Shown here: positions 1-64,000 of the stretch, piece after piece
Layout of the letters: the number at the start of each line of letters is the position of its first letter
Numbering within the stretch: the stretch's first letter is position 1
DNA from: Anaerolineaceae bacterium
Lineage (GTDB): Bacteria > Chloroflexota > Anaerolineae > Anaerolineales > Anaerolineaceae
DNA: 64,000 nt
NCBI GenBank assembly: GCA_030653365.1
Contig: JAURZL010000011.1
Span: 1 to 64,000 of the forward strand
Reading direction: 5' to 3'
The notes under the pieces: model-generated
Database searches by the model: none
Seen by the model: the letters and a program-made list of their open reading frames with translations, nothing else
Told to the model about the DNA's origin: nothing
Position numbers and translations under genes: made by a program

Positions 1-3
1 AAG

Positions 4-125
4 TTTCTTGGTGATAGGAGCGACAGTGGTACACCCGGACACATCTCGAACCCGGAAGTTAAGGCTGTTAGCGCCGATGGTACTTGGGGGGCGACCCCCC
101 GGGAGAGTAGGTCATTGCCAAGAAA
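4..125 (+). rRNA. rrf: 5S ribosomal RNA
   Basis: The conserved 5S core is visible: a CGAACxCGGAAGTTAAG block (about 48-64), GCGCCGATGGTA (71-82) and GAGAGTAGG (103-111). Helix I is closed by TTTCTTGG at 4-11 pairing with CCAAGAAA at 118-125, and pairing can extend to the window edge (1-11 with 118-128). Mature ends are uncertain by a few bases. The gene starts at the window edge, so 16S and 23S genes may lie just upstream; that is inference. Confidence 0.96.
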
Positions 126-133
126 CTTTTTTT
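118..133 (+). terminator. 5S/rRNA terminator
   Basis: The 3' side of the 5S terminal helix runs directly into seven T residues at 127-133, so helix I plus this T-tract forms a plausible intrinsic terminator. Confidence 0.6.
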
Positions 134-166
134 GATTTAAAAAATAATTCCAAGTTATTTTAATAA

Positions 167-670
167 TTATATTTCTTTAAAATAACGGTATTCATTAAGT
201 AAATTTCCAATGTTGATTTCCTTAATGGTGCCGTCAAACACATAATTATTTTTTTGATAAAAATTTCTTGCATTCACATTATTTTCTAATACCCAAATAA
301 AGATACGCTGAAATCCCTTTTGTCTTAATTCTTTCTCACCCCATTGAATTAGTTGGGTACCGAATCCTTGATGATAAAACTTTGGATATAAATAAATAGC
401 GTAAATTTCCCCATCATTTTCCAAACCATCTTGATCACGTGAACGGCCAAAACATATAAATCCAGTTGGCTCTTCCCCCTTATAAACAATACCGTAACTT
501 TCCGGAAATTCATTAATTTGAATTTTCAATTGTTGAGATCTTTTTACAGGATCAAGACTATTAAGAATCTCATCAGGCACAATACCTGTATAAGCTGCTT
601 GCCAGGAAGAGGTATGAATTTGGGCAATAATAGCTGCATCTAGAACAGAAGCATTTCGAATGTGAATCAC
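167..670 (-). CDS. GNAT family N-acetyltransferase
   Basis: A 167-residue single-domain GNAT acetyltransferase, expected to move an acetyl group from acetyl-CoA to an amine on an unknown small molecule or protein. The acetyl-CoA loop is visible at residues 91-110 (IYLYPKFYHQGFGTQL, Q/RxxGxG/A type), followed by the motif B segment ENNVNARNFYQKNNY at 129-143 that supports the substrate side. The N-terminal IHTSSWQAAYTGIVP is typical of the PhnO/RimI-like GNATs. It lies convergent to the 5S gene and alone on this strand, so context does not give the substrate. Family is clear; substrate unknown. Confidence 0.9.
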   Translation of the reverse strand: MIHIRNASVLDAAIIAQIHTSSWQAAYTGIVPDEILNSLDPVKRSQQLKIQINEFPESYGIVYKGEEPTGFICFGRSRDQDGLENDGEIYAIYLYPKFYHQGFGTQLIQWGEKELRQKGFQRIFIWVLENNVNARNFYQKNNYVFDGTIKEINIGNLLNEYRYFKEI

Positions 671-780
671 TTTTCAACTTTCAAAAACGAAACCAATCAA
701 TTGTTTTTTTGATTATATATTGACTTAGGATAATGGGTTCAAATTTTTTAATAATGAGTTGGTCAAAAAATTAATAAAAT

Positions 781-810
781 TTGACAGTTATGCCTTTACC
801 TTGGTATAAT
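781..810 (+). promoter_or_regulatory. Sigma70-type promoter of rpsU-infA
   Basis: TTGACA at 781-786 and TATAAT at 805-810 are both consensus hexamers, separated by 18 bp. Transcription would begin near 817, giving a leader of about 114 nt before rpsU. Confidence 0.85.
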
Positions 811-861
811 TTGGCTGCGAATGTAGACGTTTAACATTTATTAATCTCTATGGTCAAAACG

Positions 862-892
862 GCTCGGCAGGGAACGTTTCGCCGGGCTTTTT
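862..892 (+). promoter_or_regulatory. Terminator-like hairpin in the rpsU leader
   Basis: GCTCGGC (862-868) pairs with GCCGGGC (881-887) around a 12-nt loop and is followed by TTTTTGTT. It sits between the promoter and the rpsU start, so it looks like an attenuator or a premature terminator making a short RNA of about 75 nt. The structure is seen; the regulatory role is inference. Confidence 0.6.
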
Positions 893-930
893 GTTGGAAA
901 TAACTCGTATTTCGGAAGGAGGTGAGTAGT

Positions 931-1125
931 TTGGCTTTTGTAATATTACGCCCCAACGAATCGCAGGATAGTATATTGAAACGATTCCGCAAAAAGGTCG
1001 TAAAAAGTGGAGTATTAAGCACTATCCGCCGCAAACGATGGTTTGTTTCCAAGAGTGAGTTGCGAAGAGTTGAGAAGAAGAAAGCAGCACGCCGCGTGAA
1101 GAGACGTCAGGACACTCACGATTAG
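931..1125 (+). CDS. rpsU: 30S ribosomal protein S21
   Basis: A 64-residue, strongly basic protein matching bS21: AFVILRPNESQDSILKRFRKKV at the N-terminus, the TIRRKRWF segment, and a Lys/Arg-rich tail (KKKAARRVKRRQ). S21 joins the small subunit near the mRNA exit platform and helps initiation. The start is placed at TTG 931: AGGAGG at 917-922 sits eight bases before it, whereas the in-frame GTG at 922 overlaps the ribosome binding site. It is followed 48 bp later by infA, so both translation genes probably share the promoter at 781-810. Confidence 0.95.
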   Translation: MAFVILRPNESQDSILKRFRKKVVKSGVLSTIRRKRWFVSKSELRRVEKKKAARRVKRRQDTHD

Positions 1126-1173
1126 TTTTTTTCTTCCGGGTAGAAGGTTGGTTTTGTTGTTACGGAGGTGACG

Positions 1174-1419
1174 ATGGCAAAAGAAGAGGATAAGATCCAG
1201 GTTGATGGTACCATTATTGAGGCCTTGCCAGGTACTCAGTTTCGTGTACGGTTAGATAATGAGCATATAGTTTTGGCATATTTATCTGGCAGAATGCGGA
1301 AATATTATATTCGTATTTTGTTGGGTGATCGCGTACGCGTTGAAATGAGTCCCTATGACTTGAGTCGAGGAAGAATCGTCTATCGTGCAAAAAAACGTGG
1401 CCAATTAACGCCAGAATAA
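1174..1419 (+). CDS. infA: Translation initiation factor IF-1
   Basis: An 81-residue S1/OB-fold protein. It shows the IF-1 signatures [19 protein letters not shown], the [18 protein letters not shown] core and the [16 protein letters not shown] strand-loop. IF-1 binds the ribosomal A site during initiation. The start is ATG 1174 (MAKEED), with GGAGGT at 1164-1169 at normal distance; the GTG at 1168 overlaps that site and is not used. Family members usually have 71-75 residues, so this one carries a short N-terminal extension and C-terminal tail (GQLTPE). It is co-transcribed with rpsU and ends before a clear terminator. Confidence 0.97.
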
Positions 1420-1443
1420 CCCTCCCGGACCGATTTAAAAATA

Positions 1444-1473
1444 AAAAATCCCCTCACAAAAAGGGGATTTTTG
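1444..1473. terminator. Bidirectional intrinsic terminator
   Basis: AAAAATCCCC pairs with GGGGATTTTT around TCACAAAAA, with A- and T-runs on the two sides. It lies between infA (plus) and the DHOD-like gene (minus), so it can end both transcripts. Confidence 0.85.
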
Positions 1474-1506
1474 TTTAATCTTATTTGCCACGTTATTTGT
1501 GAGGGG

Positions 1507-2511
1507 TTATCCCATTTTGTGATCAAAGGATTGTAAGGCTTTCATGTAATTGGCTCGTTCAAAAGCAGCGGGTTCGGCGACAGATTTATGGCTCATACTG
1601 CCTTTCATCTGGGTGATGGATTTGTACTCATATTCTTTCATCCATGCTTCCAATCCACTCAGAATTTCACCAGTCCGTCCAATACCATTTGCCAGGAATT
1701 CAGAAGTTATCTCCACAATGTTTGCACCAGCCATCATTGACTTGAGAACATCTTTTTCATTATGCACGCCACTGGTCAGGGCAAGATCGGCTTTAATTTG
1801 ACCATAGAGAATTGCTACCCATCTCAAAGGAAGGCGTAAATCGTTCGAATCACTGAGATTCAAGCTGGGAATGACCTCCAGGGTCTCTGTGTCAATATCC
1901 GGCTGGTAAAAGCGGTTAAACAGCACCAGGCCATCCGCTCCAGCATCGCACAGTCTTTTTGCAAAAGCTGGCAGTGCTGTGTAATAAGGGCTTAATTTAA
2001 CCGCCAGAGGGATGCTGAGTTGTTTCTTTACATTGGCTACCAGTTCTACCTGGGCATCTTCCAACTCTTTGCTGATGATTTTGACATCCGTTGGAATATA
2101 GTAAATATTTAACTCGAGAGCATCTGCGCCAGCTTGTTCAATCTGTTTGGCATAATCGATCCAACCACCTGTTGAAATGCCATTTAGCGATCCAATGACA
2201 GGGATGTCGACGGCAGCTTTGATTTTGTTCACCAGATTGAGGTAGGAATCTGGGCCAATGTTATAGCTCTCCATTTCAGGGAAATAGTTCATTGCCTCGG
2301 CGTAGCTTTCACTGCCACGATTTAGAAAATAATCCAGTGCATGGCTTTCATGCGTGATTTGCTCTTCAAACAATGAATACATCACAACAGCCGCGATTCC
2401 GGCATCTTCTAATTGTTTTACATTCTCAACCTTTTTGGACAGCGGTGAGGCAGAAGCAACTAATGGATTCTTTAATTTCATACCTAAATAAGTGGTGCTG
2501 AGATCTGTCAT
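1507..2511 (-). CDS. Dihydroorotate dehydrogenase-like FMN protein
   Basis: A 334-residue TIM-barrel flavoprotein of the PyrD class. Visible landmarks are [13 protein letters not shown] (15-27), GSLNG (107-111), ELNIYYIP (133-140), [11 protein letters not shown] (171-181), LVLFNRF (195-201) and the phosphate-binding [19 protein letters not shown] (246-264). True class 1 enzymes oxidise dihydroorotate for pyrimidine synthesis. This subfamily, known beside or fused to pyruvate:ferredoxin oxidoreductase genes, is often annotated only as DHOD-like and its substrate is not settled. It follows nifJ on the same strand after 78 bp, so a redox role linked to ferredoxin is plausible but inferred. Confidence 0.87.
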
Positions 2512-2535
2512 TTCCTGTTTCTCCTCTCTAAGAAA

Positions 2536-2580
2536 AATTTGAGGTGGGTCATAATTATTATTTTACTTTCACCTCAAATT
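2536..2580 (-). terminator. Hairpin between nifJ and the DHOD-like gene
   Basis: AATTTGAGGTG (2536-2546) pairs perfectly with CACCTCAAATT (2570-2580) across a 23-nt AT-rich loop. On the minus strand it is followed by TTTTTC, so it could partly terminate nifJ mRNA or protect its 3' end. The long loop weakens the terminator call. Confidence 0.5.
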
Positions 2581-2589
2581 GATTACCAT

Positions 2590-5500
2590 TTATGGATTGT
2601 CGCCGTTGGTTGCTTTATATTCAATTTTTGCCATTTGTTTATAAAGCTCCCAGCGTTTACTCACATCATTCCGGGCTTCTTTCATTAACTTCTCAGCGCG
2701 GACTTCATCACTCTGTAACAACATGCGGTAACGGGTTTCATTGTACGCATATTCTTGAACAGTAATGGAAGGATCTTTGCAATCGATAATCAAAGGGTTC
2801 TTCCCTTCAGTGATAAAGTCTGGATTGTAACGGTAGATCGGCCAAATTCCGGATTGAACAGCCAGCTTCTGTTGTTCAAGACCCTTCTGCATATCAATAC
2901 CATGAGCAATACAGTGACTGTATGCGATGATAATGGAGGGTCCATCAAATGCTTCCGCTTCTTTGAAAGCTTTCAGTGTTTGAGCATCGTTAGCACCCAT
3001 GGCAATTTTTGCGACATATACATATCCATAAGCCATGGCAATCATACCCAAATCCTTCTTTGGTAATGATTTCCCATTGGCTGCGAATTTGGCAACAGCC
3101 GCACGAGGTGTGGCTTTTGAAGCCTGCCCACCAGTATTGGAGTACACTTCAGTATCCAGGACGAGTACATTAATGTTGCGGCCAGAAGCTAACACGTGAT
3201 CTAATCCGCCATAACCAATGTCATAAGCCCATCCATCTCCTCCTATAATCCAAACGGTCTTTTTAACCAGGAAATCAGCCACAGAAAGGAGATGTTTCGC
3301 TTTTGGATTTTTAATGCTTTCAAGCTTCTTTTTTAGGATTGTTACCCGCTCTCTTTGAGCGTTTATTCCAGTATCTGTTGTTTGATCTTCATTGAGAATT
3401 CCAGCAACCAGATCTGAACCAATTTCTTCTGTAAGACTTTGAACCAATTCATATGCAAATTCAGTCTGCCGATCAACCGTCAAACGCATTCCAAGACCAA
3501 ATTCTGCATTATCTTCAAATAATGAGTTTGACCAGGCTGGTCCTCGACCTGAACTATCAACTGCCCATGGGGTTGTTGGCAAATTGCCACCATAAATTGA
3601 AGAACAACCAGTCGCATTGGCAATGATGGTTCGGTCACCAAAAAGTTGGGAGAGTAATTTCAAATAAGGTGTCTCACCACAGCCAGCACACGCTCCAGAA
3701 AACTCAAATAATGGTCTGAGTAATTGTGAATTTTTGACTGTATTGGTTTCAATATCCGCCCGTTCCATGTCTGGAATAGTGAGGAAGTAATTCCAATTCT
3801 CACGCTCTGTTTCGCGGATTGGTGGTTGATCAGCCATATTGATAGCTTTAAGACCTGCCTGGGTCTTATTTTTCGCCGGACAGGCTTCTACACAAAGTGA
3901 ACAACCAGTACAATCTTCTGGAGCAATTTGAATTGTGAATTTATTTCCAGGAACACCTTTAAATTTTGCTTCAATCGCTTTGAATGTCTCAGGAGCATTT
4001 ACCAGATAGTGATCATCATAAACTTTCATGCGGATCACTGCATGGGGACACACAAAAACACATTTTCCACATTGAATACATATCTCAGGATCCCATACAG
4101 GAATTTCTAATGAGATATTCCTTTTTTCCCATTGACTAGTCGCTGTTGGGAAGGTACCATCATGCGGCATTGCGCTAACTGGGACATCATCTCCTTCGAA
4201 AATGGACATAGGTCCAAGGACATTCCGGACAAATTCAGGCGCTTCGTTCGCCATTGCAGGTAGCCATTTTAGAGAACTTAAAAGTTCTTGAGGGTATTTA
4301 ACTTCATGCAAATTGGCTAAAGTATGATCAACCGCCTCAAAATTACGTTCTACAACCGCTTCGCCACGTTTGCCATAAGTTTTTTCAATAGATTTTTTGA
4401 TTTGTTCTATTGCTTCGTCCCTTGGTAAAACACCACTGATTGCAAAAAAGCAGGTTTGCATAATGGTATTAATTCGATTGCCCATTCCTGTTTTTTCTGC
4501 AACTTCGTGTGCATCAATCACATAGAATTTGAGTTTCTTTTCAACGATCTGTTTTTGAATTTCGACAGGTAAATGATTCCAAATTTCATTATGTTTATGT
4601 GTCGAATTCAGCAGGAAAACAGCCCCATTTTCGGTGTATTTCAGTACATCTATCTTTTCCAGGAAATTGAATTGATGGCAGGCAACAAAATTGGCTTCAC
4701 CTTTTCCAATCAAATAGGGAGCTCTTATTTCACCAGGACCAAATCGAAGGTGAGATATAGTTACTGAACCTGATTTTTTCGAGTCATAAACAAAATAGCC
4801 TTGTGCACCAAATTCTGTTTCTTCACCAATGATCTTAATTGAATTCTTATTTGCACCAACTGTTCCGTCAGCACCTAATCCAAAGAACACACAGCGGGTT
4901 GTTTTGGGATCAACGATTGAGAATGATTGATCATAGCTGAGGCTTGTGTGGGTGAGGTCATCGTTGATTCCGATTGTGAAATGATTTTTTGGATTCTCTT
5001 TCTTCAATTCATCAAAAATAGCTTTGACCATTGATGGAGTAAATTCTTTGGAAGATAGACCAAAACGTCCACCAATAATTGTTGGAAGTTTATTGAAGGT
5101 AACCAATCCACGTTCGTTGCCATCATAGATTGCAGAAATTACATCCTGCAAAAGTGGTTCACCTACTGCACCTGGCTCTTTGGTGCGATCCAACACCGCG
5201 ATTGATTTGACTGACGCTGGAAGAGCTTTCACAAGATGCTCAACAGAAAATGGACGGAAGAGATGAACAGTAATTACACCAATTTTTTCACCGGTTCCAA
5301 TCAAATATTTAGCTGTCTCTTCGACAGTCTCAGCACCAGACCCCATTACTATTATGATTCTCTCAGCATCAGGATCTCCAAAATAATCAAATAATTGGTA
5401 TTTCCGGCCAGTTAATATTGCAAAATCATCCATAGCCTTTTGAACGATAGCAGGGCATGCATCATAATATTGATTGACAGTTTCACGCGCCTGGAAAAAT

Positions 5501-6168
5501 ACATCTGGATTTTGTGCAGTTCCTCTCAATACTGGGCGGTCTGGATTTAGTGACCGGTTACGAAATGCTATGATATTTTCATAGTCAATAATTGCACGCA
5601 TCTGATCTTCAGTAAGCTCGCTAATTTTATTTACTTCATGTGAAGTGCGAAACCCATCAAAGAAGTGTATGAAGGGGATACGGCTCTGAAGTGTTGCTGT
5701 TTGAGAAATCAATGCAAAATCATGAGCTTCCTGAACGGAACGGGAAGCTAATAATGCAAAACCAGTTGTGCGTACAGCCATAATGTCAGAATGATCTCCA
5801 AAAATTGAGAGTGCATGACTGGCAATAGAACGGGCAGAGACATGAAAAACGGTAGGAGTTAGTTCACCAGCAATCTTATACATATTTGGAATCATTAATA
5901 ACAATCCTTGTGACGCAGTGAAGGTGGTTGTGAGCGAGCCAGTTTGCAAGGCTCCATGTACTGCACCTGCAGCACCCCCTTCAGATTGCATTTCTGCAAC
6001 CAAAGGAACCGTCCCCCAAATATTCTTTAGCTGTTGTGCTGACCAGGCATCCGAAAATTCACCCATACCAGAAGAAGGAGTAATTGGGTAAATGGCGATC
6101 ACTTCGTTCAGCCGATAAGCTACCCTTGCTACCGCTTCATTTGCATCAATTGTGATTTGATTAGACAT
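2590..6168 (-). CDS. nifJ: Pyruvate:ferredoxin (flavodoxin) oxidoreductase
   Basis: A full-length 1192-residue fused PFOR, which oxidises pyruvate with CoA to acetyl-CoA and CO2 and reduces ferredoxin or flavodoxin. The order is standard: N-terminal domain I with YPITPSSGMGE; gamma-type domain; two 4Fe-4S motifs near 690-705 (CIQCGKCVFVCP) and 750-765 (CTGCSLCVEACP); then the TPP half with ACAGCGETPYLKLLSQLFGD near 826 and GDGWAYDIGYGGLDH near 983, followed by YSNTGGQASKATP. All cluster cysteines are present, including CAGC of the proximal cluster. It points to anaerobic fermentation or acetyl-CoA metabolism. The ATG has a GGAG site at usual distance. The DHOD-like gene follows. Confidence 0.98.
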   Translation of the reverse strand: MSNQITIDANEAVARVAYRLNEVIAIYPITPSSGMGEFSDAWSAQQLKNIWGTVPLVAEMQSEGGAAGAVHGALQTGSLTTTFTASQGLLLMIPNMYKIAGELTPTVFHVSARSIASHALSIFGDHSDIMAVRTTGFALLASRSVQEAHDFALISQTATLQSRIPFIHFFDGFRTSHEVNKISELTEDQMRAIIDYENIIAFRNRSLNPDRPVLRGTAQNPDVFFQARETVNQYYDACPAIVQKAMDDFAILTGRKYQLFDYFGDPDAERIIIVMGSGAETVEETAKYLIGTGEKIGVITVHLFRPFSVEHLVKALPASVKSIAVLDRTKEPGAVGEPLLQDVISAIYDGNERGLVTFNKLPTIIGGRFGLSSKEFTPSMVKAIFDELKKENPKNHFTIGINDDLTHTSLSYDQSFSIVDPKTTRCVFFGLGADGTVGANKNSIKIIGEETEFGAQGYFVYDSKKSGSVTISHLRFGPGEIRAPYLIGKGEANFVACHQFNFLEKIDVLKYTENGAVFLLNSTHKHNEIWNHLPVEIQKQIVEKKLKFYVIDAHEVAEKTGMGNRINTIMQTCFFAISGVLPRDEAIEQIKKSIEKTYGKRGEAVVERNFEAVDHTLANLHEVKYPQELLSSLKWLPAMANEAPEFVRNVLGPMSIFEGDDVPVSAMPHDGTFPTATSQWEKRNISLEIPVWDPEICIQCGKCVFVCPHAVIRMKVYDDHYLVNAPETFKAIEAKFKGVPGNKFTIQIAPEDCTGCSLCVEACPAKNKTQAGLKAINMADQPPIRETERENWNYFLTIPDMERADIETNTVKNSQLLRPLFEFSGACAGCGETPYLKLLSQLFGDRTIIANATGCSSIYGGNLPTTPWAVDSSGRGPAWSNSLFEDNAEFGLGMRLTVDRQTEFAYELVQSLTEEIGSDLVAGILNEDQTTDTGINAQRERVTILKKKLESIKNPKAKHLLSVADFLVKKTVWIIGGDGWAYDIGYGGLDHVLASGRNINVLVLDTEVYSNTGGQASKATPRAAVAKFAANGKSLPKKDLGMIAMAYGYVYVAKIAMGANDAQTLKAFKEAEAFDGPSIIIAYSHCIAHGIDMQKGLEQQKLAVQSGIWPIYRYNPDFITEGKNPLIIDCKDPSITVQEYAYNETRYRMLLQSDEVRAEKLMKEARNDVSKRWELYKQMAKIEYKATNGDNP

Positions 6169-6263
6169 GATATATCTCCATTAAGTAAGTTATTCGGAAT
6201 CATCCGAGTTATTTCAATTAATTGATTTAATCCATCTTAATTCTATAATTAATCCAATTCTTA

Positions 6264-6348
6264 GTATCTTTTCAACATAGTGGTCAAGGTATTTTTGGCG
6301 GTGATACCCGCCAAAAACACCGCTTGCCCAGTTTTATTGAAGAGATCC
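6264..6348 (+). repeat. Intergenic palindromic element, copy A
   Basis: About 85 bp that fold as one long hairpin. The core is GGTATTTTTGGCGG / CCGCCAAAAACACC around TGATAC; TGGTCAAG pairs with CTTGCCCA outside it; the ends are GTATCTTTTCAA and TTGAAGAGATCC. The 12-bp sequence ATCCAATTCTTA occurs on both sides (6252-6263 and 6345-6356), which suggests a target-site duplication. It lies upstream of nifJ and downstream of the NUDIX gene. Confidence 0.85.
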
Positions 6349-6556
6349 AATTCTTAAGTGTAAAAGTGTAATGGTAAAAATAATAGTAATGATTATCACG
6401 ATACACCAAGTGCCCTGTCATAAAGTTCAGACAACCTTACCTGATGATTCTGGTTTGGTTTTCCCCCGATATAACAGGTTTATGCAGCTATTATAATGGA
6501 GAATCACTTGTTTGGACGAGTGATTTGAGAAAAAAAGCACAAATTGATTAGTTTAG
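6349..6556. other. Non-coding stretch between nifJ and NUDIX gene
   Basis: No convincing gene seen. The only structure is an inverted repeat, AATCACTTG (6502-6510) with CGAGTGATT (6517-6525). It lacks a T-tract on the side that would make it a normal terminator for the NUDIX gene. Confidence 0.5.
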
Positions 6557-7084
6557 TTATTCAATCAAGTGCAGAGCCAGCGCAAGCGTAGCCAATGTTT
6601 TTGCATCTTGAAATTTCCCCTTATGCATCATTTCTAAAACTTCCTTAATTGGAATCTTTGAAACTTTTAAGAACTCATCAGCATCCTGATTAAGTACTGA
6701 AGGATAAAGATCTTTTGCAAGATAAGTAAACATATGCTCATTTGAATAACCAGCAGCAAGATAAAAATCTCCTAAAAATACAAGATTTTTAGCTGCCATT
6801 CCGATTTCTTCTTGAATCTCACGTATAGCGCAAATTTCTGGGGCTTCTTGATCTTCAATTACGCCTGCAGGCAGTTCCAGTAATTGACCATCTGATCCCA
6901 GGCGGAATTGAGTCACAAACCAGACATCTCCAAATTCATCGATTGGTAATATCGTGACTGAATTTTTATGGTCAACCAGATCGTAATAGCTTTGTTTTTG
7001 ATTAGGCAATTCTAAAAATACTTTCTGGACATCAAAAGCTCTTCCGCGATATACAATATCTCTATTTAGAATTTTAAAATCCAT
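6557..7084 (-). CDS. NUDIX hydrolase (ADP-ribose pyrophosphatase type)
   Basis: A 175-residue NUDIX protein, expected to split a nucleoside diphosphate linked to another group, with ADP-ribose the commonest substrate for this subfamily. The Nudix box GX5EX7REUXEEXGU is complete at 74-96 (GVIEDQEAPEICAIREIQEEIGM). The preceding LLELPAG and the N-terminal DVQKVFLELPN resemble ADPRase proteins. It is followed on the same strand by no close gene. Substrate is inferred from the family. Confidence 0.92.
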   Translation of the reverse strand: MDFKILNRDIVYRGRAFDVQKVFLELPNQKQSYYDLVDHKNSVTILPIDEFGDVWFVTQFRLGSDGQLLELPAGVIEDQEAPEICAIREIQEEIGMAAKNLVFLGDFYLAAGYSNEHMFTYLAKDLYPSVLNQDADEFLKVSKIPIKEVLEMMHKGKFQDAKTLATLALALHLIE

Positions 7085-7104
7085 CCAACAACTCCTGATT
7101 TAAA

Positions 7105-7133
7105 GTATAAAGCGGGGGTTAGAATACCCCCGC
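7105..7133 (-). terminator. Terminator of the LysM lipoprotein gene
   Basis: GCGGGGGT (7112-7119) pairs with ACCCCCGC (7126-7133) around six bases. Read on the minus strand it ends in TTTATACTTTA, just downstream of the LysM gene stop. Confidence 0.75.
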
Positions 7134-7157
7134 CGGGTTTGAAGTTTGATCTAATGA

Positions 7158-7817
7158 TTATGGGATATTGATTATTTGACCAGCTGTCAGCGTGTAAGGT
7201 TCTTCCAGATTGTTGGCATATATGATGTCATTCGGATCAACATCACCAAACTGACAGGCAATCTTGTAGATTGTATCTCCGGTCAATACGTTATAGGTGG
7301 TGGGATGCGCAATTAAAGCACGCTCAAATTCAGATGGCCAGGTACTGTTCGTTGGAATTGTCAGTACTGTTCCTGGTGAGACAAATCCACTTATATTGTT
7401 AACGCTCGATAAATCATTAGGATTGATATTAAATCGTCGGGCGAGACAATACACGAATTCACCTTCTTGTACTGTATAAGTGGTTGGTAGTCCTGGAGTT
7501 GCTGTTGGAACAATGATAACTACATTTGTGGGTAATGATTTCGGAGTTTCTTCCTTCACAGCTTCAGGTGTAGCTGTTGCCACGTCCTGAACGGGTTGTC
7601 CGGCATCACCACCGGTTTGAGCACCGGCTGTTTGCGTAACTGCAATAATTTCAGTTATTCTATTCGGGTTATTATCCGGACCAACAGGAAATGGAATGTC
7701 AGGTGTATCTACTGGGCTGTCTCCACCGCCACCTTTGGTGGCAGAGCGAGTGCAACCGCCAAGTGCGAGGCTGAGAATCATAATGATCAGAATCATTGGA
7801 TAAACGAATTTCTTCAT
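7158..7817 (-). CDS. LysM-domain lipoprotein
   Basis: A 219-residue exported lipoprotein. Residues 1-22 form a signal peptide with lipobox LGGC (lipidated Cys22). A low-complexity Gly/Thr/Pro linker follows (about 25-112, with TATPEA and PTATPG). Two LysM domains come next, about 114-157 (TYTVQEGEFVYCLARRFNI) and 174-219 (TYNVLTGDTIYKIACQFGD), each with a YANN- or VNNI-type half and a final TIP/NIP. LysM domains bind N-acetylglucosamine polymers such as peptidoglycan, so it probably tethers something to the wall or senses it. No catalytic domain is present. A terminator follows. Confidence 0.92.
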   Translation of the reverse strand: MKKFVYPMILIIMILSLALGGCTRSATKGGGGDSPVDTPDIPFPVGPDNNPNRITEIIAVTQTAGAQTGGDAGQPVQDVATATPEAVKEETPKSLPTNVVIIVPTATPGLPTTYTVQEGEFVYCLARRFNINPNDLSSVNNISGFVSPGTVLTIPTNSTWPSEFERALIAHPTTYNVLTGDTIYKIACQFGDVDPNDIIYANNLEEPYTLTAGQIINIP

Positions 7818-8114
7818 GGTGGGGTTCTCCTTCTTCCAAAACTAAAACAAGGAATCATGTTTTTTTAACATTTTCTTATCAAAATAGTAGCATAACCATT
7901 AAGTGACGTCAAGCCAGAACGCATTTGCGTTATAGACTGGAACTCATACAAGAGTGGAAAAAAGGCATAGTAATTAAAGGATTAAAAAATCAAAGCAGGT
8001 ATGACTTTCATTGCTGTTCTGAATTGAACTTATCCGATATAGTTATAATTGGAGAGGCAAAAAACTGAAAAAACTTGCTCATCATGGCGAACAAGGGTTT
8101 TATTTGGGGGAAAA
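7818..8114. other. Non-coding stretch upstream of the LysM gene
   Basis: No gene supported. It holds the ribosome binding region of the LysM gene (GGAG at about 7826-7830 on the minus strand) and otherwise AT-rich sequence. The right end grades into the decayed palindromic element K. Confidence 0.5.
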
Positions 8115-8158
8115 TTGCAGCAAAAAACACCTGTCAAAGCCGATTTATTGTGTGATAC
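8115..8158 (+). repeat. Decayed palindromic element, copy K (right half)
   Basis: AAAAAACACCTGTC followed by GATTTATTGTGTGATAC matches the core arm and T-arm terminus of the family (compare 19470-19489). The left half is hard to recognise, so this is probably a degraded copy. Confidence 0.5.
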
Positions 8159-8168
8159 TTTTCAGAAG

Positions 8169-10112
8169 CTAATCTGAAATAGGGAATACTATTGTAAATG
8201 TAGAACCTTTTCCAACTGTGGAATCTACCCAAATTCTGCCTTGATGGCTTTCAACAATCGATTTTACAATAGCAAGTCCCAAACCGCTCCCTGGAATTTC
8301 TGTGCCAATAACATTTCCGGAACGATAGAATTTATCAAAAATGTATGGCAAATCTACTGCCGGGATACCATATCCCTCATCACTAATTTGAATGATTATT
8401 TGATTTTCATTTTCCTGTAATGTGACTGTCAATGAGGTGCCCGGATTAGAATATTTAATCGCATTGGTCAGCAAATTATTCAATAATTGGCGCATTTGAA
8501 TGGGACTGGCAAATATCAGATGTGCTGAATCAGGAACATTTATTTTTAATTGCATATTTGATTGAAGAAATTTTGGATTTAGTTCGTCAATGGATTGATG
8601 AATATATATACTCATGTCTAAATGTTCTTTTCGAGTATCAAATCCAGCTTCAATTCTTCCCAAATTGAGCAAATCATCAACTAAAGTAGTAATATTGTGA
8701 ACAGAAAACTGTATACGATCAAGAAAATTCTTTTGAAGTTCCTGAACAGGACCAGCTCTCTCCACCAAATCCACATACCCAAGAATTGCCGTCAGGGGAG
8801 AGCGAAGATCGTGTGAAACAGTACTCACGAAATCGCTTTTAATGCGATCTAATTTCTTTAGGTAAGAAATATCATGCAGGGTTATTGCATATCCGATACC
8901 TGTAATTTTTGCTAAATGAGCACTGAAAACCCTATCATCATCTGTATTGATTTCAGAAGATTTTCCAAGGTAATTTTCAAATTTTTTGATTATTTCTAAG
9001 AATTCCTGGTCTATTGGATAAATTTGAATTGGAGAACCAATCAAATTTTCACCTTGAATCCCAAGTACTGTTTGAGCAAGATTATTAATAATCAAAATTC
9101 GAAAATCATTGTCCATAACAAGGACACCATCTTCAATTTGATTAATTATGGTTTCTAATTTTGTGCGTTCAGTTACTACTTCTGAAAATAATCTTGCATT
9201 TTCAATTGCGATGACAGCATATTCAGCCATCGTTGTTAAAAGTCCTATATCTCTTTGCGAAAAAGTCATACGATTATGGCGATTATCAACACCTATCACA
9301 CCGATGATTTGTTCCTTAAGTTTTATGGGGATATAGATGAGACTATGAACCAGATAAGATGTTTTTATTTTTTGAGGGGTGCTATCATCAAAAATCACAA
9401 CTTTACCAGTTTTAACAACAGATCCAATTAAAGAGTCATTAACAGGCATCCGAAATGTGGAAACAAACTCCTCATTAAAGTTTCTCGAAGCCCGCATATA
9501 TAATTCGCCGGTTTCTTCATCAATGAGCAATAAGCTACCCTCTTCAGCTCCTGTCAATTCCACAGCTGCGTGAACAATCGTTTTTAATACATGGTCTAAA
9601 TCCAAACTGCTGGTAACCATTCGGGCTAGATCAGTCAGCGTTTCGAGATCGTGTACTCTTGCTTGCAGTTGTTTTGTCGCTCTTCGTGATTCAAGCAGAA
9701 CATAGTTTCTTAAATTTTGACTATGCAAAAGATTTGCATGGATTGAATTTTGGATTTCTTCTTTTGTTAAGGGGGCAGATAAATAGTCATCAATTCCTAA
9801 CCGTAATGCTTGTTTTAAAGTTTGGTGCTGCTCACTAATTGTATAAAGAATAATTGGAAGTAATGGAAATCTTTGCCGAATGGTTTTTATCCAGGAAAAA
9901 TTATCCTGTATGGCAATCAATTCATTGATGATTACCAGTGATGGGTTTTTTCCTGAGAAATACTTCTGTGCATTGGATATGTTTTCACTGACAATCACTG
10001 TAAATCCCAAAGATTGAATAATCTGGTTCATCAGCCGGTTGGTTTGAAGTTCAGAATTAATGATTAAAATTTGTTGGGATTGAGCTTTTTCAGTTGACAT
10101 AGTATTTACCAT
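8169..10112 (-). CDS. GAF-PAS sensor histidine kinase with degenerate receiver
   Basis: A 647-residue cytoplasmic sensor kinase. Domains: receiver-like 14-128, GAF about 155-308, PAS about 318-415, HisKA with phospho-acceptor His434 (VSHDLRSP), HATPase with N box (NNLLTNAIKYS, 545-555), G1 DEGYGIP and G2 GSGLGLAIV. The kinase half looks active. The receiver has Asn63 (VIINELI) where the phosphorylated Asp should be, so it probably cannot be phosphorylated normally. No membrane segments are seen. The ATG directly abuts the stop of the upstream sensor gene (TAAATG), so the two are translationally coupled and probably act together. Signal and output regulator are unknown. Confidence 0.92.
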   Translation of the reverse strand: MVNTMSTEKAQSQQILIINSELQTNRLMNQIIQSLGFTVIVSENISNAQKYFSGKNPSLVIINELIAIQDNFSWIKTIRQRFPLLPIILYTISEQHQTLKQALRLGIDDYLSAPLTKEEIQNSIHANLLHSQNLRNYVLLESRRATKQLQARVHDLETLTDLARMVTSSLDLDHVLKTIVHAAVELTGAEEGSLLLIDEETGELYMRASRNFNEEFVSTFRMPVNDSLIGSVVKTGKVVIFDDSTPQKIKTSYLVHSLIYIPIKLKEQIIGVIGVDNRHNRMTFSQRDIGLLTTMAEYAVIAIENARLFSEVVTERTKLETIINQIEDGVLVMDNDFRILIINNLAQTVLGIQGENLIGSPIQIYPIDQEFLEIIKKFENYLGKSSEINTDDDRVFSAHLAKITGIGYAITLHDISYLKKLDRIKSDFVSTVSHDLRSPLTAILGYVDLVERAGPVQELQKNFLDRIQFSVHNITTLVDDLLNLGRIEAGFDTRKEHLDMSIYIHQSIDELNPKFLQSNMQLKINVPDSAHLIFASPIQMRQLLNNLLTNAIKYSNPGTSLTVTLQENENQIIIQISDEGYGIPAVDLPYIFDKFYRSGNVIGTEIPGSGLGLAIVKSIVESHQGRIWVDSTVGKGSTFTIVFPISD

Positions 10113-11768
10113 TTATTCCATTGCTGGCAATAAGATATGGAAAGTTGTTTCGTTATCAATATGACCTTCGACCCAAATTCTTCCATCGGATTGTATGACG
10201 AGTTTATGGATAAGGTCGAGGCTGATCCCAATACCACCAAAGCGAATTCTGTTTTGTTTTTCTGGATGAGATTTAGGATCCAATATCTGATTCTTAATTA
10301 TTTCAGGTAATTTTCCAGTGTTGCTGATGGATAAGAGAGCTTCTGTGGCAGAATAACGATTAGTTTTCAGAAGTATTCTTCCCTGTGGTTCACAGAATTG
10401 AATCGCATTGGTAATTATACCCTGCAGTACCTGATAAATTTGGTTTGGGTCAGCTGTTATATTGAGAGTATGGATTAAGAATTCTGTTTCGATTTTGAGA
10501 CGATGGTGCTGAGTAATAGGAAGAAAACTGGATTTTAAATCTTTCATCATAACATTTAGATCAAATTTCTGATTTTGATTGGTATTTAGAAAGAATGGAT
10601 CTGAAGGGACCAATGAAGCCAGGAATTGGATCTCCTGAATATTTGATTCAAGGAATTCTTTTCTGGTTTTAATGTCAGGATTGTCTTTATCTTCCATGAC
10701 TTCTTCAAGTTCCAACCAGGATTTCTGTGTCTCTGTCGAGAATTGCACCAGGTTTGTCTTGGTTTTGTTGAACAGTTCATCAAGGATTTTTTCATTATTC
10801 TGAGAATAAATAACAAGTTTTGACAACGTATGTTCTCGGGCTTCAAAAGATCGAAACATTTTTGTGGTGACCAATGAAATGGAAGCATAATCTGCTACCG
10901 CTTCAAGCAAACGTTGTTCACTTTGCGAGAATGGAATTGATTGTTTTCGCATCAATACCAGTAAACCCATTACTTGACGTTGAATTTTAACTGGAACAAT
11001 AATGATGGATTCCCCAAAGACTTTCACCTTAAAGCGTTTGATTGGATCTCCAGAAATATTGAGGGTTTCCCCTGATATGGCAACCAATGAACTGATGCCA
11101 TCATCCCATTTATTATTAATTTTTGATTTGAAAATATCTGGTAAATTGTGTTGTGCTACAAACAGGAAATTCTTACCCTTTTCCTCCTGTCGCATTAATA
11201 ACCATCCCAAATCAGATTGACTGACCTGAGCAGATATCTGGAGAATTTTATCAAATAGTTGTTTATGGTTTGTAGTCGATGTAACTGATTTTCCGATCGT
11301 GAATATGGCAGTAAGTTCTTTAACTCTCTGTTGTAGTTGTTGATTGGTCAATCTTAATTGATTTTCCAAAATTAAATGTTGGCGGCGTTCGCGAACCTGT
11401 TGCAATAATCTTTCAACGACCAGCACTACTTCGGTATCCCGCAAAGGCCAGGTGATATAATCTGCTGCCCCCAGACGAAATGCTTGAATAATTTCCGACT
11501 CTTGACCTTCAGGAGCCAGCATTATGGTCGGTGGGGTGATTCCATGAGATGAAAGTGCTATTAATAAATCTTTCCCACTTAAGCCTGGCAAGCTGATATT
11601 GGATATGATCAAGTCTGGATTTATTTGAATTGCTTTATTTATTGCACTACTTGCATCAGCCACTTGAAAGACTTGATAATTGGAATTAGACAATGCCTGG
11701 CGAGCCAAAAAGTCACTGATTTCAGGATTGCTTTCAACGATTAAAATGCGGTCTTTGATTGAATTCAT
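10113..11768 (-). CDS. Receiver-GAF protein with degenerate kinase module
   Basis: A 551-residue protein built like its downstream partner but apparently without kinase chemistry. The receiver-like domain (6-125) reads IISNISLPGLSG, with Asn57 in place of the phospho-acceptor Asp. A GAF domain follows at about 150-305. The region that should carry the H box has no SHDLR-type motif. The C-terminal GHKL fold keeps an N box (GIITNAIQF) and a G2-like FGGIGISLDLI, but its G1 is SNTGKLPE, lacking DxGxG. It may be a pseudokinase that scaffolds or regulates the kinase at 8169-10112. Function is inferred; domain calls are from motifs. Confidence 0.85.
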   Translation of the reverse strand: MNSIKDRILIVESNPEISDFLARQALSNSNYQVFQVADASSAINKAIQINPDLIISNISLPGLSGKDLLIALSSHGITPPTIMLAPEGQESEIIQAFRLGAADYITWPLRDTEVVLVVERLLQQVRERRQHLILENQLRLTNQQLQQRVKELTAIFTIGKSVTSTTNHKQLFDKILQISAQVSQSDLGWLLMRQEEKGKNFLFVAQHNLPDIFKSKINNKWDDGISSLVAISGETLNISGDPIKRFKVKVFGESIIIVPVKIQRQVMGLLVLMRKQSIPFSQSEQRLLEAVADYASISLVTTKMFRSFEAREHTLSKLVIYSQNNEKILDELFNKTKTNLVQFSTETQKSWLELEEVMEDKDNPDIKTRKEFLESNIQEIQFLASLVPSDPFFLNTNQNQKFDLNVMMKDLKSSFLPITQHHRLKIETEFLIHTLNITADPNQIYQVLQGIITNAIQFCEPQGRILLKTNRYSATEALLSISNTGKLPEIIKNQILDPKSHPEKQNRIRFGGIGISLDLIHKLVIQSDGRIWVEGHIDNETTFHILLPAME

Positions 11769-11835
11769 AGAATTATCATAGCATGGATTTTTATCTTTTT
11801 TTATTAATTATACGCTGATAAAAAACATTATTAGA

Positions 11836-11881
11836 GTATCTTTTCAAAAACACCCATCTGCCCCGTTTTATTGAGTTGCTA
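11836..11881 (+). repeat. Palindromic element, deleted copy B
   Basis: The left terminus GTATCTTTTCA is joined directly to AAAACACCCATCTGCCCC and GTTTTATTGAG. The left inner arm and loop are missing, so this is an internal-deletion derivative. It lies between the divergent sensor and dnaJ-like genes. Confidence 0.65.
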
Positions 11882-11913
11882 TATAAATTTTGTATAAGAG
11901 TCTTCTTCTTCTC

Positions 11914-11941
11914 TTGACAATGCAAGCTGGTTCAGCATAAT
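11914..11941 (+). promoter_or_regulatory. Promoter of the dnaJ-htrA-eRF1-like operon
   Basis: TTGACA at 11914-11919 and CATAAT at 11936-11941 with a 16-bp spacer (TAATAT at 11938 with 18 bp is the alternative). Transcription would start at or within a few bases of the ATG at 11950, so the message may be leaderless. Confidence 0.65.
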
Positions 11942-11949
11942 ATGAATAT

Positions 11950-12879
11950 ATGGAATATAAAGATTATTACAAAACTCTGGGCGTAAAACGAAATGCCTCT
12001 GAGGATGAAATTAAACAAGCATATCGAAAACTTGCTATGAAATACCATCCTGACCGAAACCCGGGCAATAAAGAAGCTGAGGATAAATTTAAAGATATTA
12101 ATGAAGCCAATGAAGTGTTAAGCGATCCGAAAAAGCGGGCTCGATATGAACAACTCGGGGAATCATACCAGCAATGGCAGCAGCATGGAGGTAATGCCAA
12201 CAACTTCAATTGGGATGACTGGGTCGCTCAATCCTCAAGAGGAGGATCAACCAGGGTCGATGTGGGTGATTTAGGAGATATGTTTGGAGGAGGTTTCTCC
12301 GATTTTTTCAGTGCAATATTTGCCGGAGCCAATCAGGGTTACCCTGGCAACGTGAGAAGAACCACAACCAGACGTTCATCTCCACAAGCACCCAGAGTAT
12401 TTGAACAACCAGTAAAGATTTCATTATTGGAAGCTTTCGAAGGAACAACACGAGTTCTTCAATTTGACAATAAAAAGATCGAAGTCAAAATTCCCGCTGG
12501 AGCAAAAACAGGGACGAAAGTTCGGGTTTCCAGAGCCGGACCGAACCAATCTGATATCCATTTGGTTGTTGATGTTGAGAATGATCCGCGTTTTGAAAGA
12601 AAAGACGATGATATTTACACAGAGGTTGCTGTCGATCTTTATACAGCCATCCTTGGTGGGCAGACAAAAGTGACTACACTTAAAGGAGATGTGTTATTAA
12701 GTATTCCCCCCGAAACACAATCGGGAAAAACATTTCGATTGACCGGGAGGGGAATGCCTCTATTAAAAAAGTCAAATCAATTTGGCGATTTTTATGCGAA
12801 AGTTAAAATTATGGTACCAATGAATATTTCTGCTGAAGAGAAAACCATTTTTGAAAAATTACGTGCTCTTCGGCAGTAG
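11950..12879 (+). CDS. DnaJ-type co-chaperone, CbpA-like (no zinc domain)
   Basis: A 309-residue class II J-protein. The J domain occupies 1-70 with the HPD triad at 33-35 (KYHPDRNPG), which triggers DnaK ATP hydrolysis. A Gly/Phe/Asn-rich stretch follows (about 75-140, [12 protein letters not shown]). Two beta-sandwich C-terminal domains begin near 155 ([54 protein letters not shown]). There is no CxxCxGxG zinc module, which distinguishes it from DnaJ proper. There is no Shine-Dalgarno sequence before the ATG. It is followed after 35 bp by htrA, suggesting a protein-quality operon. Confidence 0.93.
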
Positions 12880-12914
12880 AAAACAGAATTGAGACCTATT
12901 GAAAGGTTATTAGA

Positions 12915-14114
12915 ATGAAAAAAATTGTGCCATTTTTAGTGGTAACTTTAATGATTATAAGTACTCTGGCGTGTTCTTTTTCAGCCAGTTTTCCTTTTGC
13001 AAGTTCATCGCAGGAACCAACCCCTCTACTCGTGGAAGAGGTACCGACTTCAATCCCACTTGATACGCCACCTCAAAATCAAAATACGACATTAATGGAG
13101 CCGCAATTACTGGATTTACAGGAACGAGAAAATTTATTAATTAGTTTGTATGAAAGGGTCAATCCTGGAGTTGTTTCTATTCAGACACTGAGTCAAACTG
13201 GTGGCGGTCTTGGATCGGGTTTTGTTTATGATAAAGAGGGACATGTAATAACAAATTTTCATGTAGTGGAAGATGTTACAGAATTAGAAGTTGATTTTTC
13301 TTCCGGGTATAAAGCAAGAGGCACGGTGATTGGCAAAGATATTGATTCTGACCTGGCAGTTATAAAAGTAGATGTTCCTGAAGAATACCTTTTCCCATTA
13401 TCTTTGACAAATTCTGATAGTTTGAAAATTGGTCAAACAGTCGTTGCTATTGGGAATCCTTTCAATTTGTCTGGAACAATGACTTTGGGTATTGTTTCTG
13501 CCAAAGGAAGAACTTTGAGTTCATTTCGCGAGGCTAATACCGGTGGATTTTTCTCAGCAGGCGATCTCATTCAGACGGATGCTGCAATAAACCCTGGTAA
13601 TTCTGGTGGACCATTACTAAATTTAAATGGTGAAGTAGTTGGAATAAACCGTGCTATTCGAACTGAACAGACCAATGAAACGGGTGAACCAGTCAATAGT
13701 GGGATTGGTTTTGCAATTTCCAGCAATATTGTCAGCAGAGTAGTTCCTTTTTTGATAAAAGATGGGTTCTATGATTATCCATATGTTGGAATTACAAGCC
13801 AGGAAGATCTGACCCTGATTGAAAGAGAAGCTTTGGGTATTCAACAAATGACTGGTGCTTATGTGTTTTCAGTTACCGAAAACAGCCCAGCATCCGCAGC
13901 CGGTCTTATCGGTGGTTCAACGGTGAGTAGAATTAGCGGATTATTGGCAGGCGGAGATTTAATAATTGCTGTCGATGATCGGCCTGTACGCTTATTTGGT
14001 GATTTTTTGAGTTACATCATGGCAAATAAAAGCCCTGGTGATGAGATTATTATGACAATTATTCGAGAGGGGGAAGAAAAGGAGGTTTCCTTAATATTGG
14101 GCAAACGCCCATAA
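12915..14114 (+). CDS. HtrA/DegP-like serine protease (lipoprotein, one PDZ)
   Basis: A 399-residue S1C protease, expected to degrade or refold damaged proteins outside the membrane. The signal peptide ends in STLAC, giving a lipidated Cys20. A Pro/Thr-rich spacer covers 30-65. The trypsin-like domain has the triad His116 (NFHVVED), Asp146 (SDLAVIKV) and Ser230 (NPGNSGGPLL). One PDZ domain fills about 290-395, with a LFGDFLSYIMANKSPGDEI segment. AAAGG lies upstream at good spacing. It sits between a J-protein and an eRF1-like gene on the same strand with gaps of 35 and 33 bp. Confidence 0.95.
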   Translation: MKKIVPFLVVTLMIISTLACSFSASFPFASSSQEPTPLLVEEVPTSIPLDTPPQNQNTTLMEPQLLDLQERENLLISLYERVNPGVVSIQTLSQTGGGLGSGFVYDKEGHVITNFHVVEDVTELEVDFSSGYKARGTVIGKDIDSDLAVIKVDVPEEYLFPLSLTNSDSLKIGQTVVAIGNPFNLSGTMTLGIVSAKGRTLSSFREANTGGFFSAGDLIQTDAAINPGNSGGPLLNLNGEVVGINRAIRTEQTNETGEPVNSGIGFAISSNIVSRVVPFLIKDGFYDYPYVGITSQEDLTLIEREALGIQQMTGAYVFSVTENSPASAAGLIGGSTVSRISGLLAGGDLIIAVDDRPVRLFGDFLSYIMANKSPGDEIIMTIIREGEEKEVSLILGKRP

Positions 14115-14147
14115 CGGTTTGGTTTAAACATCAACATAGGAGGTAAA

Positions 14148-15245
14148 ATGTTTTCGGAAAAAGACCTACGAGAGTTGGTAGATTACCAGGCGCAGCAATC
14201 GATGCTGACGATTTACTTAAATACAGATCCAACAATGGGGAATGCGGATTCTTATCGATTGCGATTGAGAAATATGTTAAAAACAGTCGAATTGGCTGAT
14301 GATGTGAAAAAAGTTGAGGATTTTTTTGATACTGAATATGATTGGGCTGGAAGAAGTGTTGCCATTTTCTCGGATCAAAATAAAATGTTTTTTCGAGTAT
14401 ATTCTTTAGCTGTTCCGGTTCCTGATCTTGTTCATGTAGGCTTGCGTCCCAATGTGCGTCCAATGGCTGGTCTGCTGGATAGCTATGGGGGGTATAGTGT
14501 TGTGTTGATGGACAAGCAGGGAGCGCGGATATTTTATTTTCATTTAGGGGAGCTTGTGGAGCAAGAAGGAGTGTTAGGAGCTTCGGTTCGACAGGTTAAG
14601 AAAGGCGGTTCGGGTGTTACGGGGATGCGGGGCGGTATTGCTTCACAAACCCGATCTGTGGAAGAAGTTGTTGAACGAAATATGCGTGAAATTATTGATT
14701 TTTCAAAGAGGTTTTTCAAAGTAAAACATATTCGTCGCATAATCCTTAGTGGAAATGATGACAATATTGCACTTTACCGAAATTATTTACCCAAAATGTG
14801 GCAAAGTTTAATCGTGGGCACATTTCCTGCCTCAATGACTGCTACTAATCAGGAAATTCTAACAAAAGCGCTCGAAATTGGTCATAAAACTGAAAAAGAT
14901 AGAGAAAACAATCTGGTTGAACGACTGATTACCCATGCATCAAAACAATCCAATGCTATCATTGGCCTTGAAGATACACTCATAGCGGTCATTGAAGGAC
15001 GTGTCCAATCATTGATCATACAACAAGGATTTAGAACTCCTGGATTCCGTTGCCCGCAATGTAATACAATTACATCTCATTCTAATATTATCTGTAAACA
15101 ATGTAATTCAGAAACGATTCATATTACCGATGTAGTCGCAACCGCTGTGAGCTTGACTTTGAAAAATGGTGGCGATGTTGAAGTCATTCATACTCATCCT
15201 GAATTTGAAAAAGCAGGAAATATAGGTGCATTTTTGCGGTATTAA
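14148..15245 (+). CDS. Bacterial archaeo-eukaryotic release-factor-like protein (baeRF)
   Basis: A 365-residue homologue of archaeal/eukaryotic RF1. The N-domain starts LREL..YQAQQSMLTIYL. A central domain has a basic-glycine loop, KKGGSGVTGMRGGIASQTRS (151-170), which aligns with the GGQ loop but reads RGGI. The third domain has GLEDTLIAVIEGRVQSLII (273-291) and a zinc knuckle, Cys302/305/316/319. The end VEVIHTH..NIGAFLRY mirrors the aRF1 C-terminus. Such baeRF proteins are predicted to act in ribosome rescue or stalled-peptide handling. Loss of the catalytic Gln suggests no classical peptidyl-tRNA hydrolysis, or different chemistry. An AGGAGG site precedes the ATG, and the gene ends the dnaJ-htrA operon before a strong terminator. 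Confidence 0.87.
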   Translation: MFSEKDLRELVDYQAQQSMLTIYLNTDPTMGNADSYRLRLRNMLKTVELADDVKKVEDFFDTEYDWAGRSVAIFSDQNKMFFRVYSLAVPVPDLVHVGLRPNVRPMAGLLDSYGGYSVVLMDKQGARIFYFHLGELVEQEGVLGASVRQVKKGGSGVTGMRGGIASQTRSVEEVVERNMREIIDFSKRFFKVKHIRRIILSGNDDNIALYRNYLPKMWQSLIVGTFPASMTATNQEILTKALEIGHKTEKDRENNLVERLITHASKQSNAIIGLEDTLIAVIEGRVQSLIIQQGFRTPGFRCPQCNTITSHSNIICKQCNSETIHITDVVATAVSLTLKNGGDVEVIHTHPEFEKAGNIGAFLRY

Positions 15246-15262
15246 TCAAAATACGTTAAATG

Positions 15263-15298
15263 AAAACGGCTGGATATTTACTGGATCAGCCGTTTTTT
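15263..15298 (+). terminator. Strong intrinsic terminator after the eRF1-like gene
   Basis: AAAACGGCTG (15263-15272) pairs perfectly with CAGCCGTTTT and is followed by a T-run to 15298. Confidence 0.92.
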
Positions 15299-15310
15299 AT
15301 AATTCTTTAT

Positions 15311-15393
15311 GGATCATTTAAAAATTAGATGTTGCAGGGTGTTTGGTTGGGTATCACCAGCCAAACACCCTGAATTCTAAGATGAAAAGATAA
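15311..15393 (-). repeat. Palindromic element, copy J
   Basis: A 12-bp perfect arm, CAGGGTGTTTGG (15335-15346) with CCAAACACCCTG (15361-15372), extends inward to TTGG/CCAG around GTATCA. The outer ends GGATCATTTAAAAATTAG and CTAAGATGAAAAGATAA match the family termini. AATTCTT flanks both sides, a possible duplicated target. It lies between converging genes and may also terminate the minus-strand operon's opposite transcript. Confidence 0.8.
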
Positions 15394-15404
15394 TTCTTCT
15401 TAAC

Positions 15405-16244
15405 TTATTTTAGCGGAATTCTTTCCAGATTTTCGCTCAATGTCCTCAATTTATCAATCGCTTTTTCGGTATCAGAGCGAACCAACCGTTGAATTTCTTT
15501 AAGCTGATCATCAATACCTGATGAAATATCCGCGTCCAATAAATTTCGGATCTTCTCGAAATGTTCCATTGCCAGACTGATAGCTTGTCGACTGCTGATG
15601 GAATCTTTGTTCAACAATGCTGAGCGTGCCATTCCGACCTCATACTTCAAGTTTATAAAACTTTCATTGTATTCACTATAGATCAGCAGTTGGTCGTATT
15701 CCTGTTGCAATTTTTGATATTCAAGCTCATATTTCATCAAATTGTTTTGAGTGTCCTGTAAATCGTTTTTTGTCTGATCATATTGACTTTGCAGGTTATT
15801 CACTTCAGAGTCTTTATTGCTTAATTCTGAGAGAACGGATTGATATGATTTTTGAAGCGGATTTGTAACGGTGTAAAAGGATATCAAATAACCAACCAAA
15901 ATAAGCAGCAACCCGATGATCAGGAAAATAAAACTTTTTCGCAGCCATCCAGGCATTTGCTTTGCAGCTGGTTTATCTTCATACTGTGACTCTGTGGTTT
16001 CAATGTGATCGGTCTCTATTTGAGCATCAACTGTAGTATCAATAGGAGATGCAAATTCCTCCTCATGACCTTTTTCGACTGCGTTGTCCGCATGATCAAG
16101 CGACATATCTTCGACTTTTGCATCTTCGACCTCTGCATCTTTGAGAAATTGAGAGGATTCGTCCACATTGTTTGGATCATATGATACAGATTCCATATCG
16201 TTTTTTTTATTTTCATCTTTATTGGTAGGATTTTCAATTTCCAT
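15405..16244 (-). CDS. Single-pass membrane protein with coiled coil
   Basis: A 279-residue protein not assigned to a named family. Residues 1-98 are acidic and disordered-looking (EVEDAKVEDMS, HEEEFASPID). A single membrane helix spans about 104-125 (FIFLIIGLLLILVGYLISFY). Residues 130-190 form a coiled coil (LSNKDSEVNNLQSQYDQTKN, YELEYQKLQQEYDQL), and the rest is helical (MARSALLNKDSISSRQAISLAMEHFEKI), resembling the C-terminal helical part of its neighbour. It is the last gene of a four-gene minus-strand run (rhomboid, HhH protein, two coiled-coil proteins). The AGGAG-like site lies in the 9-bp gap. A structural envelope role is a guess. Confidence 0.75.
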   Translation of the reverse strand: MEIENPTNKDENKKNDMESVSYDPNNVDESSQFLKDAEVEDAKVEDMSLDHADNAVEKGHEEEFASPIDTTVDAQIETDHIETTESQYEDKPAAKQMPGWLRKSFIFLIIGLLLILVGYLISFYTVTNPLQKSYQSVLSELSNKDSEVNNLQSQYDQTKNDLQDTQNNLMKYELEYQKLQQEYDQLLIYSEYNESFINLKYEVGMARSALLNKDSISSRQAISLAMEHFEKIRNLLDADISSGIDDQLKEIQRLVRSDTEKAIDKLRTLSENLERIPLK

Positions 16245-16253
16245 TTTTTCTCC

Positions 16254-17132
16254 TTAAGGTTTGGGTGTCGGCGATGGCGTTGGTGATATTGGTGTTTGAG
16301 TTGCAGAGGTGTTGTTATCTACCTCTGAACTATTGGTTTCATCCAGCATTAATGACTCGTCTAGTTCTGTAAAGCCATTTGCCATCATTTTCCAAAGTAT
16401 CTCCAAATCATCATTTGCTAATATTGGATTGTTTGGTAAATGGTTGATTGCCAGGTTAAGCCTGGCATCCCACAACATAATTATATCTTTTTGGTCTGGT
16501 AATGATGTGACCAAAAGCGAATTAAGCAATTCATCCGCCAAAAATAATTCTTCCTTTGCGATTCCGTAATTATCTTGTAACAGAAAAAGGCGACTGCGAT
16601 TAATTTGCATCAAAATTTTGAATATAGCAATATCTTGATAAACAGGGTGAAGCTTATTGTCAAGGTCGATATTTTCCAAAACAGTTTGGAAATCTTCATT
16701 ATTTGCAGCAAATATTTCGTCTTGTTTTATAAGGTTTAGGATCAACTTATCATATTTGTCGTGTTGATCAACCAGATCATCGTGTTTAATTTGAAATGCA
16801 TCAAGATTTGCGGCATTTTGTTCAATTTCGGTTAATAACTCAGATATTTGATTGGTATTACTCTCCTGTTTTTGTTCTAATACCGATAGACGCTTTTCCA
16901 AATCCTCATTTCTTTCGGTTAATAACTCCCATTGTTGATTTACCTGTGTGTTTAGATTTTGAAACTCAATTGCATTCTGTTGGGTAGGGATCACCAATTG
17001 TTGATAGACAAATAAAAAGCCAAAATATAATCCGGCACCAAGTAGTATTCCGATTAATAAGGCAAGAACTAAGCGTAATAATCCATGCCAAAAACGCACA
17101 AAGGCAGATGATTTGGGTGTTTGTTCAGTCAT
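16254..17132 (-). CDS. Single-pass membrane protein with coiled coil and TPSPTP tail
   Basis: 292 residues with the start chosen at ATG 17132 (MTEQTPKSS): AAGGAAAA lies just before it, immediately after the upstream gene's stop. A further start at 17168 would overlap that gene. One membrane helix covers about 19-43 (RLVLALLIGILLGAGLYFGF). A long coiled coil follows at 55-125 (LNTQVNQQWELLTERNEDLE), then a helical region containing INRSRLFLLQDNYGIAKEEL. The C-terminus is a short Thr/Pro tail (PISPTPSPTPKP), like other envelope proteins here. It shares topology with the proteins on both sides. Family unknown. Confidence 0.77.
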   Translation of the reverse strand: MTEQTPKSSAFVRFWHGLLRLVLALLIGILLGAGLYFGFLFVYQQLVIPTQQNAIEFQNLNTQVNQQWELLTERNEDLEKRLSVLEQKQESNTNQISELLTEIEQNAANLDAFQIKHDDLVDQHDKYDKLILNLIKQDEIFAANNEDFQTVLENIDLDNKLHPVYQDIAIFKILMQINRSRLFLLQDNYGIAKEELFLADELLNSLLVTSLPDQKDIIMLWDARLNLAINHLPNNPILANDDLEILWKMMANGFTELDESLMLDETNSSEVDNNTSATQTPISPTPSPTPKP

Positions 17133-17139
17133 TTTTTCC

Positions 17140-18195
17140 TTACTTTCCTTCCCCAGGCTGTTCTTCAATTTCTAATAAGAGCTGTAATAAACCTGAACGA
17201 AATTCTTGAGATTTTAGTGCTGCTTCCTGTAAAGCAACAATCTCTTGCTGGACCGTTGCTAATGTCTCAGACATTTCTTTGATGGTTGTTTGAATTATTC
17301 CAATATCATCTTCCATTGTATCTGCACGATTTTCAAGAACACTAACCCTTCCAGCCACAGTCTCCAATGCATCCAATCTGGTTCTGATACCCTGAATATC
17401 ATTCTTCATGGTTGTGGTGAGATCGTTTAATAATGTAATCTGATTCTCTAAACGGTTAGCTTCCGTGACTGTTGCGTACCGTAAACCGCCATTGGTTGCG
17501 GACAGAATACCCAGTGTAATCAGGATGGTAAAAATAATCGAGAAAATGGCAGTTCCAATCAGACTCCATAAGAGTTGTGAGCGCGTAATTTGATTCTCTG
17601 ATGGTTGAGATCTGTATTCTTTTTCTTCGGTTTTCTCAACAATTTTTTCTTCAATTTTTCCATATACAGGTCTTTCATTAAAATCGATCTTAGCGGATTT
17701 TTCATCGATTTGCACATCTTTCTCAATGAATCCCTTTTCATCAATATTGGTTTCACCTTCAATAATCTTTACCTCTCCATCAAGAATTTCATGATCCAAA
17801 TCTTCAGCATCTTGTTCACTCATTACCACCACCGGTTCTATTTCAATTTCTTCATCTTCGATTTCTATTGGATCTGAGACAATTTCAATATTTTCAGGTT
17901 CAAATATTTCTTCATCATCTTTATCAATTTCGATGGGATCGTATTTTGATTCTCCGCGAATTGATTCAACAAAGGATTGAAAATCAGCCGGCAGTTCTTC
18001 GGAATGAACTGTAAGATAATCTTTGATACTCTTAAGCAAATTTTCACCGATACCCTGAACTCTTCGAAGATCATCGAGGTCCGAAAATGGTCGAAGATCA
18101 ATAATTTTTTGAGCCAACACAGGACCTATCCCTTTGACAACTGCTAACTCTTCCAAGGAAGCAGTATTGATGTCAACTTTTATGTTTGTATTCAT
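17140..18195 (-). CDS. Helix-hairpin-helix protein with membrane anchor and coiled coil
   Basis: A 351-residue three-part protein. Residues 8-60 form a ComEA-type helix-hairpin-helix pair (DINTASLEELAVVKGIGPVL and a second hairpin RRVQGIGENLLKSI), which usually binds DNA non-specifically. A highly acidic stretch follows at about 75-200. One membrane helix lies near 209-232 (LLWSLIGTAIFSIIFTILIT). A coiled coil occupies about 250-325. With the HhH at the N-terminus and no signal peptide, the DNA-binding part should be cytoplasmic and the coiled coil outside; this differs from ComEA, which is exported. It could tether DNA to the membrane. It follows the rhomboid gene after 50 bp. Confidence 0.8.
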   Translation of the reverse strand: MNTNIKVDINTASLEELAVVKGIGPVLAQKIIDLRPFSDLDDLRRVQGIGENLLKSIKDYLTVHSEELPADFQSFVESIRGESKYDPIEIDKDDEEIFEPENIEIVSDPIEIEDEEIEIEPVVVMSEQDAEDLDHEILDGEVKIIEGETNIDEKGFIEKDVQIDEKSAKIDFNERPVYGKIEEKIVEKTEEKEYRSQPSENQITRSQLLWSLIGTAIFSIIFTILITLGILSATNGGLRYATVTEANRLENQITLLNDLTTTMKNDIQGIRTRLDALETVAGRVSVLENRADTMEDDIGIIQTTIKEMSETLATVQQEIVALQEAALKSQEFRSGLLQLLLEIEEQPGEGK

Positions 18196-18245
18196 ATGTT
18201 TCTCCTTTCAAATGAATAATAGACAACAGATTCAATGCGTTTGAT

Positions 18246-18929
18246 TCAATATCCATACTTGATGGATTTTTTACGGTTTGAAAATTTGGTTGGAATAGCC
18301 ATAAAGAAACCGACAATAAATCCGCCAATGTGCGCCCACCAGGCAACACCTCCCATCGAAACACCATCTGAAACGGTCATTGATATCAAGCCAGACCATA
18401 ATTGGGTGATAAACCAAATTCCCAAATAAACCAGAGCGGGAATTCGGACAAACCAGGGGAAAATAAAAACCGGAATTAGCGTTACGACCCGGGCTGTTGG
18501 AAAAAACAGAATATATGCTCCTAAAACAGCAGCGATCGCACCACTGGCACCTACTGCTGGAATGTCAGAATAACTGAAAATCGTCTGAACAACTCCAGCA
18601 CCGACTCCACCAATCAGGTAAAAAAGAACAAACCTGATCCCCCCAAACCGATCTTCAACATTATCCCCAAAGATAAACAAAATCCACATATTACTTAAGA
18701 AATGCAGCCATCCCCCATGTAAAAACATATGAGTAAGTAAAGGAAACCAGGTAGTAGGGGTGATAATTTCCAATCGCGAGGCGATTAATCCGTACTCATC
18801 AATTAAATTTACCAGATCCATTGCAGGAAGGCGAACTTCATACAAAAATACAAAAGTATTGATAATAATGATAATCCAGGTATATATGGGAGGATTACGG
18901 GATTGGACTGTGTCTCGTAATGGAATCAT
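18246..18929 (-). CDS. Rhomboid family intramembrane serine protease
   Basis: A 227-residue, six-helix rhomboid protease that cuts membrane-spanning substrates within the bilayer. The catalytic pair is visible: Ser129 in GASGAIAAVLGAY and His200 in WWAHIGGFIVG. The oxyanion helix has HFLSNMW (76-82), followed by FGDNVEDRFG. The first gene of the operon, it precedes three single-span membrane proteins that are possible substrates or partners (inference). The ATG at 18929 is preceded by GGAGAACC at normal distance. Confidence 0.94.
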   Translation of the reverse strand: MIPLRDTVQSRNPPIYTWIIIIINTFVFLYEVRLPAMDLVNLIDEYGLIASRLEIITPTTWFPLLTHMFLHGGWLHFLSNMWILFIFGDNVEDRFGGIRFVLFYLIGGVGAGVVQTIFSYSDIPAVGASGAIAAVLGAYILFFPTARVVTLIPVFIFPWFVRIPALVYLGIWFITQLWSGLISMTVSDGVSMGGVAWWAHIGGFIVGFFMAIPTKFSNRKKSIKYGY

Positions 18930-18993
18930 TTACTGGTTCTCCGTATAATTAGTATAGCCTTTCTTAAATTGAAGTGCAAACAGACGCAAAGGA

Positions 18994-19028
18994 TAAAAAA
19001 ATCCCTGTTGAGAAACAGGGATTTTTTT
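18994..19028. terminator. Terminator downstream of the cold-shock gene
   Basis: AAAAAAATCCCTGTT pairs perfectly with AACAGGGATTTTTTT around GAGA. Symmetric A/T runs make it work on either strand; it mainly ends the minus-strand csp transcript. Confidence 0.92.
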
Positions 19029-19046
19029 TATTGCGGCCTACGCTAA

Positions 19047-19256
19047 TTATAAGGTTGTAACCTCTGTAGCCTGCGGGCCTTTTGGACCATCTTCAATATT
19101 GAATTCAACTTGTTGTCCTTCGACCAATTTTCGAAAACCATTGGTTTGGATGGCAGAGTAATGGACAAAGACATCAGGGCCGTTCTCACGGGCGATAAAA
19201 CCAAAACCCTTAGTCTCGTTGAACCATTTGACGGTTCCTTGGATACGTTCAGACAT
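19047..19256 (-). CDS. csp: Cold-shock domain protein
   Basis: A 69-residue single cold-shock domain, an OB fold that binds single-stranded RNA/DNA and melts mRNA structure. RNP1 (KGFGFI, 17-22) and RNP2 (DVFVHYSAI) are intact, and the opening [15 protein letters not shown] is diagnostic. A leader of about 140 nt separates the promoter at 19402-19430 from the ATG, typical of cold-regulated csp genes. GGAGG lies just before the ATG. It is followed by a strong terminator, so it is monocistronic. Confidence 0.97.
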
Positions 19257-19401
19257 GAAAATCCTCCTAAAAAAACTAATATTTGGAGAAGCTTTGTGTT
19301 TTTGTCTGAAGTTGGAAATATTGCTTTTGGAATTGTAGCTCCGCAGTCAGATATCCATTAATACTTCTTTGGTAAAAACGACTTGCTTCTATATATGCAA
19401 T

Positions 19402-19430
19402 AATATAGCAGTTGCATGATGAAAAGTCAA
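19402..19430 (-). promoter_or_regulatory. Promoter of the cold-shock gene
   Basis: On the minus strand TTGACT (19430-19425) and TATATT (19407-19402) are separated by 17 bp. The start would be near 19395, giving a long untranslated leader of about 139 nt. Confidence 0.75.
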
Positions 19431-19444
19431 TTCAATTTTCGTCT

Positions 19445-19489
19445 GTATCTTTTCATCTAAGCGCTTACCCTGGTTTATTGAGATGATAC
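19445..19489 (+). repeat. Palindromic element, short copy C
   Basis: A 45-bp form with both intact termini, GTATCTTTTCATCTAAGCG and CCCTGGTTTATTGAGATGATAC, but without the central hairpin. It defines the element ends. It lies between the divergent promoters of csp and murJ. Confidence 0.8.
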
Positions 19490-19523
19490 TTTGGTTTACA
19501 ATTAGAATTCAATAGAAATGGGC

Positions 19524-19529
19524 TATAAT
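19524..19529 (+). promoter_or_regulatory. -10 box of murJ
   Basis: A consensus TATAAT ends only 4-7 bases before the tandem ATG codons at 19534 and 19537, and no Shine-Dalgarno sequence is present. A -35 at usual spacing is weak. If used, the mRNA would be leaderless. Confidence 0.55.
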
Positions 19530-19536
19530 CTCGATG

Positions 19537-21135
19537 ATGGAATCACCGTCTACCCCTCCAATTTCAGCCAATCGTCAAATTGCCAGAGCAGCCGGAACTG
19601 TCATGTTTGCTTATATTTTGAGTAGTATCATCAATTTGGCAAAAGGGGTGATTATTCTCAGAGCATTTGGAACTGGGGCAGAGAATGAAGCATTTTGGGC
19701 TGCGAACCGTGTGTCCGAGATTTTATTTAACCTGGTTGCCGGTGGTGCATTGGCATCGGCTTTCATTCCAACATTTACATTCTTATTGGCGCGAAAACAA
19801 AAAGATGATGCCTGGAAACTTGCTTCATCGATTATCAATTTGGTATTGTTGGTTATCAGTGTTTTAGCAATTGTAGCAGCCATTCTTGCACCACAGATTG
19901 TGCGTTACATTCTGGCACCAGGCTTTGTGGCTGATCCGATAAAATTTCAACTAACGGTTCAACTGCTTCGAATCATATTGCCATCAACAGTAATTTTTAG
20001 CCTTTCCGGCATCATGATGGGAGTGTTAAACGCCCACCAAAGCTTCTTATTCCCTGCGTTGGCACCATCCATGTATTCATTGGGAATGATTTTTGGGGTT
20101 GTGGTTTTGTCTCCCAGCATGGGTATTTTTGGACTAGCCTGGGGAGTTGTTATTGGGGCTACTTTGCACCTTTTAATCCAGTTGCCACGACTCTTTCGAT
20201 TAAAAGGATGTTATCAGCCAATTTTTGGTTTGGATAATCCGGCTGTGCGCCAGGTAGGCAAATTAATGCTGCCTCGATTGGCAGGTGTGGCTGTGGTACA
20301 AATCAATTTTCTGGTGAACACCAATCTTGCATCTCGCTATTCAGAAGGCAGTGTCACGGGAATAACATACGGGTTTGCGTTAATGTTGATGCCATTGATG
20401 TTAATTGCGCAGGCAATAGCAATAGCATCTTTGCCTACATTCTCTGCCCAGGTTGCTCTCAATAAATTGGATGAGATGAGAAATTCTCTTTCCACAACAC
20501 TTCGGGCAGTTTTTTTACTTTCAATACCTGCAGCTGTGGGAATGATCCTGTTGCGTTTTCCTTTAATTCAGACCCTGTATGAGAATGGGACAACATTTAC
20601 GTCAGAATCAACAGAATTAGTAGCCTGGGCTTTATTGTGGTACACCATTGGATTGGTTGGTCATAGTGTGGTGGAAATTATCAGTAGGGCATTTTATAGT
20701 ATGCAGGATACTCGTACACCGGTTGTTATTGGCGTAATCGCAATGAGTTTAAATATTGGATTAAGTATTCTCTTAGGCGCATTCTTCCAAAGGATTGGCT
20801 GGCTACCGATCGGTGGACTGGCGCTGGCTAATAGTATCGCTACAGGGCTTGAAGCGATTGTGTTGCTTATCATCATGAGAAAACGACTTTGTGGACTGGA
20901 AGGGGCTAAGATCTTCAAGCTTATTTGGAAGGTATTATTGGCGGTGGTTGTAATGGGTGGATTTCTTTGGTGGGTGGTGAACTACACAGGTCTTTCAAAT
21001 GTCTTAATTCTTTTGTTCGGAATTGCCTTTGGGTTAATTTTATATGTGCTAAGTTTGCTGGTGTTAAGGGTTGAGGACTTCAACCCATTGGTAAGAAATT
21101 TCTTGAGAAAAATTTTTCATCGAAAAACACCCTGA
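19537..21135 (+). CDS. murJ: Lipid II flippase MurJ
   Basis: A polytopic protein of 532 residues (533 from the ATG at 19534) of the MVF/MOP superfamily, which moves lipid II across the membrane for peptidoglycan synthesis. Hallmarks include the N-terminal AAGTVMFAYILSSIINLAKG, ENEAFWAANRVSEILFNLVAGGALASAFIPTF, the GMIFGVVVLSP helix, and the late segment EIISRAFYSMQDTRTP that is nearly invariant in MurJ. Fourteen membrane helices are expected. The start may be ATG 19534 or 19537; no ribosome binding site favours either. It is followed 47 bp later by a nitroreductase gene. Confidence 0.94.
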   Translation: MESPSTPPISANRQIARAAGTVMFAYILSSIINLAKGVIILRAFGTGAENEAFWAANRVSEILFNLVAGGALASAFIPTFTFLLARKQKDDAWKLASSIINLVLLVISVLAIVAAILAPQIVRYILAPGFVADPIKFQLTVQLLRIILPSTVIFSLSGIMMGVLNAHQSFLFPALAPSMYSLGMIFGVVVLSPSMGIFGLAWGVVIGATLHLLIQLPRLFRLKGCYQPIFGLDNPAVRQVGKLMLPRLAGVAVVQINFLVNTNLASRYSEGSVTGITYGFALMLMPLMLIAQAIAIASLPTFSAQVALNKLDEMRNSLSTTLRAVFLLSIPAAVGMILLRFPLIQTLYENGTTFTSESTELVAWALLWYTIGLVGHSVVEIISRAFYSMQDTRTPVVIGVIAMSLNIGLSILLGAFFQRIGWLPIGGLALANSIATGLEAIVLLIIMRKRLCGLEGAKIFKLIWKVLLAVVVMGGFLWWVVNYTGLSNVLILLFGIAFGLILYVLSLLVLRVEDFNPLVRNFLRKIFHRKTP

Positions 21136-21182
21136 CCGGGATGTTGAAAAAATTTAAAATATGTCAATTTGAGGAGGTTATT

Positions 21183-21920
21183 ATGTCTGATGGAATTGGT
21201 AAAGAATTTCTGGAAAAAACAAAATATAAATATTTATCTGAGTCGCTTCAACGCCAAGGTGTTCCGATTCCGCCTTTAGAATTACCCTATGATCCTTCTG
21301 CAGAGTTGATTTCTCTTCCGGATCCGAAAACAATTGCAGCGTTTCCAATGGATTTGAGAATTGCAATTGATCAGCGCAGTACTTTACGTAAATATCAGGA
21401 TAAACCAATTTCGCAAGATGAATTATCATTTCTGTTATGGACAACCCAGGGGGTTAAATCGGTTACCAATCGACCAGTTACATTCAGAACTGTTCCGTCT
21501 GCTGGTGCCAGACATGCATTTGAAACTTTTCTGGTGATTAATCGAGTAGATGGAATTAAACCGGGGCTTTACCGATATATCAGTCTTGAACATGCTTTGC
21601 TTCCGATAGAAATTAATGATGAAATTGCAGAAAAAATTGCAGAAGCCTGCTTACAACAGAATCAAGTTACAAATAGTGCGGTTACCTTTATATGGGTTGT
21701 AATTACAGAGCGAATGTACTGGCGATATGGGGAACGTGGTTATCGTTATTTACATCTGGATGCCGGGCATGTTTGTCAGAACCTTTATCTGGCGGCAGAA
21801 GCAATCGAATGTGGTGTTTGTGCTATAGCAGCTTTCGATGATGATCTTTTGAACAATGCTCTCGATTTGGATGGGCAGACAATGTGGGCGATATATGTGG
21901 GAGCACTTGGAAAAAGATAA
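21183..21920 (+). CDS. SagB/ThcOx-type nitroreductase family protein
   Basis: A 245-residue FMN oxidoreductase. The nitroreductase opening RSTLRKYQDKPISQDELSFLLWTTQG and the later SAGARHAFETFLVINRV, LHLDAGHVCQNLYLAAEAIECGVCAIAAFDDD are characteristic of the SagB/ThcOx branch, which includes azoline dehydrogenases. No RiPP precursor or cyclodehydratase gene is nearby, so a stand-alone redox role is more likely. The start is ATG 21183, because GAGGAGG at 21172-21178 sits right before it; the open frame upstream to 21141 has no such site. A terminator follows. Confidence 0.9.
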   Translation: MSDGIGKEFLEKTKYKYLSESLQRQGVPIPPLELPYDPSAELISLPDPKTIAAFPMDLRIAIDQRSTLRKYQDKPISQDELSFLLWTTQGVKSVTNRPVTFRTVPSAGARHAFETFLVINRVDGIKPGLYRYISLEHALLPIEINDEIAEKIAEACLQQNQVTNSAVTFIWVVITERMYWRYGERGYRYLHLDAGHVCQNLYLAAEAIECGVCAIAAFDDDLLNNALDLDGQTMWAIYVGALGKR

Positions 21921-21928
21921 CTAATAAA

Positions 21929-21958
21929 AAATATCCCCGCAATTTGGAGGGGATATTT
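21929..21958. terminator. Terminator between converging genes
   Basis: AAATATCCCC (21929-21938) pairs perfectly with GGGGATATTT (21949-21958). It can end both the nitroreductase and the LCP transcripts. Confidence 0.8.
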
Positions 21959-21977
21959 GGTGATTTATTTGGAAGTT

Positions 21978-23453
21978 TTACTGTTGGGGCAAAGGATTAT
22001 TACTGACGTAATTTGCCCAATCATTGCCAAGAACAATAATTACATCAATCGTAGCGTTTGGATCAAATCGGTTTGATAATCTAGGTTTCCCTAATCCAGC
22101 TTCCTCATACATTTTGAATAAAGTTTGAATTGAATATGGTTTTGCATTATACAAAGTAATGACGGACACATCAGTTCCCTGGGCATCGGTTTCTTCAACG
22201 ATGTTAAAACCTTTGGATCGTAAGTAATTAGCGGTTTCACCCGCCAGACCTGTATACCAACTTCCATTTTGGATCGATACACGAGCGTTTTCAATTTTTA
22301 CCAAATCGTAAATATCAACGTCGGCCGCACCTGTTTCCGATTTGATTGCAATCGGACCAAGAGGTCCACCACTGCTGAAGACTTCATCCCGCAATATACG
22401 GATTTTATCAGGGATCGGCTTCAAAATTTCCTGGGCATCCGGAGACATGCCAAACTCAACATAAGACGCATCGATAATGAAGGATTTGATTTTACTGCGG
22501 TCAATTTCCAGGGCTAATGTAGCCAGGCGAAGCGCGTCTTCAAAACGCATATTGGTGTTGATTCCAGAAGATATCTCCTGATAGAGAATAGGGGATTTTG
22601 CAATGAGTGTTGGCCACATCGAGAACTTCAGAATTCGATCCCGGATAGCATATACCACTTCCTGCTGTCTTGCAGCTCGGTCAAAATCACCACCTTCCGT
22701 GTAACGAGCTCGGGCATACGCCAGTGCCAATGTTCCATCAAGGGTATAGGTTTCACCTGCATTCAAGGTTTCTTTGTAACCCCCACCAATGGGAACAAGT
22801 CTTACATCCATTTTAGGGGTGACAGTTACCCCTTTGATTTCGTCAATTAAACGAACAAAAGCTGCAAAATCAACCTTAGCATAGTAATCAATCGGAACTC
22901 CAATAAATTCTTCGACTGTCTCAACGGCCAATCCTGGTCCACCACCGGGCAATTTCCATAACTCTCCCAGATAATAGGCCGTGTTGATGCGACTGTGTTC
23001 AAATCCAGGAATATTAACCCACATATCCCGAGGGATTGATAACATTGCAGCTTCTTTTGTGACAGGGTCAATCGTTAAGACCATCATAGTATCAGTGCGT
23101 GGAATTTCTCCTGCTTCCCAATCTCGATAATCAAGTCCCATGAGCAGAACCGTAACACGGCTGACACCATCCCAAGGTTCAGGTATGTCAATATCCATTG
23201 GTACACTTGCGAGATCAGTCAGAGGATCGGACTCAGGATTATCAATGGGAGCAATATTTGTTCCCCGGTCTATAACCGGAAGGCCTTCGAGATTTGTCAT
23301 TGTCCAGGTGGAAATGATGTTTTTTGCCAGAATGAAAACAAGAATTGCTGTGACAATGGAGAGAATGACAAACACAGACAGGATAATAATATTCGTTTTA
23401 TCCAATCTGTATGATGATTGTTTTTTTGATTCAGATGTATTATTTTGGTTCAT
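21978..23453 (-). CDS. LytR-CpsA-Psr (LCP) family protein
   Basis: A 491-residue membrane-anchored protein. A single helix (about 20-45, IIILSVFVILSIVTAILVFI) anchors it. The extracytoplasmic LCP domain follows (about 100-290), with VTVLLMGLDYRDWEAGEIPRTD, SIPRDMWVNIPG, INTAYYLGE and the arginine-rich ALAYARARYTEGGDFDRAARQQ. LCP enzymes attach glycopolymers to peptidoglycan from lipid-linked donors. A LytR_C-type domain lies at about 380-475 (RVSIQNGSWYTGLAGETANYL). It may act on the ManNAcA-type polymer made by the wecBC operon in this window (inference). It follows the Trm112 gene. Confidence 0.93.
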   Translation of the reverse strand: MNQNNTSESKKQSSYRLDKTNIIILSVFVILSIVTAILVFILAKNIISTWTMTNLEGLPVIDRGTNIAPIDNPESDPLTDLASVPMDIDIPEPWDGVSRVTVLLMGLDYRDWEAGEIPRTDTMMVLTIDPVTKEAAMLSIPRDMWVNIPGFEHSRINTAYYLGELWKLPGGGPGLAVETVEEFIGVPIDYYAKVDFAAFVRLIDEIKGVTVTPKMDVRLVPIGGGYKETLNAGETYTLDGTLALAYARARYTEGGDFDRAARQQEVVYAIRDRILKFSMWPTLIAKSPILYQEISSGINTNMRFEDALRLATLALEIDRSKIKSFIIDASYVEFGMSPDAQEILKPIPDKIRILRDEVFSSGGPLGPIAIKSETGAADVDIYDLVKIENARVSIQNGSWYTGLAGETANYLRSKGFNIVEETDAQGTDVSVITLYNAKPYSIQTLFKMYEEAGLGKPRLSNRFDPNATIDVIIVLGNDWANYVSNNPLPQQ

Positions 23454-23516
23454 TTTTTCTCATATGGACGATGACTTAACACAGGAAACCGCCTAATTCA
23501 TCTCCATTTTTAAAAT

Positions 23517-23738
23517 TTACGACATAGGTGGCGGTGGAACAGGTAAATCAGACTTTAACGTTGCTACCCATTTATCACCTTCATCGATTAACATCACCGG
23601 AATATCATCAACAATGGGGTATTTTCGGTCACAATCCTGGCATACCAGCCATGAATCTTTTATCAATTCAAGCAAGCCGTCTTTTTCTCTTACACACGCC
23701 GGGCAACGAAGAATATCCAATAAATCTTGACTTACCAT
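23517..23738 (-). CDS. Trm112-like zinc-ribbon protein
   Basis: A 73-residue Trm112/YcaR-like protein. Four zinc-type cysteines are present: Cys12/15 (LRCPAC) and Cys33/36 (LVCQDC), followed by the conserved RKYPIVDDIPVMLIDE. In eukaryotes and archaea Trm112 activates methyltransferases; the bacterial role is poorly known. The ATG has GGAG before it. It lies 63 bp upstream of the LCP gene on the same strand. Confidence 0.9.
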   Translation of the reverse strand: MVSQDLLDILRCPACVREKDGLLELIKDSWLVCQDCDRKYPIVDDIPVMLIDEGDKWVATLKSDLPVPPPPMS

Positions 23739-23963
23739 TTTAGCTCCTCTTAAAGGAAGATTTCTATAAATTTTACCACATGCTATTTTTCGAATTGAAA
23801 ATTTTTCGTGTCAAATGATACTGAGCATGTGTTCCCTTATGGGTGAAACCTGTTGCGTTTGCAAGGTGCATGTTAAAATCTGAAGGATTTTGAACTCCCT
23901 GAGTAATGATCTTCCCGTCAACAAGAGTAAGGAGAGTCGATTGCATCCTGATCAGGAGAATCC

Positions 23964-25190
23964 ATGCTAGGAACAATTCGTCGCACAAGGCGGGAATACC
24001 CCGATCAATTTTGGTTGATGGCTTTTGGCATGCTGATCAGTACATTAGGCTCCAGTATGATCTGGCCATTTTTAATGATTTATGTCAGCGAGACCCTGAC
24101 TGTTTCTCTGGCTGTCGTTACCAGCTTGATGACGGTAAATTCTATTACCAATTTGCTTTTCTCATTTATCTCCGGTCCTGTCATCGATCGATTGGGAAGA
24201 AAATGGGTTATGGTGATCAGTCTTGCCGGAAATGGAGCCTGTTACATACTAATGAGCATGGCAGATAGTTTACCTGCTTTTTTGATCCTTATGGCGCTGC
24301 GTGGTGCATTTATGCCGCTCTATCAGATTGGATCAGATGCCATGATGGCTGATATTTTGGTTCCACAAAAACGTAGTGATGGATATTCGATATTAAGGAT
24401 GAGTAATAATTTAGGCATTGCTTTAGGTCCAGCGATTGGTGGTTTTATAACCTCTACTTCATACTCCCTGGCATTTTACCTTGCGGCAACAGGATTGATT
24501 TTGTACAGCGTATTGCTGGCAATAAAAGCGAAAGAAACCCTTCCGCAACAAAATGACTTTGAGAAAATTAAGGAGAGATTTGGCGGATATGGTCCAATTT
24601 TTCGGGATAAACCATTTATCAATTTCAATCTGACTTTCACGCTCACAACCATAACAGCATCAATGATTTGGGTTTTATTGGCAGTGTATGCTAAACAGAA
24701 TTTTGGGGTACCTGAAAGTATGTATGGATTTATTCCTGCTACCAATGCATTAATGGTTGTTTCTTTGCAATTATTCGTTACGAAACAAACAAAAAAGCAC
24801 AGACCAATACAGATGATTGCTATAGGTGCGTTCTTTTATGGTCTTGCAGCGATGATCATCGGTTTTGGTACTGGATTCTGGATGTTTTGGCTGGCAATGG
24901 TTGTGATGACCACAGGAGAATTGATTATGGTGCCAACAGCCACCACGTTATCAGCCAATCTAGCGCCACCGGATAAACGTGGGCGATATATGAGCATCCA
25001 TGGTATGACATGGGGGTTGGCCAGTGGAATTGGACCGGTTACAGGAGGAATATTAAATGATACCATTTCTCCTCATGCTCCCTGGTTTGTTGCCGGAGCG
25101 ACAAGTTTCATTAGTATCATATTTTATTTCCTGATATCAAATAATTTAAAGAAACAGGAAATTAATCAACCTCAAAAACCAGCAATTTAA
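23964..25190 (+). CDS. MFS transporter
   Basis: A 408-residue, 12-helix major facilitator. The cytoplasmic loop 2-3 motif is GPVIDRLGRKWVM (close to GxLaDrxGrkxxl), and NNLGIALGPAIGGFI is a motif C-like antiporter sequence, suggesting drug or metabolite export. The start ATG 23964 has AGGAGA upstream. It converges with the next MFS gene with only four bases between stops. Substrate unknown. Confidence 0.9.
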   Translation: MLGTIRRTRREYPDQFWLMAFGMLISTLGSSMIWPFLMIYVSETLTVSLAVVTSLMTVNSITNLLFSFISGPVIDRLGRKWVMVISLAGNGACYILMSMADSLPAFLILMALRGAFMPLYQIGSDAMMADILVPQKRSDGYSILRMSNNLGIALGPAIGGFITSTSYSLAFYLAATGLILYSVLLAIKAKETLPQQNDFEKIKERFGGYGPIFRDKPFINFNLTFTLTTITASMIWVLLAVYAKQNFGVPESMYGFIPATNALMVVSLQLFVTKQTKKHRPIQMIAIGAFFYGLAAMIIGFGTGFWMFWLAMVVMTTGELIMVPTATTLSANLAPPDKRGRYMSIHGMTWGLASGIGPVTGGILNDTISPHAPWFVAGATSFISIIFYFLISNNLKKQEINQPQKPAI

Positions 25191-25194
25191 ATGG

Positions 25195-26514
25195 TCACCC
25201 CCATTTCAGCAAGGCAAGACCAGCGATTGTGCGCAAGATTCCAAATAGTAATAATGCTATGGTTAAGCCTGTAACATTTCCAATCACGGGTCCAATCAAC
25301 GTGCCCACCAAAATTGCAGCATTGGCTCCCACGATAAACCATGCCAGATACCCAGTTCTTTCGGTCTGTGGTACTTTCTCTAAGAGGTAATTAATCATTG
25401 CAGCATTTACCAGAGACCAGGCAAAGCCACCCAAAAATGAAGCAAGATAAAAGAGGAATGGTCCTTGAGCGAAAGATAAAAATGCGGGATATAAACCCAG
25501 CATACAAATACCAATTCCGGTCAATTTCTTATTTCCCATGAGATTGGATAATTTTCCAACTTGTGTTGATCCAAAAAACATGGTGACATAAAACAAAGCA
25601 TTCCCAAGACTGAGTGTACTATCCGTTAACCCCAGAACATTTACCGTAAAAATTGGAAAAATTGGGATAGAAAGATAATGTACCATATGAAAAATGGTTA
25701 ATAGCCCCAGAGACCATGCAAAAGATCCTCGCAGTATCTCAAAATGCAATTTTCGCTGAATGGTGATCCAAACTTTATTAAAAATTCTTTTTGATTTTTG
25801 ATTCAATTCATCAAAATTAATTGTGGGAGTCTTGATTTCTGCTTCATACTCATCCGTAACTGGATGAACGAATTTCAAATGAACCACACTCATTAAAGCG
25901 CCAACAAATCCAATTGCAAAAACAACCTGATAACTAAAAGGAAATGGTAAAACAGTTAAAATTTGCCCACAAACAAGGGTTGATACAATTGATGTGATGG
26001 CAAAAACTGCATTCCGTCTTCCTGCTACTACACCACGAAAACGAGCGGGAATGGCAGCAGCAAATAATGCATTGAAACCGACTGCGATAGCTGCCCCCGG
26101 AATACTCATAAGGAGTGTAAAAAGGATTAAGACCCAAACCTGTAAGTGATCACTTAATAACCATGGTAAAAAAATCATCAAAAAATAAAATAGGCGTTGT
26201 CCAACCCCACTCCAAAATACCGACTTATCAATAGGGCGATTTTTTAACCAACTTCCTACTGGTAATGCCAAAATCAGGTTTATGACTGCAGGCATGGCAG
26301 TGATCAAACCAATTTGATTGGTGTTCGCACCAATTCGAGCTGCATAAATTGTCATGAATGAAAGCGTGGTGCCATTTAATAAGCCAAACCAACCGATATC
26401 CCAGATTAAATGACGAATGTTTGAACGCAGGTTATCCGGCACACCAGCCTGAACCGGAAAAAGAAAAGCAAGCAACTTGCGGATTTTTGTACGGGTTCGA
26501 TGGGTTTTTATCAT
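25195..26514 (-). CDS. MFS transporter
   Basis: A 439-residue polytopic carrier of the major facilitator superfamily. Helices are evident at HLIWDIGWFGLLNGTTLSFM, IGLITAMPAVINLILALPVG, and through the C-terminal GTLIGPVIGNVTGLTIALLL. The central loop (about 215-250) is charged. It is not closely similar to the converging MFS at 23964. It follows the DUF2905 gene by 66 bp. The start may lie a few codons inside, at the ATG after the basic stretch; substrate unknown. Confidence 0.88.
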   Translation of the reverse strand: MIKTHRTRTKIRKLLAFLFPVQAGVPDNLRSNIRHLIWDIGWFGLLNGTTLSFMTIYAARIGANTNQIGLITAMPAVINLILALPVGSWLKNRPIDKSVFWSGVGQRLFYFLMIFLPWLLSDHLQVWVLILFTLLMSIPGAAIAVGFNALFAAAIPARFRGVVAGRRNAVFAITSIVSTLVCGQILTVLPFPFSYQVVFAIGFVGALMSVVHLKFVHPVTDEYEAEIKTPTINFDELNQKSKRIFNKVWITIQRKLHFEILRGSFAWSLGLLTIFHMVHYLSIPIFPIFTVNVLGLTDSTLSLGNALFYVTMFFGSTQVGKLSNLMGNKKLTGIGICMLGLYPAFLSFAQGPFLFYLASFLGGFAWSLVNAAMINYLLEKVPQTERTGYLAWFIVGANAAILVGTLIGPVIGNVTGLTIALLLFGILRTIAGLALLKWG

Positions 26515-26580
26515 ATTAATGGAGCCAATCTTATCATGGCAATCAACAAATCCAGGATTTAATCCAGACCAGAATATGGA

Positions 26581-26817
26581 TTATCGATTGAACCATCGGG
26601 CTAACAAATTGAGAATTATTGTCAGTAAAATACTCAGGACAATTGACCCTAAAATCGGAATAAGGCAGGTGAGGTTTCCACTTTGCCATTTCAGAGTACC
26701 GGGAAATTTTTCCCACCCTGTCAGACGAGCGAATAACCATAATGAAGCTCCTAAAATAGTTATTGCCAACCCAACAATGAGTATCCAGCGACCAATTGAT
26801 TCTAAATTAGGAAACAT
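26581..26817 (-). CDS. DUF2905 family membrane protein
   Basis: A 78-residue protein with two hydrophobic helices, IGRWILIVGLAITILGASLWL and CLIPILGSIVLSILLTIILNLL. They flank a loop with GWEKFPGTLKWQSGN, the family signature (P-G-D/T-x-x-x-x-G-N). Function unknown; members are small inner-membrane proteins widespread in bacteria. Confidence 0.88.
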   Translation of the reverse strand: MFPNLESIGRWILIVGLAITILGASLWLFARLTGWEKFPGTLKWQSGNLTCLIPILGSIVLSILLTIILNLLARWFNR

Positions 26818-26838
26818 AATATCATTTTACCAATATTT

Positions 26839-26930
26839 TGTCCTATCTCAACAAGCAGGTGTTGATGAGTGTTTTTAGGTGGGTGTTCGCCCGCCTAAAA
26901 ACACACCAATCCTAATTATTGAAAAGAGAT
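26839..26930 (+). repeat. Palindromic element, copy D
   Basis: The central stem GTGTTTTTAGGTGGG (26869-26883) pairs with CCCGCCTAAAAACAC (26890-26904) around TGTTCG. Outer ends are CTATCTCAACAAG and TTATTGAAAAGAGAT. The core differs from copy A by paired changes (AGG/CCT for GGC/GCC), so pairing is kept. Orientation is uncertain. It lies between divergent genes. Confidence 0.8.
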
Positions 26931-27013
26931 TTTTTCATTTCATAAAAAATATTGAGGAATAGGACTATCTTTTTGGTAAGTCAGTGAAAATTAAAAATTG
27001 GTTTAATAAGGTG

Positions 27014-27019
27014 TATAAT
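27014..27019 (+). promoter_or_regulatory. -10 box of the chelatase gene
   Basis: Consensus TATAAT with GTG before it. No good -35 at the usual distance is seen. Predicted start near 27026, at the foot of the leader hairpin. Confidence 0.5.
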
Positions 27020-27023
27020 TTTT

Positions 27024-27089
27024 TCTGGAGCCGTAGATTGCAGCATGTTGCATGGGATGGTACACTAATCCTCTGGCTCAAAAGTCAGA
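27024..27089 (+). promoter_or_regulatory. Structured 5' leader of the chelatase gene
   Basis: GAGCC (27028-27032) pairs with GGCTC (27075-27079); TCTG (27024-27027) pairs with CAGA (27086-27089); GATT (27036-27039) pairs with AATC (27067-27070). The apex holds CATG repeats. It sits between the -10 box and the ATG at 27117. It does not match the cobalamin riboswitch pattern or another class I know, so a leader regulator is only a possibility. Confidence 0.45.
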
Positions 27090-27116
27090 TAATTATTAAA
27101 TAAAGGGAAGAAAAAT

Positions 27117-28226
27117 ATGCCACAAATTTATCCGTTTACCGCGATCGTTGGTCAAATACGTATGAAACGGGCTTTGATTTTGAATGCAATTGATCCAAGA
27201 ATTGGTGGTGTTTTGATTCGTGGAGAACGGGGAACAGCCAAATCAACTGCAGCCCGTGGGTTAGCAGCTTTATTGCCGATGGTAAAAGCAGTTTCAGATT
27301 GTCGATTTAGTTGCGATCCGGATAGTCCCAATACCTGGTGTACAGAATGCAAAGAACGGCATGAAAAAGGTGAACCGCTGCCAGTTACAATAAAGCCAAC
27401 AGCCTTTATAAACCTGCCGGTGTCTGCGACAGAAGATCGTGTGGTCGGAACTTTGGACATTGAACGGGCAATTCAAAAAGGCGAACGCAGCTTTGAGCCC
27501 GGTGTTTTGGCTGCTGCAAATCGTGGTTTGTTATACATTGATGAAGTAAATCTATTAGATGATCATGTTGTTGATGTCCTGCTTGATTCTGCAGCGATGG
27601 GGATGAATATTGTGGAACGGGAAGGTATTTCATTTGTTCACCCAGCACGTTTTATTCTGGTTGGCACCATGAATCCCGAAGAAGGTGATTTACGGCCACA
27701 GCTCCTGGATCGCTTTGCTCTATCGGTCGACATTCATGGAATTCTCGACAAACGCGAACGGGTGATGATCATGGAACGCAACATGAACTTTGAAGTCAAT
27801 CCGGAAGGTTTTCGTGAAGAATTTCAAGCAGCTGAAATTGAATTATCTGAACAAATTGAAACTGCAAGAAGATTGATCCCTAAAGTAAATCATAGCAGTC
27901 GTGACCTTATTACAATCGCCTCGCTGACCGCTTCTTTAGGAGTTGATGGTCATCGTCCCGATTTGGTGATCTTAAAAACAGCTCGTGCACAAGCTGCATT
28001 TGAAGGTCGCACATCCATTACTGATCTGGATATTGCTAAAGCTGCTGAGTTGGCTTTACCCCATCGCATGAAACGCGGTCCGTTTGATAAAGAAATAGCC
28101 ACTATGGAAGAGTTACGAGATCGCATTGAGCAATTAAGTGGCGGTCGTTCATCTGGTGATGATGGAGAAGATTCAGAACCTGATCCAACAAAAGAATCAA
28201 CTCCAAAAGCGGAAAAAAAAACTTAA
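27117..28226 (+). CDS. Magnesium/cobalt chelatase AAA+ subunit (ChlI-like)
   Basis: A 369-residue AAA+ ATPase of the ChlI/BchI family that powers metal insertion into tetrapyrroles. It has Walker A GERGTAKST (36-44), a ChlI-type cysteine insert (Cys62, 66, 75, 78), Walker B LLYIDEVNLL (138-147), a sensor GTMNPEEGDLRPQLLDRF and the helical C-domain SRDLITIASLTASLGVDGHRPD. The protein ends in an acidic/Pro linker (DDGEDSEPDP) and a nine-A run immediately before its TAA. A -1 slip there continues into the VWA frame, giving a ChlD-like fusion. No chlH/cobN or other cobalamin gene is in the window. GGGAAG precedes the ATG. Confidence 0.92.
   Translation: MPQIYPFTAIVGQIRMKRALILNAIDPRIGGVLIRGERGTAKSTAARGLAALLPMVKAVSDCRFSCDPDSPNTWCTECKERHEKGEPLPVTIKPTAFINLPVSATEDRVVGTLDIERAIQKGERSFEPGVLAAANRGLLYIDEVNLLDDHVVDVLLDSAAMGMNIVEREGISFVHPARFILVGTMNPEEGDLRPQLLDRFALSVDIHGILDKRERVMIMERNMNFEVNPEGFREEFQAAEIELSEQIETARRLIPKVNHSSRDLITIASLTASLGVDGHRPDLVILKTARAQAAFEGRTSITDLDIAKAAELALPHRMKRGPFDKEIATMEELRDRIEQLSGGRSSGDDGEDSEPDPTKESTPKAEKKT
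28213..28221 (+). other. A9 slippery site: probable -1 frameshift linking ChlI-like and VWA frames
   Basis: The zero frame reads GAA AAA AAA ACT TAA. A -1 slip on A_AAA_AAA (28214-28220) gives AAA AAC TTA AGC GGG GGG GAT and runs without stop into the VWA frame. Seven G residues follow at 28229-28235. The fused product would have about 694 residues. Ribosomal slippage, polymerase slippage or a homopolymer sequencing error are all possible. Confidence 0.75.
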
Positions 28227-28258
28227 GCGGGGGGGATACAACCACTGAAATTCCGGAA

Positions 28259-29200
28259 ATGGGGGATGCTGTGCCTGATCCTGCATCGGTTTTTCAAAAC
28301 GCTCAATCCAATTGGTGGGAAGGCGGACAAAAAATCAAAACAGGTTCCGCTTTTTCTCCACGACGATTAAATACGCCATTGGACAAGATTATTCGTCAGC
28401 GAGCCGGGCGAAGATCCATGACTCGCACAAAAAGAAAAAGGGGAAGATACACACAATCCAAACCTTCTGCAGGAAATGCAGAAGACCTGGCATTCGATGC
28501 TACACTTCGAGCTGCAGCTCCTTTTCAAAATCGCAGGTATGAACAGAGGAAGAAGGTTGCCTTTGCCATTCAGCCACAGGATTACATGCGCAAGGTCAGA
28601 GTGCGAAGAACTGCAAATTTAATCCTGTTTGTAGTGGATGCATCCTGGTCGATGGCTGTGGCAGAAAGAATGGCAGCAGCCAAAGGTGCGGTCCTTTCTC
28701 TATTAAATGATGCGTATCAACGTCGTGATCGGGTTGGAATGGTTGTGTTTCAAAAAGATAGGGCTACATTGGTGATGTCACCAACTAATTCTGTTATGAT
28801 GGCACAACGCGCTTTACAAGATATCCCTGTTGGAGGAAAAACACCTCTATCAGCTGGAATGCGACTGGCATATGAAGTGCTGATGAGAGAAAAGATTACT
28901 ATGCCGGATGTCTTGCCATTGATGGTTTTATTGACAGACGGGGCTGGAAATGTTGCGATGGGAAATAAATTGGGTCCATTAGCAGAAGCCTACCAAATAG
29001 CACGTATGATCGCTGAGGAACATGTCCATAGTGTCGTGATTAATCTTGAACATCCAGCTTTTGATCGGGGATTGGCGCAAGCATTGGCTGACAACTTGTT
29101 ATCGCCCTGTTATTCAATAGAAGATTTACGAGCAGAAAGTCTTTATCAAGCCGTCAGACAGGAAATAGGTTTGATTCAACAAAGGACAAAATCTAAGTAA
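28259..29200 (+). CDS. VWA-domain half of a ChlD-like chelatase subunit
   Basis: 313 residues from ATG 28259, but the frame is open back to the A9 site at 28213. Residues 1-110 are a basic linker (RRSMTRTKRKRGRY). A von Willebrand A domain follows with MIDAS DASWS (Asp127, Ser129, Ser131), GGKTPLS and LLTDGAGN. This order equals the C-terminal half of ChlD/BchD, whose N-terminal half is ChlI-like. The ATG has no convincing ribosome binding site (CCGGAA only), so production by frameshift from the upstream gene is more likely than separate initiation. The fused length fits the family's usual 650-700 residues. Confidence 0.88.
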   Translation: MGDAVPDPASVFQNAQSNWWEGGQKIKTGSAFSPRRLNTPLDKIIRQRAGRRSMTRTKRKRGRYTQSKPSAGNAEDLAFDATLRAAAPFQNRRYEQRKKVAFAIQPQDYMRKVRVRRTANLILFVVDASWSMAVAERMAAAKGAVLSLLNDAYQRRDRVGMVVFQKDRATLVMSPTNSVMMAQRALQDIPVGGKTPLSAGMRLAYEVLMREKITMPDVLPLMVLLTDGAGNVAMGNKLGPLAEAYQIARMIAEEHVHSVVINLEHPAFDRGLAQALADNLLSPCYSIEDLRAESLYQAVRQEIGLIQQRTKSK

Positions 29201-29272
29201 TAAACAGAAATATGGTTACAAAAAGTGAAAACTTGATTATTGAATAATGTTTTCAAGATAATGGGTTAAAAT

Positions 29273-29360
29273 CGTGTTACAGAGATGTAATACGAGAAGT
29301 CCTGGGGAATTACCTTGTCAGAGCAAGGTTAGCGTGTTAGGATTTTAGGGAGTATCCAGG
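29273..29360 (+). promoter_or_regulatory. Structured RNA leader before the Thr/Pro-rich membrane protein
   Basis: Hairpin 1: CGTGTTACA (29273-29281) with TGTAATACG (29286-29294), closed by a GAGA tetraloop. Hairpin 2: ACCTTG (29312-29317) with CAAGGT (29324-29329). An enclosing helix, CCTGG (29301-29305) with CCAGG (29356-29360), competes with GGAT/ATCC (29340-29343/29354-29357). A possible promoter is TTGATT 29233-29238 and GATAAT 29257-29262. Not recognised as a known riboswitch. Confidence 0.55.
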
Positions 29361-29366
29361 GAAAGA

Positions 29367-29795
29367 ATGACATTGAAATCAGAACAAAATACAAAAACAC
29401 GATCCATTTTAGTAACCATCATTGTTGCTTCGGTTGTTTGTTATTGTGTAGGTGCGATTTTTTTGCAAGTTGGAAACCAGATTAACCAACCTACCCCGTC
29501 TCCTACCCTAACTGGTTCACCAACATTGACATTTACCAGTGCTCCTCCGCTGTCATTACCCTCACCCATTATCTTTCCATCAGCTACCTCCACAGCAACA
29601 GTTACTGAAACATGGACACCAACAGTGACTTATACTCCTTTTGCTACACGGACGAGGACAGTTACTGCGACAACAACGGTTACTGATATTCCTACTGAAA
29701 CTCAGCAACCGCCTACTGCGACCAATACTATGCCAATACCAACCAATACGATTCCCGTTGATACTCCAATTCCAACAGAAATAACAAATCCTTAA
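29367..29795 (+). CDS. Thr/Pro-rich single-pass membrane protein
   Basis: 142 residues. A basic N-terminus and one membrane helix (about 13-35, SILVTIIVASVVCYCVGAIF) are followed by about 100 residues of Thr/Pro/Ser-rich repeat (PTPSPTLTGSPTLT, TATNTMPIPTNT). No folded domain is visible. The tail should lie outside the membrane and could be glycosylated or span the wall. A complex leader RNA lies directly upstream and an M42 peptidase gene starts 34 bp downstream. Function unknown. Confidence 0.75.
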   Translation: MTLKSEQNTKTRSILVTIIVASVVCYCVGAIFLQVGNQINQPTPSPTLTGSPTLTFTSAPPLSLPSPIIFPSATSTATVTETWTPTVTYTPFATRTRTVTATTTVTDIPTETQQPPTATNTMPIPTNTIPVDTPIPTEITNP

Positions 29796-29829
29796 GTCTA
29801 TATAAATCTACCTGATAAAAGGAAGGCTT

Positions 29830-30903
29830 ATGACAGATCTCAAAGAAACACTCAAGAAGCTGATCTCATTACCAGGATTATCTGGATATGAGGCTCCTGC
29901 AAGAGAAGTAATTGAAGCTGCCTGGCTTCCAATGGTTGATGAAGTCAGTGTCAGCCTATTAGGAAGCTTGCATGCTTTACGTCGGGGGAGTGGTTCTGAA
30001 CCCCGCCCAAGCATCTTACTGGCTGCCCACATGGACGCTATTGGTTTGATGGTAACTGGCATACAAGACGGATTATTACGTTTTACGGAAGTTGGTGGGG
30101 TGGATCCGAGAATTTTACCAGGTCTGCGGGTTACAGTTCATGGCAGGAAAAATTTACCGGCTGTAGTGGTTCAACCTGCAGATTATTTGCTTGAACCTTC
30201 TCAACGGGGAAAATCGGTTGCAATGGATTATCTTTTTATTGATACAGGATTGGAAGAAATAGAAGTTGACGAACTTGTCAGGGTTGGTGACCTTATTTCC
30301 TTCGCTCAGGAACCATTGGAATTATCTGGGAAAACCATTGTCGGGCACAGCCTTGATAATCGTATTTCTGTTGCAGCCATAACCTATTGTTTACAAGAAT
30401 TGCAGCACATGAAACATAACTGGGATGTATGGGCAGTTGCCACAGTTCAGGAAGAAGAAACATTAGGGGGAGGTTTCACTTCTCCATTTGAACTTAATCC
30501 TACAATTGCGGTGGCGATTGATGTTACTTTTGGCAAAGGACCAGGTGCAAATGATTGGCGTACGGTCAGTTTGTCAAAAGGTCCGACATTAGGCTGGGGA
30601 CCAAATGCTCATCCCTATGTTCATAAGAAATTTTTAGACGTAGCTGAAGAGCTTGAGATACCTTTTCAGAAAGAATATATCCCACGCCATTCTGGAACGG
30701 ATGCATATGCAATGCAAGTTGTGGCTGGTGGATATCCTACGATGGTGATAGGGATTCCTCTGCGGTATATGCATACACCAGTCGAAATGATCGCTATGAA
30801 AGATATGGAACGGGCTGGCCGGCTATTGGCTGAGACAATCGTTCGTCTTGAGGTTGATTTTATGGATAAGATAACCTGGGATGAGGTGAAAGATGAAGAG
30901 TAA
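29830..30903 (+). CDS. M42 family aminopeptidase (paralogue 1)
   Basis: A 357-residue M42 (TET/glutamyl aminopeptidase or endoglucanase M-like) metallopeptidase that trims peptides. Metal ligands are visible: His67 and Asp69 (AAHMDAIG), bridging Asp176 (HSLDNR), Glu208/Glu209 (VQEEE), Asp231 and His315 (RYMHTP). The PDZ-like dimerisation insert occupies about 75-160. The bridging motif reads LDNR rather than LDDR, as seen in some family members. First of three tandem paralogues; it overlaps the next gene by 11 bp. Confidence 0.93.
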   Translation: MTDLKETLKKLISLPGLSGYEAPAREVIEAAWLPMVDEVSVSLLGSLHALRRGSGSEPRPSILLAAHMDAIGLMVTGIQDGLLRFTEVGGVDPRILPGLRVTVHGRKNLPAVVVQPADYLLEPSQRGKSVAMDYLFIDTGLEEIEVDELVRVGDLISFAQEPLELSGKTIVGHSLDNRISVAAITYCLQELQHMKHNWDVWAVATVQEEETLGGGFTSPFELNPTIAVAIDVTFGKGPGANDWRTVSLSKGPTLGWGPNAHPYVHKKFLDVAEELEIPFQKEYIPRHSGTDAYAMQVVAGGYPTMVIGIPLRYMHTPVEMIAMKDMERAGRLLAETIVRLEVDFMDKITWDEVKDEE

Positions 30904-31978
30904 AAAAGTCTTAAGTCAAATTCCTGCAATTGGAGAAGATCAGATCAAATTGCTTGAAAAACTCTCCAATGCTGTTTCAGTATCAGGTGAGGAAAGCGAA
31001 GTTCGAGCGATTGTAATGGAAGAAATTAAGGATTTCGCCGATGATGTTAAAGTCGATGCTTTGGGAAATGTACTGGTTACATGCAAATCTAAAGTCAAGA
31101 ATCCGATTCGGGTGATGGTGGCAGCACACATGGATGAAGTTGGATTCATGCTGGTTGATGATGAGGGAGAAGGTTTGTTCCGGTTTGAGATTATTGGTGG
31201 AATTGATAACCGTCAACTGGTCGGTAAACCTGTTTTGGTAGGGAAAGAAAAACTACCTGGTGTGATTGGTGCAAAACCCATTCACCTGACCACTGCAGAA
31301 GAAAGAAAAAATCCAATTCCGTTGGACAATCTCAGAATTGATGTAGGACCAGGTAATTCGAAAAAATGTAAAGTAGGAGACCGGGCAACTTTTGCAACCC
31401 GCTTTGAAACATGGGGACCCAGTCTGGTTGGAAAAGCGTTAGATGATCGCCTCGGAGTAGCAACATTAATTGAATTAATCAAGCACATGCCTGGGAATAT
31501 TGAGTTATTAGCTGCTTTTACCGTTCAGGAAGAAAACGGGCTACGTGGTGCCCGGGTAGCTGCTTATAGCATGAACCCAGATATTGCTTTTGTGCTTGAT
31601 TCGACGCCAGCCAATGATTTGCCGGTGTGGGATGATGAAGAAAACAGTCGCTATAATGTCAAATTGAATCATGGTCCGGCGATTTATCGGTTGGATGCAT
31701 CCACGTTATCCGATCCACGATTGATAAATTTGCTGGCTGAAACAGGAGACCAATATGGAATTCCTTACCAATTTCGTCAACCTGGTAAGGGAGGTACAGA
31801 TGCCGGGGCAATTCATAAACAACGTGGTGGAATTCCATCTGTATCCATCTCTGTACCAGGCAGATATGCCCATACTGCTATTTTAATTGCACGTAGAGAT
31901 GATTGGAAAAATACCCTTGCGTTGATTTATGCAACCCTATGTAATGTGACCAAAGAATTTTTCTTGACTGAAAGATAA
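30893..31978 (+). CDS. M42 family aminopeptidase (paralogue 2)
   Basis: A 361-residue M42 peptidase. Ligands: His79/Asp81 (AAHMDEVG), the LDDR Asp, the VQEENGLRGA Glu pair (QEE), the VLDSTPAND Asp and the final His of RYAHTA. It has a longer N-terminal segment than its neighbours. The start overlaps the end of paralogue 1 by 11 bp, so translation is coupled. The three copies are too divergent to be recent duplicates and may differ in substrate residue preference, since M42 enzymes often co-assemble into mixed dodecamers. Confidence 0.93.
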   Translation: MKSKKVLSQIPAIGEDQIKLLEKLSNAVSVSGEESEVRAIVMEEIKDFADDVKVDALGNVLVTCKSKVKNPIRVMVAAHMDEVGFMLVDDEGEGLFRFEIIGGIDNRQLVGKPVLVGKEKLPGVIGAKPIHLTTAEERKNPIPLDNLRIDVGPGNSKKCKVGDRATFATRFETWGPSLVGKALDDRLGVATLIELIKHMPGNIELLAAFTVQEENGLRGARVAAYSMNPDIAFVLDSTPANDLPVWDDEENSRYNVKLNHGPAIYRLDASTLSDPRLINLLAETGDQYGIPYQFRQPGKGGTDAGAIHKQRGGIPSVSISVPGRYAHTAILIARRDDWKNTLALIYATLCNVTKEFFLTER

Positions 31979-32050
31979 ATTCGCTTTCAGAACCATTTTT
32001 AGAAGTGAAATTATGAAAGATAAGAATTAAAACGTCATCAGGAGTGAATT

Positions 32051-33049
32051 ATGAAATCATTGATCAAGAAATTAGTTGAGACAGTCGGCCCTTCTGGATA
32101 TGAATCCAAAATTCGAGAAGTAATTCGTGGGGAGGTAGAAGGATTTGCTGATGAGATTCAGGTTGACGCAATGGGAAACCTGATCATAAAAAAGGGAGAG
32201 AAAAAAGAAGGTGGCTTAAGAGTTATGCTTTCAGCTCATATAGATGAGATTGGAGTTATGGTTACCCACGTGGATAAGAATGGTTTTGCTCGATTCACCA
32301 CCATTGGGGGAGTTCGCCCGCACACATGCTATGGAAGCCGGGTACGATTTTTGAATGGATCCGCTGGTGTCATAGGCGGAGAAAGACTTGAAAATGCTAA
32401 CCATGTGCATACGATCGAATCAATGTATATTGATTTAGGTGCAAGCAATCCGGAAGATTGTCCCGTAAAAGTCGGTGATGTTGCTGCTTTTGATAGACCC
32501 TTTGAGGATTTGGGAAACCGTGTAATTTCGAAAGCGATGGATGATCGGGTCTGCTCTGCAATCCTGATTGAAACGCTCAAGCTTGTCAAAAATAGTCCAC
32601 ATGAATTGTTCTTTGTTTTCAGTACCCAGGAGGAAGTTGGATTACGTGGAGCAACAACAGCGGCTTATGCGATTGATCCCGATCTTGGAATCGCGGCGGA
32701 TGTTACCATGTCGGGAGATACACCACGCGGAATTAAGATGGATATATCGTTGGGAAAGGGACCAGCGATTAAGGTAAAAGATGGCGGTATGTTGGCTGAT
32801 CCACGTTTGGTGGATGCAATGGTACAATGCGCTGTGAAACATAAAATTCCCTACCAAATGGAAGTGTTGTTAGGCGGCACCACTGATGCAAAAGCAATGC
32901 AAATCTCTCGTGCAGGAATGCCAGCTGGATGTGTATCAGTGCCGACACGTTATGTGCATACTCCTTCGGAAATGGTGGATATCAATGATGTTAATAATGC
33001 AGTAAAATTATTATCCGCGTTAATCAGTGAGCCAATTAAATTAGTATGA
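32051..33049 (+). CDS. M42 family aminopeptidase (paralogue 3)
   Basis: A 332-residue M42 peptidase with the full ligand set: His63/Asp65 (SAHIDEIG), MDDR bridging Asp, TQEEVGLRGA Glu pair, AADVTMSGD Asp and RYVHTP His. This copy is closest to the standard bacterial M42 length. AGGAG lies before the ATG at 32051. The stop overlaps the start of the solute-binding lipoprotein (ATGA), giving direct coupling. Together with the neighbours it suggests peptide scavenging. Confidence 0.94.
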   Translation: MKSLIKKLVETVGPSGYESKIREVIRGEVEGFADEIQVDAMGNLIIKKGEKKEGGLRVMLSAHIDEIGVMVTHVDKNGFARFTTIGGVRPHTCYGSRVRFLNGSAGVIGGERLENANHVHTIESMYIDLGASNPEDCPVKVGDVAAFDRPFEDLGNRVISKAMDDRVCSAILIETLKLVKNSPHELFFVFSTQEEVGLRGATTAAYAIDPDLGIAADVTMSGDTPRGIKMDISLGKGPAIKVKDGGMLADPRLVDAMVQCAVKHKIPYQMEVLLGGTTDAKAMQISRAGMPAGCVSVPTRYVHTPSEMVDINDVNNAVKLLSALISEPIKLV

Positions 33050-34407
33050 AGTATAAACAACAGTTTTCGATCCAATTAAAAAATTTATTCCTGATTCTCA
33101 GTTTCCTGTTTGCAGGCATTCTGAGTGGTTGTGAATACCAAGTGGATATTAGAGGACTGGTTGATCAAATTATTGAACAAATAGTTCCACCATCGCCAAT
33201 TTCTCAGACTCCAATAGTACCAACGGAGACATTTGAGGCAACCCTGGTGGTGGCGGAGACCCCAGTTGCCCCGCCTTTATCCGGAACAGTTGAACTTGTT
33301 TTATGGGTTCCTCCTCAATTTGATCCACAATTAGACACCCCAGCCAGTCAGATATTTAAGCAACGAATTGCAGAATTTGAAGCTATGCATAAAGATGTTT
33401 TTATTTCAGTGCGCGTCAAAGGGGTGAGTGGACCAACTGGTTTATTGGAAGCCTTAACAATCACCAGTGGGGCAGCCACGCAGTCTATGCCTTCCCTGAT
33501 CGTATTACAGAGATCGGATTTGGAAACTGCTGTTTCAAGAAATTTATTAATTCCCTTCGATACATATTCTGATGAGATTGATGACCAGGATTGGTATGAT
33601 TATGCCCAACGGTTGACTGTTGTTGGCGGAAATTCTTACGGTTTACCCTTTGCGGGTGATGCGTTGACGATGGTCTATCGTCCAACGGTTGTTGGTGAAT
33701 CTCCTGATAGTTGGAATGACTTGATAAGACGGGGAGAACCAGTTGCCTTTCCAGTAGCAGACCCGCAATCATTGTTGACTTTAAATTTGTACCGTTCCCT
33801 TGGTGGGGAGTTGGAGAGCACCCAAAGACTTCCACAACTGGATCTTGAATTACTCACTCAACTGTATCAATTATTTGCAGATGGTGCACAGTCAGGGGTA
33901 TTTCCCTTGTGGTTGACTCAGCTACAAAGAGATTCAGAAGCTTGGACATCCTATAACGAGCTGCGAAGTAATTGGGTTATTACCTGGGCATCCAGATATC
34001 TATCAGACCCCACAGATGATTCTACTCTGGCAATTTTTCCATCAATAAATGAAAATTCAGCCACATTATCGGATGGTTGGGTCTGGTGCCTGACCGATCC
34101 AAGAGTTCAGGCTCATGAACTGAGTATTGATCTGGCAGAATTTCTCACTGAGGAAGATTATTTGAAGGTCTGGGCTCCAGCGAAGGGAGTTATTCCTGTG
34201 CGACCATCATCTTTGTCTGCATGGGACGACCAGGCGTTACGCACTCTTTTGGGTCAGATTGCATCTTCAGCTCACATTCGTCCGAATAATGAGATTGTCA
34301 ATACAATCGGTTTGGTAATGCAAGATCAATTGGTGCAGGTATTATCCGGAAAAACAACCGCGCCTTTTGCAGCGCAAGCAATTATTGATCGCATTGGCAA
34401 CCCATGA
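33046..34407 (+). CDS. Extracellular solute-binding lipoprotein (orphan)
   Basis: A 453-residue lipoprotein: signal peptide with lipobox LSGC (Cys29), a spacer of Pro/Thr residues, then a family 1-type ABC solute-binding fold (LVLWVPPQFDP, FKQRIAEFEAMHKDVFISVRV, PSLIVLQRSDLE, SYGLPFAGDALTMVYRP, SPDSWNDLIRRG). Such proteins deliver sugars or oligomers to ABC importers. No permease or ATPase gene is nearby, so it relies on a distant transporter or has another role. It overlaps the M42 gene upstream and the small membrane gene downstream by four bases each. Confidence 0.88.
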   Translation: MKYKQQFSIQLKNLFLILSFLFAGILSGCEYQVDIRGLVDQIIEQIVPPSPISQTPIVPTETFEATLVVAETPVAPPLSGTVELVLWVPPQFDPQLDTPASQIFKQRIAEFEAMHKDVFISVRVKGVSGPTGLLEALTITSGAATQSMPSLIVLQRSDLETAVSRNLLIPFDTYSDEIDDQDWYDYAQRLTVVGGNSYGLPFAGDALTMVYRPTVVGESPDSWNDLIRRGEPVAFPVADPQSLLTLNLYRSLGGELESTQRLPQLDLELLTQLYQLFADGAQSGVFPLWLTQLQRDSEAWTSYNELRSNWVITWASRYLSDPTDDSTLAIFPSINENSATLSDGWVWCLTDPRVQAHELSIDLAEFLTEEDYLKVWAPAKGVIPVRPSSLSAWDDQALRTLLGQIASSAHIRPNNEIVNTIGLVMQDQLVQVLSGKTTAPFAAQAIIDRIGNP

Positions 34408-34724
34408 GTAAGAAACTTAAATTTAACAAACCTAGCTGGTTGAATCGACAGCTAATTATTGTGTTTATTGTTGCATTGTTTTTTAGTCTTTCGATGACCT
34501 GGGTTGAATTGGATCCTGCGATGGATCATCAAAAAAATGTTGATAGCTTACGGTTAAAGATGCAAAATGCATCCAATTCTGAACTATCTATTCAGTCTGA
34601 GATAAGTCTTGAACCGATTTCTGAAACGAGAAATCGTCAAACTGATGGAATTGTATTTGGAAGCTCTCTGTTGGTTGTGATAATTATCGGGGGAATAGTG
34701 GCAAATATTAGAACTTATCAGTAA
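34404..34724 (+). CDS. Small two-helix membrane protein
   Basis: 106 residues with a membrane helix near 15-32 (RQLIIVFIVALFFSLSMTWV) and a second near 80-100 (IVFGSSLLVVIIIGGIVANI). The loop between them, about 45 residues, contains LDPAMDHQKNVDSLRLKMQ and should be outside. It is not recognised as a family. Its ATG overlaps the stop of the solute-binding gene, so it belongs to that operon and could serve as its membrane partner (inference). Confidence 0.72.
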   Translation: MSKKLKFNKPSWLNRQLIIVFIVALFFSLSMTWVELDPAMDHQKNVDSLRLKMQNASNSELSIQSEISLEPISETRNRQTDGIVFGSSLLVVIIIGGIVANIRTYQ

Positions 34725-34812
34725 TAAAAACTGATACTTCTCCTTTGATTTGATAGATAGATAATTTTCCTATTTTAATTTCATTTTCGATTATTAAATT
34801 ATTCAAAAATAG

Positions 34813-34900
34813 GTATCTTTTCATCAAAGCAGTCCAGATGTTTTTGGTGTTATACTCGCCAAAAACACCATGATTGCTCCTTTTTTTTTTGAGAAGACAC
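34813..34900 (+). repeat. Palindromic element, copy E
   Basis: GTATCTTTTCATCAAAGC at the left, core TGTTTTTGGTG / CGCCAAAAACA around TTATACT, and a right end with a T10 run then GAGAAGACAC. A long poly-T lies in the right arm. AAAAATA is found on both flanks. It separates the M42 operon from the next gene and may serve as its terminator. Confidence 0.8.
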
Positions 34901-34967
34901 AAAAAATAAATGTAATTTTTTTGATTGGATGTATATAATGAAGATATCCTATATATTTGGAGGATTG

Positions 34968-36374
34968 ATGAAAGCTTTTTTCCATCGGAAAATTATTCAA
35001 GGTGTTTTATTCGTTATCATCACAATTATTTTATTAATTATCAATATTAATACGATCCAGGCTGCATTACCATCCATTGAAAGTAATCTTGGACCAGAGG
35101 ATGAGATCTTTGACGACCTGTATCTACAAGGCAATGAAGTGACGGTGGCAGGAAAAGTACATGGGATGCTTTTTGTCATAGGGGAAAAGATTGTTATTGA
35201 ATCAAGTGCTCAAATTGATAATGATATTTTCCTTTTGGGACGAAATATTCAAATCGAACAAAATGCCACTTTATCTGGAAACCTATTTGTTGGGGGACAA
35301 AATGTAGTAGTCAGGGCTCCTGTCGATCGTAATCTGGCTGTAGCAAGCGCAACATTAGAATTAAGTCCCAATGCGAATATTGGAAGAAATCTTTTTTTTG
35401 CAGGTTTTCATATCATTCAACTAAAAGTGAGTAGTATTCAGGAAAATTTATATGCTGGATGTTATCAGATTTCGATTAATGGAACTGTTGAGAAAAATTT
35501 ACGAGTAAGCGCTGTTTCGGTTGAGATAAATGGGGACGTAAAAGGGAATGCTGAGGTCGCAATTGATGCCAGTGGGGATGATGAAGGAATTCGAATCTGG
35601 CTTCCGTATATGCAACAATTTAAAATTCCTGATTTATTGCCAATCGGTTTACAAGTTGGGGATCAGGCACGTATTGAAGGTCAATTAATCTATACCAGCG
35701 CTAAAAGCCTTGAGGAGAATTTAAGAAATTTGCCCATCGGAGGAGTTGTGGAGAACATCTCTAATCCCGAAACGATGCAGAAAGATGGTAAAGATAAAGT
35801 AGTGATAAAAAATCCTTTTGTTTTAAGATTGATCAGGATGCTTCGGCAACTGGTAGGATTTTTATTATTTGCAATTATTGGTTGGAAATATGGAAAAAGA
35901 TACATTTCTGAAGCATCAGAATATGCAATTAATAAACCACTTAATTCATTAGGAGTTGGTTTTATCAGCGTATTGGTTGTGAATTTAGGAGCTCTGGTAT
36001 TCTTTTTCTTGATAATTCTTGTATCCGTATTGTTGTTGATATTTACGCTCAATCAATTAGGTAATTCCTTGTTCTTTTTGGGACTTGCAGTGATTGTTTT
36101 GTCGTTGCTATTATTTGGAATTATCGCCACCTACATCAGTAAATTTGTTTTGGCTTACTGGGCAGGAGGTTGGGTTTTGAATAAATTCCAATATACAAAA
36201 GAAAATAAAGATGTCTGGGGTTTGCTGGTTGGAATTTTCCTCTATCTGATTTTGAATGTTATTCCGATTTTTGGATGGATTTTGGGTGTCCTGGTTACCC
36301 TGATTGGTCTGGGGGCAATCTGGTTCACTTTACAAAAACATGATCAAACAGGAATATTGCCTGATTTCGAATAA
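34968..36374 (+). CDS. Bactofilin-like repeat protein with C-terminal membrane domain
   Basis: 468 residues from ATG 34968, chosen because GGAGG lies at 34959-34963; an upstream ATG at 34929 has none. A signal peptide (about 1-33, ending IQAALP) is followed by a beta-helix-like run of short repeats (EVTVAGKVHGMLFVIGEKIVI, NIQIEQNATLSGNLFVGGQN, EINGDVKGNAEVAI) resembling bactofilin/polymer-forming DUF583 repeats. After about 300 come four or so membrane helices (RQLVGFLLFAIIGW, LVVNLGALVFFFLIILVSVL). Bactofilins are cytoplasmic filaments, so an exported copy joined to a membrane domain is unusual. Function unknown. Confidence 0.8.
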   Translation: MKAFFHRKIIQGVLFVIITIILLIININTIQAALPSIESNLGPEDEIFDDLYLQGNEVTVAGKVHGMLFVIGEKIVIESSAQIDNDIFLLGRNIQIEQNATLSGNLFVGGQNVVVRAPVDRNLAVASATLELSPNANIGRNLFFAGFHIIQLKVSSIQENLYAGCYQISINGTVEKNLRVSAVSVEINGDVKGNAEVAIDASGDDEGIRIWLPYMQQFKIPDLLPIGLQVGDQARIEGQLIYTSAKSLEENLRNLPIGGVVENISNPETMQKDGKDKVVIKNPFVLRLIRMLRQLVGFLLFAIIGWKYGKRYISEASEYAINKPLNSLGVGFISVLVVNLGALVFFFLIILVSVLLLIFTLNQLGNSLFFLGLAVIVLSLLLFGIIATYISKFVLAYWAGGWVLNKFQYTKENKDVWGLLVGIFLYLILNVIPIFGWILGVLVTLIGLGAIWFTLQKHDQTGILPDFE

Positions 36375-36406
36375 AGAAGAGTTTATCAATAAATCAAGAA
36401 ATTCTT

Positions 36407-36443
36407 GTATCATCTCCATAATTCGGTGACCTCAGATGAAAGG
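36407..36443 (-). repeat. Palindromic element, short copy L
   Basis: GTATCATCTCCATAATTCGG (T-arm type terminus) is joined to CAGATGAAAGGTA (S-arm type terminus) with no central hairpin, like copy C in the opposite orientation. Confidence 0.55.
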
Positions 36444-36472
36444 TAAAAATTTTTCATCCCAAAATTATTCAA

Positions 36473-36481
36473 TGCTATAAT
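36473..36481 (+). promoter_or_regulatory. Extended -10 promoter of the phosphoribosyltransferase
   Basis: TGCTATAAT fits an extended -10 (TGnTATAAT). The start would be near 36488, leaving a leader of about 88 nt. Confidence 0.6.
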
Positions 36482-36575
36482 CTAACAAAATGGATTTTTT
36501 CAATATATAAAATTCGCTAACACCGGAGTGTTGAAAAGATACAACATAAACTATTATGTAGAGGATGTTGTCAAG

Positions 36576-37100
36576 ATGATGCAAAGAAAAGAAATCCTGA
36601 CCTGGAATGATGTCGATAAATTGGTTGATCACCTCATTCCACAATTTGAGACGGAATTTGATTGTATGATTATGATTACACATGGGGGCATCATCCCAGG
36701 CGGATTGATTTCTGAAGCTTTAAATCTTGACACAATACTTACTGCAGCTGTCGACTTTCCAAATGAAATGCAAATTGAGGATGAACGAAAAAAAGGCCGT
36801 TTATTAGCATGGCCAAAATTTGTTCAGTTTCCTGATAATTCACTGTTGGCAGGAAAACGAGTTCTGGTGATTGATGATGTATGGGGATCTGGCAGAACGA
36901 TCACAGCAGTGCGTAATCGTGTTGTGAGCGCTGGAGGACAACCCTATACCTGTGTGTTGCATTTCAACCCTTATCGAAATTTATTTGGTAGCATTCGGCC
37001 CGATTATTTCGCAGCCATCACAGACGCACATATTCTTTACCCCTGGGAGATAAATCGGGGACCTGATGTAGTTATGATGCAGGGTGGGGGTCACGAGTAA
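36576..37100 (+). CDS. Phosphoribosyltransferase
   Basis: 174 residues from ATG 36576. The PRPP loop is clear: VLVIDDVWGSGRTI at about 108-121. The N-terminal WNDVDKLVDHLIPQF and MITHGGIIPGGLISEAL resemble type I PRTases of the xanthine/hypoxanthine group. The C-terminal YPWE.NRGPDVV matches the hood of Gpt/PRT-like proteins. It would transfer a base to or from PRPP in purine salvage. The alternative GTG at 36528 would add 16 residues but has no spaced binding site; GAGG at 36561-36564 fits the ATG. Confidence 0.85.
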   Translation: MMQRKEILTWNDVDKLVDHLIPQFETEFDCMIMITHGGIIPGGLISEALNLDTILTAAVDFPNEMQIEDERKKGRLLAWPKFVQFPDNSLLAGKRVLVIDDVWGSGRTITAVRNRVVSAGGQPYTCVLHFNPYRNLFGSIRPDYFAAITDAHILYPWEINRGPDVVMMQGGGHE

Positions 37101-37120
37101 TTTCAAATCCTGAAACAGAT

Positions 37121-38170
37121 TTATTTTGGTAGTAATATTTTTAGATATTCTTCCACCATAAAATCAAGGCTGAACTTATTCACGGCTTGATCTCTTGCTT
37201 TTCGTCGGAAATGATCAAGATTGTTTAATATTTCCATAGCTGCATCTGCCAACCCATTAATATCTGGTGGTTCCAGTTCCCAGTAGTTGCTGCCATAAGG
37301 AGCGGTACGGCCAGCATCATTTTCTAATATTTCAGGTAGTGAACCAGTCGAAAAAGCAACCACAGGTAAACCACAAGCCAGAGCTTCAATTACAGAATTT
37401 GGACAGGCAGCATTAAGGTCTGCAGAGAAAAGAAAATGTGCTGATCGATCCAGAGTTGGGATTTCCTCACGTGGAATGACACCTGCCCACGTCAACCAAA
37501 CATTGGTTTGAGAAGCGAAACGGGTCTTGATTTCTTCAGGCACCTTGCCTGCTACCATCAGCTCAACGGGTTGTGAATAACGTTGGTTAAGCAGTTCCAC
37601 CATTTGAATTGCATTGAGCAAACCGCTTTCATTCCCTTCCCCCAAATGTCCTTCCACCAGTAAGATTCTTATATGATCCGATGGTTTTTGATGAGTACCG
37701 GTAGGAAGATAGGTGTTCAGATCGATTCCATTATAAATAACGTTTGATGGGACGTTTGATTTTCCATAGGTTGTCTGCCACCAGGAGCGCGCAAATTGTG
37801 ATTGGTAAATAATTGCATCTGATAAATGTCTGCGTATCGTAGAAAGAATGAAATTACCATATTCGCTGCGCAGATAATGCTTCAATCCGGTCCTTTTCTT
37901 TCGATGAATCCAATTCATACCGTTAAGCCGTTGCACAATGCGAATATTTTTTCGGCGAGCCTTCCAAATCGTCTGAATGTTTTTGGTACCACCAATCACC
38001 AGGATCGAACGAACTTCAGGATCGAAGGGATTGAAATGGGTATGGATACCTTTTTCCTTCAATCCCTGGATTAATTTCCTTTGAAAAGAAGAGGGTCCCC
38101 CTAGACCGTCCAGTTTTGGCATTAATGCGATGCTGTTTTCAGGATGAGAGAAAGTTGTTTGATCTGTCAT
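37121..38170 (-). CDS. Glycosyltransferase family 4 protein
   Basis: A 349-residue GT-B transferase. The C-terminal nucleotide-sugar half contains RILLVEGHLGEG, ELMVAGKVPEEI and the diagnostic LNAACPNSVIEALACGLPVVAFSTGSLPEIL (about 258-288, EX7E type). The N-terminal half begins LMPKLDGLGGPSSFQRKLIQGL, a typical acceptor domain. It is the last gene of the wecC-wecB-GT run, 31 bp after wecB, so it probably adds a ManNAcA-type or related sugar to a surface polymer. The exact donor is not known. Confidence 0.92.
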   Translation of the reverse strand: MTDQTTFSHPENSIALMPKLDGLGGPSSFQRKLIQGLKEKGIHTHFNPFDPEVRSILVIGGTKNIQTIWKARRKNIRIVQRLNGMNWIHRKKRTGLKHYLRSEYGNFILSTIRRHLSDAIIYQSQFARSWWQTTYGKSNVPSNVIYNGIDLNTYLPTGTHQKPSDHIRILLVEGHLGEGNESGLLNAIQMVELLNQRYSQPVELMVAGKVPEEIKTRFASQTNVWLTWAGVIPREEIPTLDRSAHFLFSADLNAACPNSVIEALACGLPVVAFSTGSLPEILENDAGRTAPYGSNYWELEPPDINGLADAAMEILNNLDHFRRKARDQAVNKFSLDFMVEEYLKILLPK

Positions 38171-38201
38171 GAAAAGTTGCTTTTATTGAATCCCGGACTA
38201 A

Positions 38202-39344
38202 TCATACCAATTTATTATCGATGCTGATTAAGGCATCTATAATCTCCTCAGCTGCGTACCCATCTCCAAATGGATTTTTGGATTGAACCATCTTTTGATA
38301 AACCGATTGATTTTCTAAAAGCTCGACAGCATTTGAGACAATCTTTTCCGGGTCTGTACCTACAAGTCGTAATACACCGGCTTTGACCCCTTCTGGGCGT
38401 TCAGTCACTTCGCGCATGACCAGTGTTGGTTTATGCAATCCCGCTGCTTCTTCCTGAATACCACCACTATCAGTCAGTACAAGGACTGCTTGTTTTAATA
38501 AATGTGCCATGGGTAAATAATCCATTGGTGGCAATAAGGTGATATTGTCTACATTTCCTAACAGACGATAAACCGGTTCCTGGATGTTGGGATTGAGATG
38601 AACAGGATATATGATGTGAATTCGATCTTGGAATTGATTGGCTAACTTTTTCAAGGCAGTGCATATATTTATGATCGGTTGACCAAAGTTTTCTCTTCGG
38701 TGGGCAGTTACCATTATCAATTGTTTCTGTTTGTCACCAATATGATATTGATCAAACAAGAGTTGAATTTCTTTTGGAGCCGGTAATAAAGTAATGATCC
38801 GTAATGCATCAATCGCTGGATTCCCTGTGATAAAAATTCGCCAATTCTCCACACCTTCATTCAGCAGATTTTGTTTGGCTTCTTCGGTAGGTGCCAGGTG
38901 TAAATCTGCCACCACACCAGCGATTTTACGATTGATTTCTTCGGGAAATGGCTGCCATTTATCCCCGGTTCGTAAACCGGCTTCAACATGCCCGATTCTG
39001 ATACGATGATAGAAAGCCAGTAAAGCTGAAGCCATTACCGTGGTGGTATCTCCTTGCACCAGAATCCAATCCGGTTTGACATGAGCCAGAATTGGATCAA
39101 GATTTTGGAGGATCGAAGCAGTTATCTGTGAAAGACTCTGGTTGGGCTGCATCAGATTGAGATCAAAATCAGGTTGAATATTAAACACATTCAGTACCTG
39201 GTCCAACATTTGACGGTGCTGGGCAGTCACACATAAATATGGTTCGATATCTGGGTGATTTTGGGCAGCTTGAATCACAGGGCACATTTTTATGGCTTCA
39301 GGACGGGTACCAATGATGTTGAGCAAACGTATTTTCTTAGCCAT
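38202..39344 (-). CDS. wecB: UDP-N-acetylglucosamine 2-epimerase (non-hydrolysing)
   Basis: A 380-residue GT-B fold enzyme that interconverts UDP-GlcNAc and UDP-ManNAc. Signatures: IIGTRPEAIKMCPVI, VTAQHRQMLDQVLNVF, LVQGDTTTVMASALLAFY, GHVEAGLRTGDKWQPFPEEINRK, MVTAHRRENFG and the SGGIQEEAAGLHKPTLVMREVTERPEG block. It starts three bases after the end of wecC on the same strand. Together they convert UDP-GlcNAc to UDP-ManNAcA for a surface polysaccharide. Confidence 0.96.
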   Translation of the reverse strand: MAKKIRLLNIIGTRPEAIKMCPVIQAAQNHPDIEPYLCVTAQHRQMLDQVLNVFNIQPDFDLNLMQPNQSLSQITASILQNLDPILAHVKPDWILVQGDTTTVMASALLAFYHRIRIGHVEAGLRTGDKWQPFPEEINRKIAGVVADLHLAPTEEAKQNLLNEGVENWRIFITGNPAIDALRIITLLPAPKEIQLLFDQYHIGDKQKQLIMVTAHRRENFGQPIINICTALKKLANQFQDRIHIIYPVHLNPNIQEPVYRLLGNVDNITLLPPMDYLPMAHLLKQAVLVLTDSGGIQEEAAGLHKPTLVMREVTERPEGVKAGVLRLVGTDPEKIVSNAVELLENQSVYQKMVQSKNPFGDGYAAEEIIDALISIDNKLV

Positions 39345-39347
39345 CGA

Positions 39348-40628
39348 TTAATCGCTCTCTGATACTCCAAGACGATGCGTGCTGAAACCAGCAGATTGCC
39401 AGACATCAGGCTTCCAACCACCAACTGTATCCAGCATGATACGGGCAGTGGTTTTTTCCAGCAACTTGCCTGGATCTAATTTTCGAAAGTTTGTGTGATT
39501 GACCAGAAGAACCAGAATTTCTGCTTCTATTATTGCTTCATCCAGCGAAGAAGCCATGCTCACACCTTGAAGAACAAAGTCTGGTTTGTAGGGTTCGTAC
39601 GCTGTAACAATTGCTCCCTGCAGGGCTAATTTATGCGCTACTTCTACTGCGGGACTTTCACGAAGATCATCCACATCCGGTTTGTATGCCAGACCCAGAA
39701 TGGTGATTTGCTTCCCTTGAAAACCTCCCAGAATTCGATTTATTAAATCGACCACATAATCAGGCTGTGCATCATTTACATTACGGGCAGTGTGAATTAA
39801 AGGGGTTATATCAGGAGCGGCTTCCACCAGGAACCAGGGATCCACGCTGATACAATGCCCGCCCACACCTGGACCAGGACGCAGAATATTCACCCGTGGG
39901 TGTAAATTGGCGATATCAATGGCTTCCCAGGCATCTACCCCGAAGCGATCTGCCAGACGGGCAAATTCATTGGCAATCGCGATATTGACATCTCTGTATG
40001 TGTTCTCCATTAACTTGACCATCTCAGCTGTCGTAGCGGTGGTTGTAATGATCTCACCTTTAACAAAGATCTGGTAGAGTTCCTTACCTACTTCGGCAGA
40101 TTGTTCATCTATACCCCCAATGACACGGGCATTCTCGATTAATTCTCTCAGAATCTGGCCTGGTAATACGCGTTCGGGAGAATAAGCAACATAGAAATCT
40201 TCACCGGCAGTTAACCCCGATTTTTCAAGGATTGGGACAAGGATATCGATTGTTGTCCGTGGTGGGGAGGTCGACTCAAGAACAACCAGATTCCCTTTTT
40301 GTATATGCGGAACAATGGATTCAGCCGCTGATTTTACAAAACTGAGATCAGCTTTCTTTTCGCCATAGAAAGGAGTGGGCACAGCAATGATAAAGGCATC
40401 AGCCTGTTGTGGATGATCAGCTATCACAAGATTCTCGGATTGGATGGCAGCCTGTACCAGGGTTCTAATACCGGGTTCGTAAATGTGAACCTCGCCATTT
40501 TGCAAACCATTGACAATTTTTTGATTCACATCAACGCCAATCACCTTCAAACCTGATGTAGCGAAAGTACTGGCAGTTGGAAGTCCGATATAACCTAACC
40601 CTAAGACACAAATTTTTGTAAAGTTCAC
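39348..40628 (-). CDS. wecC: UDP-N-acetyl-D-mannosamine dehydrogenase-type nucleotide-sugar dehydrogenase
   Basis: A 426-residue enzyme that oxidises UDP-ManNAc twice to UDP-ManNAcA using NAD. The N-terminal Rossmann fold has GLGYIGLPTAS (10-20). The middle has ESTSPPRTT, LMENTYRDVNIAIANEFARL, and the catalytic cysteine in GPGVGGHCISVDPWFL. The C-terminal domain shows LGLAYKPDVDDLRESPA. Pairing with wecB supports the ManNAc substrate rather than glucose, which is inference. First gene of the operon. Confidence 0.95.
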   Translation of the reverse strand: MNFTKICVLGLGYIGLPTASTFATSGLKVIGVDVNQKIVNGLQNGEVHIYEPGIRTLVQAAIQSENLVIADHPQQADAFIIAVPTPFYGEKKADLSFVKSAAESIVPHIQKGNLVVLESTSPPRTTIDILVPILEKSGLTAGEDFYVAYSPERVLPGQILRELIENARVIGGIDEQSAEVGKELYQIFVKGEIITTTATTAEMVKLMENTYRDVNIAIANEFARLADRFGVDAWEAIDIANLHPRVNILRPGPGVGGHCISVDPWFLVEAAPDITPLIHTARNVNDAQPDYVVDLINRILGGFQGKQITILGLAYKPDVDDLRESPAVEVAHKLALQGAIVTAYEPYKPDFVLQGVSMASSLDEAIIEAEILVLLVNHTNFRKLDPGKLLEKTTARIMLDTVGGWKPDVWQSAGFSTHRLGVSESD

Positions 40629-41034
40629 AGGAATACCTCAAATGAATATGATTTTGAAGGTTTCTTCTTGGTTTGAAGATTGTTTTATTATCTCACAAGT
40701 CAGAAAATCTGAAAACAACTCGATGCGAATGGTCAAATTTGATTTTGCTATTTTTCTGGATAAAAACCTTGTTGTCAATTATTAGATATTTATGTATCAT
40801 CTCAATAATCCGGGGTTGCCGGATGTTATTTTAGTGGTGAAACCCACTAAATACGCCCTGACCTTTGATGGAAAGATACAAAATTTCTTAAAGAATCTAT
40901 AAGATTTCTGATATGATAAATATCAGTTTATTTCGATCGTACAATGGGATTTGCAGATAATTATCATGGATTTTGGTTTTTGAATCTGCGATAGAATTGG
41001 TTCAAAACACTTACGATTTTTTTGGAAGGATCAT
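40629..41034. other. Divergent non-coding region between wecC and polA
   Basis: About 400 bases with no supported gene. It must hold promoters in both directions; none is convincingly consensus. The only structured feature is palindromic element F. GGAAGGA before 41035 is the polA ribosome binding site. Confidence 0.6.
40794..40879 (-). repeat. Palindromic element, copy F
   Basis: Ends GTATCATCTCAATAATCC and CCTTTGATGGAAAGATAC. Core TATTTTAGTGG / CCACTAAATA around TGAAAC. The core sequence differs from copies A and D, but the stem is preserved by paired substitutions. Orientation is opposite to copies A, C and E. Confidence 0.85.
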
Positions 41035-43821
41035 ATGCCACCTATACTCTATTTAATTGATGGTCACGCTCTTGCTTATCGAACTTTTTTTGCCATGGCG
41101 TCAACAGGTGGAGAAAGCATGAGGACTACAAAAGGAGAACCAACGGCAGCCATTTTTGGATTTATGAGTGTTTTACTACGGCTCCTGGAAAAAGAAAAAC
41201 CTGAATATCTTGCTGTAGCTTTTGATACCGGAAGAACTTTTCGTAACGATATTTTTCCTGAATACAAGGCAACACGGGCGAAAATGCCTGATGAATTAAA
41301 GGAACAAATTGAGAGATTAAGAGAAATAATTGATGCTTTTGATATTCCACGCTTGGAAAAGGAAAATGCAGAGGCGGATGATGTTCTCGGAACAATAGCA
41401 TATCAGGCTGTCGAAAAAGGTCTGGGCGTAAAAATTATTACCGGAGACCGTGATTTGCTGCAGTTGGTAAATGATCGGATTCTTGTCAATCTTCCTGGCA
41501 GATCCATGGCTGATGCCAGGGATTACAACATTGAAGATGTGATCAAGAAAATGGGTGTCCGTCCAGACCAGATTGTTGACCTAAAAGCATTGATGGGTGA
41601 CTCGTCGGATAATATTCCTGGTGTTCCAGGCGTAGGTGAGAAAACGGCTTTAAAACTATTGGGTGAGTATGAAACACTTGATGACGTCTATAAACACATG
41701 GAAGAGATTCCCCAAAAATTCAAGTCAAAATTAGAAAACGGAAAAGATTTAGCATTTATAAGCAAAGATTTAGCCAGGATACGAACCGATATAGACGTTG
41801 TCCTGGATCTAGAGAAAGCCAGTACCTCCCATCTTGAATTCAAGGCAGTTGAAAAAATTTTCCAGTCACTTGAATTTCGGTCCTTGATTGGTCGTCTGCG
41901 TGATTTACAGGCACAGAGAGAAGAATTTGGACCATCTCAACAGCTTTCTTTGTTTGGCGAACCACTTGAAAAAGTAGGCAATCTTTCGCTCTCCCACATA
42001 GAAACGATTCTTGTTGACTCAAAAGAAAAATTATCCCAGTTGGTCAATGCCTTGGGTAAAGCAGAATGGTTAAGCTTCGATACAGAAACGACTGATATTG
42101 ATCCAATGCGGGCGAAACTGGTTGGTATCTCCATTTCCATTGATCCAACCATTGGGTACTATATTCCGGTTGGACATACAACCGCAGATCAACAATTACC
42201 ACTCGAATCAGTTATCAAATCTCTTCGTCCTGCTTTTGAGAATAACAAAATCAAAAAAGTTGGTCACAATCTAAAATATGATGGCATGATTCTTTCCAGA
42301 AACGGAATTGATGTTCATCCTTTCGTTTTTGATACAATGATCGCAGCCTGGTTGATTGATCCTGGCTTTTTTGGCTTCGGGCTTAAAGATTTAGCAGTTC
42401 AACATCTCGACTTACAGATGACTCGAATCGAAAATCTGATAGGGAGTGGTAAGACTCAAATCAGCATGGCGGAAGTATCAACAGAAAAAGTCGCTGAATA
42501 TGCTGCTGCGGACGCTGCGGTCCCGCTGGCATTAATACCCATATTACATGAAAAATTAGTAAAAAATAACCTGATCAGTGTGTTTGAAGAAATAGAAATG
42601 CCATTAATCTCAGTTCTTGCACAAATGGAACAGACGGGTATTTTATTGGATAAGGAGTTCTTATCCAGGATGGAAGATGAATTAAGCCTGCGTTTATCAG
42701 AAATTGAAACAGAAGTTCACAAATTAGTGGGATACACCTTTAATATCAACTCGACGCAACAACTGTCCAAAGCATTGTTTGAAACACTCGGTTTAGGTTC
42801 ACCATTTAAGAAGAAAACGTCCAGCGGCCATTATTCTACCAATGCATCTGTGTTGGAAGAATTACAGGGCAGTCATCCCGTGGTGGACCTAATGCTGGAA
42901 TATCGCGAATTGTCCAAATTGCAATCAACATATGTAAAAACATTGCCTGGCCAAATTAATCCGGATACGGGCCGGGTGCATACATCTTTCAGTCAAACTG
43001 TAGCCGTTACTGGTCGTCTATCATCATCCAATCCAAATTTACAAAATATTCCTACCCGAACTGAACTGGGAAGAAAAGTCCGATGCGGTTTTATCGCCCA
43101 ACCTGGTAATGGATTGCTGGCGGTTGACTATTCACAGGTGGAATTGAGGATTGTGGCACATATGTCGCAGGATAATGCCATGTTGGACGCATTTAAAGCT
43201 GGTCAGGATATTCATGCAGCGACCGCTTCAGCGATTTTTGAAATTCCATTGGATAAAGTGACTAAGGTACAACGAAGAAATGCAAAAGCGATTAACTTTG
43301 GTTTGATTTATGGAATGAGTGCATTTGGTTTAAGTCGAACAACCGGTTTAACCTTATCCGAATCTGAGAACTTTGTAAAAGCCTATTTCAATCGATTTCC
43401 TCGAGTAAAAGAATATCTGGATGGTCTTCGGAAAATGGCGATGCAAGAGGGTTATGTGGAGACTCTGGCTGGACGGCGGCGTTATTTTCCAAACTTGGCA
43501 ACCACTACCAATGCAAATGTGAGAAATCGAGAGGAACGAGAAGCGATCAATGCGCCAATACAAGGGACGGCAGCAGATATTTTAAAAATTGCAATGATTG
43601 ATTTGTCTTCTGCCTTGCAAAAATCACAATTAAAGGCGAAAATCTTATTGCAGGTACATGATGAATTATTGTTAGAAGTACCGGAAGAAGAACGTGACGA
43701 ATCTGTAAAATTAGTGCAATCTGTAATGGAAAATGCTTATAAAATGAGTATTCCATTATCAACAGAAGCACGTTGGGGAAGAGACTGGGGAAGTCTTGAG
43801 GTAATAGATTTAATAAAGTAA
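41035..43821 (+). CDS. polA: DNA polymerase I
   Basis: A full 928-residue PolA for Okazaki-fragment processing and repair. The 5'-3' nuclease domain occupies 1-290 (LIDGHALAYRTFF, EADDVLGTIAYQA, GDSSDNIPGVPGVGEKTA). The 3'-5' exonuclease domain keeps its active-site residues, ExoI SFDTETTDID, ExoII GHNLKYDG and ExoIII YAAADA, so proofreading is probably active, unlike Taq. The polymerase has DYSQVELRI (motif A), RRNAKAINFGLIYG (motif B) and QVHDELLLEV (motif C). The start ATG follows GGAAGGA. It is followed after 12 bp by the TPR gene. Confidence 0.98.
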   Translation: MPPILYLIDGHALAYRTFFAMASTGGESMRTTKGEPTAAIFGFMSVLLRLLEKEKPEYLAVAFDTGRTFRNDIFPEYKATRAKMPDELKEQIERLREIIDAFDIPRLEKENAEADDVLGTIAYQAVEKGLGVKIITGDRDLLQLVNDRILVNLPGRSMADARDYNIEDVIKKMGVRPDQIVDLKALMGDSSDNIPGVPGVGEKTALKLLGEYETLDDVYKHMEEIPQKFKSKLENGKDLAFISKDLARIRTDIDVVLDLEKASTSHLEFKAVEKIFQSLEFRSLIGRLRDLQAQREEFGPSQQLSLFGEPLEKVGNLSLSHIETILVDSKEKLSQLVNALGKAEWLSFDTETTDIDPMRAKLVGISISIDPTIGYYIPVGHTTADQQLPLESVIKSLRPAFENNKIKKVGHNLKYDGMILSRNGIDVHPFVFDTMIAAWLIDPGFFGFGLKDLAVQHLDLQMTRIENLIGSGKTQISMAEVSTEKVAEYAAADAAVPLALIPILHEKLVKNNLISVFEEIEMPLISVLAQMEQTGILLDKEFLSRMEDELSLRLSEIETEVHKLVGYTFNINSTQQLSKALFETLGLGSPFKKKTSSGHYSTNASVLEELQGSHPVVDLMLEYRELSKLQSTYVKTLPGQINPDTGRVHTSFSQTVAVTGRLSSSNPNLQNIPTRTELGRKVRCGFIAQPGNGLLAVDYSQVELRIVAHMSQDNAMLDAFKAGQDIHAATASAIFEIPLDKVTKVQRRNAKAINFGLIYGMSAFGLSRTTGLTLSESENFVKAYFNRFPRVKEYLDGLRKMAMQEGYVETLAGRRRYFPNLATTTNANVRNREEREAINAPIQGTAADILKIAMIDLSSALQKSQLKAKILLQVHDELLLEVPEEERDESVKLVQSVMENAYKMSIPLSTEARWGRDWGSLEVIDLIK

Positions 43822-43833
43822 GGGATAAAGCAC

Positions 43834-46179
43834 ATGAGTGGAGATCAACAAGCATTTCTTAAAGCAATGAATCAAGGGCATTCTGCTGCCTGGGATCAGA
43901 ATTGGACTGAAGCAGTAAATTATTATCGGGTTGCACTGGAACAATATCCGGAAGATCCAATGGCTTTGATCAGTATTGGGTTGGCATTTTTGGAGATGCA
44001 AGATTACGAAGGTGCATTAATGCATTACCAAAAAGTCTCGTCAATATCCCCCAATGACCCGGTTCCTTATGAAAAAATGGCTTTTATCTATGAAAAAATG
44101 GGTCGAATCAAAGATGCAGTCAAGTTTGGGATGCAAGCTGCGGAAATGCAATTACGATCAAGGGATGTTGATAAATCAATCGAATCCTGGCTGCATGTGA
44201 TCTCAATCGAACCAGAAAATTTGAACGCCCGTACACGGTTAGCCATGATCTTCGATAAATTGGGGAAAAAATCGGAAGCAGCCAGTGAATATCTTGCTGC
44301 AGCTAGCCTCATGCAAAGTGCTGGAGATAATCAAAAAGCGATTCAGGCAGTTCGCTATTGTCTGCAAATAGCACCGGACAATATGGATGTTCAGAACGCA
44401 ATGAAGTTGTTAAAATCAAACCAGCGCTTACCCAGACCTGAACGGCCAAAAACTGAGAAACCAAGTAAAGTAAATCGATTAGCAAATATCCAACAATTGC
44501 AAACCTCGGAAGAGAAAAACAGGGAAGAATTAAAAATGGACCCTGTGGCAGAGACCAGACAGAGTGCGCTGGAAGAATTGGCGACGATGTTGTTTGATTC
44601 ATCGGATAGTGATCCTGGTTCTGGTGCATCTGGCAAGCACGGTATTTCTGCATTGACGCGTGGGACTGGTGGTTTATCACTGGAACAAGCAGAGCGTACC
44701 AGAATTCTGCTTCATTTGGGGCATGCAATTGACCTGCAATCTGGTGGAAATGAAAAACGGGCTGCTGAAGAACTTCAAAGAGTACTGGATATTGGTTTAG
44801 AAAAAACTTCCGTATATTTCACCCTTGGGTTACTACTGGTAGATGAAAATCCAACCAAAGCAATAAAATATTTACAACAGGCAGCACGAAGAAAAGAGTA
44901 TGCAATTGCTTGCTATCTCCTGATAGGAAAAATTAATGAAAAGCAGGAAAATTTACAGGAGGCGACAACTTCCTACTTAAATGCTTATCGACTTGCGGAT
45001 TTATTAACAATTCCAACGGGATTTGCAGATGAATTAAAACAATTATATGAACCGATTCTAGAAGCACAACAACATGAAACGAATGTAAAAAATCTATTAG
45101 CTTTATGCCAGAATGTCAGATCACAATTGATGCGCGCTGATTGGCGCGAATATTTGCAAAAAGCGCGTGTTCAAATGCCTTCTGTAAATGAAGATAATCC
45201 ACCGGTTCCGTTAATCGAAATGTTATTACACTCCCGTTCCGGACAGGTGGTGGAGGCATTGGGAACTGTTCGCGAATTGACCCAAAAAGGTTTGTATCGA
45301 TCTGCAATGGAAGAAGCTTTCCATGCACTGCAATTTGCTCCTACCTATATGCCATTACACATTCAAATCGGTGAATTAATGGCAAAAAGCGGACAAATAG
45401 ACGATGCGATGAAGAAATTTTTATTGGTTGCTGAATTGTATGAAGTAAGAGGTGAGGCTGATCAAGCAATCCGGGTTTTGAAGAAAGTTACACAAATTGC
45501 CCCCATGGATTTGAGTATTCGAAATCGATTAATCGAATTACTCAGTAATAATAATCAAATTGATGAAGCAATTCACGAACATATAGAAGTTGGTGAAATT
45601 AATTACCGCTTGGCTGAATTAGAAAAAGCACGTCAATCGTATTTATTGGCATTACGACTTGCTCAGCAATCCCGAACCAATCGAAAATGGGCAGTTCAAA
45701 TATTAACAAAAATCGCAGATATAGATATGCAAAAACTGGATTGGCGGCAAGCACTTCGAATTTTCGAACAACTTCGTTCTCTTCAACCAGAAGACAAAGT
45801 CTCACGGATGCAATTAATTGATATCAATTTTCGTTTAGGTCAGGTACCAGCTGCAATGAAAGAAGTCGATGATTTCGTTAGAATGTTTGAAGATAATCAA
45901 AAAACGAAAGATGTAATTCAATTTTTGATTGAATTGATAAAAGAACATCCTGATCGAATTGAAATTCGCAAGCGCTTGATGGAAGCATTTATCCGTTATG
46001 GTCATACGACGAAAGCTATTCAACAAATGGATAAACTGGCAGATCAATTATTGGACACTGGAGATAAATGGGGAGCGATCGAAATGGTCGAAGCGATTAT
46101 TGCGATGAATCCACCAAATTCTAATCAGTACCGCCAACTATTACAACAAATCCGATCAGATAAAAAACAAAAGGAATAA
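43834..46179 (+). CDS. Large tetratricopeptide-repeat protein
   Basis: A 781-residue soluble helical protein. The N-terminal third carries at least five TPR units (SAAWDQNWTEAVNYYRVALE, ALISIGLAFLEMQDYEGALM, EPENLNARTRLAMIFDKLGK). A charged, low-complexity linker follows at about 190-265. A second TPR array runs to the end (YMPLHIQIGELMAKSGQIDD, ALRIFEQLRSLQPEDKVSRM). No signal peptide, catalytic motif or membrane segment is seen. TPRs bind partner proteins. It lies 12 bp after polA, so it is probably co-transcribed, but a DNA-repair role is not shown. Confidence 0.88.
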   Translation: MSGDQQAFLKAMNQGHSAAWDQNWTEAVNYYRVALEQYPEDPMALISIGLAFLEMQDYEGALMHYQKVSSISPNDPVPYEKMAFIYEKMGRIKDAVKFGMQAAEMQLRSRDVDKSIESWLHVISIEPENLNARTRLAMIFDKLGKKSEAASEYLAAASLMQSAGDNQKAIQAVRYCLQIAPDNMDVQNAMKLLKSNQRLPRPERPKTEKPSKVNRLANIQQLQTSEEKNREELKMDPVAETRQSALEELATMLFDSSDSDPGSGASGKHGISALTRGTGGLSLEQAERTRILLHLGHAIDLQSGGNEKRAAEELQRVLDIGLEKTSVYFTLGLLLVDENPTKAIKYLQQAARRKEYAIACYLLIGKINEKQENLQEATTSYLNAYRLADLLTIPTGFADELKQLYEPILEAQQHETNVKNLLALCQNVRSQLMRADWREYLQKARVQMPSVNEDNPPVPLIEMLLHSRSGQVVEALGTVRELTQKGLYRSAMEEAFHALQFAPTYMPLHIQIGELMAKSGQIDDAMKKFLLVAELYEVRGEADQAIRVLKKVTQIAPMDLSIRNRLIELLSNNNQIDEAIHEHIEVGEINYRLAELEKARQSYLLALRLAQQSRTNRKWAVQILTKIADIDMQKLDWRQALRIFEQLRSLQPEDKVSRMQLIDINFRLGQVPAAMKEVDDFVRMFEDNQKTKDVIQFLIELIKEHPDRIEIRKRLMEAFIRYGHTTKAIQQMDKLADQLLDTGDKWGAIEMVEAIIAMNPPNSNQYRQLLQQIRSDKKQKE

Positions 46180-46191
46180 TTCTTTTCAACT

Positions 46192-47076
46192 CTATGGTGC
46201 ATCAAATCGCAGATAGAGGCTACCCCAATATAAATTATCTTCATCATCTTTGCATTCCGGAGCGGTTAGGTTTGTGACCAGTTCGCCAATTTCGCCAACT
46301 TGAAGATTATATATTGTTGATGGAGTCATAGAAAAATCGGCATATCCAATACTGATTTCTGGAAAAAAGCCAGTAAAGAAAGAATTTTGCCCGTTGGACC
46401 ATGAAACAGTTATGCGAGCATTTGGGATTGGTTCACCTACGTCATTAAAAACCTCAACCTGGATCAATGATTCTTGATAAGATGGATTACAAATGGTTTC
46501 ATTTTCCGATAATTGAAATGGTAAACCAGTTATGATGCCAGGTGTTGGACTATTTTGAACAATTGCTGTCGAAGCTGAGACTGTAGGTCCAGGTGTTGCA
46601 GTTGTTTGTTCCTCAGTCTCAATGTTTGTAGGGATTATTGTCTCAGTTAGAGTAGGTGAAGGGGTTGCGGTAATTGGGATGGAGTCAGTTAAAATGGGTT
46701 CAGTAGGTTCTAAATTTACAGCTGGCTGGACAAATGGATTTTGGATTGCCTGTGCCATATTTAGAAGTACCTGAGCATCACTGCGAGATTGGCTGCGCCT
46801 GGATTGTTGTATGAGTTGGCCAGCTATATCATCATCCCGTAATAAGCCCAATCGGGCAGTAGCGCGACCGATATCCTGGTTGGCTTGAAACGCTAAAGCG
46901 ATCATTACTCGATAGCGGTCTTTGTCGGTTGAGTTGAGAGTTTCCGGGGGCACATTGGAGTATTGGACTGGGAAAATTACAATTGTTAACACAAATCCAA
47001 AGACCAATCCGAGCATAAGTCCAGTTAATAAATAATATGGTGGTTGTCGTCTTTCTTCCTGAAATCTTGAGTTCAA
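46192..47076 (-). CDS. Membrane-anchored protein with Thr/Pro linker and C-terminal beta domain
   Basis: 294 residues from a TTG at 47076 that overlaps the upstream stop (TTGA), with GGAGG just before it. One membrane helix at about 17-38 (LTGLMLGLVFGFVLTIVIF), a helical region with ALAFQANQDIGRATARLGLL, then a Thr/Pro linker (ITATPSPTLTETI) and a C-terminal domain beginning ICNPSYQESLIQVEVFNDVG and PNARITVSWSNGQNSFFTGF, suggestive of an Ig-like beta sandwich. The helical region resembles that of the upstream small protein (SFEQHQDLEYTTNQLVLLG). Family unknown. Confidence 0.78.
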   Translation of the reverse strand: MNSRFQEERRQPPYYLLTGLMLGLVFGFVLTIVIFPVQYSNVPPETLNSTDKDRYRVMIALAFQANQDIGRATARLGLLRDDDIAGQLIQQSRRSQSRSDAQVLLNMAQAIQNPFVQPAVNLEPTEPILTDSIPITATPSPTLTETIIPTNIETEEQTTATPGPTVSASTAIVQNSPTPGIITGLPFQLSENETICNPSYQESLIQVEVFNDVGEPIPNARITVSWSNGQNSFFTGFFPEISIGYADFSMTPSTIYNLQVGEIGELVTNLTAPECKDDEDNLYWGSLYLRFDAP

Positions 47077-47432
47077 GGTGCCTCCAAAGTAGACTCTGGC
47101 ACCTGATACACCTGTGCTAATAAGGCAAGTTTTTCAATATCCTCAAGACTGTAATCCAATTCTTCAGCAACGATAATTGCTTTTTGAATATATCTTAATG
47201 GATGATCATTTCCTAATAGAACTAATTGATTGGTTGTGTATTCAAGATCCTGATGTTGTTCAAAAGATTCAGCTGCCATTAAAACATAATCAGCCATGTA
47301 ATCGCTTCTTAAATTGGATATCTGCGTTGTACCAATTTCTGACGGAGTGCGGACCCAACCAAAATAAAATCCGATCAATAACCCAATCAAGATGGTCAGA
47401 ATGAACCAGAAGAAACGTAATCCGCGATTAAT
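47073..47432 (-). CDS. Small membrane-anchored helical protein, probable ATT start
   Basis: About 119 residues if initiated at ATT 47432, two bases after the hutU stop. AAAGG lies eight bases before this ATT. The next in-frame candidate, TTG 47390, would cut the membrane helix (RFFWFILTILIGLLIGFYFGW) in half and lose its basic N-terminus. The soluble part has DYVLMAAESFEQHQDLEYTT and a helical tail. It resembles the N-terminal part of the next gene and overlaps it by four bases. Family unknown; start codon is inference. Confidence 0.68.
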   Translation of the reverse strand: MNRGLRFFWFILTILIGLLIGFYFGWVRTPSEIGTTQISNLRSDYMADYVLMAAESFEQHQDLEYTTNQLVLLGNDHPLRYIQKAIIVAEELDYSLEDIEKLALLAQVYQVPESTLEAP

Positions 47433-47433
47433 A

Positions 47434-49098
47434 TTAAGAACCTTTCATCATTGGAATGATTATTCCGTGTTTTTTTGCTGCATCAATTGCTTTATTATAA
47501 CCAGCATCCACATGTCGCACCACTCCCATGCCAGGGTCAGTTGTTAAGACCCGTTCCAACCTTTTTGCAGCTTCCGATGTTCCATCTGCTACGATAACCA
47601 TTCCAGCATGTTGACTAAAACCAATTCCAACACCACCCCCATGGTGAAAAGAAACCCAGGTTGCTCCTCCAACAGCATTAATCATCAGATTAAGAATTGG
47701 CCAATCACTGATAGCATCACTGCCATCGAGCATGGCTTCGGTTTCGCGGTTAGGAGAAGCGACTGAACCTGCATCAAGATGGTCCCTACCGATGACTATG
47801 GGTGCTTTTACAATTCCTTTCGCCACCATCTCATTAAATTTTAGCCCGGCTTTGAGGCGATCCCCATACCCTAACCAACAAATACGGGAAGGTAGACCTT
47901 GAAAAGGAATTCTCTCTCTAGCCAATTTCAACCAGCGTTGTAAATGTTCATCGTCAGGGAAAAGTTCAGCTACAGCTTCATCTGTACGGTATATATCTTC
48001 AGGATCACCAGATAAAGCTACCCATCGGAAAGGACCTTTGCCTTCACAAAATAATGGACGAATATAAGCTGGAACAAATCCAGGGAAATCAAAGGCATTT
48101 TTAACACCATTGTCAAATGCTCGTTGACGAATGTTATTGCCATAATCGAAGACCTCAGCTCCACGACGTTGAAATTCAAGCATTGCTTCCACGTGTCTTG
48201 ATATGGAGTCCATTGCTCGTCGTGTATATTCCTGTGGGTTTTGTGCACGTAATATTGCTGCTTCCTCTACAGACAAACCAGATGGTATATACATCAGAAC
48301 TTCATGGGCTGAAGTTTGATCTGTCACAACATCGGGTGTGATGCCACGAATCACCAATTCCGGATACACATCTGCTGCGTTACCGATCAGTCCAATCGAG
48401 AGGGGGATTTCTTTTTCCAACGCATCCTCGATTAAAGTCATTGCTTCTTCCAGCGAATCAACAACAATATCTATATATCCGACTTGTTGGCGGCGTTGAG
48501 CCCTTTCAGGGTCGATTTCCACACATAAGCCAACCCCCTCGTTCATGGTAATAGCAAGAGGTTGTGCGCCGCCCATACCACCTAAACCAGCAGTTAATAC
48601 AAATTTTCCTTTAAGCGAATTCCAACCTTTTTGGGTTGCCAGTGCTCCTAAAGTCTCGTATGTGCCTTGAAGTATTCCCTGTGTTCCTATATATATCCAG
48701 GAACCAGCAGTCATTTGACCGTACATTATCAGGCCTTTTTCAGACAATTCGTCAAAATGCTTCTGGGTTGCCCAGAAGGGTACGAGATTTGAATTTGCTA
48801 TCAGTACGCGTGGTGCATCTGGATGGGATTGAAAAACAGCGACTGGTTTTCCAGATTGGACTAATAAGGTTTGGTCATCTTCCAACAATTTTAAGGTCTC
48901 TAAGATTGCATCGAATGATTCCCAGTTTCTTGCAGCCTGTCCACGACCCCCATAAACAACCAAATCTTCCGGTTTTTCTGCCACTTCCGGATCAAGATTA
49001 TTTTGAATCATGCGATATGCCGCTTCCGTTAACCATGATTTACATGTTAATTGGGTTCCACGTGGGGCACGAACAATTCGTGATTTTGACATGCTCAT
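47434..49098 (-). CDS. hutU: Urocanate hydratase
   Basis: A 554-residue urocanase that hydrates urocanate to imidazolone propionate in histidine breakdown, using bound NAD. Landmarks are [43 protein letters not shown] (NAD domain), [10 protein letters not shown] and the catalytic cysteine in [11 protein letters not shown]. The C-terminal [17 protein letters not shown] is also typical. Length fits the family. No hutH, hutI or formiminoglutamate gene is in the window, so the pathway is split or hutU sits alone. Two small envelope genes follow it. Confidence 0.96.
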
Positions 49099-49252
49099 CT
49101 CCTGATTGATTGGGGATCTCTAGACTTTATTATAGTATGGGATTTGAACAAGCGTAAAGTTCATAACAGGAAACCATGTATTTTAATGAATCAATTTATT
49201 ACAAAGTTTTTCCAGGCAAATCTGACAACAACATTCCATTCCGTTGGTAACC

Positions 49253-49281
49253 AAAAAGAACAGCTATTTTGCTGTCCTTTT
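49253..49281 (-). terminator. Terminator after the CBS gene
   Basis: GAACAGC pairs with GCTGTCC (one A-C mismatch) around TATTTT, flanked by A5 and T4. On the minus strand it follows the CBS gene stop and ends in TTTTT. Confidence 0.65.
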
Positions 49282-49304
49282 ATCTCAATTTAAATTGACC
49301 AATT

Positions 49305-49745
49305 TTAAGCACTATTGGTATGAACGAATCTTCCGGAGAGATCTTTAATTTTCTCTCTTTGCTTAAAAATTATATTCTTGACAACATCTCCAATTGAAAC
49401 AACACCAACCAGGTTACCATTTACTACAACTGGTAAGTGACGTATTCGATTTTTGGTCATAATATCCATGCATTCTTCACAGGTTTGCATTGGATGAATG
49501 CTGATTACTTTTTTGGTCATAATTTCCTTTACAAGTGTTTCTTTTGAAGTCTTACCAAGTAAAATTACTTTTCGAGCATAATCACGCTCAGAAATGATTC
49601 CCACAAGTTTTTCATCTTCTGTGACTAATAAAGCACCTACATCAACACGTGCCATTAAACGTAAAGCATCAAATACTGAATCTTCCGGGGATATCGTCCA
49701 TAAATCTTTCCCTTTGATCTCCAAAATAGTCTGTGCGGTTAACAT
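49305..49745 (-). CDS. Tandem CBS-domain protein
   Basis: 146 residues consisting of two CBS domains. CBS1 includes TISPEDSVFDALRLMARVDVG and GIISERDYARKVI; CBS2 includes VISIHPMQTCEECMDIMTKNRIRHLPVV and GVVSIGDVVKNII. Paired CBS modules bind adenine nucleotides such as AMP or ATP and usually sense energy. The start is ATG 49745, with AAGGAGG just before it; the open frame to 49760 has no better site. It is free-standing with its own terminator, so its target is unknown. Confidence 0.93.
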   Translation of the reverse strand: MLTAQTILEIKGKDLWTISPEDSVFDALRLMARVDVGALLVTEDEKLVGIISERDYARKVILLGKTSKETLVKEIMTKKVISIHPMQTCEECMDIMTKNRIRHLPVVVNGNLVGVVSIGDVVKNIIFKQREKIKDLSGRFVHTNSA

Positions 49746-49904
49746 AATGTCCTCCTTCAAGACGAATTATTGAAAAAGCTAATGATCAATTTCATTGTAG
49801 TACGTTGACAGGGCTTATTCAAATCAATTTATATATTTTGTAATAACACTCATTGATCTTGATAGTTTTTGATAGATTTCAATCATTTTTTTATAACGAT
49901 GTAA

Positions 49905-50426
49905 TTAAAGGTGAACTTGATAATGGAAAACCACCTTTTTTGACTTTGGTGAAATCGCTTCACCTTTTTTTACCCCACCATTCGCTTCAATAATTTTGTA
50001 CGAGGCTACATTATCAAAATCACAGGTAATCAATACTTCATTGATACCTAACTTACAGCATTCATTAAGTATCAATTGTAATTGTTGTTTGCCATATCCT
50101 TTTTGTCGTTCACTGGGACAGATACTATAACCAATATGGCCACCTTCTATGCATAGAGCTGGAGTGAGATAATGTCTGATATGAGAAAATCCAATAATTC
50201 TTTCCTGATCCAAAATTGACCAATATGTTGAATATGGGACAATCATGTTGGCAAAAGTTTTTCCAGCTTCAATTAATTGAGTCTGAAGGACATATTCATG
50301 AAAATTTTCACCACAATGGGTGTATAACCCTTCAATATCCTGTTCACCATTTATCCGAAAGTCTTTTATGATGGCTAAGAATTCCTTTTCAAGTGTGAAT
50401 GTTGGCCTCACCAGGGATAGTTTCAT
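49905..50426 (-). CDS. GNAT family acetyltransferase
   Basis: A 173-residue GNAT. The CoA loop is GYSICPSERQKGYGKQQL (QxxGYG type), followed by CCKLGINEVLITCDFDNVASYKIIEANGG, the standard motif B. The N-terminus (LVRPTFTLEKEFLAIIKDF) matches the YkwB/predicted acetyltransferase type. No neighbour suggests a substrate. It follows the diguanylate cyclase gene after about 120 bp. Confidence 0.9.
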   Translation of the reverse strand: MKLSLVRPTFTLEKEFLAIIKDFRINGEQDIEGLYTHCGENFHEYVLQTQLIEAGKTFANMIVPYSTYWSILDQERIIGFSHIRHYLTPALCIEGGHIGYSICPSERQKGYGKQQLQLILNECCKLGINEVLITCDFDNVASYKIIEANGGVKKGEAISPKSKKVVFHYQVHL

Positions 50427-50546
50427 GATGTAATCTTTATCAGAATAGAGAAAGCTTGAAAAAAGAAATTTTGATAATTATTATTAGACAACAAAAGATC
50501 TTGAAATGGATCTCGAAAACCAAGAAAAAAAAGGAGAATCTGAAAA

Positions 50547-52922
50547 CTAAGTTGTCTTTTTCTCCAATGAAGCAGAATAAAGAACTGTTTGATTTCGGCC
50601 AAGTTTTTTGGCGTTTTCAAGCGCTAAATTGACCTGATGGAGTAGCAAATCTATGGAAGCAATCCCTTCCTTTGTTATTTCAACCACTCCAAAACTCGCT
50701 GACAACCTGATCTGCCCTTTATTTGTTTCTACAGGTTTTGCACCGATTAGATTTCTTAAACGATCAGCGCCGATCACAGCATCTTTCCCGGATGTTAATG
50801 GCATGATAATCGCAAATTCTTCCCCACCAATCCTGCCAAGAATATCTGTTTCACGAATGTTATTCATTAATAATTTCACCAAAATGTTCAATACTTCATT
50901 TCCTGTTGAAAAACCAAAAGTCTCGTTAATCATTCGAAGATAATCTGGATCGACCACAACAAATGACAGAGTCGTATTGTATCTTTTTGCTCGCTTTATC
51001 TCATCTTCAAGAATATCCAATAATTGAGCTCGATTATAGCAGCCAAGCTCATCTGTTATCTCAAGTTTTCGATATTTCTGAATTAATTTATCAAGATGAT
51101 TTTTCAGTTTCTTTCGGATGGATATCTCGCTTGATAATTTATCCATTGCTTGTTTTAACTCAATTGTGCGAATTGTTAATTTTTCTTCCAATTCTAAAAT
51201 TCTCTTATCATACCCTTGATATTTTTCTTGCAGGCTTCTTGTCATCTGGTTAAATTCATAGGTTGTTTGCCCTAAGTCATCGCTATAACGTGGTTCCAAT
51301 GTGGTGGTTAAATCACCACGGATAACATGAGCAATTCCATTGCGAATTGTCCGAATAGGTTTCACAAGACTATTATTGATAAAGAATGGATACAGTAATA
51401 ACATCAAAACAGCGACCAACAACATTGCAATAAATTGGATTGCGATAGACCAATGTAAATCGTTGCGAAAATCAACGTAATAATCTTGAAATACTCCATT
51501 CCATTCTATGCTGGTTAGTGGTAATTGTGAGTTAAATCTAACTCTGGTTGGAAAATTATCGTTTGAGCCTAAAAAGAATCCACTAACTTGTTGTATTTCT
51601 TTTGGAATATATGGATCGTAGTACATATTAAGATGTACATCTTTAAAGGTAATTTGGAATGAACCCTCTGGAAATAAAACCAGCTGCGTATTAATCCTGA
51701 TATTTTTATCAGGTTGATCAGATACCAAAATCCAGGTGATGATTGTCTTATCGTCCAATGCATTAATAAATACTTTGCTGTTATCAGATGGGATTAAATC
51801 CTGAATATAGAGAGTGGTAATGATTGGATTTTGATTTCCTGGTAATGATAAAAAGCGGAATTCCATAGAATTATCATCACTAAAGGCAACAAATCCTTTT
51901 TTGTTGATAAATATGGATTTCCAGTTTTTTCCAGAAAAAGGAAAAGTCATTAGAATTTCTTGCTTTGTTGTTATCTCGCCTGATGGGTATTCAATTTCAT
52001 CACCGATATCATCTAAATAATTAAATTCGGAGTTAGTGATGTTGTAAACAGCATTATTCTGTTCAAAATTATAAGTTCTTTGATTTGGCGTTGAGAACAT
52101 TGCTAAATAATTTGCTGTGTTAGCTGGTGCAGTCAACCAGGAAGCAGCACTGATGCCTGTAAAGGTAGTCAATAGAATTGTTATAATAAATTTAAAGAAA
52201 AATGAACCACGCCGAATAGTCTGATCAATAAGTGCAAGGATAAAGAATGTGAGTGCCCAGGTTGTCGCCAAAGTAAATATAAAAAATGAGATTGTATTGT
52301 AACCATTCACCGAAAGCATGATGCTGATCATCCAGAAAAACCATAACCCAAATGAAGTAAGACCAAACCCCTGAGCAGCAATTGCCAATCGGCCTTGTGG
52401 ATGGAAAAAACGGTACAACCAGCTCTTGTTTGTTTCCAACGTAGAAAGCTTAATAGTTAAGAAAATAAAAAATACCATCAACCATGTGATTTCCAGAACC
52501 AGGAAAACTTGAATTATGATTGGAATTAAGTCCATTATCGGGTGTTGGATAAATTTCATCAGGTAGAAACCACTGAGAATTATTGCTGAAATTGAAAACA
52601 GATTATTAATCCATAAGATTATCTTTGCTTGCTTTTCACCAATTGATTTTACGGCAGAGAAATTGTATGCAAATTGTGTGAGTAATGCCAATCCTATTAC
52701 CAGGAAGGTATCATGAATCAACATGCCTTCGTTCTGGTATTTGAGACTTGAAACGCCGATAAATCCTGCGAGTCCTGCTGCTACCATGATGGAATAAGAG
52801 CCACCCAGCCAGAAATTGGCTTTTGTGCCGTTATTCATCAGAATTATAAAAACCGTTATTCCAAGAAAAATTATGGTTTGGGCGATGTAACTGATAGACG
52901 CTGGTGTAAGATATAAATCCAT
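50547..52922 (-). CDS. Membrane diguanylate cyclase with HAMP and GGDEF domains
   Basis: A 791-residue cyclic-di-GMP synthase. About seven membrane helices form the N-terminus (10-255). A large extracytoplasmic domain follows (about 265-480), rich in beta strands (TTKQEILMTFPFSGKNWKSIF, KTIITWILVSDQ). After another helix (AIQFIAMLLVAVLMLLLYPF) come a HAMP domain (SLVKPIRTIRNGIAHVIRGD), a coiled coil (KRILELEEKLTIRTIELKQ) and a GGDEF domain. The active motif is GGEEF near 695, and an RETD inhibitory I-site lies five residues before it, so the enzyme should be active and product-inhibited. The sensed signal is unknown. Confidence 0.92.
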   Translation of the reverse strand: MDLYLTPASISYIAQTIIFLGITVFIILMNNGTKANFWLGGSYSIMVAAGLAGFIGVSSLKYQNEGMLIHDTFLVIGLALLTQFAYNFSAVKSIGEKQAKIILWINNLFSISAIILSGFYLMKFIQHPIMDLIPIIIQVFLVLEITWLMVFFIFLTIKLSTLETNKSWLYRFFHPQGRLAIAAQGFGLTSFGLWFFWMISIMLSVNGYNTISFFIFTLATTWALTFFILALIDQTIRRGSFFFKFIITILLTTFTGISAASWLTAPANTANYLAMFSTPNQRTYNFEQNNAVYNITNSEFNYLDDIGDEIEYPSGEITTKQEILMTFPFSGKNWKSIFINKKGFVAFSDDNSMEFRFLSLPGNQNPIITTLYIQDLIPSDNSKVFINALDDKTIITWILVSDQPDKNIRINTQLVLFPEGSFQITFKDVHLNMYYDPYIPKEIQQVSGFFLGSNDNFPTRVRFNSQLPLTSIEWNGVFQDYYVDFRNDLHWSIAIQFIAMLLVAVLMLLLYPFFINNSLVKPIRTIRNGIAHVIRGDLTTTLEPRYSDDLGQTTYEFNQMTRSLQEKYQGYDKRILELEEKLTIRTIELKQAMDKLSSEISIRKKLKNHLDKLIQKYRKLEITDELGCYNRAQLLDILEDEIKRAKRYNTTLSFVVVDPDYLRMINETFGFSTGNEVLNILVKLLMNNIRETDILGRIGGEEFAIIMPLTSGKDAVIGADRLRNLIGAKPVETNKGQIRLSASFGVVEITKEGIASIDLLLHQVNLALENAKKLGRNQTVLYSASLEKKTT

Positions 52923-53062
52923 AAGAAATTCCCAAGTTCAAAGATCATTTATTTTAGAGTAGATAACATAATTGTAGCCGAAAATTAATGGATCAATTAA
53001 AAAAGATGATAACTTTCTCAAGAATTAGGTTAGTTCTCAAAAGTGGAGGAACACAATTAATT

Positions 53063-53094
53063 AAAAAATCCCTCCTTTTTGGAAAGAGGGATTT
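53063..53094 (-). terminator. Terminator of the cyclophilin gene
   Basis: AAATCCCTC (53067-53075) pairs with GAGGGATTT (53086-53094). On the minus strand it ends in TTTTTT. Confidence 0.88.
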
Positions 53095-53105
53095 GTGATT
53101 TCAGA

Positions 53106-53618
53106 TTACTCTTCAGTTACGTCAACCGAGTTTAATTTTACCGCTGGAGAATTTCTTTTTGAAGGATCACGGGCAGGGATGGAAAGTAGAATATCCAATC
53201 CTTTTGTCACCTCACCAAAAACGGAGTGTTTGTTGTCCAACCACGGTGTTGGAATGTGTGTTAAGAAGAATTGAGATCCATTTGTATTCGGTCCAGCATT
53301 TGCCATAGATAAAATACCTGGTTTGCTGTGCCGTAATGATGGATGGAATTCATCGGAGAATTTATAACCAGGACCACCCATACCGGTACCAGTTGGATCG
53401 CCTGCTTGTGCCATAAAATCATCAATTACACGGTGAAAGATGGTGTCATCATAAAAACCTTCTTTGGACAGAAATACAAAATTATTGACTGTTTTTGGGG
53501 TTTTATCTGCAAATAATTTCACAACAATATCACCAACATCAGTCTTGATTGTTGCGGTGTATTGTTTTTTTGGATCAATAGTCATTTCAGGGGGATTTTT
53601 CCATGATTTAGTAGTCAT
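53106..53618 (-). CDS. Cyclophilin-type peptidyl-prolyl isomerase
   Basis: A 170-residue cytoplasmic cyclophilin with no signal peptide. It contains [50 protein letters not shown] (catalytic Arg of FHRV, and the QFFLTH segment) and [18 protein letters not shown]. It speeds Xaa-Pro isomerisation in folding proteins. A strong terminator follows, so it is probably monocistronic. A palindromic element lies in its upstream region. Confidence 0.96.
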
Positions 53619-53677
53619 TCAATTTCCTTTCAAAATTTTTTTTGGAAAGATTTTAGAAAATTTAATCATTAACCTTT

Positions 53678-53761
53678 GTATCATCTCAATAAATAGGGTT
53701 GGGGGTATTTTTGGCGGGCAGAACAGCTAAAAACACCCTGACAGCTAGCATGAACAGATAC
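53678..53761 (-). repeat. Palindromic element, copy G
   Basis: GTATCATCTCAATAAATAGGG at the left, AGCATGAACAGATAC at the right. Core GGGTATTTTTGGC pairs with GCTAAAAACACCC. TAACCTTT and TAACTTT flank it imperfectly. It lies between divergent genes. Confidence 0.85.
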
Positions 53762-53983
53762 ATAACTTTCGATTAAAAATCAAACGCAATCCACTTTCCA
53801 TTATCAATTTATGTATTCTAGCATGATTCTAAGGATAACAATAGTTGATAGATTTAGATTGTGTAAGCTTGGTCAGTACTTAAATCATGGGAGAAAACCA
53901 GAGAATAAATCCGATCAAATAACCATAATCCAGAAGAGTACTTCTATTTCAGGTTTGTGATATATTCAGACTTATTGCTTAAT
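53762..53983. other. Upstream region of the MFS gene
   Basis: No gene supported. An extended -10 of the type TGATATATT lies at 53958-53966, only 17 bp before the likely ATG at 53984, so the leader would be about ten bases and lacks a ribosome binding site. Confidence 0.45.
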
Positions 53984-55204
53984 ATGAATCTTCAAATATC
54001 CCAGACCTTTTCTGCATTGAAGTATCCCAACTTCCGCCTCTGGTTTAGCGGACAGATCGTATCATTAATTGGTACCTGGATGCAAGCTACTGCGCAGGGA
54101 TTTCTTTTATATGAATTGACCGAATCACCAGTTATGTTAGGTGTTGCAGGATTTGCTGGTGGAATTCCAATCTGGTTGTTTTCCCTTTATAGCGGCGTCA
54201 TATCGGATAGAATTTCCCGTCGAAAAATATTGATCATTACCCAAACTTCTATGATGATATTGGGGTTTATTCTGGCTGCTCTAGCCTTTACCGAATTAGT
54301 TCAACCCTGGCATATTATCGTATTGGCTTTTTGTTTGGGCACTGCCAATGCGTTTGACGCTCCCGTCCGTCAATCTTTTATTGTGGAAATGATTCCTAAA
54401 GAGGAGTTGACAAATGCTATTGCTCTGAATAGCTCGGTTTTCAACCTGGGTACAATCATTGGCCCATCGGTGGCAGGCATAGTATATGCTTTGCTTGGTC
54501 CGGCCTGGTGTTTCACAATTAATGCATTCACCTTTTTACCGGTGATTGGTGCCTTGCTTTTAATGGATCTCCACATTCGTCCCAGAACACCACAAAAAAA
54601 ATCACCATTCAAAAATCTGATGGAAGGAGTCCATTTTTCCTTTGAACATAAAGAAATCCGGATTCTTCTCATCAATTTAGGTGCGGTCTCAGTTTTTGGT
54701 TTCAGCCTGATGACTCTCATGCCTGCCTGGGCAACCACGGTATTGGGGGGTGATGTAAAAACCAACGGATTACTCCTTTCAGCGCGTGGGGTTGGGTCAC
54801 TTGTTGCTGCTCTACTCATCGCAAATCTGGGATCGAGAGTCGTAAGAGGGAAAATATGGACAGTTGGGGGGTTGGTAATGCCATTTGCCATGTTCTTTAT
54901 GGGTGTTTTTAAAGTATTACCAGTTTCTCTCGGCATGTTGGTAATTCTTGGGTGGAGCTTGATGTCAGTGATCAATATCACCAATGCCCTTATCCAGACA
55001 CATGTGCCTGATGAATTGCGTGGAAGGGTGATGAGCATTTATATTTTAGTTTTTATGGGTTTTCTTCCAGCTGGATCCCTTTTGGTAGGATGGTTGGCAG
55101 GCTTGTACGGGGCACCTGCAACTGTCATTATTTGTGCTTTTATAATGATGATTATTTCAGCTTTAATTCACATGCTACATCCAGGTATAAGAAATTTCAA
55201 TTAG
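53984..55204 (+). CDS. MFS transporter, DHA3-like (enterobactin/macrolide exporter type)
   Basis: 406 residues from ATG 53984. The opening SALKYPNFRLWFSGQIVSLIGTWMQATAQGFL is the hallmark of the DHA3/MFS_3 family (EntS, MefA-like). It continues with SGVISDRISRRKILI, ANAFDAPVRQSFIVEMIP and LNSSVFNLGTIIGPSVAGIV. Twelve membrane helices are expected. These carriers export siderophores, macrolides or other small molecules. A GTG at 53957 is an alternative start but overlaps the presumed -10. A second transporter gene follows after 49 bp. Confidence 0.92.
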   Translation: MNLQISQTFSALKYPNFRLWFSGQIVSLIGTWMQATAQGFLLYELTESPVMLGVAGFAGGIPIWLFSLYSGVISDRISRRKILIITQTSMMILGFILAALAFTELVQPWHIIVLAFCLGTANAFDAPVRQSFIVEMIPKEELTNAIALNSSVFNLGTIIGPSVAGIVYALLGPAWCFTINAFTFLPVIGALLLMDLHIRPRTPQKKSPFKNLMEGVHFSFEHKEIRILLINLGAVSVFGFSLMTLMPAWATTVLGGDVKTNGLLLSARGVGSLVAALLIANLGSRVVRGKIWTVGGLVMPFAMFFMGVFKVLPVSLGMLVILGWSLMSVINITNALIQTHVPDELRGRVMSIYILVFMGFLPAGSLLVGWLAGLYGAPATVIICAFIMMIISALIHMLHPGIRNFN

Positions 55205-55253
55205 TTGGTAAAACGAATTGAATATTCATCTTATAATGTAGGATTAAAGTTAA

Positions 55254-56600
55254 ATGATGGGATTCCTTCAGATCAGCAAACAGCAGAAAAGAATCATTAA
55301 GACCTGGTATCCTTTAGCTGCCTCATGGTTATTGATGGGAATTGAAATGCCAGTGATCACAGCTGTAATGGCACGCCTTGCAAATCCTGAGATTAGTCTT
55401 GCAACTCATGGAGGAATCGTATTTCCATTGGCATTGATCATTGAAGCGCCTGTCATCATGTTGTTATCAGCATCGACTGCACTCAGTAAAGATTGGGATT
55501 CTTATCGAAAAATCTATCGTTTTATGATGGTTTTAGCAGCTTCGCTTACACTCATCCATATTTTGATTGCCTTTACACCGCTATATGACTGGGTTGTTGT
55601 AAGCTTGTTAGGTGTCCCGGAAGAGATTGTTGATAGTGGCAGGATTGGACTTCGGATTATGTTGCCATGGACCTGGGCGATCGCATATCGACGATTTCAA
55701 CAAGGGGTCATGATCCGTTTTGGTCATTCTCATTTGGTGGGTGTAGGGACGATGGTGAGATTGACAACTGATGTGATCGTTCTGGGTACGGGATTATTGA
55801 TCGGCAATATTCCAGGCTATATTATTGGAGCAGCATCCCAGGGATTTAGCACACTGGCGGAAGCAATTTATTCCGGAATTATGGTGAGACCAATTATCAA
55901 ATATCAGGTGAAACCTGCTCCGAAGGCAGAGACTTTAACCTGGAAAACATTCTATGCTTTTTACATCCCATTAGCACTTACCTCATTTCTCTCATTGGTC
56001 TGGCAACCGATTGGAAGTGCTGCTCTCAGCAGGATGCCAAGAGCTCTGGAATCCTTGGCTGTCTGGTCTGTGGTCAGCGGGTTGATATTTATGTTGCGGA
56101 GCCTTGGATTGGCATTTAATGAAGTCGTCGTTGCCATGTTGGATCAGCCAGGATCATCGAAGCAATTAAGAAAGTTCTCAACATTTCTAGCGACATCCAT
56201 TAGTGGATTGCATTTATTGATCGCAGCTACACCGCTTGCGTTCTTATGGTTTACTTATGTTTCCGGATTACCACCTGAATTGGTTGAATTAGCCAGAATA
56301 GGTTTCTGGTTTGGTCTTCCCATGCCGGCATTAAGTGTTTTACAATCATGGTATCAAGGGGCAATTTTATACAGTCGCAAAACCCGTGGCATTCCCGAAA
56401 GTATGGCAATTTTTCTAATCACAGTGTTGATAATTTTAGGAGGCGGCGTTGTACTGGGAAAATTTATCGGATTATATGTTGGCTTGATTGGATTTTCCAT
56501 TGCTAACTTTACCCAGACCATCTGGCTTTGGGTTAGAGGAAGACCGATCATGAAACGTGTTGCCATAAGAGATGAAGATGTTGTCTGGAATGTTGTTTAA
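55254..56600 (+). CDS. MATE/ANK-like MOP-superfamily membrane protein
   Basis: A 448-residue protein with about twelve helices. Its two-fold layout (ITAVMARLANPEISLATHGGIVFPLALII; SFLSLVWQPIGSAALSRMPR) resembles the MOP flippase/exporter superfamily that includes MATE pumps and ANKH. Repeated motifs LARIGFWFGLPMPALSVLQSWYQGAILYSRKTRG and MLPWTWAIAYRRFQQGVMIRFGH are the paired halves. Substrate unknown; it may form an export pair with the preceding MFS gene. AGGA lies upstream of the ATG. Confidence 0.82.
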   Translation: MMGFLQISKQQKRIIKTWYPLAASWLLMGIEMPVITAVMARLANPEISLATHGGIVFPLALIIEAPVIMLLSASTALSKDWDSYRKIYRFMMVLAASLTLIHILIAFTPLYDWVVVSLLGVPEEIVDSGRIGLRIMLPWTWAIAYRRFQQGVMIRFGHSHLVGVGTMVRLTTDVIVLGTGLLIGNIPGYIIGAASQGFSTLAEAIYSGIMVRPIIKYQVKPAPKAETLTWKTFYAFYIPLALTSFLSLVWQPIGSAALSRMPRALESLAVWSVVSGLIFMLRSLGLAFNEVVVAMLDQPGSSKQLRKFSTFLATSISGLHLLIAATPLAFLWFTYVSGLPPELVELARIGFWFGLPMPALSVLQSWYQGAILYSRKTRGIPESMAIFLITVLIILGGGVVLGKFIGLYVGLIGFSIANFTQTIWLWVRGRPIMKRVAIRDEDVVWNVV

Positions 56601-56717
56601 TACGCGAAGTTGTTTTAAATTCAATTTTCAATTGTCGATTATTTCACTTATTGTGGTGTTCTCATACAAAATGAAACAAAGTATGACCAATTGTTATAAA
56701 ATGAATGAAAGTAATTT

Positions 56718-56800
56718 GTCAATTCAATTTCCAGCGGTCAGGGTGTGTTGGCGATGAAACCCTCCAAAAACCTGCTTACCCTATTATATTGAGGAGATAC
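56718..56800 (+). repeat. Palindromic element, copy H
   Basis: The right end CCCTATTATATTGAGGAGATAC is intact. The core is GTGTGTTGGCG / CCTCCAAAAACC, with several mismatches, and the left end is decayed (GTCAATTCAATTTCC). An older copy between two co-directional genes. Confidence 0.72.
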
Positions 56801-56836
56801 AAAGGAATCTTTTGATTTCAAAGTGTAGGAGATAAA

Positions 56837-58036
56837 ATGAATAATCAGACTGAAAATATAACAGTCTATAGCACTACCTGGTGTTCAGATTGTAAACGGG
56901 CAAAAAAATTCTTTGGAGAACAAAGAATTGCCTACACAAATATCGACATCGAAGAGAAACCGGAATTCATTGAAATTGTTGAAAAGATTAATGGTGGGAA
57001 GCGTAGTGTCCCAACGATAGTTTTCCCGGATGGATCAGTTTTAGTAGAACCAACGAATGCTGAGCTTGCTGAGAAATTGGGATTACAAACAGAAGCGAAA
57101 AGATCGTTCTATGATGTAATCATAATTGGCGGTGGTCCAACCGGATTGACTGCAGCCATTTATCTGGCTCGTGAAGGGATTGAAACGCTTGTTATTGAGC
57201 GTGGAGCTTTGGGGGGTCAGGCGGGGATGACACAGTCAATGGAAAATTTCCCGGGATTCGACCAGGGAATTCCAGGAAGTGAATTTGCTGACCGATTAGG
57301 AAGACAGGCGCGTCGTTTTGGTGTCGAAATTCTGCAAGCTGCAGACGTGACACAGATCGAACGCGAAGAAAGTGGATATTTATGCGTAACAACCCGAAAT
57401 AAAAAGAATTATGGATCAAAAGCAGTTCTGGTAGCGTCCGGAGCTCATTATCGTCGTTTGGGTGTTCCTGGTGAAGATAGTCTGGTTGGTTCCAGTGTTC
57501 ACTTCTGTGCTACATGTGATGGAGCTTTTTATTTTGGCAAAGACCTTCTGGTTGTTGGTGGCGGAAACAGTGGATTTGAAGAAGGACTATTTCTGACAAA
57601 ATTCGCCAAACGGGTAGATATTGTTGAATTTATGCCGGAGGTTAGAGCCAGTAAAATTCTTCAAGATAAAATCGCCTCGCTCCCCAATATGAATGTGACG
57701 GTTAACCATGAAGTATTCGAATTAAAGATCAATGATCGTAAACGTTTAAAATCGGTCATTGTTAAGGATCGGGGCACTGGGGAAATAAAAGAATGGGTTT
57801 ACGATGGGATCTTTATCTTTATTGGACTTGATCCTAATAGTGAAATTCTAAAAAACAAAGTTGATATGGACCCACATGGTTTTATCATTACAGACAAGAC
57901 ACTGCAGACAAAAATCAAGGGAGTTTATGCAGCGGGTGATGTGCGTTCAGGTTCAACGAAACAGGCAGCTGCTGCTGCTGGAGAAGGTGCAACAGCTGCA
58001 TTGATGATACGGGATTATCTGAAGGAAATTGGTTAA
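56837..58036 (+). CDS. Glutaredoxin - thioredoxin reductase fusion
   Basis: A 399-residue fused redox protein. Residues 1-85 form a glutaredoxin/mycoredoxin-like domain with Cys16/Cys19 (WCSDC) and VPTIVF. Residues 92-399 form a thioredoxin-reductase flavoprotein: FAD GGGPTG (98-103), redox pair Cys224/Cys227 (CATC), NADPH loop VVGGGNSGFEEG and the closing AAGDVRSGSTKQAAAAAGEGATAAL. The fusion would let NADPH electrons pass directly through FAD and the CATC pair to the Grx site, so the protein may reduce disulphides or peroxiredoxins without free thioredoxin (inference). A GGAG site precedes the ATG. Confidence 0.93.
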   Translation: MNNQTENITVYSTTWCSDCKRAKKFFGEQRIAYTNIDIEEKPEFIEIVEKINGGKRSVPTIVFPDGSVLVEPTNAELAEKLGLQTEAKRSFYDVIIIGGGPTGLTAAIYLAREGIETLVIERGALGGQAGMTQSMENFPGFDQGIPGSEFADRLGRQARRFGVEILQAADVTQIEREESGYLCVTTRNKKNYGSKAVLVASGAHYRRLGVPGEDSLVGSSVHFCATCDGAFYFGKDLLVVGGGNSGFEEGLFLTKFAKRVDIVEFMPEVRASKILQDKIASLPNMNVTVNHEVFELKINDRKRLKSVIVKDRGTGEIKEWVYDGIFIFIGLDPNSEILKNKVDMDPHGFIITDKTLQTKIKGVYAAGDVRSGSTKQAAAAAGEGATAALMIRDYLKEIG

Positions 58037-58813
58037 TTAATCTTTTGGTTTCACAGCCCGCATGGCAAAAAATGTTGGCATAAATTGACCAATGAGTCTC
58101 AAAGGATCACGGTCTTCGAAGAATCCTGTGATCATCAAACCCGCATCAATCTGACCTCCAATCTGATCATCAAATGAATGACTGTACTCCAAAGGGCATT
58201 CCTCTTTAAATAATTTTTCCAATTGATCCGGAGACATGTCATTTATGTCAGAATATGGCAATCGATACTTCACTTCTAAAACACCATCTTCTTCAATTTT
58301 TTGCCAATCAAAGATGTAGTTGATCGGGTTTGTAAATCCTGAAAGCAGGACACCACCTGGTTGAAGCACACGAAAGGCTTCTTGCCAAACAGATCTGACT
58401 TCCGGGACAAAGACATTTGAAACGGGATGAAAAATAAGTACAAATTGATTGTCTGGAAACATGGATAAATCGCGCATATCCCCTTCAATGGTCGTAATTT
58501 TCAGGCCTTCTCTTTTGGCAACGAGTTGATCCATCTCTAATTGGCGTGGAGAATTATCCAGACTTGTGACAATTCCTCCCGCAGCTGCAAGAATTGGCGC
58601 TTGTTGCCCACCTCCGCTGGCAAGACAAAGCACGGGTTTGGCTTGAAATTCAGGAAACCAATGTTTCGGTACGGGGATTGAAGGCGTTAAAACGATTTTC
58701 CAATCACCCAATCTGGCTTGCATAATTTGCTCATGGCTGACAGGAATAGTCCACGGATTGCCTTGTTCTACCTGTTTGTCCCAGGCGTTACGATTATAAG
58801 CACGGATATCCAT
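58037..58813 (-). CDS. Class I SAM-dependent methyltransferase
   Basis: A 258-residue methyltransferase. The SAM motif I is VLCLASGGGQQAPILAAAGG (about 82-101), followed by TSLDNSPRQLEMDQLVAKREG and a motif with GDMRDLSMFPDNQFVLIFHPVS. The C-terminal EAFRVLQPGGVLLSGFTNP is typical of the Methyltransf_11 group. No substrate-giving neighbour; it abuts the stop of the Grx-TrxR gene on the opposite strand (1 bp apart). Confidence 0.92.
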   Translation of the reverse strand: MDIRAYNRNAWDKQVEQGNPWTIPVSHEQIMQARLGDWKIVLTPSIPVPKHWFPEFQAKPVLCLASGGGQQAPILAAAGGIVTSLDNSPRQLEMDQLVAKREGLKITTIEGDMRDLSMFPDNQFVLIFHPVSNVFVPEVRSVWQEAFRVLQPGGVLLSGFTNPINYIFDWQKIEEDGVLEVKYRLPYSDINDMSPDQLEKLFKEECPLEYSHSFDDQIGGQIDAGLMITGFFEDRDPLRLIGQFMPTFFAMRAVKPKD

Positions 58814-58862
58814 TTGATTTTTTCCTCATTATTTCTTTTGTGTAATTTTACAATACATCATA

Positions 58863-58897
58863 GAAAAAATTCAGCCCATCTATGAATGATGGGCTGA
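58863..58897 (-). terminator. Terminator of the small lipoprotein gene
   Basis: TCAGCCCATC (58871-58880) pairs perfectly with GATGGGCTGA (58888-58897); on the minus strand it runs into ATTTTTTC. Confidence 0.9.
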
Positions 58898-58930
58898 TAT
58901 CCCAGAAAGAAGGGGTTTCTGGCAAATAAC

Positions 58931-59389
58931 TTATTTATTATCAACATCCAGGGTGAATGATTCTTCTATATCAAATCCCTTTACGGTGTATGTGCCTGCG
59001 GGCAATCCATGGACATCCAACGAAATTGACTCCTCAAACGGAACCAGTGCCATTGTGCACATCATATCTTCAGGGCGTTCAGTGAAGATACTCAAGACAA
59101 AAGTGGTATCGTCAATCATTTCCGCCTTGCTGCCAATAATGCTGGTACAGCCATCCGGCAAATTTCCAGTCACAATCACTCTAACCTGGACAGGAAAAGA
59201 TTCCATTATGAGAATTTGAAATTGATCTACAAATACATTTTGTTTGGATCCGAGAAAATCGGTGGCTGGTGGTTTACTAACTGGGTCATCAAGTCCAGGA
59301 TTTTCAACTGGAAATGATTGGCAGGCACTTAGTACAAGGATCGACATCATCATAACCAGGAATATTGACTTACTAATTTTCTTTTTCAT
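58931..59389 (-). CDS. Small lipoprotein, unknown function
   Basis: 152 residues from ATG 59389, preceded by GGAG at about 8 bases; the frame upstream to 59431 has no such site. The signal peptide ends in LVLSAC, with lipidated Cys near 24. The mature part has DQFQILIMESFPVQVRVIVTG and a repeated beta-type pattern (TFVLSIFTERPEDMMC, YTVKGFDIEESFTLD), suggesting one beta-sandwich domain. Two further cysteines (CTSIIG; MMCT) could form a disulphide. Not recognised as a family. Confidence 0.8.
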   Translation of the reverse strand: MKKKISKSIFLVMMMSILVLSACQSFPVENPGLDDPVSKPPATDFLGSKQNVFVDQFQILIMESFPVQVRVIVTGNLPDGCTSIIGSKAEMIDDTTFVLSIFTERPEDMMCTMALVPFEESISLDVHGLPAGTYTVKGFDIEESFTLDVDNK

Positions 59390-59488
59390 TTTATTTCTCC
59401 TTTTTTTCTGCTTCACTATTATGACGGTCATGGGTAGCCAAAAGTTCCTTTCAAAAGCGGAAAGGGAAAAAAGGATCCGTTCGTACCG

Positions 59489-60661
59489 TTATTTTTTAGA
59501 TGATTTAGGAAGGAGATGGATAAAAGGAAGACCACATAAAATCAAACCTGCACTTAGCGTAAAGGTGAATCGAAGATTTATGAGATCTGCTAAACTTCCG
59601 ACTAATAAAGTGGCTACCGCCATCAGAACAAAATTGAAAGCCATATAAATTCCATTCGCAAAGGAGCGATTATCGGGAAAGTTTTCCAGAACAATCGCCA
59701 TAAATACTGGCGTGATGGATATACTGAAGAAACCCAGAAGTATCAAAAGTGGTATTTGTAAAGCTCCTTTTGTTTGTAGAAAAAGAAACATAAAGAGGGG
59801 GGTGGCAATGAATGAAATTACCAGCATTCTTCGACGACCGAATTGGTCGCTGAGCGAACCAGCTAAAAATGCACCTATCACACCAGCAGCTTCAAGAATC
59901 GACAAAGATGCTCCCGCTACCCAGAGACTTGAGCCTTCTGAGGTTAAAAAAGTGGGCATAAAGGTTGTCAGCGTTACAATCATCATAGAGCGGGAAAATA
60001 TCAAAATTGCTAAAGGAACCATTACCTTTTGCATTGTTTGTAATGCTGTTTTCCAGGGAATGGTAACACCATTATTAAGAGGTTGGGTTGTTATAGAACG
60101 TAATTTACCATATAGAAAAATTGAGGTTAGTACGCCTGCCATCATAAGCCAGGGTAATCCTTCCAGGGTTAAGTAGCCAATTGCAGTTACAACAATCAAA
60201 GGACCCAGGGCTCTGCCAAGTTCACCGCCAACCATCCAAAAACTCATACCCCTCCCTAATTTTTGGCCTGCCAATGTGCCACTGAGTACAGGACCAACGG
60301 CATGCAAGGAAGCGGAGCTTAAACCCGCCAATACCAACAAAAACACTAAGAATCCATAATTGGGGGCAATACTCAGTAAACTCATCGCCGATCCGGTAAT
60401 TGCTGGTGTAAAAATGATCATTAAACGTAGGTTTGTTCGATCGGCTAAATGACCAATGAAGGGTTGTAATAAAGAAGGGATTTGTAAAGAAACGGATAAA
60501 AGTCCAGCGGAAGTATTGGTTAATGCAAATTTTTGAATAAGAACCGGGAGTAAAGCAGGCAGGAACGCAGTGTATGTATCATGCACTGCATGCGCAGTTG
60601 AGACAATTGTTACACCACCCGTTTGAAATTTGTCTTGTTCGATGGATAAATCAGTGTTCAT
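59489..60661 (-). CDS. MFS transporter, fosmidomycin-resistance-like
   Basis: 390 residues from ATG 60661, where GAGGGAG precedes it; the frame further up to 60712 has none. The opening VSTAHAVHDTYTAFLPALLPVL and SLQIPSLLQPFIGHLADRTNLR match the Fsr-like MFS branch. A second half starts at TLTTFMPTFLTSEGSSLWVA and has GSLSDQFGRRRMLV. Twelve helices expected. A drug-efflux role is inferred from the family. Confidence 0.88.
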   Translation of the reverse strand: MNTDLSIEQDKFQTGGVTIVSTAHAVHDTYTAFLPALLPVLIQKFALTNTSAGLLSVSLQIPSLLQPFIGHLADRTNLRLMIIFTPAITGSAMSLLSIAPNYGFLVFLLVLAGLSSASLHAVGPVLSGTLAGQKLGRGMSFWMVGGELGRALGPLIVVTAIGYLTLEGLPWLMMAGVLTSIFLYGKLRSITTQPLNNGVTIPWKTALQTMQKVMVPLAILIFSRSMMIVTLTTFMPTFLTSEGSSLWVAGASLSILEAAGVIGAFLAGSLSDQFGRRRMLVISFIATPLFMFLFLQTKGALQIPLLILLGFFSISITPVFMAIVLENFPDNRSFANGIYMAFNFVLMAVATLLVGSLADLINLRFTFTLSAGLILCGLPFIHLLPKSSKK

Positions 60662-60757
60662 ATTACTCCCTCGATACAATTTTACTTCAACCTTACAAAT
60701 AATCGAATCCAAAATTCGTTTATTAAAGATTGTGAATTATTTCAATTATCGAGACAA

Positions 60758-60808
60758 GGTTTTAATGCCTGTCACAATCTCCAAGAGAGCTAAGATGAAC
60801 AGATATGA
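60758..60808 (-). repeat. Decayed palindromic element, copy I
   Basis: The right end GAGCTAAGATGAACAGATATGATAAC resembles the S-arm terminus of copies G and J. The left part is not recognisable; low confidence. Confidence 0.35.
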
Positions 60809-60824
60809 TAACCTTGAATCTGTA

Positions 60825-61421
60825 TTATTTTTTTCGTCTGGGTTTTGTAAAAAACATCCAAATTAATAATAATGGCCAGATCCAGGCAAGATCAACTTCC
60901 AATCCTCGCGGGGTTGGTTCACTGGTGGGGTCAAATCGAAGGAAAGTTAACGCATTCTTATGTTTGAGAATCTCTTTTCGGTTGGCTTGCATGCCCAAAT
61001 CCACGAAGTGATTGGCGATAAATTTAGGATTTCTGAGTTGGAACCACTCAATTATTGTAATCAACTCATCATCCTGAGTTACTGGAACAGCTATCATTTG
61101 TTCCGTACCATCAGAAGTCTGAATAGTAACACGTGGATTTGCTAAAATATTTCGATACCATTGTGATTGAATTCCAAATACATTAGCAACATATTTCAAC
61201 CCATTGATTTCAAAAAACTCCAGCGAAGTTTTATAAGGATTACCAGTTTTATGGTTTATTTGCGTGATAATCATGACAAAACGGCCTAGAATTGGACCTA
61301 AACCGAAACGCCAGGCATACATTGGCGCGTTTGAACGAAAATGGTCAAAGAATACCTGTGGTTTCACATTTTTCACGGAATCTGTGAGCGTTCTTAAACT
61401 TGTTTCCATTTGATTATTCAT
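60825..61421 (-). CDS. Deazaflavin (F420)-type nitroreductase family protein
   Basis: 198 residues of the DDN/FDOR split-barrel family. The signature is LGRFVMIITQINHKTGNPYKTSLEFFEINGLKYVANVFG, then QWYRNILANPRVTIQTSDG. Mycobacterial DDN uses F420 to reduce quinones or nitro compounds; many relatives bind F420 or FMN. No F420 biosynthesis gene is in the window. A hydrophobic C-terminal helix (LAWIWPLLLIWMFFT) suggests membrane attachment, which is unusual in the family. Start ATG 61421 follows AAGGGA. Confidence 0.87.
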   Translation of the reverse strand: MNNQMETSLRTLTDSVKNVKPQVFFDHFRSNAPMYAWRFGLGPILGRFVMIITQINHKTGNPYKTSLEFFEINGLKYVANVFGIQSQWYRNILANPRVTIQTSDGTEQMIAVPVTQDDELITIIEWFQLRNPKFIANHFVDLGMQANRKEILKHKNALTFLRFDPTSEPTPRGLEVDLAWIWPLLLIWMFFTKPRRKK

Positions 61422-61466
61422 CGTTTTCCCTTAAGCTGTGTTTATTATAAATTTTATCCACTGATC

Positions 61467-61703
61467 TTACACTGAATCATGAGAGGATAGGTCGCTTTCA
61501 TCAGCAATTTTTTGCAAAATCTCAGCCAGTTTTCTTGCTTCCTGTGATGTTAAGAAAAGATTAGTTTCGGTTGCTCGAAAAATTCGGGTATCGTCATGAC
61601 AGGGTTCATGAAAACTCAAACGAATATTATCGTCAAATTCTCTATCTGTATTTTCAAAACTAATTTTTACGACCAATTCGCCACCTAGAAGTTCAATTAA
61701 CAT
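61467..61703 (-). CDS. Conserved small acidic protein, unknown
   Basis: 78 residues (MLIELLGGELVVKISFENTD). It contains DDNIRLSFHEPCHDDTRIFR and a C-terminal helix SQEARKLAEILQKIADESD. The ATG has an excellent GGAGGT site. The pattern looks like a small single-domain, possibly nucleic-acid or ligand-binding fold, but no family is recognised. It precedes the DDN-type gene by 45 bp on the same strand. Confidence 0.6.
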   Translation of the reverse strand: MLIELLGGELVVKISFENTDREFDDNIRLSFHEPCHDDTRIFRATETNLFLTSQEARKLAEILQKIADESDLSSHDSV

Positions 61704-61866
61704 GGCGACCTCCAGTGTACCTTATGAAAATTACTAAATGATTTTTTATGCCTAATCTCTATAAACCAGACTGCTGAAGAAATGATGCGATCATTTTTTA
61801 TTTTACAGGTTTTTTGGAAAAAAATCATGTATCAGATTTATCAAAGAAAAAATTTTCCGATGAATT

Positions 61867-64000
61867 CTAGCATCCTTTTTGTAAACACAAAATAAAATCC
61901 TTTTTATCTAATGGTTCAGAAAAGAAACTTCCACTAATGAAATGAATTCCCTTAGATTTCAAGAATTTTGCCTGCTCTTCCGTCTCGACCCCAGTTGCAA
62001 TAACCTGAAAACCCAAAATTTTACCTAAAGCAATAATTGATTCAGTAATGGAGGAATCCTCGGTATTAACTGGTAAGTCTTTGGTCAGCGCTTCAGAGAT
62101 TCTAATTGTTTGGATTGGTAATCGTTTTAATTGTTCTAAGGAAGATGGAATTACGCCATAATCTGCAAGACTAAATTTAACTCCAATACTGTATAAATCA
62201 AACATAGTTTGGATGGCTATTCCAGAGTTATAGATCTTACTGCTCTCTGCAATTATCAACTGTAACGATTCATTGGGTAAGTTGTTATCAGCCAGAGCGG
62301 ATAGAACAATTTCCGCAAAATCTGGTTTTAATAACAATTTAAGAGAGATATTCACAGATATTTGGACTTTATCGAAACCATCGATATGCCATTCTGCAGC
62401 TTCCTGACAGGCTTTCCGAAGAGTGAAGATATTGATCGGGATGATCTCACCACTCTCTTCTGCAATTGATTGATAGTGCTGATTTTGAATAAGTCCTTTT
62501 GATCGGTGTTTCCAACAAAGTTTTGCTTCTGCGAAGAAAACTTCTTTTTGATCGACTTTATAGATAGGCTGATATTGTAAATAAAATTCATTTTTAATCA
62601 AAGCCTGTTTCAATTCGCTTTCAATTTGTATTCTTGACAATGTGAAAGCATAATTGTCTTTATCGAAAATCTCAAATTTTCCTCTTCCATTCGCTTTTGC
62701 CTGGAACATCGCTGATTCTGCATCTCTGAGGATCTCGTTTGAATCTTGATACCCCCGTGAAAGTATCACAACACCAGCACTTGTTCCTGGTTGAATTATT
62801 TCACCAGAAAAGTTGTAAGGTTTTGTTATTTCTTTATATAATCTTTGGGTTATTTTAATTGTGTCAGGTAATCCATTGATCTCTTCGAGGATTACACCAA
62901 ATTTATCATCACTAAACCGAGCAATTGTATCCATTGATCGCAAGCTATATTTCAATCGGCGGGTTATCTCCAATAATAATTCGTCACCTACCGTGATGCT
63001 AAATTTATCATTTATTGTCTTAAAACGATCCAGATCAATATAAAGTACAGCTGATTGATAATCCTCTCGTCGGTGGAGACGACCGAGAGATTGTTCAATG
63101 ATTCCTAAGAAATAGGTTCGATTTGGCAATCCGGTTAAAGGATCGTACATTGCGTCAACCATTAATTTAGTTTCAAAAATTTTTCGATTTGTGATGTTTT
63201 CTATCGTACCAACAAATCTACTTTCAACACCTTCTTCTCCTTTTACAACATATCCACGAGCATATACCCAAATATATGTTTCATTTAAATGTCGTATTCG
63301 ATGTTCGTGCTCAAAATATGTTGTCTTTCCTGAAATGTGGTTACTGATTTCATCCCTAAGTGCTTCAATATCCTCAGGGTGAACACGAGTGAACCATTCT
63401 GTTGGAAGGTTACGAATGGATTCTTCTGTATGACCGATGATCCGTCGCCATACGGGGGAATAATAACAATGATTGGTAATCAGATTCCAATCCCAAATAC
63501 CAATATTACTGCCTTGCAATGCTAGTTCATACCGTTCCCGTTTCTCGTCGAGAAATTTTTCCCTCTCATGCAATTTTTTCTGATTCTGAACGAATTTATT
63601 ATATTCAACAACTAATTCGTCAATTTCACCTTGGTAATTTGCTTCCGGAAGAGGTTCAAACGATATCGTCTCTTCAGAATTAACAGTGTTTATATTTTTT
63701 GTAATTTGTTTTATTGGTTGAATTAATTTCTTATTCAAAAACAAGGAAAATAATAAGAGCAATAAAGAAATAACCAGGATTGTGATAACCAGGGTATTGA
63801 AAAGCAAGTTGTTGTTTGCAATTGCAAAATTGATCGGTGAAACCAGAATTAATTTCCAATTTGAAAGTCCAGAACAAATAATTGCTTGTGAATTACCAGC
63901 ATTGAGTTCACCCTGAGAAGGCAATTGATTAAGATATTCATTAATAGGAAAAACACCATTTGAAGACTGGTTTCCAACCAGTAATTGATTTTGCGGGTTG
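61867..64000 (-). CDS. PAS-GGDEF-EAL protein with degenerate catalytic motifs (partial, N-terminus beyond window)
   Basis: The frame is open to position 64000, so the true start lies outside; at least 711 residues are present. Order: end of an extracytoplasmic sensor, membrane helix (LLFNTLVITILVISLLLLLF), HAMP-like linker, PAS (GIWDWNLITNHCYYSPVWRR), GGDEF and EAL. The GGDEF motif reads FSDDKF instead of GGDEF, and the EAL domain reads AEAKLCW, LIIAES, LADYG and IRIS in place of EALLRW, LEITES, DDFG and LKID. Both enzymes therefore look inactive, and the protein may be a c-di-GMP receptor or regulator. Confidence 0.88.
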   Translation of the reverse strand, partial: NPQNQLLVGNQSSNGVFPINEYLNQLPSQGELNAGNSQAIICSGLSNWKLILVSPINFAIANNNLLFNTLVITILVISLLLLLFSLFLNKKLIQPIKQITKNINTVNSEETISFEPLPEANYQGEIDELVVEYNKFVQNQKKLHEREKFLDEKRERYELALQGSNIGIWDWNLITNHCYYSPVWRRIIGHTEESIRNLPTEWFTRVHPEDIEALRDEISNHISGKTTYFEHEHRIRHLNETYIWVYARGYVVKGEEGVESRFVGTIENITNRKIFETKLMVDAMYDPLTGLPNRTYFLGIIEQSLGRLHRREDYQSAVLYIDLDRFKTINDKFSITVGDELLLEITRRLKYSLRSMDTIARFSDDKFGVILEEINGLPDTIKITQRLYKEITKPYNFSGEIIQPGTSAGVVILSRGYQDSNEILRDAESAMFQAKANGRGKFEIFDKDNYAFTLSRIQIESELKQALIKNEFYLQYQPIYKVDQKEVFFAEAKLCWKHRSKGLIQNQHYQSIAEESGEIIPINIFTLRKACQEAAEWHIDGFDKVQISVNISLKLLLKPDFAEIVLSALADNNLPNESLQLIIAESSKIYNSGIAIQTMFDLYSIGVKFSLADYGVIPSSLEQLKRLPIQTIRISEALTKDLPVNTEDSSITESIIALGKILGFQVIATGVETEEQAKFLKSKGIHFISGSFFSEPLDKKDFILCLQKGC

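Follow-up and report, generated by a model that had tools for sequence, protein, structure and literature searches.

Antonov (2020) is said to have described, in cobalamin producers, frameshifted chlD genes (fs-chlD) that give rise to both the small and the medium chelatase subunit from one chlD. The ChlI/BchI and BchD proteins of magnesium chelatase are encoded by separate genes, and in chelatases an AAA+ pair of this type drives a large subunit. Frameshifted chlD genes have already been reported in Anaerolineaceae as well. In the accessible text of that report, some species carry a separate chlI, cobN and chlH are missing, there is no B12 or chlorophyll pathway, and the function is stated to be unknown (Kuznetsov, Milenkin and Antonov 2022, PMC9227772, where the Antonov 2020 genes are also cited). 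The best-known parallel is dnaX, whose frame change is ribosomal in E. coli and arises by polymerase slippage at an A9 run in Thermus thermophilus, according to the accessible parts of PMC3711429, PMC5009743 and PMC1088944. Here we describe a chlD gene in a 64-kb window, meaning the whole stretch of DNA that was analysed, from a member of the family Anaerolineaceae; an earlier note on this DNA had likewise named Anaerolineae as the likely host group.

The frame junction and its conservation

All features of the locus lie on the + strand. An AAA+ open reading frame resembling ChlI occupies 27117..28226, encodes 369 aa and doubles as the N-terminal half of a longer product. It ends GCG GAA AAA AAA ACT TAA, with an A9 run at 28213..28221 that provides an in-frame A_AAA_AAA slip site (GAA AAA AAA ACT) and a zero-frame TAA at 28224..28226 that terminates the short product. 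The VWA frame lies at -1 relative to the ChlI frame, overlaps it by 40 nt and is open from about 28184 to 29200, so that a one-base slip yields a ChlD-like product of 694 residues with the linker and VWA domain (28184..29200) as its C-terminal half. The earlier note had read the end of the AAA+ frame and the lengths of both products in the same way. A third-frame (+1) TGA at 28246..28248, 24 nt past the A run, would terminate mRNAs that had slipped in the opposite direction. No other A run of at least nine occurs in the window.

Both halves match a single model, TIGR02442 ("putative cobaltochelatase"), at 499.8 bits for the N-terminal and 258 bits for the C-terminal part; neither half alone reaches the cut-off of 779 bits. 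By sequence, the closest solved structures are ChlI for the AAA+ half (8osf, 6l8d and 1g8p) and a BchD fragment for the VWA half (2x31). The long product joins the ChlI-like motor, common to both products, to a VWA domain with DASWS, which we take to be a MIDAS-type motif.

We sampled 121 Anaerolineaceae genomes and matched the VWA half in 110 of them, with G069 matching weakly. Of the 110 loci taken, which include the window's own (L005), two were dropped because no ChlI half was in reach (L078 and L105). The VWA frame was at -1 in 106 of the remaining 108 loci, the window included; it was at +1 in L095 and fused to the ChlI frame in L110. An A run of 7-11 lay in or overlapped the frame overlap in 107/107 unfused loci, wholly inside it in 87, and all 107 had A_AAA_AAA in phase with the ChlI frame. 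The conservation of the A run in relatives, which the earlier note had proposed as a check, is thus found throughout the family. Run lengths were A7 in 21 loci, A8 in 5, A9 in 64, A10 in 16 and A11 in 1. All 21 A7 runs sat in the one phase that permits tandem slippage on A_AAA_AAA, and all 21 were followed by G. Frame overlaps totalling 6,675 nt contained 108 runs of A7 or longer, versus 25 in 208,708 nt elsewhere in the same genes, an enrichment that exceeds chance.

The seven other loci of the window's genus carried A9 (six) or A10 (one) and were all at -1, so the break is not merely a read error of one assembly. Named genomes, when scanned, yielded 80 loci: the site was present in 78 at -1 and in one at +1, and was absent from one at -1; for the 53 non-repeat loci the corresponding numbers were 51, one and one. 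Among the cultured species in this set, Levilinea saccharolytica carries A9 (L236) and Pelolinea submarina MO-CFX1 carries A7 (L284). Long products measured 674-709 aa in nearly all of 100 rows above 600 aa (the values 613 and 631 come from cut sequences), with conserved domain order and strong conservation of both halves. Homopolymers are error-prone, and the class does include homologues that are simple in-frame fusions, as would be expected if the true run were A10 and the gene an ordinary fusion, or if the gene had decayed. However, the same break occurs at the same place in 106/108 Anaerolineaceae loci from many assemblies, complete genomes among them, and the strong conservation of both halves argues against a pseudogene. 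We regard the chance of an assembly error or decayed gene as negligible, and sequencing error or decay is ruled out by conservation across loci. The break reflects programmed recoding of a chlD gene (fs-chlD) and is not an error. Judged by its frames, its slip site and their conservation, this one gene almost certainly makes both a ChlI-like and a ChlD-like protein.

The VWA half could in principle be made as a separate protein by reinitiation or translational coupling from the first VWA-frame ATG past the stop (28259..28261), which would give 313 aa, or from a GTG at 28271 that the earlier note did not mention. An ATG lies at +35 from the stop in 6/8 loci of the genus, the GTG is preceded by a Shine-Dalgarno (SD)-like stretch (-8.4 kcal/mol), and in 27/107 Anaerolineaceae loci an SD-like element accompanies at least one start located no more than 120 nt from the ChlI stop. 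However, the ATG lacks a Shine-Dalgarno sequence (+0.4 kcal/mol), which bears out the earlier note's remark that it has no ribosome binding site, and the ATGs at that distance in the genus lack one too; this start is probably unused. The GTG at +47 is present in just 2/8 genus loci, 80/107 Anaerolineaceae loci lack any start with an SD-like element over the same 120 nt, and 26/107 have no ATG, GTG or TTG at all in that interval. Reinitiation would also leave the conserved A run and the fused homologues unexplained, and we consider it very improbable.

Comparison beyond the family drew on 249 genomes of the class Anaerolineae, of which 227 matched, with loci chosen among the matches listed. We took 100 loci from 38 other families: 60 spread over families, 20 with long frames suggestive of fusion, and 20 further loci that were mostly more members of families already sampled and included one fusion-like case (G265). 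Of these, 65 were at -1 (63 with in-frame A_AAA_AAA), 2 at +1 and 33 fused, and the fused fraction is not a prevalence because the loci were chosen partly for suspected fusion.

Slip-site classes and the route of the frame change

Ordinary reading of the gene would give the 369-aa ChlI-like AAA+ protein and a one-base frame change at A9 the 694-aa ChlD-like AAA+/VWA protein, built on that same motor; one gene would thereby supply the two subunits of a bipartite AAA+ complex. The frame could change on the ribosome or during transcription. If RNA polymerase slips on the A9 run, mRNAs with 9 As would encode the short protein and those with 10 As the long one; other run lengths would lead into the third frame, where the stop 24 nt on would again give a short protein.

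The slip sites fall into two classes. In Anaerolineaceae, the 55 nt past A7-8 runs folded more stably than shuffled sequences (26 loci, mean z -1.88, 50% below -2), whereas those past A9+ runs did not (81 loci, mean z -0.17, 4% below -2) and resembled control windows in the same genes (n = 636, mean z -0.05, 4% below -2). The same division was seen outside the family, with a mean z of -2.17 and 65% below -2 for A7-8 (26 loci from 7 families) versus -0.44 and 2% for A9+ (65 loci from 26 families). Rows without a slip site were left out of these run-length tests. The A7-8 stems start mostly 6 nt past the run, a position they have in common while differing in sequence, and a common alignment of these hairpins gave no shared fold. 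With their downstream hairpins, the A7-8 sites resemble classical ribosomal frameshift signals. Upstream of the slip, SD-like elements were in slight excess in Anaerolineaceae (-3.37 versus -2.61 kcal/mol, p 0.0025).

Genes with A9+ runs carry a different mark. Because polymerase slippage yields mRNAs in all three frames, the third frame would be expected to close early. A third-frame stop lay within 30 nt in 130/144 A9+ genes, compared with fractions of 0.36 and 0.29 at downstream and upstream control positions in the same genes, and a majority of members had one in 52/58 genus or family groups. For A7-8 genes the figure was 17/52, against control fractions of 0.37 downstream and 0.29 upstream. 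We then corrected for phylogeny with an unrooted FastTree tree of 203 rows, from which rows with fewer than 290 aligned ChlI residues were excluded. In independent pairs, the hairpin contrast (A7-8 versus A9+) was 3.9 versus 0.1 with a median p of 0.125, and the third-frame-stop contrast (A9+ versus A7-8) was 2.6 versus 1.4 with a median p of 1. After this correction the hairpin contrast is only suggestive and the third-frame-stop contrast is not significant. The tree implies 12 changes between A7-8 and A9+.

The window's site belongs to the A9+ class: it is an A9 run with a third-frame TGA at +24, and we found neither a downstream hairpin (z +0.6, -0.14 and -0.32 for 55, 60 and 90 nt) nor an SD-like element upstream. 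An 81-nt fold starting upstream of the run gave z -1.56. Together, the TAA at +2 and the TGA at +24 provide early stops for other slip lengths. Long runs are also rare in the family. In 714 other Anaerolineaceae coding sequences (754.5 kb), 3 A runs of at least nine were seen versus 22.4 expected from synonymous shuffles, and T runs of that length were seen 0 times versus 6.2 expected. Avoidance of this kind has been read as evidence of slippage, with nine as the length concerned in many genomes (PMC1088944, in its accessible part); for A9, replication slippage could also account for it. The three A9 runs lie in a solute-binding protein gene (L054), an unnamed ORF (L081) and the first codons of an ORF (L104), and may themselves be slip sites.

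The same two products could instead come from -1 programmed ribosomal frameshifting, with tandem slippage of tRNA-Lys on A_AAA_AAA and no strong stimulators at this site. The window's run satisfies A_AAA_AAA, so ribosomes could slip there; every A7 run in the family is in phase for tandem slippage and followed by G, and A7-8 homologues have hairpins at a mostly constant distance of 6 nt. In the accessible text of PMC3711429, three magnesium-chelatase genes gave 63, 40 and 10% frameshifting in E. coli, and a constant frame direction among orthologues is taken to indicate ribosomal frameshifting. By that rule, the near-constant direction in the family (-1 in 106/108 Anaerolineaceae loci) would point to the ribosome and against polymerase slippage; the class sample has 65 loci at -1, 2 at +1 and 33 fused. 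On the other side, the window's A9 lacks both a hairpin and an SD-like element, A9+ genes as a group lack hairpins, and they retain a third-frame stop for which -1 slippage on the ribosome would have no use. The ribosomal route is a serious possibility that we nevertheless hold to be less probable than slippage of the polymerase. The earlier note had assumed frameshifting on the ribosome; a programmed frame change is upheld, and the ribosomal route is uncertain for an A9 run of this kind. We favor RNA polymerase slippage on A9 as the most likely source of the one-base change in the window's genome, and the full reading, in which an fs-chlD gene makes two products by this route for a complex with no large subunit, has in our estimate a probability of roughly 0.55.

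The VWA frame is at +1 with runs of A10-A11 in L178 and L206 (both of family f43), L095 and L240. The four loci of family f43 comprise +1, -1 and fused arrangements, which suggests polymerase slippage in that family.

Fused genes in the class Anaerolineae

Among the 33 fused genes, 26 from 12 families retain an in-frame A_AAA_AAA in the linker, compared with 1 in 19,243 codon positions in other parts of the fused genes. Loci of this type include L136, L137, L142, L169 and L185-L196. In all 26, a -1 stop lies within 29 nt of the site, as against 20% for whole-gene and 27% for linker controls. Related arrangements are found in L205 (A_AAA_AAG, -1 stop at +5), in L181 (heptamer GGGAAAA, -1 stop at +17) and in the fused Anaerolineaceae member L110 (A10, -1 stop at +6). 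In such genes the long protein would be the default and slipping would produce the short one, an inverted polarity like that of E. coli and Thermus dnaX.

In 24 of the 26 genomes with a fused gene and site, the search for a further close ChlI (E up to 1e-90) found none; the two exceptions (G165 and G314) have a second close ChlI together with PF02514. A second close ChlI was found in 4/65 class genomes with split genes. In six fused genes both A_AAA_AAA and A_AAA_AAG are missing, and their genomes contain no second close ChlI, so the short product is not needed everywhere. Separate chlI genes did not turn out to go with fused genes that lack a slip site: in the 7 genomes whose fused gene has no in-frame A_AAA_AAA, a second close ChlI was found in none.

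On the unrooted FastTree tree, split and fused states interchange 16 times. These comparisons lead us to a broader proposal, which we put forward tentatively and rate slightly below an even chance: chlD in the class would keep making two proteins from one gene while switching between a ribosomal route (A7-8 with hairpin) and a polymerase route (A9+, no hairpin, both off-frames stopped) and between split and fused polarity, with the Anaerolineaceae product serving as an AAA+/VWA machine that derives from a chelatase but has no large subunit.

Genome context and relation to known systems

Profile searches of the window's genome gave no match to PF02514 (CobN/BchH), nor was the BchH/ChlH subunit of magnesium chelatase found, and CbiC/CobH (PF02570), the single corrin-pathway family searched, was not matched either. 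PF02514 was without a match in 121/121 Anaerolineaceae genomes, while 5/14 control genomes matched; CbiC was matched in 11/121. A role of the locus in an aerobic cobalt chelatase with a CobN-type large subunit would fit the best family match of both halves, TIGR02442, although each half alone falls below its cut-off, and PF02514 is matched in 9/65 of the split-gene class genomes searched. Given the absence of PF02514 here and across the family, and of CbiC here, we consider such a role very unlikely. For the window's genome it is largely refuted; it would regain weight if the large subunit were very divergent or if part of the assembly were missing. The earlier note had proposed that programmed frameshifting makes small and medium chelatase subunits here as it does in cobalamin producers. 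Its core idea, that a single gene encodes both a ChlI-like and a ChlD-like protein, is right but already known; its cobalamin and cobalt-chelatase context does not apply here. The complex is probably a remodelling machine of the AAA+/VWA type that derives from a chelatase and acts with neither CobN nor BchH.

Other contigs of the genome carry two more genes for ChlI-like AAA+ proteins, neither paired with a VWA gene (L002:1471-2616 and L003:1318-2553). One product is a separate ChlI of 381 aa with 61% identity; the other is ChlI-like and more distant, at 39%. Genes for Roadblock and V4R domain proteins adjoin the one at L002:1471-2616. By our reading of the matches, a separate close ChlI is present in 11/121 Anaerolineaceae genomes, 6 of which are among the 8 of the window's genus. 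The earlier note had suggested checking for cobN in the genome and for the lack of a separate chlI; here PF02514 was not matched and a separate chlI is present. It had also held that a separate chlI combined with an independently translated VWA protein would speak against its reading. Half of that combination is found, namely the 381-aa ChlI (61%) encoded on another contig, and it does not overturn the frame change, for which the slip site is conserved whether or not a genome has a separate chlI.

Downstream of chlD, the window encodes a Thr/Pro-rich protein of 142 aa (29367-29795) that probably has a membrane segment and matches no Pfam family, followed by three tandem M42-type peptidase ORFs (29830-33049), the first matching PF05343 and the other two clustering with it. 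Across 24 Anaerolineaceae genera, the recurring neighbors of chlD are a solute-binding protein (14), the 142-aa protein (12) and M42 peptidases (10). Upstream of chlD, 7/24 genera have a divergent B12-binding protein and 7/24 a MeaB GTPase (L039:5760-6185 (-), L070:11170-12171 (+) and their homologues); this pair occurs in a family in which CbiC was matched in just 11/121 genomes. We found no clear functional link among the recurring Anaerolineaceae neighbors. No widely recurring neighbor was found across the class families either: the widest was a predicted EamA-like transporter (7 loci in 7 families), and the other neighbors present in more than four families, among those listed, were ORFs antisense to chlD.

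The window thus adds one more fs-chlD gene to a family in which such genes were already reported; of the results, the comparison across the class is what specialists might find of interest. What is new, on computational grounds, is the contrast between A7-8 and A9+ sites (hairpin versus third-frame stop) and the apparent inverted polarity of the fused genes. The accessible text of PMC9227772, PMC3711429 and PMC5009743 holds no mention of inverted polarity or polymerase slippage of chlD, and we do not claim that these are unpublished. If our reading is correct, a single gene family has repeatedly exchanged its recoding mechanism and repeatedly inverted its default product, with the supply of two AAA+ subunits as the feature that seems to be retained. 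It would then offer a natural series for studying the replacement of one recoding mechanism by another, for which dnaX has so far been the best-known case. The data also point to a widespread AAA+/VWA pair, present in cultured species, that has no known large subunit or task.

Compared with the Anaerolineaceae genes of PMC9227772, the window has the same gene, family and frameshift signal. The accessible text of that study takes the frameshift to be ribosomal, whereas the A9+ group to which the window belongs looks more like polymerase slippage; it also describes a downstream stimulatory RNA structure as "usually" present and not required, and the window has none. The fs-chlD of cobalamin producers acts with CobN, for which the window's genome has no match. 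Magnesium chelatase provides sequence relatives of both halves, ChlI/BchI and BchD, but acts with a large subunit H that is likewise unmatched here. The dnaX gene, as covered in the accessible dnaX literature, differs in gene and complex, and its slip yields the short product in E. coli and Thermus, in contrast to the long product in the window. The two nevertheless share a single gene for two subunits of an AAA+ machine, the occurrence of either mechanism among homologues and the existence of both polarities, and the window resembles the Thermus dnaX type in having at least nine identical bases, here A9, at the frame junction.
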